IMG/VR virus record: IMGVR_UViG_3300046387_000760
Coordinates: 1-30,538 of that record
Reading direction: 5' to 3' (one strand)
DNA length: 30,538 bases
From: a virus
In this document: piece after piece, positions 1-30,538 of the stretch
How the letters are laid out: each line of letters starts with the position of its first letter
Position numbering within the stretch: position 1 is the first letter of the stretch
Notes under the pieces: generated by a model
What the model saw: only the letters and a program-made list of their open reading frames with translations
Database searches by the model: none
What the model was told of the DNA's origin: nothing
Made by a program: the position numbers and the translations under genes

Positions 1-558
1 GTTTTGGAAGATTGGAGGACAAACTTTACCACTACCATGAGTAAGTTCGTATGTAAGTAATAAAGTAAGAACTTCTGAAGTGTGATAATATTCAGCACCT
101 AATACAACTTCTGTAAGGTTATTGATGTTTTCTGGTATTGCATATGAAGTAATCATACCGATTTGCATTCCTCTTGATTCACCATCTTCAAGTGCTTTCA
201 TAATATCTACTGATTTACCACTTGATGAAATACCAAGAACTAACGTTTTGTTTAATTGTTCTGGTGTTGATGATACAGTTCTCTGTCTTAACCAATGAAC
301 CATCCAATCATCGAAAGATGAATCGTTGATTAGAGAGGTTGCTACGATACCACTACCTGGTGCCTGTGCATTCTTTGTTCCATTTGATAACCTTGAGATA
401 TCAACTGCTGCATGGTCTGCAACTCCTAAGTTACCACCATGTCCTAATACGAAGATATCAACACAATCGTTGAATTTATCTTGTAATTCTGTCCATTCTT
501 TTGTATTGATAACTTCTAAGAATTTGTCACCAATATTTTCGAAATTTAATCCTGCCAT
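1..558 (-). CDS. SIS-domain phosphosugar isomerase (GmhA/KdsD-like), 3' end cut by window edge
   Basis: I translated this by hand; the frame is open from ATG at 558 to the window edge, giving 186 residues with no stop, so the C-terminus is missing. It shows the SIS sugar-phosphate fold: a first nucleotide-fold strand with FVLGHGGNLGVADHAAVD (residues about 36-53) and the phosphate-binding loop VLGISSSGKSVDIMKAL (about 121-137), followed by GMQIGMIT. GmhA (sedoheptulose-7-phosphate isomerase) and the SIS half of KdsD (arabinose-5-phosphate isomerase) have this arrangement. The GmhA GNGGSAADA-like signature appears here as GHGGNLGVADHA. Its start overlaps the end of the upstream aldolase gene by 13 bases, so the two are probably co-translated. 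I infer a role in making a sugar precursor for the glycan cluster. The exact substrate cannot be told. Confidence 0.8.
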   Translation of the reverse strand, partial: MAGLNFENIGDKFLEVINTKEWTELQDKFNDCVDIFVLGHGGNLGVADHAAVDISRLSNGTKNAQAPGSGIVATSLINDSSFDDWMVHWLRQRTVSSTPEQLNKTLVLGISSSGKSVDIMKALEDGESRGMQIGMITSYAIPENINNLTEVVLGAEYYHTSEVLTLLLTYELTHGSGKVCPPIFQN

Positions 559-1238
559 AATTTTCCTATTTTATTAATTTGTTCTTTTATTATTGTTGTA
601 TCCATCCCAAGTGCAACGAATCCATAATCTTTAAATTTTGTTCTATATTCTTCCTCTATATTTGATACTAAATGAACACCCCTTTTTTCTTTTGGGATTA
701 CCTCATTAAACTTGGTTATATTAAATATATAGTTTTTGTTATTCCAATCACCTACACACCCTAAATCTGCTGTTAAATCGTAAGGTCCTAATAAATAGTA
801 ATCAAAAAGGTCTGAACCTTTAATAAAATTCAATTCTTCTATTCCTTTTTGGTTCTCTATTTGTGCAATAAGAATTACATTATTTTCTTGAAGAGGTTTA
901 TCACCCCAATCATTTTCAGATACCAATCCTTGTCCTCTTCTACCTTCTGGTGGAAACTTACACCAAGTTCTTATACTTGGAATATCTAATGTATCTAATG
1001 TTGAAAATATCAACCCACTAACTCCACTATCTAAAAGTAATCTACAAAATGTTTTTGTAGGTTCTGTAATTCTTACAAATGATTTCTTACCACTTGCATT
1101 TATTAATTGAATTAGTGTAAATAATGTTTCATTATTAAATACACCATGTTCTGTATCTAAAACTATACCATCACAGGTTGAATTACAATATAATTTTGTA
1201 ACCTCAGTAGATGGTATTTGTTGCCAAAGTAATTTCAT
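546..1238 (-). CDS. HpcH/HpaI-family aldolase
   Basis: A 230-residue TIM-barrel-type aldolase of the HpcH/HpaI family, which makes or cleaves 2-keto-3-deoxy acids using pyruvate and an aldehyde with a divalent metal. Family signatures are visible: GIVLDTEHGV near residue 30, the PPEGRRGQG loop near residue 98, and AQIENQKG near residue 125 carrying the metal-binding Glu of the family. A longer reading opens at TTG 1247, but that codon lies inside the -7 promoter box. ATG 1238 is the first start that a transcript from this promoter could carry, 6 bases after the box, so I chose it; the mRNA is probably leaderless or nearly so. It forms a two-gene unit with the SIS isomerase. I infer that it supplies an ulosonic-acid-type sugar to the CMP-transferase encoded nearby; general HpaI catabolism is an alternative. 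Confidence 0.85.
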   Translation of the reverse strand: MKLLWQQIPSTEVTKLYCNSTCDGIVLDTEHGVFNNETLFTLIQLINASGKKSFVRITEPTKTFCRLLLDSGVSGLIFSTLDTLDIPSIRTWCKFPPEGRRGQGLVSENDWGDKPLQENNVILIAQIENQKGIEELNFIKGSDLFDYYLLGPYDLTADLGCVGDWNNKNYIFNITKFNEVIPKEKRGVHLVSNIEEEYRTKFKDYGFVALGMDTTIIKEQINKIGKLWQD

Positions 1239-1244
1239 ATTGTA

Positions 1245-1276
1245 CAAATATACGAAAAATATTTTTAATTTCCAAA
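1245..1276 (-). promoter_or_regulatory. Bacteroidota-type promoter for the aldolase-SIS unit
   Basis: Read on the minus strand, the -33 box TTTG is at 1276-1273 and the -7 box TATATTTG at 1252-1245, with 20 bases between. The bases TTTTTCG sit directly before the -7 box, as at the other promoters here. It lies inside the last codons of the upstream gene and ends 6 bases before the aldolase ATG. Confidence 0.85.
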
Positions 1277-2029
1277 CAAATCATCAAATTTTTTCTTCTC
1301 ATATGCTGTAATCGCTGAATTGTATCCAGCATTGTAGATTTTTCTACCAGCAATATCATAGAATTTTTTTGCAGTAAGATGAGTTGTATTCATTCTCCAA
1401 AACTCATGAGCACCATCTCCAATGTGTGCATGGTAATCTTTGTGAAAATGATTTATATCACCAGCATCAGTACCTTGAGTATTTGTTGCAGTTTCCCAAT
1501 TTGAATCACATCCAATTACATAAACCTCTTCATAGTTCATATAGTATGCAAGTTGAAGTGCAACATTCATACTTGTACCACTCTTATCTAATCTTTCCCA
1601 TGCATTAGTTGAAAAACAATTATCATTACCAACAGAGTTTTCTGAGAATTTATTTAAGTATATTGTTTTCTCAGGTAGTGTACCTTCACCATTTCTTTCT
1701 ATTGCGGGTTTATATCTACTCCAAATCAGAGGAGTTGTTTTTGGTTCATGTGATGCTTTTAAAATACTTTTTGACCATTCTTTACCCCACCGAGCATCTT
1801 CACAATTAGATGAACAAAAAAAGTAATAGGTTGGTCTCCATTTTGTTTTTTCATAAATCAATTCAATACGATTCATTGCTATTGTATCTTCATTTTCTAA
1901 TAGGTCTAAATCCATATCATTTAATGAAGGACCATTTCCTACTAGAAAAACTCTTTTACCTAAACCAATATTTTCTAAATGTGAAATTGGGTTAATTGAG
2001 CTTAAACTTAAATTAATTGTTTGTGCCAT
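1265..2029 (-). CDS. NGPSL-motif glycosyltransferase-like protein (GT42 sialyltransferase / DUF115-like)
   Basis: A 254-residue protein. The diagnostic part is VFLVGNGPSLNDMDLDLL (about residues 27-44) followed by EDTIAMNRI, the nucleotide-binding start shared by CstII-type (GT42) sialyltransferases and DUF115/MptE-like proteins. A second conserved block, SGTSMNVALQLAYYMNYEEV then YVIGCDSNW (about 150-178), matches the region of those families that follows the donor site. No membrane segment or signal peptide is visible, so it should act in the cytoplasm. Its start overlaps the CMP-sugar synthetase gene by 17 bases, which fits use of a CMP-sugar made by that neighbour. I infer transfer of a nonulosonic or KDO-like sugar. 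The acceptor is unknown, and DUF115 members with other functions remain possible. Confidence 0.6.
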   Translation of the reverse strand: MAQTINLSLSSINPISHLENIGLGKRVFLVGNGPSLNDMDLDLLENEDTIAMNRIELIYEKTKWRPTYYFFCSSNCEDARWGKEWSKSILKASHEPKTTPLIWSRYKPAIERNGEGTLPEKTIYLNKFSENSVGNDNCFSTNAWERLDKSGTSMNVALQLAYYMNYEEVYVIGCDSNWETATNTQGTDAGDINHFHKDYHAHIGDGAHEFWRMNTTHLTAKKFYDIAGRKIYNAGYNSAITAYEKKKFDDLFGN

Positions 2030-2681
2030 AATTTTCTAATGTTTTTACTAAGTTCCAATCTTGTTCTGTATCTATATCTAAATTGTATGGAAATTCAATT
2101 GGAAGTACTTTTGGATTCTTACCAATTCTATTACCATATTTCAGTACACTTTTTTTAAATAAATACAGATATGAATTTTCCATATAGTATTTAGGTAAAT
2201 CTTGTGTCTGTTCTAATATCATTGGATTGTGATTTATCGGAGCCAATCCATATTCTTCATCTCTCCAAAATCTGTTTTGGATTACATCTACTGAAAATAT
2301 TGAATCATGTTTAGATTCTTTTATTTCTTCTTTAAGTGATTCCAAATGTTCTACTTTTAAAAAAGGTGATGTTACATGAATCTGACAAATCCAATCATCA
2401 TCAGTATAATCAGTTCCTGCAGTTGTTTTACAGAAATAATTCTTTATTAAATCTACCACCGATACATCATCCCCTTGTAGTGCATAAGGTCTGTAATAAC
2501 ACATAACCCATTTTTTATCAATACATTGTCTAATAATATCATGTGAATCAGTATCTACTACAACTTGAAAATCTTTTAACTTATCAATTGTATGTTCCCA
2601 TAAAGGTTTGCCATCAAACTCTCTGAAGTTTTTCTTTGGTACTCTTTGTGAGTTTTCTTTTATTGGAATGTATATTATCAT
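2013..2681 (-). CDS. CMP-sugar synthetase (acylneuraminate/KDO cytidylyltransferase family)
   Basis: A 222-residue GT-A-fold cytidylyltransferase. The N-terminal signature IPIKENSQRVPKKNF (residues 5-19) followed by DGKPLWEHTI corresponds to the IPARxGSxRxxxKN...GxPL pattern of NeuA/KdsB enzymes, which activate sialic acids or KDO with CTP. HVTSPF (near residue 123) matches the conserved QxTSPL block, and the C-terminal LDIDTEQDW carries the Asp residues usually involved in metal binding. Length fits the family (about 225-250). It overlaps the upstream GT29-like gene by 4 bases and the downstream NGPSL gene by 17. Sitting between two sialyltransferase-like genes, it probably makes their donor. 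Whether the substrate is sialic acid, KDO, legionaminic acid or another ulosonate cannot be read from the sequence. Confidence 0.85.
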   Translation of the reverse strand: MIIYIPIKENSQRVPKKNFREFDGKPLWEHTIDKLKDFQVVVDTDSHDIIRQCIDKKWVMCYYRPYALQGDDVSVVDLIKNYFCKTTAGTDYTDDDWICQIHVTSPFLKVEHLESLKEEIKESKHDSIFSVDVIQNRFWRDEEYGLAPINHNPMILEQTQDLPKYYMENSYLYLFKKSVLKYGNRIGKNPKVLPIEFPYNLDIDTEQDWNLVKTLENYGTNN

Positions 2682-4273
2682 TTTACTTCTAAAATTTGTT
2701 TCATAGTATCATCGATTGATACTCGATTGTCATTTAAATATATTTCTCTTACCAAATCTTCTTGTGGTTTTTGTCTATGATTTCCATCGAACTCACCTTT
2801 TAACCACTTCTCTTCTTTTTTCTTACCCTCTACTTCACCAAATATTTCAGTATGGTCTTTGTATGATTTTCTCCAACCATCTCTAAACCAAGTGAAACCT
2901 GTAATATGTAACTCTTTCAAATCATAACAAAGTAAATCAAGAATTGTAAGAGTACCTGAGTTTGCTCTTGTTCCTAACATATTAGCAATCTCTAAGTAGT
3001 AATCAGTATTTAGAACATGAAATCCTAAATCATATTTTTTGTTTACATTTTCAAATCTTGTTACATCACCATGAAATGGTCCAACATATTTTGGATAAGG
3101 ACAAGATACAAATACATTATCTAATTTCATTTCATCATAAAATACTGGTCCTCCACAATGCATATCAGTACATAAACAATGATAATGAATATCTGTTCTC
3201 GAACCAATATCATCTGTTAATCCTTCTTCTATTGGAAATGCTTTATTGATTCTAACTACAATATCATATCCATCTATTTCTTTTCCTTTACCACTTCCTT
3301 CAAGAGATGGAGATGGACCAACTACAATTACTTTTTTATCTTTAAGTAACTCATTGTACTGAGAATCATACTTACCATCCTTTCTAATATCTAACCACTT
3401 ATCGTATGTAAATCCTGGTGGATTATCTACTTTACTTGGTTCTCTATGAATAATATTTTTGTATTTGTTGATAAGTTTTTCTTTTAATTGAGGACTTCTA
3501 TCGTATTGATGTACAATTGAAAAGGGTTCTCCTTTTTGATTTCGGATTAAATCATCTACGATTGGAGTAGGTTCTAATAATTTATCACCGAAGTGGTCTT
3601 TCTTAATTAGAACAGTTCCAAGTTGTGTTGCAAATCCATCTTCTTGTGGTGTGAATTGTACAATATCTTTATATTGAGTTTGATTGATTAAAACATTATA
3701 TGCTGCTTGGTCTGATAATTGTTCTGGATTAGAACTTGTTAAACTCCATCTATAAATGTTTATAAACAAATCTCTAATGTATTCTTTATCACCAGCAATA
3801 GTTCCTGCACAATGTGATGTTTTATTTTGTAACCATTCCCATTCCATAGGGAAAGATGTTCCTGCATTTGTAACTGCCCATTCATCATCTTTAAATGTAA
3901 TACATTCTGAACAAGCAATGATTGGTTTGGTTTGATTCTGATTTAACCAATGAGAAGGATTTGTTTGAAATATAACATCTTTAACATCAGTCCAAATAAT
4001 TCTATCACAATCAATATCTTTTAACATATAATGTAAATCCAAAAACCTCTGTAAGATAATGTGTTGATTTAGTTGTGATTGATATACATCGAATTGAGAT
4101 GCTTTAAGATAATCAATTACATCTTTTGATACATCATATACCAACATCATTTTATCACCACTATAACCACTCTTATTGATTGATTCTACCCAAGGTTCAA
4201 TATCTGATTTGGAGTATTTAGTGATACAACCTACTAATAAATCTTTTTTCGAATATGGTTTTATTTTATCCAT
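2678..4273 (-). CDS. Two-domain glycosyltransferase: GT-A-like N-terminus fused to GT29-like sialyltransferase
   Basis: A 531-residue protein with two probable catalytic domains. The N-terminal part (about 10-265) has a GT-A look, with RIIWTDVKDVIFQTNP (91-106) supplying a DxxD-type metal/nucleotide site. The C-terminal part (about 313-531) matches GT29 sialyltransferases: VIVVGPSPSLEGSGKGKEID (315-334) then VVRINKAF and DIGSRTDIHYH (355-365) resemble sialyl motif L, and GTRANSGTLTILDLLCYD (434-451) then LHITGF resembles sialyl motif S. GT29 is best known from eukaryotes. No membrane anchor is visible, unlike Golgi enzymes. It overlaps the CMP-sugar synthetase downstream by 4 bases and the nucleotidyltransferase upstream by 13. 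I infer that it adds two sugars in sequence, the second from a CMP donor. The N-terminal family assignment is tentative. Confidence 0.7.
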   Translation of the reverse strand: MDKIKPYSKKDLLVGCITKYSKSDIEPWVESINKSGYSGDKMMLVYDVSKDVIDYLKASQFDVYQSQLNQHIILQRFLDLHYMLKDIDCDRIIWTDVKDVIFQTNPSHWLNQNQTKPIIACSECITFKDDEWAVTNAGTSFPMEWEWLQNKTSHCAGTIAGDKEYIRDLFINIYRWSLTSSNPEQLSDQAAYNVLINQTQYKDIVQFTPQEDGFATQLGTVLIKKDHFGDKLLEPTPIVDDLIRNQKGEPFSIVHQYDRSPQLKEKLINKYKNIIHREPSKVDNPPGFTYDKWLDIRKDGKYDSQYNELLKDKKVIVVGPSPSLEGSGKGKEIDGYDIVVRINKAFPIEEGLTDDIGSRTDIHYHCLCTDMHCGGPVFYDEMKLDNVFVSCPYPKYVGPFHGDVTRFENVNKKYDLGFHVLNTDYYLEIANMLGTRANSGTLTILDLLCYDLKELHITGFTWFRDGWRKSYKDHTEIFGEVEGKKKEEKWLKGEFDGNHRQKPQEDLVREIYLNDNRVSIDDTMKQILEVK

Positions 4274-4959
4274 GGTAATTTTTCAAATTCTTTAATTTGT
4301 TCTGGTGTTCCTAATACATGAAACTTTTTAACTTCTTCAGTTTGTATTATTTTATTTAGTTGTACTAACCTACCTAATATTTTAGATATGTACTTTTCTT
4401 CATCATCTGATAGAAGTTTATACATTTCTATAAATTCTAATGCGTTTGAAAAGAAATAACAACCTGAATTTGCTTTATCAGAAATCTTAACCTTTTCCAT
4501 TACATTTATAACAACATTATTTTTAACTTCTACATAAGAGAAAATTGGTTTAGGATTCTTTGTAGTAAAGTAAGTTACCTTATTTGTGTAAACATTTCTA
4601 AACTTTTCTAAGATATCATCTTCATACCAACAATCACCATCCATAGTTAAAAAACTTCCTTTAATATCAAAATGTTCTAAACACAATCTTACAGTATCAC
4701 TTGCACCTTCAGTATCACCAACTTGTAAGAAATTAAATTCCATCATAGGAAACTGTCTATGAATTCTTTCTTCAAAACCATACTCACTTAGATATGAATT
4801 ATAGGGAATATAAATAGAATCATCTTCTTCTAAATTCAAAGAATCAATTAACCAAAAAAGAATAGGTTTACCACCAACCATAATCAAAGGTTTTGGCATT
4901 GTATATCCTTCATCAGAAAATCGTTTTCCTACTCCACCAAGTGGTATGATTATTTTCAT
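4261..4959 (-). CDS. Sugar-phosphate nucleotidylyltransferase
   Basis: A 232-residue GT-A-fold NDP-sugar pyrophosphorylase. IIPLGGVGKRFSDEGYTMPK (residues 4-23) followed by PLIMVGGKPIL is the G-G-x-G-x-R nucleotide-binding signature with the conserved PKPL. DGDCWYED (about 107-114) supplies the metal-binding Asp region, and SGCYFFSN (about 165-172) corresponds to the sugar-binding segment. It makes a nucleotide sugar from a sugar 1-phosphate and an NTP. It overlaps the epimerase gene upstream by 4 bases and the GT29 fusion downstream by 13. It resembles the single-domain nucleotidyltransferases of capsule clusters rather than bifunctional GlmU. The base and sugar used cannot be told. Confidence 0.8.
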   Translation of the reverse strand: MKIIIPLGGVGKRFSDEGYTMPKPLIMVGGKPILFWLIDSLNLEEDDSIYIPYNSYLSEYGFEERIHRQFPMMEFNFLQVGDTEGASDTVRLCLEHFDIKGSFLTMDGDCWYEDDILEKFRNVYTNKVTYFTTKNPKPIFSYVEVKNNVVINVMEKVKISDKANSGCYFFSNALEFIEMYKLLSDDEEKYISKILGRLVQLNKIIQTEEVKKFHVLGTPEQIKEFEKLPWIK

Positions 4960-5810
4960 TTATCTAAACTTAAAATATATTCTCTTAATCTATCTTCTGG
5001 TTTCCATCCTAAAATTTCTAATGTATCATCATTATCTCGTAAAGTTTCACGATAGTTACCTGGTTGGTCTGGTATGTAAACATGGTCACATCCATATCTT
5101 TCTCTAAACATCTGTGCAACATCATTGATTGCATAATTTACACCACATCCAAGTTCCCAAGCATCTTTGTGTCTAACATCAGTTTCAGATACTTTAACCA
5201 AACCATCTACGATATCATCTACATGAGTAAAATCTCTTCTTTGTTCACCATCACCAACAATTGTTATTGGTTCTGAATTGAAAACTTGAGTTCTCCATAT
5301 TCCAAGTAATGCTGCATAATCTCCATCAGTTGTTTCACCTGGTCCATATACATTATAGAATCTACAAATCTCTACATTAACATCAAATGTTTTTTTGTAA
5401 AGTTTACAAACTTCTTCACCTAAGTATTTGTACATAGCATATGGTGAATCTGATGGGTTATGGTGTTTTGATGATGAACCTGCATAAACAACTTTTATAT
5501 TGTTATGTCTTGCCCATTCCATTACTGATTCTGTTCCTTTTACATTAACCCTAAAACATTCTGTTGGGTCATCAAATGATGGTTGTATTCTACTTAATGC
5601 TGCTAGATGATAACACACATCATATTCTCCTTTCAGATATTCAATTGTTTCTATATCTGCATTTATATACTTCACACCTTCTATGTGAGTACTTCTATCA
5701 CCAGTTGAGTAATCATCTAAAGAAACTACTCTATGACCCTCGCTTACCAATCTTTTAATTAGATTAGAACCGATGAATCCTGCTCCGCCTGTTACTAATA
5801 TTTTTTTCAT
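4956..5810 (-). CDS. NAD-dependent sugar epimerase/dehydratase (GalE-like extended SDR)
   Basis: A 284-residue extended short-chain dehydrogenase. The Rossmann motif VTGGAGFIGSNLI (residues 6-18) binds NAD, and SLDDYSTG follows as in UDP-sugar epimerases. The catalytic pair is YAMYK (YxxxK, about 123-127), with the serine in AGSSSKHH just before it. RFYNVYGPGE and RRDFTHVDDIVDG are standard family blocks in the substrate-binding half. UDP-glucose 4-epimerases and UDP-GlcNAc epimerases are the closest types I recognise; dehydratases of nucleotide sugars are possible. It overlaps both neighbours by 4 bases, which points to translational coupling with the nucleotidyltransferase that may supply its substrate. 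Confidence 0.85.
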   Translation of the reverse strand: MKKILVTGGAGFIGSNLIKRLVSEGHRVVSLDDYSTGDRSTHIEGVKYINADIETIEYLKGEYDVCYHLAALSRIQPSFDDPTECFRVNVKGTESVMEWARHNNIKVVYAGSSSKHHNPSDSPYAMYKYLGEEVCKLYKKTFDVNVEICRFYNVYGPGETTDGDYAALLGIWRTQVFNSEPITIVGDGEQRRDFTHVDDIVDGLVKVSETDVRHKDAWELGCGVNYAINDVAQMFRERYGCDHVYIPDQPGNYRETLRDNDDTLEILGWKPEDRLREYILSLDK

Positions 5811-6013
5811 TGTTCTTCTTTACCGTATTTTATTTTGTTCCAAATTCTTTCAAAAAAATAATAAACACAAAAACCAGTTATGTTCATATACAATGCATTG
5901 AGAAAATTACTATCAGTTATGTTAACTGTAAGTACTAAGAAAGAGTTTAGTATTGCTACTATTCTCCAACTTACTGTTTTGAATATTGTTCTTTTTTTAG
6001 TTTCTACAAACAT
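5807..6013 (-). CDS. Small DUF2061-like inner-membrane protein
   Basis: A 68-residue protein with two predicted membrane helices (about 16-33 and 37-54). It fits DUF2061 by pattern: a basic N-terminal KKRTIFKTVSWRI, a hydrophobic hairpin, then YYFFERIWNKIKYG at the C-terminus. DUF2061 proteins often lie next to sulfate-activation or sugar-modification genes, and their function is not established. The gene abuts the GT2 gene upstream with no spacing and overlaps the epimerase gene by 4 bases, so it belongs to the glycan operon. A membrane-anchoring role for a glycan assembly step would be a guess. Confidence 0.7.
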   Translation of the reverse strand: MFVETKKRTIFKTVSWRIVAILNSFLVLTVNITDSNFLNALYMNITGFCVYYFFERIWNKIKYGKEEQ

Positions 6014-6634
6014 TTATAACGTTTCATAAAATTCGTTTTGTTTTTCTTGTCTATCAATTTCTTTTGGATGATACAAACACCATTGTTCTTCTAATGGGAA
6101 GTTTGAAAAATCTTTAAAACCTACAAGAGTTTCATGAACTTTGTTCCTCCATGATATATCTTTACTGTTCTTGTAAATTCTTGCTTGAAAATCAGGAAAA
6201 TTTACCCATCCATTTTCATTTACTTTCCATCCCCATTTTTTGATATGTCCATCTGTTAATCCTTCTACTGTATTTATTCGAGGTACTAACATCAAATCAA
6301 TTGGATTTGATTCTAAAACTTGATGTAATACATCTACCAAATATTCGTGAGGTTTTTCATCTGCATCAATTTGAAATATGTAATCTCCTTTACAATGTTT
6401 ACTTAAATTATTTTTAAATGATGCGAAATCTTTATTTAATGGAAATCCTACAACTGTATATTGGTGCATCTTTTCCATAATATTTAAATACTCTTTTACT
6501 TCATCGGTTACACCATCACTATCGTATTGAATTACAACTTCATCTTCAGTATGAATATTCAATTGTAAAAAATTAAGTAATGAAGTTAGTTCTTCAAGTT
6601 CATTACAAACTGTTATTGCATAACTTATTTTCAT
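6014..6634 (-). CDS. Family 2 glycosyltransferase
   Basis: A 206-residue GT-A glycosyltransferase close to the minimal GT2 size. The N-terminal strand MKISYAITVCNELEELTSLL is typical for GT2 nucleotide binding. IFQIDADEKP (about 91-100) contains the DxD motif that binds the metal and the NDP-sugar, and the later WRNKVHETLVG resembles the GT2 segment of SPS1/WcaA-type enzymes that handle LPS core or capsule sugars. No membrane segment is present. It overlaps the upstream SGNH gene by 4 bases. The donor and linkage are unknown. Confidence 0.85.
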   Translation of the reverse strand: MKISYAITVCNELEELTSLLNFLQLNIHTEDEVVIQYDSDGVTDEVKEYLNIMEKMHQYTVVGFPLNKDFASFKNNLSKHCKGDYIFQIDADEKPHEYLVDVLHQVLESNPIDLMLVPRINTVEGLTDGHIKKWGWKVNENGWVNFPDFQARIYKNSKDISWRNKVHETLVGFKDFSNFPLEEQWCLYHPKEIDRQEKQNEFYETL

Positions 6635-7503
6635 ATTGTTCTTTTTATTTTATCTATAATATTTTCTGTTAGAAATTTATGAAATTTCAAACTCGGATGG
6701 TCATTATTTGTACCTGGAAAATCATCAAATATTTGATAACCATTTTGTCTGTATAAAAGTTCACACATACTTCGGTAACTTTTACCTCCATGTTTTAATC
6801 TTATCAAATTTTTATTGTAAAAATCTGAAACCTCTTCATCATATTCTTCTAATGTATCATATCGATGTGCATCATTAGTCCAAGTTCCTATAATCTTAAC
6901 ATCTACTTTTTTATCCTTTACGAAATCAATTAACCATTTGAAGAATCCAATAACGTTTTTTTGAAATATTAAATCATCAATTTCTACTGCAGTTTTATCT
7001 CCAAATTCATCTTTCCATATCTCACCTTCTTTACTTGATTCCCAATCTGATATTGATAACCGCTCTTTATCATTACGATGTAATTCAGTTCTTATCTTTT
7101 TATCAAATACTGCTCGAATACCTATATTATCCTTAGGGTCTAATCTCAAAGGTATATCTCGTAGATACTCTGTACATTGTATTATTATATGTGAAATATC
7201 CTCACCATACTTATTGTAGTTATCTGTAATGTGTGATTTCATAGTTGACATATACGAACCACCATTTTCACTCCAAACACAATCAAATGTATTAAAATGA
7301 TTTGCAACCCTTCTTGAAAACCTATTTGCTTTCATCCACTCAATGTGTGATGGTTGAACACCATTTTCTATTTCTAAAACATGAGGATAGTGGTAACCAG
7401 ATGTAGTATAGTATTCCATATCAACTGTTGGTAGGTTTGAATATAATTCTAAACCCTCACCCCAAGTAAAAGAACATCCCGCAAAAATTATTCCATTGAC
7501 CAT
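6631..7503 (-). CDS. SGNH/GDSL-like hydrolase or acyltransferase (copy 1)
   Basis: A 290-residue protein with the SGNH-hydrolase block order. Block I is FAGCSFTWGEG, with the nucleophile candidate Ser11. A block II-like SENGGSYMS lies near residue 80, and the C-terminal NNDHPSLKFH (266-275) holds the catalytic His269. The residue three before that His, usually Asp in DxxH, is Asn266, although Asp268 is adjacent. Known SGNH proteins in glycan clusters remove or add O-acetyl groups on sugars. No signal peptide is present, so it should act in the cytoplasm. It overlaps its neighbours by 4 and 16 bases. It is related in layout to the next gene upstream; the two may come from an old duplication or from separate gains. 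Confidence 0.65.
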   Translation of the reverse strand: MVNGIIFAGCSFTWGEGLELYSNLPTVDMEYYTTSGYHYPHVLEIENGVQPSHIEWMKANRFSRRVANHFNTFDCVWSENGGSYMSTMKSHITDNYNKYGEDISHIIIQCTEYLRDIPLRLDPKDNIGIRAVFDKKIRTELHRNDKERLSISDWESSKEGEIWKDEFGDKTAVEIDDLIFQKNVIGFFKWLIDFVKDKKVDVKIIGTWTNDAHRYDTLEEYDEEVSDFYNKNLIRLKHGGKSYRSMCELLYRQNGYQIFDDFPGTNNDHPSLKFHKFLTENIIDKIKRTI

Positions 7504-8273
7504 TTACTTTCTAACCATTTAATTAAACTATTACTCCAATCATTTGCAAAAGCTGGATTGGGGTGTTCATCATTTTCTTTTCCATCGTATAATGGATGTT
7601 CCCACATATCGTAATTCATTGCTCCTCTTTCAGTATAAAACCATTTAGAATTGTATAAACTTTTTTTAAAATCTTCTTCTACAAATGGTATAAAATGTGG
7701 TGGTGACTCAAGTTTAGTTATACCATCTTCTAAAAACTTTGGGAAATCATTTTCTAATCCTTTATCGAGAAATGAATTCATTCCCTCAAATACAAAAAAA
7801 TCTATACCTTTACTTTTTAGATATGAAGTTATCATTACTAACCCTTTAACTGTGTTATAAACATGCTCTTGTGTTTCACCATAAAGAGATGTTATCGCCT
7901 CTTTATGTTTTCTAGCAAACTTAAATATATGTTTATCCATACCCCATTCATCTATATCCTCCCAATCATGAATAAAATGTTCTAAATGAGATGACCAATA
8001 AGATTTAGTTCGTGAACACCAAAGTTGAAATCTCATAACTTCACTTAACTGAATACCAACTAAGATATCTGAATGAGAAAAGTTAGGATTTTCTATTGTA
8101 GATACTATTTTATTAAAAATTTGTTCATTTGATGAACCACCTTCACCACAATTTATATGTGGAATATCAAGTTTACTAGCCAAGGAATCTCCCCATGCTA
8201 CTTTATCATCAGCTAAATGATGACCTTCTGTAAACGAACAACCAAAAGAAACAAATTTTTTGTATTGTTTCAT
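7488..8273 (-). CDS. SGNH/GDSL-like hydrolase or acyltransferase (copy 2)
   Basis: A 261-residue SGNH-like protein. VSFGCSFTEGHHL carries the Ser13 nucleophile candidate, CGEGGSSNEQIFNKI (about 42-56) is the Gly-containing block II, and NDEHPNPAFAND (234-245) holds His237. As in the neighbouring copy, the residue at His minus 3 is Asn (Asn234), with Asp235 beside it. The middle region is rich in Trp, His and acidic residues and matches nothing I recognise. Its stop lies 16 bases inside the next gene, and its start follows the GT2-like gene after 3 bases. A sugar O-acetyl esterase or transferase is the likely role given the context, but the acyl group and acceptor are unknown. Confidence 0.65.
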   Translation of the reverse strand: MKQYKKFVSFGCSFTEGHHLADDKVAWGDSLASKLDIPHINCGEGGSSNEQIFNKIVSTIENPNFSHSDILVGIQLSEVMRFQLWCSRTKSYWSSHLEHFIHDWEDIDEWGMDKHIFKFARKHKEAITSLYGETQEHVYNTVKGLVMITSYLKSKGIDFFVFEGMNSFLDKGLENDFPKFLEDGITKLESPPHFIPFVEEDFKKSLYNSKWFYTERGAMNYDMWEHPLYDGKENDEHPNPAFANDWSNSLIKWLESKWSME

Positions 8274-8276
8274 TTT

Positions 8277-9182
8277 CTATAAATTAACGTATCCTTTTGA
8301 TAATCTATTTTCAATATCTTTTTCAAAATAGATATATTTGTATGCCTGTTTGATTCTTGATAATGATAAATCTGGTGGATTGTTTCTGAAATCATCTGTC
8401 CAATTGAATAACCACTTTTCTCTAGTTGGTTCTTCTTTCCAAGTTCCACCCCACTTGTAACTAAAGTAATTCCATGCACTTGTAGCATAAATTCCACCAC
8501 GAGAACCATACCAAATTGATTGCTGTTCAGCATCATCTGGTTTTCTTTTTAGAGTATTTTTACCTCGTTTTGCATCATCTTCTAATTGAAAGTTTCTATC
8601 ATCTGAAATATCGATATCTAATGCATCGTGATTATTAAATGTAGTTCCATGTAAAGTATCATTTAAAGATGTTTTATCTTTGTTAAAGTTTAGAGCTCTA
8701 ATCCAATAATCAGGTTCTTTATATTGATGTGGTAAATTTTCATCCCACATTCCAATCTTTTTAACTGATTCTGCTGTATGACAAACTACATTATCACCAA
8801 AGTGACCTACAACTAAAGTATTACCTTGTCCATATCTCATTTCAAATAAGTGTTCAACCCAATTAGGGTGAACTGCTGCATCATTTTGCATTGTTACAAG
8901 ATTCTCAGTATGTGGATTATTTAAATCACAAATACCATTAATAAATGCATGATTATAATTTTCAGACATATTACCATTTGACCAATCTGGTCTTAGTACA
9001 TTATGTAATACATTTACTCTTTTTTCAAATATAGGGTTAAGTTTGAAATTGGTGTGATTGTTAATAATATTAACTTCTGTATTCTCGTAGTTTTTGAAAT
9101 CAGAACTAAATAACTTATCTAAAGAATCATTTAAAATATTTTCTCGTTGGTAAGTTACTAAATATATTTTTATTTTTTTCAT
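8277..9182 (-). CDS. GT2-like glycosyltransferase
   Basis: A 301-residue GT-A-type protein. IYLVTYQRENILNDSLDKLF (residues 6-25) is a GT2-like first strand and helix. VTMQNDAAVHPNWVEHLF (about 97-114) occupies the place of the DxD motif, and KKIGMWDENLPHQYKEPDYW (about 140-159) corresponds to the G-x-FDE..xxDxD acceptor region of GT2 enzymes. The C-terminal third is Trp-rich (WYGSRGG, WNYFSYKWGG) and of unknown function. A shorter frame at 8270-8536 inside it is a shadow. It overlaps the upstream 175-residue gene by 4 bases. It probably transfers a sugar within the glycan pathway; an inactive GT2 relative remains possible because the metal motif is ND rather than DxD. Confidence 0.7.
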   Translation of the reverse strand: MKKIKIYLVTYQRENILNDSLDKLFSSDFKNYENTEVNIINNHTNFKLNPIFEKRVNVLHNVLRPDWSNGNMSENYNHAFINGICDLNNPHTENLVTMQNDAAVHPNWVEHLFEMRYGQGNTLVVGHFGDNVVCHTAESVKKIGMWDENLPHQYKEPDYWIRALNFNKDKTSLNDTLHGTTFNNHDALDIDISDDRNFQLEDDAKRGKNTLKRKPDDAEQQSIWYGSRGGIYATSAWNYFSYKWGGTWKEEPTREKWLFNWTDDFRNNPPDLSLSRIKQAYKYIYFEKDIENRLSKGYVNL

Positions 9183-9706
9183 TCATCTGTGGTATCTGGT
9201 TGAGAAGTTTCTTCTCTAATTATTGTTCTTTTTTCTGAAGAAGATGTTTTTTCTCCGAATAAGTTTTCTAAAACTTCTTGTTCAAATCTTATTTCGTAAA
9301 TGTTTTGTATCTTATCAATAAAATATGTTCTATAATTGTTGAAATCTTTTCTATATAAATTTTTATTATTCTTTATATGTGCATCAAAAAGATTATTACC
9401 AGTCGGGTCAAACTTCTTTAACATATATTCTAATCTTAAATCAGAAGATAGTGGTAATCTTTTATCACGCAACTTACCAATTAATTGTGTAAAGTGAAGT
9501 GGATTAATTGGATTGATTTTTATACAATGTATTTTTTTATCAATAATACCTATCACAAAAACATATCTTGCTTCTTCTGCTGTTTTAGTTGGTGGGTTAC
9601 CTCCTTTATAGGTGGTAATTCTATAAATATTTCTTGGTCTTATTTGACTCTGAGATATTCTTTTCTCTGGTCTTAAAAGTTTAACATATTGTCTTGTAAA
9701 TGCCAT
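9179..9706 (-). CDS. Hypothetical phage protein, 175 residues
   Basis: I do not recognise this protein with certainty. The N-terminus is basic (residues 1-34, many Arg/Lys, with RPRNIYRITTYKG), then comes a beta-rich stretch YVFVIGIIDKKIHCIKINPI and a mixed part with GNNLFDAHIKNNKNLYRKDF then NNYRTYF, ending in a Ser/Thr/Glu-rich tail. The general layout (RPxxxY..Y, a VxGxIDxxIHCIKIN core, then NYRTY) recalls small structural or neck-type proteins in T4-like phages, but I cannot name one. It overlaps the upstream GT4 gene by one base (TAATG) and the GT2-like gene by 4, so it is cotranscribed with glycan genes although it shows no glycosyltransferase motif. Confidence 0.7.
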   Translation of the reverse strand: MAFTRQYVKLLRPEKRISQSQIRPRNIYRITTYKGGNPPTKTAEEARYVFVIGIIDKKIHCIKINPINPLHFTQLIGKLRDKRLPLSSDLRLEYMLKKFDPTGNNLFDAHIKNNKNLYRKDFNNYRTYFIDKIQNIYEIRFEQEVLENLFGEKTSSSEKRTIIREETSQPDTTDE

Positions 9707-10974
9707 TATATTTTATTTACAGATGGTAATTTAAATTCAACTTTTTTTGGTTGTACTTCAACCTTAACATATTTTTCAAGTATAGAACCTAACTTTTCAG
9801 TCATCTTAGAAAGTATAAAGTTTTTATTAATATTAGATTTCAATCCTTGAGAATCTTTTAAATACTTTTTATAATTCTTATGAACATCAAATATTTTACT
9901 TGCTGCTTTAGAATAATCTACACTAAACCACTTTCCTTCTTTCAGTAAAAACTTATTAGCAGCTGATTCATGTATGTTTGTAAGTTCACCTTCTAAGTAA
10001 ACAGTATTTTCTTCTGGTAAGAAATCTTTATATCCACTCCAATTTGAAACAATGATTGGTTTACCTGTTGTAGCAAACTCTGCAAGTGGTCTACCATAAC
10101 CCTCACCTTTAGTGAACATTAACATTGCTTTAACTTTATCATCATTATATAAATCATTTAGTTCTGATTCAGATAAATCTCCGAATACTAAATGAATAGG
10201 AGGACACTTATCACCAAATTCTTTTGTTGTGAATTTAATCTTTTCTGCAATACCTTCTCTATCACCTACTCCGAAACCTGCACCTGATGTCTTTAATATA
10301 AGACCTGGTTGTTGATTCTTTGGTAAGTTTTTGAAAACTGTACAGAATGTTTTAATCATCATTCCTACATCTTTCCTATCTTGTCCTAAATCACCTTGTA
10401 ACCAATGTCCTACAAATAAGAAATTAAAATCTGTATCAACTGAATCTAGTATTGATGTTTTAGATTTACCATCAAATATAGAAGTATCTACACCTTCAAA
10501 TAAAACTTCAACTGGTGAATCTAATTTAATTTTTCCTAATTCTTTTTGAGTTTGTTTATCAACTTGAGTATATGTAGTATTTACTAAAACATCTTTTGTA
10601 AACTCTGATGGAGTTATTATTAAATCCATATTATTACCACCTGCTAAAAATTCTTGTGGTGCAACAGTTGTTTCAACTCCTGCAGTAATACCGATATTGT
10701 ATTTACCAACTTTCTTGAATTCATTTGCAACAGATACTTGTATAAAGATATCAATCTGTTTATCAACTTTTGTTACTATGTTTTGTAGAATTTTTTGTCC
10801 AAATTCAGTTTGTGGATTGATTTGGTCTTGTGGAGTGTTTCCCCATCTTGTTGGTACAATCTTTACATCGTACTTATCTAATTCAAATAATGATTTCAAG
10901 ATATCTCTTGAATGGTCACCATAACCACTTCTTGTAGCAATAGGTGCCTGAAATATTAATAAAGGTTTGTCCAT
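9706..10974 (-). CDS. Family 4-type glycosyltransferase (GT-B fold)
   Basis: A 422-residue GT-B enzyme. The N-terminal domain opens with IFQAPIATRSGYGDHSRDIL, where the Gly-rich GYG loop is typical of GT4 acceptor domains. IITPSEFTKDVL (about 138-149) and VEVLFEGVDTSIF (about 175-187) are standard GT4 blocks linking to the C-terminal Rossmann half. FNFLFVGHWLQ opens the second domain, and TKGEGYGRPLAEFATTGKPI (about 294-313) is the E-x7-E-like donor-site region, followed by VSNWSGYKDFL. No membrane segment is visible. Its start overlaps the stop of the next gene by one base (TAATG), so it is coupled to a second GT4-type gene of a different subfamily. Confidence 0.85.
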   Translation of the reverse strand: MDKPLLIFQAPIATRSGYGDHSRDILKSLFELDKYDVKIVPTRWGNTPQDQINPQTEFGQKILQNIVTKVDKQIDIFIQVSVANEFKKVGKYNIGITAGVETTVAPQEFLAGGNNMDLIITPSEFTKDVLVNTTYTQVDKQTQKELGKIKLDSPVEVLFEGVDTSIFDGKSKTSILDSVDTDFNFLFVGHWLQGDLGQDRKDVGMMIKTFCTVFKNLPKNQQPGLILKTSGAGFGVGDREGIAEKIKFTTKEFGDKCPPIHLVFGDLSESELNDLYNDDKVKAMLMFTKGEGYGRPLAEFATTGKPIIVSNWSGYKDFLPEENTVYLEGELTNIHESAANKFLLKEGKWFSVDYSKAASKIFDVHKNYKKYLKDSQGLKSNINKNFILSKMTEKLGSILEKYVKVEVQPKKVEFKLPSVNKI

Positions 10975-11717
10975 TATCTTAATTTATAAACGTTAAACTT
11001 TTCTTTTGGTTTCCAATTCTTGAATGTGGTTTCAATTCCATCAACAAGTGTTTTACACATATTTTTAGCATTTAATCCCATATCACCTAAAAAGGCATCT
11101 CTACCAATCTGAGCTGCTTCTCTTCTATCTTCTGGTGCTTTATCATACCAATATCTGATTGCATCTGCAACTTCATCTACATCTACTTTATCATCTATGA
11201 TATATGGTGTTGGTATTGAACCAACGATAGTTTGAACTCTTGGCCAAACTGGTTTTACCCATTCACCATGTGTTACTTTATCTTCCCATTCTTTATAATT
11301 GTGAAGTGAACCAATCTCTTTGTAATCTTCGGCAGTTAAATACTTACCATCTACTTTGAATCCACATTGGTCTTGTAATCCACCAGTAACATTTACAATG
11401 ATAGGAGTACCTGCCATTACTGATTCAGCAGTTACTAATCCAAATCCTTCGTTACCTGCGATGTTGATTGTACAATCTGAAAGGTTGTATAGATAATTTA
11501 ATTCTTCTACACTCAATCTATCAGTTGAAAATTTAATATCACAACCTGGTGCTATTCTATCTGCAACAGCAATTAAATCTGTACCATTTTTATCTTGTGG
11601 TGCAGTGTGCATTACTAAACAAACTTTATCTCTATCTTCCTCTGGTAATCCATCAACAAATTTTTTGAATCCCCAAATCACATCCGATGGTTGTTTTCTT
11701 TTGATATTTCTGTTCAT
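10974..11717 (-). CDS. C-terminal fragment of a GT4 glycosyltransferase split by an in-frame stop
   Basis: A 247-residue frame from ATG 11717 that carries the donor-binding half of a GT4 enzyme: FKKFVDGLPEEDRDKVCLVM, then LYNLSDCTINIAGNEGFGLV (about 71-90) and ESVMAGTPIIVNVTGG, the E-x7-E region. The N-terminal half is missing from this frame. Upstream codons in the same phase are open back to a TAA at 11937-11939 and continue as the gene ending there. The internal Met is preceded by FVLFW, normally the first strand of the GT-B second domain, so ATG 11717 is probably not the original start. If expressed alone it would lack the acceptor domain. It may be read as part of a 459-codon gene if the stop is suppressed or is a sequence error. 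Confidence 0.75.
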   Translation of the reverse strand: MNRNIKRKQPSDVIWGFKKFVDGLPEEDRDKVCLVMHTAPQDKNGTDLIAVADRIAPGCDIKFSTDRLSVEELNYLYNLSDCTINIAGNEGFGLVTAESVMAGTPIIVNVTGGLQDQCGFKVDGKYLTAEDYKEIGSLHNYKEWEDKVTHGEWVKPVWPRVQTIVGSIPTPYIIDDKVDVDEVADAIRYWYDKAPEDRREAAQIGRDAFLGDMGLNAKNMCKTLVDGIETTFKNWKPKEKFNVYKLR

Positions 11718-11936
11718 CCAAAATAGAACGAACTTATAATCTTTATCATTGTAGAGTTTCTTCTTAAAATCCTCTGGTACTATTGTTGGTTTATAAACAT
11801 CTGAGTTGATACCATGAGGTACATAAGATACTTGCCAATCTTCTAATGGTTTGATTGTTTCTGAATCTAATTTTCCAACTCTACTTACAATACCATAAGT
11901 TTGTCTTGAGATACATCCTAACCAATCACATGATTC

Positions 11937-11939
11937 TTA
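11937..11939 (-). other. In-frame TAA interrupting a GT4 glycosyltransferase gene
   Basis: The frame starting at ATG 12353 is open without interruption to 10974 except for this one TAA. I translated 11700-11940 by hand; the phase matches on both sides (12353 minus 11717 is divisible by three) and the bridging codons encode ESCDWLGCISRQTYGIVSR, a normal GT-B inter-domain segment. A single base change to TAT or TAC would restore Tyr. Confidence 0.85.
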
Positions 11940-12353
11940 ATAGTTTCTATTGTAATGTGGGTCTGGTAAGTCATCCCATATATGATAAAATAAAATTGGA
12001 ATGTTTTGTCTTAATTCAGCTTCCATATCGTATAACCATCTCCAATATCTTGGGTCTGTAAAGTGAAGAATCGCATCTGGTTGATGTCTCATTATCAATT
12101 CTCTTAGAATATTAGCATCTCCATACCCAGTCCATGGGATAATTTTAAGTGATGCATCTTTGATACCACTTATCTTTCTTGCATCTTCACCCAAATCGAT
12201 TTCTTTACCTTTTTCTGGATGATTTACTGCTGCTCCTAATTGAACCCAATCATATTTATCAAAAGTTCCAAATACTAATTGTTTTGAAACTGTTGCAATA
12301 CCTGATGACATTCTCAAATCATCAGATAGTAATAGAATTTTCTTCTTTGCCAT
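11937..12353 (-). CDS. N-terminal fragment of a GT4 glycosyltransferase split by an in-frame stop
   Basis: A 138-residue frame whose product resembles the acceptor-domain start of a GT-B enzyme: KKKILLLSDDLRMSSGIATV (residues 3-22) with the Ser-Gly-rich loop, then IIPWTGYGDA, DAILHFTDPRYWRWLYDME and FYHIWDDLPDPHYNRNY before a TAA. GT4 enzymes are normally 350-450 residues, so this is a third of one; the rest follows in the same phase downstream of the stop. The gene begins 10 bases after the 45-residue small gene. With the stop taken as Tyr, the product would be 459 residues with a complete GT-B layout. Confidence 0.75.
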   Translation of the reverse strand: MAKKKILLLSDDLRMSSGIATVSKQLVFGTFDKYDWVQLGAAVNHPEKGKEIDLGEDARKISGIKDASLKIIPWTGYGDANILRELIMRHQPDAILHFTDPRYWRWLYDMEAELRQNIPILFYHIWDDLPDPHYNRNY

Positions 12354-12363
12354 TAAAATTTGT

Positions 12364-12501
12364 TTAAATTGTTCTAAATCTTCTGTGGTTGTTTAACTTA
12401 ACTCTCATAGTTTGTCCTAAATACTTTTTAGTTTCAACTCTATCGTTGAATTCATTACGAGTTTGATTAAGTTGGTTGTTACCGTTGTCTTGTTGTTTCA
12501 T
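12364..12501 (-). CDS. Small basic protein, 45 residues
   Basis: I read this small frame by hand: ATG at 12501, TAA at 12364-12366. The product starts MKQQDNGNNQLNQTRNEF, is rich in Asn and Gln at the N-terminus and turns basic at the end (LGQTMRVKLNNHRRFRTI). It begins 2 bases after the stop of the ribbon-helix-helix gene and ends 10 bases before the split GT4 gene, and it fills that gap almost exactly, which supports it being real. I recognise no family. A role as a partner or co-regulator of the upstream DNA-binding protein is only a guess from position. Confidence 0.55.
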   Translation of the reverse strand: MKQQDNGNNQLNQTRNEFNDRVETKKYLGQTMRVKLNNHRRFRTI

Positions 12502-12503
12502 AA

Positions 12504-12698
12504 TTAAAATTGAGAACCACTTTCGTGTAGGTTCTGATATCCATTTATTTCTGTTCTGAATGACTCATCTTCTATATATTTGTCAACTGAACGATTTACT
12601 AATTTTTGTAACGTAATGTTTGAATCGAAAGAGATTCTTTTAAACCTTGAGTAAATATCTTTGATGATTTTTACTGTTGTTAATTTTGTTTCTGCCAT
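12504..12698 (-). CDS. Ribbon-helix-helix DNA-binding protein (Arc/MetJ-like)
   Basis: A 64-residue protein with the ribbon-helix-helix pattern: a short strand TKLTTVKI, helix 1 KDIYSRFKRISFDSN, turn, helix 2 LQKLVNRSVDKYIEDES. Such proteins dimerise and bind operator DNA with the strand. The frame extends upstream to 12809, but ATG 12698 starts the conserved domain and has AAAGGA 7 bases before it, one of the few Shine-Dalgarno-like sites in this window, so I chose it. The upstream reading would overlap the nuclease gene. It is the first gene of a run of closely spaced glycan genes and is a candidate regulator of them or of its own promoter. It could also act elsewhere in the phage. Confidence 0.7.
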   Translation of the reverse strand: MAETKLTTVKIIKDIYSRFKRISFDSNITLQKLVNRSVDKYIEDESFRTEINGYQNLHESGSQF

Positions 12699-12718
12699 AA
12701 CACTATCCTTTATTGTTT

Positions 12719-12748
12719 TGAATATATATAAATATATAAATTTACAAA
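12719..12748 (-). promoter_or_regulatory. Possible weak promoter for the ribbon-helix-helix/glycan operon
   Basis: On the minus strand TTTG at 12748-12745 is followed after 18 bases by TATATTCA at 12726-12719, a partial match to the -7 box, inside an alternating TATATA tract. It lacks the TTTCG before the -7 box seen at the strong promoters. The position, 20 bases before the ribbon-helix-helix ATG, is suitable. Confidence 0.35.
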
Positions 12749-12759
12749 AAACGTAAGTT

Positions 12760-13617
12760 TTAATTCCATGCAGGACACAAACCTCTTTCTTTGAATTCAC
12801 ACCAGTCACATGGTTTACCTTTGTTTGTTGGAAACTCGGTTTGAATTACCTCACCATTTTCACCAAAAACAGAATCAACAAACCCCATGAAGTTTTTCCA
12901 TGCAAGATTCATTGAAGGTTTACCATTCGCTGGAACGAACTTTGATATTCTTGGAATAGGAAAATCAGCTCCTTCCCATAACTTTCTTTTTAATATTTGA
13001 TATTCTACTTTGATTTTATCCAAAGGTATATCGTACTTATCTGAATAGAATTTTTTGTACAATAACATCTGAGAGGTTTTTACTTTATCATTCTTTTGAT
13101 ATTTGTTCCAACCTCTTGTTGAAGTTTTTAAGTCAATGATAATATAATCTTGTGTAGTTTTATCTTTTAGAAGTACATCAATAAAACCAATGAAATGAAC
13201 ACCAGGTTTAATCTCAGCATTCAATCTTTGTTCTATTGCAATAAGTTCATAACCACTTTTAGTATATAACTTATCTAACTTACTTGTAAAATATTTTAGT
13301 ATTAGTTTTCCATCTTCGAAGAATTCTTCTAACTCTTCTTGAGTACATGGGTTGTCCTCACCCATCTTTTTCTTTTCTTTTGTGAAATGTTCTATCAGTT
13401 TAGAATGTAACATTCCTTCAAGGTTTAATTGTAATGCCTGTTTTTTAGTAACATTGTACATTACATCTAAGAAATGTTGAATCACCTCGTGCATGGCAGA
13501 ACCAAATATAAGATGAATATTGGCATTACTAATACCAAGTTTATCTATATAATTTAGTTTGTACTGTTGTTGACATGAACTATACATACCATACTGAGAA
13601 TAACTTACTCTTGCCAT
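12760..13617 (-). CDS. Cas4/RecB-like PD-(D/E)XK nuclease with Fe-S cysteines
   Basis: A 285-residue PD-(D/E)XK (PDDEXK_1) nuclease. The N-terminus VSYSQYGMYSSCQQQYKL places Cys15 as the first cluster ligand, and FGSAMHEV (38-45) gives the conserved motif with His43. The active site is GFIDVLL (Asp147) and IIIDLKTSTRGW (Asp162, Lys164). The C-terminus has CDWCEFKERGLC (Cys270, Cys273, Cys281), completing the four-cysteine Fe-S arrangement of Cas4, AddB and related exonucleases. In phages such enzymes process DNA ends in recombination or replication. No Cas1/Cas2 or CRISPR array is present, so adaptation is not suggested by context. It has its own promoter and appears to be a one-gene unit. 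T4 gp46/47-type recombination is an alternative setting. Confidence 0.85.
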   Translation of the reverse strand: MARVSYSQYGMYSSCQQQYKLNYIDKLGISNANIHLIFGSAMHEVIQHFLDVMYNVTKKQALQLNLEGMLHSKLIEHFTKEKKKMGEDNPCTQEELEEFFEDGKLILKYFTSKLDKLYTKSGYELIAIEQRLNAEIKPGVHFIGFIDVLLKDKTTQDYIIIDLKTSTRGWNKYQKNDKVKTSQMLLYKKFYSDKYDIPLDKIKVEYQILKRKLWEGADFPIPRISKFVPANGKPSMNLAWKNFMGFVDSVFGENGEVIQTEFPTNKGKPCDWCEFKERGLCPAWN

Positions 13618-13640
13618 ACTTTTATGTTTTATTTACTATG

Positions 13641-13672
13641 TAAATATACGAAAAAAAATCGAGAAATCCAAA
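13641..13672 (-). promoter_or_regulatory. Bacteroidota-type promoter for the Cas4-like nuclease
   Basis: Minus strand: -33 TTTG at 13672-13669, 20-base spacer ending in TTTTTCG, -7 box TATATTTA at 13648-13641 (A in place of the last G). The nuclease ATG lies 23 bases downstream. The bases after the -7 box (CATAGTAAA) are the same as at the promoter at 15242. Confidence 0.8.
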
Positions 13673-13675
13673 TTT

Positions 13676-14128
13676 TTAAACCTTTAATTTTAGTTTTGTT
13701 ATTTGTTTTTTATCAATTCCATATTTCTCACAGATATACTTTACATTTTCTCTACCTTCTCTTGTAGCATATAGAATCTCACAGTACTCTTCTGATTCTT
13801 TTTTTGAACATTGGAAATCTTCCTTTATCAAATCAACTAACCAACTTTCATACTTACCATCTTTTTTACCTTTGGTGTATTTTAAGTAATATCTACCTTT
13901 TGGAATGATTCCAATTAAAGTAAGGTATAAATGTTCTGGTGGTAATTGTTGTGTATATGGTTGTAATTCTGAAAGAACTTCTATCCAATCAGGATTCATA
14001 GATAAGAAACGATGTACCATATAGTTACTCCATGTTTTCTTATCTGCCTCTTCAAGTGTTTCCCAATACTTTGGGTTTTGTACAGAGGTAACTGCTTTTA
14101 TGTGGTCAAATAATGATTTAGTTGCCAT
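13676..14128 (-). CDS. 62: Clamp-loader small subunit, gp62-like
   Basis: A 150-residue protein that I assign to the T4 gp62 clamp-loader subunit by layout: an N-terminal helix with SLFDHIKAV, then WSNYMVHRFLSMNPDWIEVL (about 33-52), then HLYLTLIGIIPKGRYYLKY (about 66-84), which matches the gp62 pattern of NRxLS..P and a short hydrophobic helix before PKGKRY.KW. T4 gp62 is 187 residues, so this one is short. It works with the gp44 ATPase to load the gp45 clamp at primer ends. It overlaps the SGNH-like gene upstream by 11 bases. In T4 gene 62 lies next to 44; here about 2 kb and several genes separate them. The assignment rests on distant similarity plus the presence of gp43, gp44 and gp45 nearby. 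Confidence 0.65.
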   Translation of the reverse strand: MATKSLFDHIKAVTSVQNPKYWETLEEADKKTWSNYMVHRFLSMNPDWIEVLSELQPYTQQLPPEHLYLTLIGIIPKGRYYLKYTKGKKDGKYESWLVDLIKEDFQCSKKESEEYCEILYATREGRENVKYICEKYGIDKKQITKLKLKV

Positions 14129-14732
14129 ACTTTATTTTTGGTGAGATATAATCAAAGAAGTTCTTTGCACCTTTTGGTGAAAAATGTTTATCTTCTTTAT
14201 CTATATATGATTCAGTTTCATTTATCCAATCCATTACACTACCTTCGTGTAGTTTATTAAGATGCTTACCACCTTTTTTATAATGAACATACCAAGTGTA
14301 AAGGTTTTTGTTTTCTATTAATTCAAGTACACCAACTAGTCCATTCCAAATAGAGATTGATTCTTTTTCTACCCAATCATCTCCTTCAAATTCCATTACT
14401 TCTTGAATAGTTTCACTCATTTGTGAAATTATCTTACCTTTATCTTCTCTAATCTGATAAATGTTAAGTGTATCTCTGACTTGAGGAACATCGATTCTAA
14501 ATGGGTCTGGTAGTTCTATGATTACTAAATCATCTTTATCCCATTGATTATATGTTTGTAAAATTTTGGTTACAGTTGATACCATACCATGTCCATTTTG
14601 TGCATAGTTTTTTATATCAAGGTCATATTGTTCTGCTATGTACTCATACCAAGTATTTCCTTCTCGTTTAAGAACACTTCGTGTGTAATTAGTTGAAAAG
14701 GAACAACCGTATATCCAAAGTTTCTTACTCAT
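14118..14732 (-). CDS. SGNH/GDSL-like protein (copy 3)
   Basis: A 204-residue protein with the same skeleton as the two SGNH proteins in the glycan cluster: LWIYGCSFSTNY with Ser11, KNYAQNGHGMVS (about 41-52) as block II, and KEDKHFSPKGAKNFF near the C-terminus with the candidate catalytic His; the residue at His minus 3 is Glu. A longer frame starts at 14789, but ATG 14732 sits in an 8-base overlap with the stop of the zinc ribbon gene and begins directly before the first motif, so I prefer it. It lies between a zinc ribbon gene and the gp62-like gene, away from the glycan genes, so its substrate may differ. I cannot say whether it is an active hydrolase. Confidence 0.6.
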   Translation of the reverse strand: MSKKLWIYGCSFSTNYTRSVLKREGNTWYEYIAEQYDLDIKNYAQNGHGMVSTVTKILQTYNQWDKDDLVIIELPDPFRIDVPQVRDTLNIYQIREDKGKIISQMSETIQEVMEFEGDDWVEKESISIWNGLVGVLELIENKNLYTWYVHYKKGGKHLNKLHEGSVMDWINETESYIDKEDKHFSPKGAKNFFDYISPKIKYGN

Positions 14733-14994
14733 CTTTATTTTGTAATTCTTTTGGTAGTAACTCTTTATTGATTTCACCACAATCTCCACATAAATATAAT
14801 TCTACTGGTATGATTGCATCATTTGGTGTACCTGTTACTATCTTAGAAATCTTTAAGAACTTAGTACCTGGTATAAACACAGTACCACCACATTCTTGAC
14901 ATTTCATTTCTGTTGCCTTGGATAAATCTATCTTTGGTTGTTGAGGTGGGGGTGTGTTTCCACCACCATTATTCATTCCTATAATCTTTGCCAT
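14725..14994 (-). CDS. Small zinc ribbon protein
   Basis: An 89-residue protein. After a Gly/Pro-rich linker (GGGNTPPPQQPK, residues 10-21) there are two CxxC pairs, CQECGG and CGDCGE, separated by about 36 residues, the pattern of a zinc ribbon. The stretch between them (FIPGTKFLKISKIVTGTPND) is beta-rich. Similar small zinc ribbons of unknown function are common among T4-like phages. It starts 11 bases after the previous gene and overlaps the next by 8. No specific role can be given; DNA, RNA or protein binding are all possible. Confidence 0.7.
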   Translation of the reverse strand: MAKIIGMNNGGGNTPPPQQPKIDLSKATEMKCQECGGTVFIPGTKFLKISKIVTGTPNDAIIPVELYLCGDCGEINKELLPKELQNKDE

Positions 14995-15005
14995 AATCTA
15001 TTTGT

Positions 15006-15224
15006 TTAATCAAACCACTGGTCTCGGTTGGTTTTTATTTTTGTAATACCTGTTTTTCTAAGAGTATCTCTCTTCTTTTCTTTGAACTCTTGAACTTTCT
15101 TCTTGAAGTTTTTTTGTTTATGTTCTTGCATACCATCAAGATATTCTAAGAAACCTTCGAAATCTTCCTTTCCAAGTTTTTCTTGTTCTTCGTCTGTTAA
15201 TGGTTTATTAGGGTTGTACTTCAT
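15006..15224 (-). CDS. Hypothetical charged helical protein, 72 residues
   Basis: I do not recognise a family. The product is highly charged and probably helical throughout: NPNKPLTDEEQEKLGKEDFE is followed by HKQKNFKKKVQEFKEKKRDT, ending in NRDQWFD. Such composition suits a small coiled-coil or nucleic-acid-associated protein. It is the first gene after a strong promoter and begins 17 bases after the -7 box; the zinc ribbon, SGNH-like and gp62-like genes follow closely. It therefore heads a four-gene unit that ends with a replication gene. Confidence 0.7.
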   Translation of the reverse strand: MKYNPNKPLTDEEQEKLGKEDFEGFLEYLDGMQEHKQKNFKKKVQEFKEKKRDTLRKTGITKIKTNRDQWFD

Positions 15225-15241
15225 ATGTTATCTTTACTATG

Positions 15242-15273
15242 TAAATATACGAAAAATATTTGATATATCCAAA
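15242..15273 (-). promoter_or_regulatory. Bacteroidota-type promoter for the unit ending in the gp62-like gene
   Basis: Minus strand: -33 TTTG at 15273-15270, 20-base spacer ending TTTTTCG, -7 box TATATTTA at 15249-15242. It starts just downstream of the stop of the preceding gene. The first ATG is 17 bases beyond the box, and the early leader matches that of the promoter at 13641. Confidence 0.85.
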
Positions 15274-15921
15274 TTAATTCGAATTAATTTTAAACACATG
15301 GTCATCGGATAAGTAGGCAGAATTAATTTCATTATATTCTAATAAACAACCAAAATAATATTCTGAAAGTATTTTAGACATATCCCATCCTTTTTCTGAT
15401 AATGTTTCTTCTGGTTCAATAACCTCTAAATAAAATCCTTTTAATTGTTCATATGCACGTAACAAATCTTCTTTTACACCTTCATCATTAAATTTAAGTA
15501 AATTCATATTTACGAATGTATTTGAGAATTGTTTGAATCCATGGATATGATATTCTGTTCCATGTTTATGAAAATGTTCTAACATCTCCTTATAACGTTC
15601 TGTATGTTCTTTATCTAAAAACCAAACACTTGCATATGATAAATCAATTGGTTCACCTAATAATATATTTGAATCGATTGTAACACAATCTAAATCTTCT
15701 TTAGAATGGATATACATTTTTATCTCATCTCTAAACTGAAAATTACAATGTGTAATATCCACTGCAGAATCATAACTATCTTTTAATTCATCAATACTAT
15801 TTGAATCACCATAGAATACTATTTCATATCCATATGTTTTGGATTGTTCCATTGATGACTTCAACATTTCTATTGTTTGAAATGTATCTATTCTCGAATC
15901 AAAAGAGTAACATAATTTCAT
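15274..15921 (-). CDS. Hypothetical protein, possibly GT-A glycosyltransferase-like
   Basis: A 215-residue protein. LCYSFDSRIDTFQTIEMLKS (residues 3-22) followed by YGYEIVFYGDS and LDCVTIDSNILLGEPIDL (about 77-94) has the strand-helix-strand rhythm and a VTIDxNI element where many GT-A enzymes carry DxD. The DxD itself is not present in clear form, so activity is uncertain. It resembles DUF-type proteins in Bacteroidota that look like degenerate glycosyltransferases. It overlaps the thioredoxin gene by 4 bases and ends the clamp-loader unit just before the next promoter. A role unrelated to glycans is quite possible given this neighbourhood. Confidence 0.5.
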   Translation of the reverse strand: MKLCYSFDSRIDTFQTIEMLKSSMEQSKTYGYEIVFYGDSNSIDELKDSYDSAVDITHCNFQFRDEIKMYIHSKEDLDCVTIDSNILLGEPIDLSYASVWFLDKEHTERYKEMLEHFHKHGTEYHIHGFKQFSNTFVNMNLLKFNDEGVKEDLLRAYEQLKGFYLEVIEPEETLSEKGWDMSKILSEYYFGCLLEYNEINSAYLSDDHVFKINSN

Positions 15922-16232
15922 AAGGAAGATACTAATTCTGAAAAAACTTTATTAACTACTTCTTTTTTATTACCATATTCACTTGCAACCACTTTTCCTT
16001 TTTTGAAAGCAACTACCATTGGTATATTAGTTAAATCAACAAGTTGTTTACTTTTTGGTGAATAATCTGGATTAATAAATACAAATGGAATATTTTTGTT
16101 TTCATTAGAAACTTTTTCATATTCTGGTTTAAGAATATCACAATTTCCACACCATTCAGTACCAAACATAACCATAAGTTTTGGTTGTGTTCTTGTTAAT
16201 ACTTCAAGTGAATCTGTTTCTAATTTTATCAC
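15918..16232 (-). CDS. Thioredoxin
   Basis: A 104-residue thioredoxin-fold protein. The active site is WCGNC (Trp27, Cys28, Cys31), and the cis-proline is in NIPMVVAF (Pro71), as in normal thioredoxins. The family's usual length is about 105, which supports the GTG start at 16232; this GTG overlaps the stop of the gp44-like gene as GTGA. A longer frame opens at a TTG at 16259 but would add nine residues that lie inside the gp44 gene. The CGNC dipeptide differs from the usual CGPC and may shift the redox potential. In phages thioredoxin can serve ribonucleotide reductase, or a polymerase as in T7. No reductase gene is seen in this window. T4-like phages often carry a glutaredoxin or thioredoxin. 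Confidence 0.85.
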   Translation of the reverse strand: MIKLETDSLEVLTRTQPKLMVMFGTEWCGNCDILKPEYEKVSNENKNIPFVFINPDYSPKSKQLVDLTNIPMVVAFKKGKVVASEYGNKKEVVNKVFSELVSSL

Positions 16233-17176
16233 AATATACCAACTATTTGAATTATACAACTCATGAAGGTAATTTCTTTGTCCACTACCAATGCATCCTT
16301 GTGTTGTGATTCAGAAAGAATGAGTATAATATTTGATGTATTTCCACTACCATATTCATCTACTTTTTCATATAGATATGAATACAGTTCGGTAAAATCT
16401 TGAACTCTTGAATCTGCAACAGCCTGTCTGATATTCTTCCATTTGTTTGGTTTTGCATCAGAACCTTTAAGAATTTCAACTACCTTTGATTTAACATCAG
16501 AATCGATTACAGAGGTTGTATCGATTTTTAATTCTCCCTTGGATGAATTTAACTGACAAGTGTTGATAATCTTTCTAATATCAGGATATGAACTATCAAT
16601 GATAGGTACAAGGTCTTTTGGTTGAAAACTTACTTGTTGTTTACCTAAAATCTGTGAGATTTGTACTGCAACATCTTTTTTAGTTGGAGGTACAATCTGA
16701 AACTCTTGTGTTCTACTTCTAATAGGTGAGATAACTTTCTCAACATAATTACAAGTTAGAATAAATCTACAATGTTTAGAGAATGTTTCCATTAAGTTTC
16801 TCAAGATTGCTTGTGCATTTGGTGTCATATAATCAAACTCATCAAGTATGATTACTTTTAAATCTTTGAAACCAACAGTTGAAGCAAAACCTTTTACTTT
16901 GTTTCTAACTGTATCAACATTATTTTCATCAGATGCATTTATGATTATGTGGTCACAATCAATTGAGTTAACAATAAGTTTTGCTAATGTTGTTTTACCT
17001 GTTCCTGCTTTTCCGAAGAATAAAAGATGAGGTATATCACCAGTTGAAAGATAATCACTAACCTTTTCTTTAAGGTGGTCATTACCAACATATTCATTCA
17101 ATTTTTGAGGTCTGTACTTCTCAACCCATAAAGAGTTGTTGACCTTTTTTGTTGTATTATCTTCGAAAAATCCCAT
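16229..17176 (-). CDS. 44: Clamp-loader ATPase large subunit, gp44-like
   Basis: A 315-residue AAA+ ATPase of the RFC small-subunit type, close to T4 gp44 (319). WVEKYRPQKLNEYVGNDHLK (residues 17-36) is the family opening. Walker A is GKAGTGKTTL (55-64), Walker B is VIILDEFD (108-115), sensor 1 is TCNY (141-144), and PIRSRTQEF (151-159) holds the SRC-like arginine-finger segment, here SRT. It loads the gp45 clamp in an ATP-dependent way together with the gp62-like protein. Its ATG directly follows the stop of the 71-residue gene, and its TGA overlaps the thioredoxin GTG by 4 bases. Confidence 0.93.
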   Translation of the reverse strand: MGFFEDNTTKKVNNSLWVEKYRPQKLNEYVGNDHLKEKVSDYLSTGDIPHLLFFGKAGTGKTTLAKLIVNSIDCDHIIINASDENNVDTVRNKVKGFASTVGFKDLKVIILDEFDYMTPNAQAILRNLMETFSKHCRFILTCNYVEKVISPIRSRTQEFQIVPPTKKDVAVQISQILGKQQVSFQPKDLVPIIDSSYPDIRKIINTCQLNSSKGELKIDTTSVIDSDVKSKVVEILKGSDAKPNKWKNIRQAVADSRVQDFTELYSYLYEKVDEYGSGNTSNIILILSESQHKDALVVDKEITFMSCIIQIVGIL

Positions 17177-17392
17177 TTAGAATGAAGAGTTTTTTACTTC
17201 TTTACAGAAGGATGTTAATCTTTCTAACTTTTCAATCAAAGATTCTTTTCTATTTCTATCGATATCACCACTATTCATTTCACCAATAATATCTTCTAAT
17301 GATGATGCAACGATTAGTAATCCATCTTCTTTTGAATTCAGAAAATTATCTGATATTCTAAACTTTTGTGCAATTTGTTGTAAGTTTGCCAT
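17177..17392 (-). CDS. Hypothetical protein, 71 residues
   Basis: No family recognised. The product (starting MANLQQIAQKFRISDNFL) is mostly helical by composition, with a hydrophobic patch GLLIVASSLEDIIGEM and a charged second half IDRNRKESLIEKLERL. It is the first gene after a promoter and its stop touches the ATG of the gp44-like gene, so it is translated together with the clamp loader. Small genes at this place in T4-like genomes (such as the gp45.1/45.2 type) are variable. A link to replication is suggested only by position. Confidence 0.7.
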   Translation of the reverse strand: MANLQQIAQKFRISDNFLNSKEDGLLIVASSLEDIIGEMNSGDIDRNRKESLIEKLERLTSFCKEVKNSSF

Positions 17393-17414
17393 TTTAATAT
17401 AATTTTTGTTTATA

Positions 17415-17446
17415 CAAATATACGAAATTTATTTGGACTTTCCTAA
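17415..17446 (-). promoter_or_regulatory. Bacteroidota-type promoter for the clamp-loader unit
   Basis: Minus strand: -7 box TATATTTG at 17422-17415 preceded by TTTCG, with TTAG at 17446-17443 in the -33 position after a 20-base spacer. The -33 box is one base from TTTG, so this is probably a weaker member of the set. It overlaps the end of the P-loop gene. The next ATG is 22 bases downstream. Confidence 0.7.
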
Positions 17447-17974
17447 TAATTTCATAACTTTTTTTACTGTTTTTGGTCCAACCTCTATTTCGTGGTAAGG
17501 AACTTTGTTTTCTTCTAATACTTTTTTACACAATTTATCTATCTCAATTGATTTTTCTAAATCTTGAAATCTCTCATCATCATTGTGTACTGATTTACCT
17601 CGTTTTAATAAGATATTGATACTATCATATTTTCTATGTAAATCAATAACTAAGTTATGGAAAGGTTCTCCATAAAATTCAGCAGGATATCCTTTTGTAT
17701 AATATCTATGATAAATTGTAGAAAATAGAATCGGTGAATCGATTACTATATAATCTACTTTATTATAACATTCTGCTATTCCTCTATGTTGATTAGCAAA
17801 TACATAGAGTTGGTCTGATATTGCTGGTATATTGTGGTCCCAAGCTAATCTTTTGGGAAATTCGTATGGGTTATTACAACTGATGTGTTGTTTTTTTAGT
17901 TTGTAGGTGATACCATTTGCAATTGAAGATTTTCCAATACCAGGTCCACCGAAGAGGTTTATCAATTTGCTCAT
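17429..17974 (-). CDS. P-loop NTPase, nucleoside/nucleotide kinase-like
   Basis: A 181-residue P-loop protein. LINLFGGPGIGKSSIANGIT (residues 4-23) holds Walker A GGPGIGKSS, DYIVIDSPILFSTIYHRYY (about 74-92) gives a Walker-B-like DSP, and LLKRGKSVHNDDERFQD (about 121-137) resembles the LID arginine segment of small-molecule kinases. This layout is shared by NadR-type ribosylnicotinamide kinases, deoxynucleoside kinases and AAA_28-type proteins. The size suits a kinase. It overlaps the S1/P1 nuclease gene by 4 bases, which would fit phosphorylation of nucleosides released by the nuclease, but that is only a contextual inference. Confidence 0.7.
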   Translation of the reverse strand: MSKLINLFGGPGIGKSSIANGITYKLKKQHISCNNPYEFPKRLAWDHNIPAISDQLYVFANQHRGIAECYNKVDYIVIDSPILFSTIYHRYYTKGYPAEFYGEPFHNLVIDLHRKYDSINILLKRGKSVHNDDERFQDLEKSIEIDKLCKKVLEENKVPYHEIEVGPKTVKKVMKLLGKSK

Positions 17975-18732
17975 TCTCCAAATATCTCATTTAAAAGGTT
18001 ACCCAATCTGATTCCAGCGAGATACAATCTCTCATCTACGATTGGTAAATTCTCATATACATAGTCATATGATAAATATGAACCATCCTTTGTTTCATAA
18101 ATCTTAGATACATACTCATGAGATTCATTTGCCCAATCCTCAGCATTTCCTTGTTCCACTACTGTATCTTTAAATTGGTTTTGTAGTTTGGTAGCATATT
18201 CTGTATAACTCATTTTATAATCATCAATCATATCAGTATCCCAAAGTACATGAAGATTGGTGTTATTCTCTGCACCCTTTCTACCTTTGAATTTTACTTT
18301 GATTTTACTTCCACCATAATCTTTTGCTCTACCTGTATGAAGTGGTTGGTGTACATCTCCAACCATATGAACTAAATACTTTAACCAAAACTGTTTTACT
18401 TCTTTATCGGCCATTGGTGATTTAAGAATAGGAATTGCTGTGTTAATCATTTTAACTACATTTGGTCCTAAATGTTCTACATCACCATATTCTTTATCAA
18501 GGGGAAGATTAACATAATGCCAAGTTGAATATTTATCAAACTCTGGATTACTTCTCATTTCATCAGCCCAAGTACTTGCAACTGCAAGTGATTGACCATC
18601 TAATATTTCATTTATTTTTTGTTCTGCGGTGAATGTTAATTGTCTTTGTGCAATCTCACCAACTGTTCTGTGTCCTATTTTACCCCAAGAACTAAGGAGT
18701 AGTACTGATAGTACTAATAATAACTTTTTCAT
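17971..18732 (-). CDS. Secreted S1/P1-family nuclease
   Basis: A 253-residue zinc-dependent nuclease with an N-terminal signal peptide (KKLLLVLSVLLLSS, residues 2-15). Cleavage before Trp16 would expose WGKIGHR, matching the S1/P1 rule that the mature N-terminal Trp binds zinc. Other metal ligand blocks are visible: STWADEMR, TWHYVNLP, LVHMVGDVHQPLHTGRAKDY (about 136-155) and NLHVLWDTDMI (about 178-188). These enzymes cut single-stranded DNA and RNA and some remove 3'-phosphates. The product should reach the periplasm or the outside. It lies between a small membrane protein gene and a kinase-like gene with 4-base overlaps. Such an exported nuclease is more usual in host genomes than in phages. 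Size and motifs look intact. Confidence 0.9.
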   Translation of the reverse strand: MKKLLLVLSVLLLSSWGKIGHRTVGEIAQRQLTFTAEQKINEILDGQSLAVASTWADEMRSNPEFDKYSTWHYVNLPLDKEYGDVEHLGPNVVKMINTAIPILKSPMADKEVKQFWLKYLVHMVGDVHQPLHTGRAKDYGGSKIKVKFKGRKGAENNTNLHVLWDTDMIDDYKMSYTEYATKLQNQFKDTVVEQGNAEDWANESHEYVSKIYETKDGSYLSYDYVYENLPIVDERLYLAGIRLGNLLNEIFGE

Positions 18733-18974
18733 AATAAGGTTTTTATCAATGAATATAGATAACCACTAAATCCTACTAAGTTTAATAAGGATAAGTTATA
18801 CTGTTTTGTTTTTTGTGTTTGAATTGTGATTAGGATTAAACCTAACATCATTCCCATTTTACCATAAGTTGAATCGATAAAAAAAGGTGATAGCATCATT
18901 AATGCTGTTCCAAAGTAAATTACACCATATTGATATAACCACTCTAATCTGTTTTGTTTTTTTGTTTTTTTCAT
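18729..18974 (-). CDS. Small polytopic membrane protein, 81 residues
   Basis: The product has a basic N-terminus (KKTKKQNRLEW) and three hydrophobic segments at about 16-33, 38-52 and 61-80, so it is probably an inner-membrane protein with three short helices. No family recognised. Its start lies about 10 bases after the T-tract of the terminator behind the TonB receptor, and its stop overlaps the S1/P1 nuclease start by 4 bases. With no clear promoter in the 46-base gap, it may depend on read-through past that terminator or on a promoter I do not recognise. A holin-like role is possible from size but nothing in the context supports it. Confidence 0.65.
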   Translation of the reverse strand: MKKTKKQNRLEWLYQYGVIYFGTALMMLSPFFIDSTYGKMGMMLGLILITIQTQKTKQYNLSLLNLVGFSGYLYSLIKTLL

Positions 18975-18976
18975 GA

Positions 18977-19008
18977 TAATAAAAAAGGGGGAAAATTAAT
19001 TCCCCCTT
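18977..19008 (-). terminator. Intrinsic terminator after the TonB receptor gene
   Basis: On the minus strand AAGGGGG and CCCCCTT form a 7-bp stem, extended inward by A-T pairs, with a short AT loop, and then TTTTTTATTA follows. It begins 12 bases after the TonB receptor stop codon. It is by far the most GC-rich hairpin I see here. Confidence 0.9.
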
Positions 19009-19020
19009 ATTTTATAGATT

Positions 19021-21726
19021 TTAGAATCTTACTTTAAGAGAAGTATTGAAAGTACGTCCGAATCCGAACCATACTGAGTTTCTCGTATCAATTCCATTCC
19101 ATGTTTCTGAACTACCATCTGTGTGGATGTTAGTATTAGATTCTGCAATGTAGTAAGTATCAAATAAGTTATTTACGTTAACTCTAAACGATGCATCAGA
19201 ACCGAATAAATCAAATCTGTAAGTTGCTCCTAAATCAGCCAATCCATAAGAAGGTAATTTTAAAGCCCCTAAGTTACCAGGTTGAGTAAATTCTGAGTCT
19301 GTGATTGAATAATCAGCATATAAACCATCAACAAATCTATATCCTAAATCAACTCTTAATCCTTGGATTACTTCGTAATCTGCTTCAACATAAGATGTGA
19401 ACTGTGCCGCATCTCCTACTTTAGCATCTTTCAAGTACAATGTACCTGTTCCGATTGATTGTTGATTATCATCAAATAATTCTGCTGAGAAATCATTAGT
19501 ATATCTCCAATCACCGATTGATAACATACCTTTTAATCTCAACTTATCTGTTGGGTTATAAGAAGTTTCAACTTCGATACCATTGTGTAATACATCGATA
19601 TCTTTAAATTGAGCTGAACCATCTACACCTTGTTGGTTAGATAAACTTCTTTGAACGAATCTATTACCCCATACAGTAGAATATGCATTAACATTAACTC
19701 TAAAGTTATTACCAATGAAACCATATCCTAATTCGAATGATTTAATTTCTTCGTTTTGTAAATTTGGATTAATTGTATTTCCATAATTAGGGAATACTGC
19801 ACCAAAATTTGGTTGTCTTGAAATTACACCAGCATTGAAGAATACGTTTTGTTTATCATCGATGTTCCAATTGGCACCACCTTTGATATATCCTCCACTT
19901 TGGTTTTGAGTTTCTGATTCTGGATTTGCTGGTTGGTCGAAGTAATCAATTCTTTGGAAAGATTGATTAGAAGTACCTGCTTGTAATACAGCTGATACTT
20001 TATCGTTGTTATATTCAACTAAACCATTGAATCCTTGCCATCCAACTTTACCAACATTGTAATAATCAATCTTCGGTCCTCTAATACCAGTATTTTGGAA
20101 TGGATTTGCTTCCACCAAAGTATTGATAATTTGACCAGCAGAGTTTTTATTACCTGTTGAGTAATATCCATCTAATCCCATAAGGTTGTTCACTACTCTG
20201 TAATGATAACCTGTATAGTTTCTTAAATCGATACCTACTGAGTATTTCCAATTTCCACTTTCATATTCTAAGTTAGAGATTGCTCCAACCCAGTCATGAG
20301 AGTTCATAGATGCTCTTCTAATAAGTGCACTTCTGTTAACACCATCATCTTGGAATCCATTAGAACCAATTAACTGACCAGCGAATGGTAAATCACCACT
20401 ATAAGGGTCTGTATTTGCTTGATTGTATGCAACAACTGCATCAAAATCAATAAACCCTTCAGGAGTTCTTGAACCTCTGCCGTTTTCTAAGTAGTGTTCA
20501 GTTAAATCTTTTCTGAAAGGTAAGATATCAGTTTCCGAGTTGTAGTAACTTCTACCTCTTGGACCTGTTCCACCACCTCTACCAGCTGAACCATATAATG
20601 ATGTAGCTAGTTTAAGGTTATCAGAAATATCCCAATCCCAATTCAATGTTGCTAATGGTTTGTTATAGAAGTTTCTTCTCATTGAGAATTCTTCACCATT
20701 TAAAACACCACCATTGGAATTCCATCTTCTATCAATTCCTTCTTCACCGAAGTTTTGGTAATCTCTAATAGAAACCCAAACATCTCTTTGGTGATGCCAT
20801 TGTCCAGCACCTAAGAAAGAAAAGTTAACAGAATGGTCTGAATCTTCAGGTGCATATCCTAATGCAAAGAAGTAAGTATAACCTTCTCCTTTTGTATTAT
20901 AGATATATCCATCTCCTTGCCACTTAGAAAGTAACACAGATGTTGCCCATCCATTTTCATTTAGACCAGTTGAGTGAGCCACAGTAGTTTTAAAGTATCC
21001 ATCGTTACCAAATGATTGTTGTACAGATGAACCCTTCTTAGCTTCAGCAGCCTTCGTAAAAATAGAAACAGTTCCACCTACTGATGGTACTGCTAATCTC
21101 GAAGCCCCAAGACCTCTTTGTAATTGGATTCCACTTGCAACATCTGTAAGACCTTGCCAGTTAGACCAATAAACCCATCCATTTTCCATATCATTTACTG
21201 GTTGCCCATTGATAAGGAAAGATGTGTTTCTTTGGTCGAATCCTCTTAGAGAGATTCTTGAATCACCATATCCACCACCTTGTTTGGTAGCATATACTCC
21301 TGGTGTTTTATTCATGATTTCAGGAAACTCTTGGTTACCTACTTTGAGTGCGATTTCTGATGGTGAAATACTTGAAACTGCAACAGGTGTTTCTCTCACC
21401 TTAGCAACATCAATTACACCAGAAGTAACTACAACCTCACCTAATTGATTCAAGTCTGGAACAAGTCCAATAATTTCATCAATACCAGCAGAGATTTCTG
21501 CAGTTTCGTACCCTAGATAAGAAACAATAAGAAGTGTCCCTTCCTCAACATCTAAACTAAATGTTCCATCAAAACCAGTTACAGTTCCATCCGCCGTTCC
21601 TTGAACGATAATGGTTGCTCCTGGTAGAGGGTCATTAGTTTCAGTGTCAATTACTTTCCCACTAATTTGTGCAAAAGTAGTGATACTCGTTAAGAGCATC
21701 AATCCAACTAATAATAGTTTTCTCAT
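19021..21726 (-). CDS. TonB-dependent outer-membrane receptor
   Basis: A full-length 901-residue outer-membrane transporter. A signal peptide (MRKLLLVGLMLLTSITTFAQ, cut after Ala19 or Gln20) is followed by a carboxypeptidase-D-like domain (about 21-95: ISGKVIDTETNDPLPGATII, VSYLGYETAEIS), found mainly in Bacteroidota receptors. The plug domain (about 105-225) has TPVAVSSISPSEIALK, PGVYATKQGGGYGDSRISLR and NGQPVNDMENGWVYWSNWQG, and ends with SVGGTVSIFTK. The rest is a 22-strand-type barrel closing with SLKVRF, whose terminal Phe suits BAM insertion. It would import a large nutrient using TonB energy, or serve as a surface receptor. No SusD partner gene is adjacent, so a siderophore/cofactor type is more likely than a SusC glycan type. 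A weak promoter may lie in the 60-base gap upstream. By eye it is more GC-rich than the phage genes around it, a sign of gain from a host. Confidence 0.93.
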   Translation of the reverse strand: MRKLLLVGLMLLTSITTFAQISGKVIDTETNDPLPGATIIVQGTADGTVTGFDGTFSLDVEEGTLLIVSYLGYETAEISAGIDEIIGLVPDLNQLGEVVVTSGVIDVAKVRETPVAVSSISPSEIALKVGNQEFPEIMNKTPGVYATKQGGGYGDSRISLRGFDQRNTSFLINGQPVNDMENGWVYWSNWQGLTDVASGIQLQRGLGASRLAVPSVGGTVSIFTKAAEAKKGSSVQQSFGNDGYFKTTVAHSTGLNENGWATSVLLSKWQGDGYIYNTKGEGYTYFFALGYAPEDSDHSVNFSFLGAGQWHHQRDVWVSIRDYQNFGEEGIDRRWNSNGGVLNGEEFSMRRNFYNKPLATLNWDWDISDNLKLATSLYGSAGRGGGTGPRGRSYYNSETDILPFRKDLTEHYLENGRGSRTPEGFIDFDAVVAYNQANTDPYSGDLPFAGQLIGSNGFQDDGVNRSALIRRASMNSHDWVGAISNLEYESGNWKYSVGIDLRNYTGYHYRVVNNLMGLDGYYSTGNKNSAGQIINTLVEANPFQNTGIRGPKIDYYNVGKVGWQGFNGLVEYNNDKVSAVLQAGTSNQSFQRIDYFDQPANPESETQNQSGGYIKGGANWNIDDKQNVFFNAGVISRQPNFGAVFPNYGNTINPNLQNEEIKSFELGYGFIGNNFRVNVNAYSTVWGNRFVQRSLSNQQGVDGSAQFKDIDVLHNGIEVETSYNPTDKLRLKGMLSIGDWRYTNDFSAELFDDNQQSIGTGTLYLKDAKVGDAAQFTSYVEADYEVIQGLRVDLGYRFVDGLYADYSITDSEFTQPGNLGALKLPSYGLADLGATYRFDLFGSDASFRVNVNNLFDTYYIAESNTNIHTDGSSETWNGIDTRNSVWFGFGRTFNTSLKVRF

Positions 21727-21762
21727 AATAATTGTTTTAATTTAAATTAAATTAGTATAACC

Positions 21763-21778
21763 TGTTCATTTCTGAACA
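21763..21778 (-). other. Small GAAA-loop hairpin before the TonB receptor gene
   Basis: On the minus strand TGTTCA-GAAA-TGAACA forms a perfect 6-bp stem with a GNRA tetraloop, 9 bases after the stop of the purine enzyme gene and 36 bases before the TonB receptor ATG. There is no T-tract after it, so it is not a normal terminator. It could mark an mRNA processing or stability element, or be a protein-binding palindrome. Confidence 0.5.
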
Positions 21779-21787
21779 TTTTTTTCT

Positions 21788-22858
21788 TTACAATAAATGT
21801 GGTTTTGCTTCGTTAATACCCGAATTAGTAACAAGTACATAAGATGGATTGAAATGTTCTAAATCTATAGCACCACCATAAGATAATGCTGATTTAACTC
21901 CATCAATTAATCCATTCACTATGAACTTTACTCCGCCCTTGTAGGGAATGGTAGTGGATTCACCTTCCACATTTCTGGTCTGTTGACCATGTGTTACTTT
22001 CGTTTCTAACGATGCAGAACCTCTATATCTTTTATAAAGACCTTTGGGTGTTTCAACAATCTGACCTGGTGCTTCATCAGTACCAGCGATTAATGAACCC
22101 AACATAACAGAACTCGCTCCAATTGCTAGAGCTTTTGAAATATCACCACTTGAACGAATACCTCCATCAGCCATAACGGGTGTTTTCGCAACAGATATGA
22201 TATCTTCTAAACAACTTACATTCGGAACTCCGAATCCTGTCTTAACTCTTGTTGTGCAAAGTGACCCACCACCGATACCGACTCTTAATCCATCAGCACC
22301 CCAAGATTCTAATTCTTGAGCTGCCTCTTTCGTAGCGATATTACCTGCGATAATGTCCACTTTTTCATCAAGGTTATTTTTGCACCACACTAACATTTTT
22401 TCAACGTTTTTGTGGTGACCATGAGCTACATCAATAATAATAATGTTACATCCATTATCTACTAAAGATTTAGCTCTATCTTTATCACTTTCACTTACTC
22501 CAATAGATGCCATAATTGGTATATGAGGAATTTCTGAATGCCAATCATCAATCATGACTCCCCATGATTCAAATTGATTTCCCCAATCTTCGGAATAAAT
22601 TCTGTGATATAGTTCTTTTACAATGTTTGATTGTTCTTCTATTGAATTAAACCTATGGATACAACCAACTCCACCAAGTTTAAACATTTTATATGCCATT
22701 TCTAAACCACAAACAGTATCCATTGGAGATGCTACTATTGGATTTAGAATACCGTATCTTCTCGATACGAGTGTTTTTAAGTTAATTTGAGTACGACTTG
22801 GGATATTTGAGTACTGAGGTACTAACTGAATATCATCGTATGTTAGAGAGTTTCTCAT
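21788..22858 (-). CDS. IMP dehydrogenase/GMP reductase family enzyme without CBS domains
   Basis: A 356-residue TIM-barrel enzyme of purine metabolism. LTYDDIQLVPQYSNIPSRTQ (residues 5-24) and NPIVASPMDTVCGLEMA are the conserved opening. The catalytic loop is GIGGGSLCTTRVKTGFGVP (194-212) with the nucleophile Cys201, followed by PVMADGGIRSSGDI for phosphate binding and VEGESTTIPYKG near the end. It lacks the CBS pair of normal IMP dehydrogenases and has a short flap (GSASLETKVTHGQQTRN), both more like GMP reductase (about 346 residues). IMP dehydrogenase makes XMP from IMP; GMP reductase turns GMP into IMP. I cannot decide between them and lean to the reductase. It overlaps the GroES-like gene by 4 bases. 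This is an auxiliary metabolic gene rarely expected in a phage. Confidence 0.85.
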   Translation of the reverse strand: MRNSLTYDDIQLVPQYSNIPSRTQINLKTLVSRRYGILNPIVASPMDTVCGLEMAYKMFKLGGVGCIHRFNSIEEQSNIVKELYHRIYSEDWGNQFESWGVMIDDWHSEIPHIPIMASIGVSESDKDRAKSLVDNGCNIIIIDVAHGHHKNVEKMLVWCKNNLDEKVDIIAGNIATKEAAQELESWGADGLRVGIGGGSLCTTRVKTGFGVPNVSCLEDIISVAKTPVMADGGIRSSGDISKALAIGASSVMLGSLIAGTDEAPGQIVETPKGLYKRYRGSASLETKVTHGQQTRNVEGESTTIPYKGGVKFIVNGLIDGVKSALSYGGAIDLEHFNPSYVLVTNSGINEAKPHLL

Positions 22859-23163
22859 CTAATAAAACCTAAAAGTTCGTGTTCATGGAAAATAAGAAGT
22901 TCCTCATCATCTACTTTGATAGTGTTAGAAGCCTCTTGTTTTGTATATAACACTTTATCCCCAACATTTACTGTCATTGGGATAGGATTTCCACTTTGTG
23001 AGAAAAGACCTGTACCAATTGATACAACTTCCCCATAAACTTTAGTTCCTCGTGAAATAGAATCTGTAAGGATTAAACCTCCTTTACTTTTCTTTTCATC
23101 TTGCTTTGTTTCTGGTCTTACCAAAACTCTGTCTCCGAGTGGTTTAAAATTACTCATCGTCAT
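22855..23163 (-). CDS. groES: GroES-like co-chaperonin
   Basis: A 102-residue GroES-fold protein (bacterial GroES is about 95; T4 gp31 is 111). The N-terminus FKPLGDRVLVRPE is the cellular signature, the mobile loop region KSKGGLILTDSISRGTKV (about 25-42) carries the hydrophobic GLIL that contacts GroEL, GEVVSIGTG follows, and the C-terminus has NVGDKVLYTKQEASNTIKVD and LGFI. It is closer to cellular GroES than to gp31. Two starts are possible, Met1 at 23163 and Met3 at 23157; neither has a clear ribosome site. It would cap host GroEL for folding phage proteins. It overlaps the 47-residue ORF upstream and the purine enzyme gene downstream. Confidence 0.92.
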   Translation of the reverse strand: MTMSNFKPLGDRVLVRPETKQDEKKSKGGLILTDSISRGTKVYGEVVSIGTGLFSQSGNPIPMTVNVGDKVLYTKQEASNTIKVDDEELLIFHEHELLGFIR

Positions 23164-23293
23164 TTTTGTTTATATAATTAATATTATTTGAATTTGTTGT
23201 GTAAAAAGTTACCCTATCTGAAGTAGCAGTTCCCCATTGAAAGTGTGGGTTATTTTGGTAACTCGTAAAATTTAATACATAAGTTTCACTCAT
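23150..23293 (-). CDS. Small ORF, 47 residues
   Basis: I read this by hand in the 160-base gap between two accepted genes: ATG at 23293, TAA at 23152-23150. The product begins MSETYVLNFTSYQNNPHFQW, continues GTATSDRVTFYTTN and ends in KNDDE. It has no cysteine or membrane segment and no family I know. It overlaps the start of the GroES-like gene by up to 14 bases, the same style of coupling as elsewhere in this unit, which favours a real gene. There is no ribosome-binding site visible, but that is normal in this window. Confidence 0.5.
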   Translation of the reverse strand: MSETYVLNFTSYQNNPHFQWGTATSDRVTFYTTNSNNINYINKNDDE

Positions 23294-23326
23294 CGTCTAT
23301 AAGTAGTTATCTATCTAAAAAAACTA

Positions 23327-24724
23327 TTAATCGTTTGTAATAAATTCTCTTAAATGGTTAGTTATTTTTGTAAAATTATTATACAGTAGTTTATGATTTT
23401 CTTCTCTTTTATCTTTTGTTTTTTCGTATAGTTCGATTATAGATTTTTTAGATAATCGTTCTAAAACTGTAAAAATTATATCAGCTTGTCTGATTGGGTT
23501 ATCATCTTTTAAATATTCTTCTTCATTTATTCCCAATTCTTCAAAGAAATTATGACATCCTAATTCTTTTAGTTTATGATAAAAAGTATTTGAACCAAAT
23601 ATTAAAAAAAGTTTTTTATAAAATATACCATGATAGGCTTTTTCTGAAAATAATGGTGAAGTTGTTTCGAACATCACATGAGTATCTCCATAAATATCTA
23701 GGTAACCATTAGTAAATTCTTTATTCAATACGTTAACTGTTTGGTGATTAAAATTGAAATTACTTAAATCATCTCCTACTCTATCTTCTACATCTTTATA
23801 GTATTCTTTTGGTTTTATAGTATCCTCATTCCAATATTTGTAAGCAATTGGTTTGAATATACAATCACCTTCAAATAATTCATTCCTTTTCATATTCTGA
23901 TAGTATTCATCGAACATTGTTTTCTTCATACTAATATCACCTTCCTTATCAAGTCCACTATCAATTAATTTATTAAGTAAATACATTCTATGGAAACGAC
24001 CTGGGTTACCAACTATAAAACTGTATTTTTTACTATCTTCAGTTGGTTGATAATTAGTAATACCATCAAGAAATTCTTTGTAAGTGATATTTCCCCATTC
24101 TAAGTTATTGTACAAATCAGTTTCTGCATCATAAAAATCTTTATACTGAAAATGTTCGTATAAGTGAAACCAATAAGAATATAATTGGTTCATATCAATA
24201 TTTGGATATCTGTCATCAAATGTAAGAGAATCTGATAATACTATATGTTTACAACTCCATGGATACGATACTAAACCTGACATATCATTACACTCATAAT
24301 CACTTGCTTCAAAGTATGCCCAATTTAAAATTAGTTTACAATTTCTTTCTTTATATATTTCATCAAGTTTTTGTAATATAAGTTGACCATATCTAAACAC
24401 AGCATCTCTTAAAAAGTTATTTCTTAATAACCTATCTACATAAATGATACTATTTTTTGGTGGATTTATATGATGTACTTTAGAATTTAATCCAAAGAAA
24501 TGATTTAAAGGAAGTGTATGAGAACCACCTTTTGAGTTGTGATTTTCCCATATTATTTCTTGCGTATAGTTTTTGAGTATTTCAAATCTATATTTGTTAT
24601 CTACATCAAAATAATCATAATCAAATCCACTATCACCATCTTCTGCAATTGATTTTACAAAATTACTATTTAGAAATAAACTTCTAACTTGATTATCTTG
24701 TGCTAATATTGTAACCTTTTTCAT
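23327..24724 (-). CDS. Unknown 465-residue protein, glycosyltransferase-like C-terminus
   Basis: I cannot name the family. The N-terminus TILAQDNQVRSLFLNSNFVK (residues 4-23) and the central IIYVDRLLRNNF and LILNWAYFEASDY suggest a Rossmann-like first half. Near the C-terminus HVMFETTSPLFSEKAYHGIF (about 352-371) followed by KKLFLIFGS and LGCHNFFEELG forms a pattern of the kind seen in viral and Bacteroidota proteins with a GT-B-like acceptor (E..xxFSEK...P.I.FG...L..LG). It is rich in Tyr, Asn and Asp and has no membrane segment. It starts 2 bases after the methyltransferase gene, with no glycan genes nearby. A sugar-transferring role, perhaps on DNA or protein, is only a possibility. Confidence 0.55.
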   Translation of the reverse strand: MKKVTILAQDNQVRSLFLNSNFVKSIAEDGDSGFDYDYFDVDNKYRFEILKNYTQEIIWENHNSKGGSHTLPLNHFFGLNSKVHHINPPKNSIIYVDRLLRNNFLRDAVFRYGQLILQKLDEIYKERNCKLILNWAYFEASDYECNDMSGLVSYPWSCKHIVLSDSLTFDDRYPNIDMNQLYSYWFHLYEHFQYKDFYDAETDLYNNLEWGNITYKEFLDGITNYQPTEDSKKYSFIVGNPGRFHRMYLLNKLIDSGLDKEGDISMKKTMFDEYYQNMKRNELFEGDCIFKPIAYKYWNEDTIKPKEYYKDVEDRVGDDLSNFNFNHQTVNVLNKEFTNGYLDIYGDTHVMFETTSPLFSEKAYHGIFYKKLFLIFGSNTFYHKLKELGCHNFFEELGINEEEYLKDDNPIRQADIIFTVLERLSKKSIIELYEKTKDKREENHKLLYNNFTKITNHLREFITND

Positions 24725-24726
24725 AG

Positions 24727-26364
24727 TTATTTTTTATGGAATACAAATATAGGTTCAAATTTATATGCTTTACCATCATATGTTACTGAATTCTTGATAC
24801 CACTTTTAGATGGGTCTAATCCAACCATTCTTGTCATCAACATTTTGAGTTTACCTTTATACTCACATCCTAACTCTTTTAGGATATCGATTGAATCTTG
24901 TTCCAATGGATAGTAAATTGATTTACCAATTTTGATATCAGCAATATTCCAAAGAATATATCTATCATTCTTAAGGTACTCATAAATCGTTGTTAGAGTA
25001 GGTTTTAAGAAGTTATCTCTCCAATCCTCATACTCACCATACGCTTTGAACGATTGGTTCTCATCTTGTGAATATTGTTCTCTATTAAAGTAAGGAGGTG
25101 AAGTAAATGAAATATCTAATTTACCTTTATACTTTTGAAACTTTGGATTGTTTGAAATCAACTCTGAACCATCTTGGAATAGTTCGTATGTATTACCTTG
25201 TTTTTCTACATTAAAGAATGAGGTAAGTTTATCTGAGAAATCATCTACACAATTATCATTGTAAAACTTAGCCATATACTCATAACGAGAAATACCTTCT
25301 TCATCTAAGAAGTTATCAGGATTAGGGTCTGTACCAACATAATGTATTTTCTTACGAGAACTCATTGCTCCTAAAATTCTACCACCCCAACCACTTGATG
25401 AATCATAAATATGTAATGGTTCATCTGTATCAATATGATTAGTATAGTTTTCGTAAATCCACTTTGCAGTTAGTGCAGGGAAGTTTACTGCTGGTTGTCC
25501 ACAACTTAATCTAAATACTTGTAGTATCTTTGGGAAGATACCATCTGTTTTATCGTACCAACGAATTAAATATTTGTACTCAGTAACAGTTCCAGCCTCT
25601 GAAGTAGATGATTCCACAATATCTCCTAAATTAGAAATCTGTGTAGAATTCAAATAACCATCCTTACATAATTGATTAACTTCATCTGCGGTCATATATA
25701 GATTACCAAAACCTACATACTCTTCATTGAAAGTACCATAATTATCTAATGTAGATGCTTTTGCCTTTGCAAGAACAATACCTAAATCTTTATATTTTCC
25801 TTTGAATACTTTACCATTGTAAACATCTTTTATAAAATCAACACCATTTTGTCCATTCCAAAAAGGATTCTCATCTTTCTTATCAACTAATGAACGAGAC
25901 CAAGAGTACATTGAATCTCTCTTAACTGCTCGTTTCATAATCTTAACAAACTTATCTTCTAATGTAGGGTCTGAGAAATGGTCATAGATAGATAATCCAC
26001 CATCTGCTGATTTACCAGTTGATATCTTAGTTTTTAACATTGTAGGAAAAAACTGATTTACAACTGATGCATCTTTATTAAAGTTTTTGATAATACCTAA
26101 TGATTCTTCATCACCACTCAAATCCTTTTCCCAATAATCTGCTGGGTTAGATTTAAGTTTCTTAAACTTTTTAACAATACCATCTTCATTTGCACCAATA
26201 ACTGGTGGTGTTCCTCTATCATCCCATTGTTCAGTAACTTCTTTACGAAGTAAACGAGCCCATACCACAAACTCATCATCAGTTTTTTCTAGTAACTGAT
26301 GATAAGTCGTGTTTGATTTAAACTCGGAAAATTTACTTCTTTCGTAAAAGTGTTTGTTACTCAT
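24727..26364 (-). CDS. DNA methyltransferase (N4-cytosine/N6-adenine type)
   Basis: A 545-residue protein whose C-terminal half is a class I amino-methyltransferase. LHIYDSSSGWGGRILGAMSS (residues 317-336) binds S-adenosylmethionine, HYVGTDPNPDNF (341-352) is the motif II region, and DISFTSPPYFNREQY (417-431) contains the catalytic SPPY. SPPY is common in N4-cytosine enzymes but also occurs in N6-adenine ones. The SAM motif precedes SPPY, and YILWNIADIKIG (about 467-478) is a later strand motif. The first 300 residues have no motif I recognise and may hold the target-recognition part or a separate domain. Its ATG shares one base with the clamp stop (TAATG). No restriction enzyme gene is adjacent, so it probably protects or marks phage DNA. 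Base and target site are unknown. Confidence 0.85.
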   Translation of the reverse strand: MSNKHFYERSKFSEFKSNTTYHQLLEKTDDEFVVWARLLRKEVTEQWDDRGTPPVIGANEDGIVKKFKKLKSNPADYWEKDLSGDEESLGIIKNFNKDASVVNQFFPTMLKTKISTGKSADGGLSIYDHFSDPTLEDKFVKIMKRAVKRDSMYSWSRSLVDKKDENPFWNGQNGVDFIKDVYNGKVFKGKYKDLGIVLAKAKASTLDNYGTFNEEYVGFGNLYMTADEVNQLCKDGYLNSTQISNLGDIVESSTSEAGTVTEYKYLIRWYDKTDGIFPKILQVFRLSCGQPAVNFPALTAKWIYENYTNHIDTDEPLHIYDSSSGWGGRILGAMSSRKKIHYVGTDPNPDNFLDEEGISRYEYMAKFYNDNCVDDFSDKLTSFFNVEKQGNTYELFQDGSELISNNPKFQKYKGKLDISFTSPPYFNREQYSQDENQSFKAYGEYEDWRDNFLKPTLTTIYEYLKNDRYILWNIADIKIGKSIYYPLEQDSIDILKELGCEYKGKLKMLMTRMVGLDPSKSGIKNSVTYDGKAYKFEPIFVFHKK

Positions 26365-27077
26365 TAAGCTTGTATCTCTACTAAATAATAATTTGATTCG
26401 TAGTTATCTATTGAAAAAGAAATGTGTGATAAACCTTGTGATGAAATCTTTAAGGTTGCATCAGTTGCTTCTTTGTTTGCAACAAGAATCTCTTTTAAGT
26501 ATGTTGCTGAGAAAGAAATTGGGTCTACATCACCTTCACATACACAATCAACATCTATATTAATTCTGTTTGTGTTAATGTTTGAATAACCTAAAATGAT
26601 TTGTCCTTTCCCATCTTTACAAGTAAATGTAAAGTTATTCTCATCTGCCAATGCACCTTTTGCTTTGATAAACTTTGAGATAAAGTTTGCATCTAATTTA
26701 ATTTCTACGTTGAAATCTGGTAGTTGTTTCAAATCTGGTACATTAGGGATAACAGATAAATCTGCTAACATATAATTTACATTGGTTGAACCATCTTTGA
26801 ATTTCAAAGAAACTGGTTTACCATCAATATCGTTGATATTGAAATCTACATCGTTACCAAGAACTGATAACATTTTTGTAAGTTTTGTAGTATCGTAGAC
26901 ACCAAACTCTGCCTCGTTACCTTCAAACTCCTTCATACTTACACTTCCTAATACTGATTTATCATCAGAGATGAAAGAAGTTGTTAGAGAACCATCTTTT
27001 GATTCCCATTTTACAGATTCTACTAAACCTGCAAGGTTGTATTTAGATACAAACCTATTTAATGACTGTTTTTCCAT
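26364..27077 (-). CDS. 45: Sliding clamp, gp45-like
   Basis: A 237-residue DNA polymerase processivity factor of the T4 gp45 type (228 in T4), which forms a trimeric ring. EFGVYDTTKLTKMLSVLGND (about 56-75) matches the gp45 segment with a YDLxxFLxxLSLV pattern, LADLSVIPNVPDLKQLPDF lies in the interdomain connector, and the end LSHISFSIDNYESNYYLVEI corresponds to the conserved final strands (NYVVALEA in T4). The gene heads a six-gene unit after a clear promoter, with a 32-base leader from the -7 box to ATG. It is the partner of the gp44/gp62-like loader and of the gp43-like polymerase. In T4 it also acts in late transcription; no late sigma factor is in this window. Confidence 0.88.
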   Translation of the reverse strand: MEKQSLNRFVSKYNLAGLVESVKWESKDGSLTTSFISDDKSVLGSVSMKEFEGNEAEFGVYDTTKLTKMLSVLGNDVDFNINDIDGKPVSLKFKDGSTNVNYMLADLSVIPNVPDLKQLPDFNVEIKLDANFISKFIKAKGALADENNFTFTCKDGKGQIILGYSNINTNRINIDVDCVCEGDVDPISFSATYLKEILVANKEATDATLKISSQGLSHISFSIDNYESNYYLVEIQA

Positions 27078-27109
27078 GTTTATTTACTTAATTATAATTT
27101 ATATTTGTA

Positions 27110-27141
27110 CAAATATACGAAAAATATCTGAGAGTACCAAA
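27110..27141 (-). promoter_or_regulatory. Bacteroidota-type promoter for the sliding-clamp unit
   Basis: Minus strand: -33 TTTG at 27141-27138, 20-base spacer ending TTTTTCG, -7 box TATATTTG at 27117-27110. It sits between the polymerase stop and the clamp start with a 32-base AT-only-like leader. Confidence 0.88.
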
Positions 27142-27158
27142 CTTTTTCATACTTTTTT

Positions 27159-29675
27159 TTAAAAACTGAAGAACTTTTCTGCAGTTCGTTGTTCACTCAC
27201 AACATCACCCCAACCAATCGCATCGAAGAAATCTTGTAACTTATTTTTTAATTCTCTTTCAAAGATTTTATTATAGTCAATATATGTTGCTATAAATTCT
27301 GCTATCTCTGGTGGGTCTGAATAACCTGTAAATGCTAATCCATCAATTCCAAGAGGATTATCTTTAAGGTAAACCCATTTTACTTTATCACCATTTTTCA
27401 TTGGTTCATATTTGAAAGGAGCATTGAAATGTTTCAAACAATCGTTATATAAGATTGCTGCTTTAACATGAGCAGGTGTTCCTTTCATCATTGAGAATCT
27501 TTCTCTCTTACCTTTCGGCATATATTTCTTAAGATTCTTTACTGCTGAGTTCTTTGCAATCTCAGATGTTGGTCTATTTACCATTTTCTTTTTGAAATCT
27601 AAAACATAATCTGAAATCTCTTCTTCGGTTTTACCTTTTAGGATATCAATAAGAACAGTACCCATACATTCTTGGAATGCTTTTGGGAATGATGAACGTT
27701 TAACATCTAATCCTTTTACATCTAACTTATCAACTGGTACACCATTATCGGATATAATCCATTGTGCATATCTTTTCTTTGCAATCCACAATCCAGCCTT
27801 TGCAACATACTCTTTCTTAATTTCTAATCTATGTTTATCTTTATCAACATTTAAAACTTTTTGAGAAAGTATATCGTAGAAATCATTGAGGTAATCTTGC
27901 ATCTCTTCTGCAATCTCATTTACATAACCTGCAATTGTATCTTGGTCTTGTTCCTTCCAATTAGGAATTCGTTTATCCATTAAAGGAACTGCTGAGAAGA
28001 ATACAGAATCAGTATCGATGTATATGTTAGAATCCAAATCAGGAGTATTAAGTTCCTTGTTGTACTTGATGTTAGCCATATCAGCAGTTGATTTAATAAC
28101 TGTCTGTCCTGTCGTGGTAACAGCGGTAGCATTATCAACATCATAGAACCTAAAGGCAGGAAGGCCAAGAACACCATATAAAGAGTTAAGTAAAATCTTC
28201 TGAACCAACTGACGTTTGTGATAGAAGGCATATTTTTCTTTGTTACCTGCTTTTCCATACTTCTTCATCTCGTTTTTGTATTCAACCCTCTTATCAAACC
28301 ATAAGTTTAGAATACCTGGGATACACCCCACTTTATCAGTTCTATAAAGTACACCATTAGATGCTACTGAAAACTTAGATTGTTCTAAATATTGTTTTAA
28401 GTTTTCTTTTGATATAGAATCATCTCCAATATAATAAGTATCAACTTCACCTTTTACAAATTTGTTTGCATCCCAATCTTGAATCTTACCAATCTTTGCT
28501 TCAGGTGAAATATTCAAAGTCATAATGATTGAAGGATATAGTGAAGTTAAATCTAAATCATATATCCAATCATACTTACCAACGATTGGTGCTTTTACAT
28601 ATGCACCGATAAACTTTTCTTCATTGTTATCACGAAGTGCTTGCATCTTTTCTTGTCTATCAGCAGGTTTATTTGGTGCAACTAATCCTTTTCTTCTAAG
28701 ATAAGTTAACATTGCTCCTTCAAGATATTTTGATGAATATACAAAATCTTCGTATGGTACATGACCTGCATGAGCAATACCTCTACACAAATCAATGAAT
28801 TCAAGTTTCTTTTCAAATCCTACAACCAATTCAACATCCACTAAGTTATATTCAATAAACTTTTCAATATCATCTCTGAATAATTGGTCTAAGTTTCCTT
28901 GATATTCAATCTTACCTTTACCTAATTCAATTTGTGCAACTGTATCTAATCGGTAATTTGGTAATTCACCATAGTTGTATTTTTTATATAATTCGATGTA
29001 ATCTAAATAAGATACACCTGCCATAAAATATCTTTTTCTATAAGGAGACCAGAAACATTTACCAATTGGTGATAATCTGTTTGCTTGTTTCTCACCTAAT
29101 AATCTTTTGATTCTGTTGTATAACATTGGTGTATCGAAATAATCAATATTCCAACCTGTAACGATTGATGGATTGATATATTCGTATAGTTCAAGATACT
29201 TCATTAACATATCTCTCTCATCTTGAAATGGAAGAACGATACACTTATCAGTAGTTTTTTCTACCATACCACCTTCTTTATCCATAACCAATACCCAATA
29301 TTGGTCTGTTGCTGAATCATGAAGTGCAATAGAAGTTAATTCATTCTTGGCTTCTTGTGGGTCTGGTAATCCACTTGTCATCTCACACTCAATATCGTAT
29401 GTTAAGATAACATGACCTTCTGATGGTTCATCTGATTCAGAATACAAATCTACTAATGCTCTTGTAGTTTCTGGTACATCTGATTCAAATAAGTTAGCAT
29501 CATCCTTAGAAAACTTATATATTTTCGTTAGAGTATCACCATAAATAGATTTGTATTCACCTCTCTGAGTTTTTTCGTAAGCATATCTTGTATATGGAAA
29601 ACTCATGTACCCTTTGGTATCATCCCATAGGTGAATTAAATTCTTTTCTCTCTGATAATAAATGTTTTGATACAA
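27159..29675 (-). CDS. 43: Family B DNA polymerase, gp43-like
   Basis: A replicative polymerase of 838 residues (T4 gp43 has 898) with 3'-5' exonuclease. Exo I is LTYDIECE (Asp94, Glu96), Exo II is GWNIDYFDTP (Asp178), Exo III is YNLVD (Tyr276, Asp280). Polymerase motif A is DLDLTSLYPSII (Asp375 region), motif B is KILLNSLYG (from Lys493), motif C is YIDTDS (Asp554, Asp556). All catalytic residues are present. The start is a TTG at 29675: no ATG or GTG lies between the upstream in-frame TAA and the conserved N-terminal part, and the first ATG is at residue 24. The leader from the -7 box is 20 bases. It appears to be a single-gene unit, with the clamp promoter right behind it. Confidence 0.96.
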   Translation of the reverse strand: MYQNIYYQREKNLIHLWDDTKGYMSFPYTRYAYEKTQRGEYKSIYGDTLTKIYKFSKDDANLFESDVPETTRALVDLYSESDEPSEGHVILTYDIECEMTSGLPDPQEAKNELTSIALHDSATDQYWVLVMDKEGGMVEKTTDKCIVLPFQDERDMLMKYLELYEYINPSIVTGWNIDYFDTPMLYNRIKRLLGEKQANRLSPIGKCFWSPYRKRYFMAGVSYLDYIELYKKYNYGELPNYRLDTVAQIELGKGKIEYQGNLDQLFRDDIEKFIEYNLVDVELVVGFEKKLEFIDLCRGIAHAGHVPYEDFVYSSKYLEGAMLTYLRRKGLVAPNKPADRQEKMQALRDNNEEKFIGAYVKAPIVGKYDWIYDLDLTSLYPSIIMTLNISPEAKIGKIQDWDANKFVKGEVDTYYIGDDSISKENLKQYLEQSKFSVASNGVLYRTDKVGCIPGILNLWFDKRVEYKNEMKKYGKAGNKEKYAFYHKRQLVQKILLNSLYGVLGLPAFRFYDVDNATAVTTTGQTVIKSTADMANIKYNKELNTPDLDSNIYIDTDSVFFSAVPLMDKRIPNWKEQDQDTIAGYVNEIAEEMQDYLNDFYDILSQKVLNVDKDKHRLEIKKEYVAKAGLWIAKKRYAQWIISDNGVPVDKLDVKGLDVKRSSFPKAFQECMGTVLIDILKGKTEEEISDYVLDFKKKMVNRPTSEIAKNSAVKNLKKYMPKGKRERFSMMKGTPAHVKAAILYNDCLKHFNAPFKYEPMKNGDKVKWVYLKDNPLGIDGLAFTGYSDPPEIAEFIATYIDYNKIFERELKNKLQDFFDAIGWGDVVSEQRTAEKFFSF

Positions 29676-29695
29676 ATTATTTAATTTTTGTTATA

Positions 29696-29727
29696 CAAAT
29701 ATACGAAACTATTTCGATATTTCCAAA
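29696..29727 (-). promoter_or_regulatory. Bacteroidota-type promoter for the DNA polymerase
   Basis: Minus strand: -33 TTTG at 29727-29724, 20-base spacer ending TTTCG, -7 box TATATTTG at 29703-29696. The -33 box lies within the last codons of the glycosylase gene. The TTG start of the polymerase is 20 bases downstream. Confidence 0.88.
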
Positions 29728-30506
29728 TGTTTTTCCCATTTTTTGTCAAACCAAAAGGTTCTTTTTTGTTTATCCTTGATTTTTTCTCTTCTTCCATAAT
29801 ACTGCATCCAATCATCCCAAGTAATATTGAAATCAATCGCAGATTCATTTTCATTCATCCAAGTATATAATTGTCCACCACCTAATTTATATGACCAATG
29901 TACTTGTTCTATTAAATGGTCTAAGAATCCTTCTTGTTGTACAAGGTTTCTGATAGGTTGAAATGGGTTTTGACCCCACTTACCTAATATCTCTGCTCTA
30001 AGATAGTTACCGATTCCATTCCACCACTTTTGATTCATCAATTGTTCATGTGCAGGTTTACTGAAATCTCTATGTTCTATGTTTTTAAGAATATGTTTTC
30101 TAAATCCTTCTTCATCATCAAATAAATCTGGTCCTCTATTCTCATTCCAATCCTTACCTAATGATTTACCAAACCTTCGGATATCACACCAATTAAAATA
30201 ATCACCGTCATCCATTTTAAATCGGATATGAGAATGTTTCCAATACTTGTTTGAATTATCACTTGGAGTTTCAAAGTTTTTAAACCCACCACTCATACCT
30301 AATGTAATAACTACAGGCTCATCATCGAATAATAACTTCATTTCTTTTCCTCTACTTGTTGCAGATAAAGTTTTTCCGATTACATTTATATTTTCTACTT
30401 CTTTGAGTTTATTAGATGATAGATATTCTACATCAACAATTTTTCTGTTTCTGTTTCTTCTTGTTACAAACTCTGACGTTATTTTTACTTCTGATATTTC
30501 TGGCAT
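29709..30506 (-). CDS. Fpg/Nei-family DNA glycosylase with a zincless finger
   Basis: A 265-residue base-excision repair glycosylase/AP lyase. It starts MPEISEVKI: after Met removal the N-terminal Pro is the Schiff-base nucleophile and Glu3 the partner acid of this family. TSRGKEMKLLF holds the conserved Lys54, LGMSGGF and WCDIRRFGK are standard blocks, and the helix-two-turn-helix is NQKWWNGIGNYLRAEILGK (158-176). The last part MQYYGRREKIKDKQKRTFWF (234-253) keeps the finger shape and Arg249 but has no zinc-binding cysteines, like NEIL1. The open frame runs upstream to 30533, but residues before MPE would bury the nucleophile, and ATG 30506 lies 4 bases from the -7 box, so I chose it; the transcript is probably leaderless. 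It removes oxidised bases; substrate preference (8-oxoG or pyrimidines) is not readable. Confidence 0.92.
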   Translation of the reverse strand: MPEISEVKITSEFVTRRNRNRKIVDVEYLSSNKLKEVENINVIGKTLSATSRGKEMKLLFDDEPVVITLGMSGGFKNFETPSDNSNKYWKHSHIRFKMDDGDYFNWCDIRRFGKSLGKDWNENRGPDLFDDEEGFRKHILKNIEHRDFSKPAHEQLMNQKWWNGIGNYLRAEILGKWGQNPFQPIRNLVQQEGFLDHLIEQVHWSYKLGGGQLYTWMNENESAIDFNITWDDWMQYYGRREKIKDKQKRTFWFDKKWEKHLEISK

Positions 30507-30510
30507 ACAG

Positions 30511-30518
30511 CTAATATA
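30511..30518 (-). promoter_or_regulatory. -7 box of the glycosylase promoter, -33 box outside the window
   Basis: Minus strand TATATTAG at 30518-30511 preceded by TTCG, as at the other promoters. With the usual 20-base spacer the -33 box would fall just past base 30538. A TTTG at 30534-30531 is too close to serve. Confidence 0.6.
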
Positions 30519-30538
30519 CGAATTATTTTTCAAATATC

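Follow-up and report, generated by a model that had tools for sequence, protein, structure and literature searches.

The locus considered here raises the question of what one in-frame stop codon in a phage glycosyltransferase gene means: a gene being lost or switched, a codon that is read through, an enzyme made in two pieces, or an accident of a single record. The window, that is, the whole stretch of DNA analysed, is the 30,538-base IMG/VR virus record IMGVR_UViG_3300046387_000760. Its Pfam and PHROG matches (a family B DNA polymerase, a clamp-loader A subunit, an AAA clamp-loader-like protein and a PD-(D/E)XK exonuclease) point to a tailed phage, with a replication gene set like that of the T4 type. 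Sugar genes run across about 2–12 kb of the window. At 2013–4273 (minus strand), a CMP-sugar cytidylyltransferase-like gene adjoins one whose 531-residue product partially matches a sialyltransferase (GT29), and these genes may possibly serve a phage-encoded, sialic-acid-like decoration. Elsewhere, the contig carries a gene for a 901-residue TonB-dependent receptor with a CarboxypepD_reg-like domain (19021–21726, minus strand) and, near it, an S1/P1 nuclease gene (17971–18732); both are possibly host-derived.

The interrupted frame had been placed at 10974–12353 in a first-pass annotation that omitted the strand. The coordinates and the frame stand, and the strand is minus; the same interval on the plus strand contains many stops in frame. 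Read on the minus strand, the gene runs from an ATG at 12353 to a TAA at 10974–10976, a total of 459 codons plus the terminal TAA, and the only internal stop is the TAA at codon 139 (11937–11939 in plus-strand numbering). As that annotation had described, the two halves share one phase and the codons between them are open, and the frame contains no further lesion. The N-terminal fragment (11940–12353, minus strand, 138 codons) has no PHROG match by itself; the C-terminal remainder (10974–11936, minus strand, 320 codons plus the stop) carries the donor-binding domain and matches glycosyltransferase profiles in the PHROG search. Because these profiles match and each half aligns unbroken to single intact open reading frames (ORFs) in relatives, the split is real in the record and does not reflect a chance pair of ORFs. 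Annotation should therefore mark one interrupted gene at 10974–12353. At its 3′ end, the glycosyltransferase stop overlaps the start of the next gene in the sequence TAATG (10972–10976, minus strand). This next gene (9706–10974, minus strand) is intact and encodes a second, distant GT4-like protein (phrog_2170).

The proposed assignment to GT4 agrees with several lines of evidence. With the TAA read through, the joined frame scores 33 bits against PF00534 Glycos_transf_1 (cut-off 26.4) and 31.1 bits against PF20706 GT4-conflict (cut-off 26). An E-x7-E motif is the mark of retaining GT4 enzymes, and its two glutamates, E302 and E310 (11424–11450, minus strand, downstream of the TAA), are invariant across 16 aligned sequences, the neighbouring glycosyltransferase among them. 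An AlphaFold2 model of the joined frame, of moderate confidence (pLDDT 73.8, pTM 0.77), adopts a GT-B fold with two Rossmann domains. The best PDB matches of this model in Foldseek are the chlorella virus NY2A glycosyltransferase 3oy2 (3oy2_A, E 1.7e-13) and MshA, both glycosyltransferases of the GT-B fold class. Sequence and model thus indicate that the joined frame would be a member of the GT4/Glycos_transf_1 family. As it stands, the gene does not encode both domains in one product, since it is open for only 138 residues.

The stop codon itself appears in no relative. In a first scan of viral contigs, codon 139 was Tyr in 39/39 relatives (10 TAC, 29 TAT), the residue that had been expected from the sequence. 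One of these contigs, L002 (IMGVR_UViG_3300048549_001320), is a near-identical twin of the window, matching it at 5578/5580 aligned bases. The two differences are codon 139, which is Tyr in L002, and position 13994, a third codon base at which the change is synonymous; one base is thus enough to explain the break, as first proposed. An exact-flank scan that left base 11937 free returned eight contig stretches, one of which (L041) is not part of the first-scan 39, and all eight have A or G at 11937 and hence Tyr. Five more scans for related loci brought the total to 250 distinct copies, each with 60% or more of the gene and all free of a stop at codon 139. By unique, we mean unique among the records compared; very close records could include another carrier. 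Of 50,697 named-phage records, 10 have a match to the glycosyltransferase, every one at less than 60% identity; Flavobacterium phage immuto and Microcystis phage Mel-JY01 are among those in which the match reaches at least 80% cover. No relatives of the glycosyltransferase were found in the cellular genomes scanned.

Our results support a reading, to which we give a probability of roughly 90%, in which the TAA is an isolated nonsense change of one base, private to this record, and due either to a sequencing or assembly error or to a null variant that is rare and not fixed in the sampled population. We prefer an error or a rare dead copy to a new mechanism because the relatives, including the near-identical twin, lack the stop. 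Between the two, we slightly favour a base-calling or assembly error over a rare variant. By sequence, the glycosyltransferase gene is otherwise intact and is conserved in the phage lineage, and the stop in the window is most likely an ordinary event that involves no new mechanism. Across 23 window genes, a random single substitution produces a stop in about 6.2% of cases, and two random differences would include at least one nonsense change about 12% of the time; one nonsense change among the two differences from L002 is thus unremarkable. Comparable lone nonsense codons occur elsewhere. Codon 49 of the glycosyltransferase is TGA in L137/L217, where relatives have Gly codons, and codon 111 of the clamp-loader A gene of L239 is a lone TAG, where three siblings of 99.8% identity have GAG. 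This second stop lies in a presumed replication gene, which makes an error or a defective genome likelier there than a loss of adaptive value. The changes in the window and in L239 are both G:C-to-T:A, a class that accounts for 25% of the possible nonsense paths in window genes; the L137 change belongs to it as well if, as we infer, its parent codon was GGA, although three cases are a small sample.

If the base is real, translation would end after 138 residues, at a codon that falls in helix 132–141 of the N-domain in the AlphaFold2 model. The remainder of the N-domain, the whole donor-binding C-domain and E302/E310 would be missing from the product. The only early in-frame restart, at the first ATG past the TAA (codon 213; 11715–11717, minus strand), would begin inside the C-domain; because codon 213 lies within model strand 208–213, the C-domain made from such a restart would be incomplete. 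Both fragments should therefore be dead, with loss of glycosyltransferase activity. The TAATG overlap suggests that the two glycosyltransferase genes are likely to be translationally coupled, so that expression of the downstream glycosyltransferase might be reduced as well.

The strongest alternative, which we nonetheless consider improbable, is that the stop is an established null allele of an enzyme that is being lost or is dispensable on some hosts, with decay or on/off switching of glycosylation. A second GT4-like gene adjoins the interrupted one, as might suit such a loss, and interruptions are more frequent here than in the surrounding genes: 6/250 glycosyltransferase copies are interrupted, compared with 1/1015 copies of ten neighbouring genes. 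This census, which supersedes a smaller one with 4/144 copies interrupted, covers 113,419 glycosyltransferase codons and 247,892 neighbour codons, and its excess has a Fisher p of about 0.0003 by copies (0.0015 with L208 and L329 counted as one event) and a binomial p of 0.014 per codon. Partial matches to IMP dehydrogenase in L329, L177 and L336 were excluded from the broken count; in L329, it is an intein-like split gene. The excess may point to weaker constraint on the glycosyltransferase gene than on those around it.

The six interrupted copies are a mixed set, however, and only L137 resembles the window; in the other five, the break falls at the domain linker, close to it, or at a conserved early stop. 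Those of L038 and Mel-JY01 are at the linker (residue 174), that of L186 is just past it (codon 198), and L208 and L329 have one conserved site in common. In L186, the interruption is an in-frame TAA at 3088–3090 with a local fold of z -3.1; the nearest relative, L187, is open at that position. The evidence from the window itself also argues against an established allele: the stop occurs in one record only, the frame has acquired no second lesion, and the open frame of the twin contig speaks against the suggestion that glycosylation is decaying as a fixed state. Phase variation, another cause that had been put forward, fares no better, with neither a contingency repeat nor an invertible segment at the codon 139 site by which the gene could be switched. 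Near the gene, only two short, low-score repeats were found, both outside it (12360–12379 and 12724–12741), and a search for repeat pairs gave one distant 18-nt direct pair and no inverted pair.

Far less probable still is that the TAA is read through or bypassed, by a suppressor tRNA, a reassigned TAA or programmed recoding, to yield the full-length enzyme. The frame is open on either side of the TAA, as this would require, but the rest of the window behaves as though TAA were an ordinary stop. Twenty-three of the 36 reading frames in the window end in TAA, the glycosyltransferase and 22 others; 10 end in TGA, two in TAG, and one runs off the contig. Only the glycosyltransferase frame has an internal stop. 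Moreover, relatives exchange TAA, TAG and TGA at corresponding gene ends, in a comparison that excludes counts for 12504–12697. These observations dispose of reassignment, in agreement with the original view that TAA is not generally reassigned here. Suppression, which had been listed as a candidate cause, finds no more support: no tRNA genes were found in the window, and although 3/10 related records have tRNA genes, ARAGORN named no anticodon that reads a stop in 30 loci of three large relatives, where a few anticodons were unreadable and cover was partial. Programmed recoding is likewise disfavoured by the lack of any stop at codon 139 in the 250 copies and by the local RNA, which has a predicted fold around the TAA (z -1.7) like that of L002, where the codon is Tyr (z -1.8). 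The codons at the site, TAT-TAA-GAA, offer no matched landing codon. We therefore regard recoding at the window's own stop as very improbable. Among the titles listed by a literature search, none dealt with a stop mutation in a glycosyltransferase gene that belongs to the phage itself.

Equally remote is a natural two-piece glycosyltransferase: although two relatives, Mel-JY01 (annotated as two CDS; L077:6001–7492) and L038 (197–1684), do encode the N- and C-domains in separate ORFs, they break at the linker (residue 174) and their second ORF starts at an ATG of its own ahead of the C-domain, just before the motif YVPHG, whereas in the window the frame is cut within the N-domain (codon 139) and the next ATG, GTG or TTG is not reached until codon 213. 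The phage enzyme thus does occur in two-piece form in some relatives, but a single stop of this kind, seen in one metagenome contig, ought not to be read as evidence of a two-gene enzyme, of gene decay or of recoding.

A different stop, of which the window has no trace, is conserved in a small clade of relatives. In L208 (IMGVR_UViG_3300042539_000902; also L439), L329 (3300042691_019608; also L440) and L441 (3300032116_012780), the same glycosyltransferase has an in-frame stop at codon 27 (L208:2446–3891; L329:3459–4904; L441 196–330, minus strand). The frame opens with ATG TCA GAA CAA, and the stop lies in a six-base in-frame insertion after DDLR, as part of a motif CGR-stop-CGA that reads CGG TAG CGA in L208 and CGA TAA CGA in L329 and L441. 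A degenerate scan of viral contigs for stop-or-Trp codons at the site returned only these three. L329 and L441 are 99.55% identical across 3788 bases, and L208 and L329 are about 79% identical over the glycosyltransferase gene; the three contigs count as only two independent sequences. The whole gene has a dN of 0.14 and a dS of 1.29, similar to its neighbours, which indicates purifying selection rather than decay. In the 27 codons around the early stop, dN is 0 and dS is 0.29; this low local dS reflects constraint on the nucleotides, and the dN of 0 is thus only weak evidence of translation. Directly upstream lies a 21-bp hairpin whose end coincides with the first base of the codon preceding the stop. 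Its z-scores are -3.4 and -3.9, compared with 0.2 in a sibling without the stop (L322), and it is kept in all three contigs with one two-sided change, although with three sequences 181/500 shuffles did as well.

These features raise the possibility, which we put forward tentatively and think doubtful on balance, of a natural in-frame stop hop in the three contigs, in which the ribosome would take off from CGA or CGG, skip TAA or TAG and land on CGA, aided by the hairpin. Omitting six bases, the stop and one CGR codon, would restore DDLR-LTSG, the exact family sequence. The two Arg codons of L208 are not fully matched, which weighs against a hop, and no tRNAs were found in the three contigs. 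The nearest alternative is readthrough with two extra residues. If translation does cross the early stop, this clade, in which a stop near the glycosyltransferase start is conserved along with a strong hairpin, would provide another rare example of bypassing or readthrough encoded by a phage. Two other features of L329 lie close by. Its IMP dehydrogenase gene (964–3395) is divided at Hint/intein-like ends, and a distinct NUMOD3/DUF559 endonuclease-like gene (1844–2797) sits between the two parts, an arrangement like a split-intein 'fractured gene'. Between the two glycosyltransferase genes, where L208 has no such gene, lies a free-standing NUMOD3 gene (5075–5680) that matches HNH weakly.

In comparison with known systems, the joined frame in the window resembles the GT4 family (PF00534, PF20706, phrog_2170) in its above-cut-off PF00534 and PF20706 matches, its E-x7-E motif and its predicted GT-B fold, whereas the window copy stops at codon 139 and its fragments make no complete GT-B enzyme. 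The protein QQO92007.1 of Flavobacterium phage vB_FspM_immuto_3-5A is 42.9% identical across 99% of the protein, and its locus is alike as well, with a PD-(D/E)XK nuclease gene upstream nearby and a second glycosyltransferase directly downstream; unlike the window copy, it is intact. In Microcystis phage Mel-JY01, the same enzyme (WWT39373.1/WWT39374.1, 48.7% identity) likewise occupies more than one ORF, but the pair is split at the domain linker, each ORF has its own start, and no single nonsense codon is involved. For the early stop of L208, L329 and L441, the nearest known counterpart is T4 gene 60. A 2016 review (PMC5009743) states that no occurrences of in-frame stop hopping were known; it also describes the gene 60 stem-loop at the take-off site. 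The gap of the candidate hop is 6 nt in the three contigs, compared with 50 nt in T4 gene 60 (PMC5009743). The two are alike in the following features: the stop stands right behind a possible take-off codon, the stem-loop ends at the take-off codon, and a like codon is present for resumption (PMC5009743).
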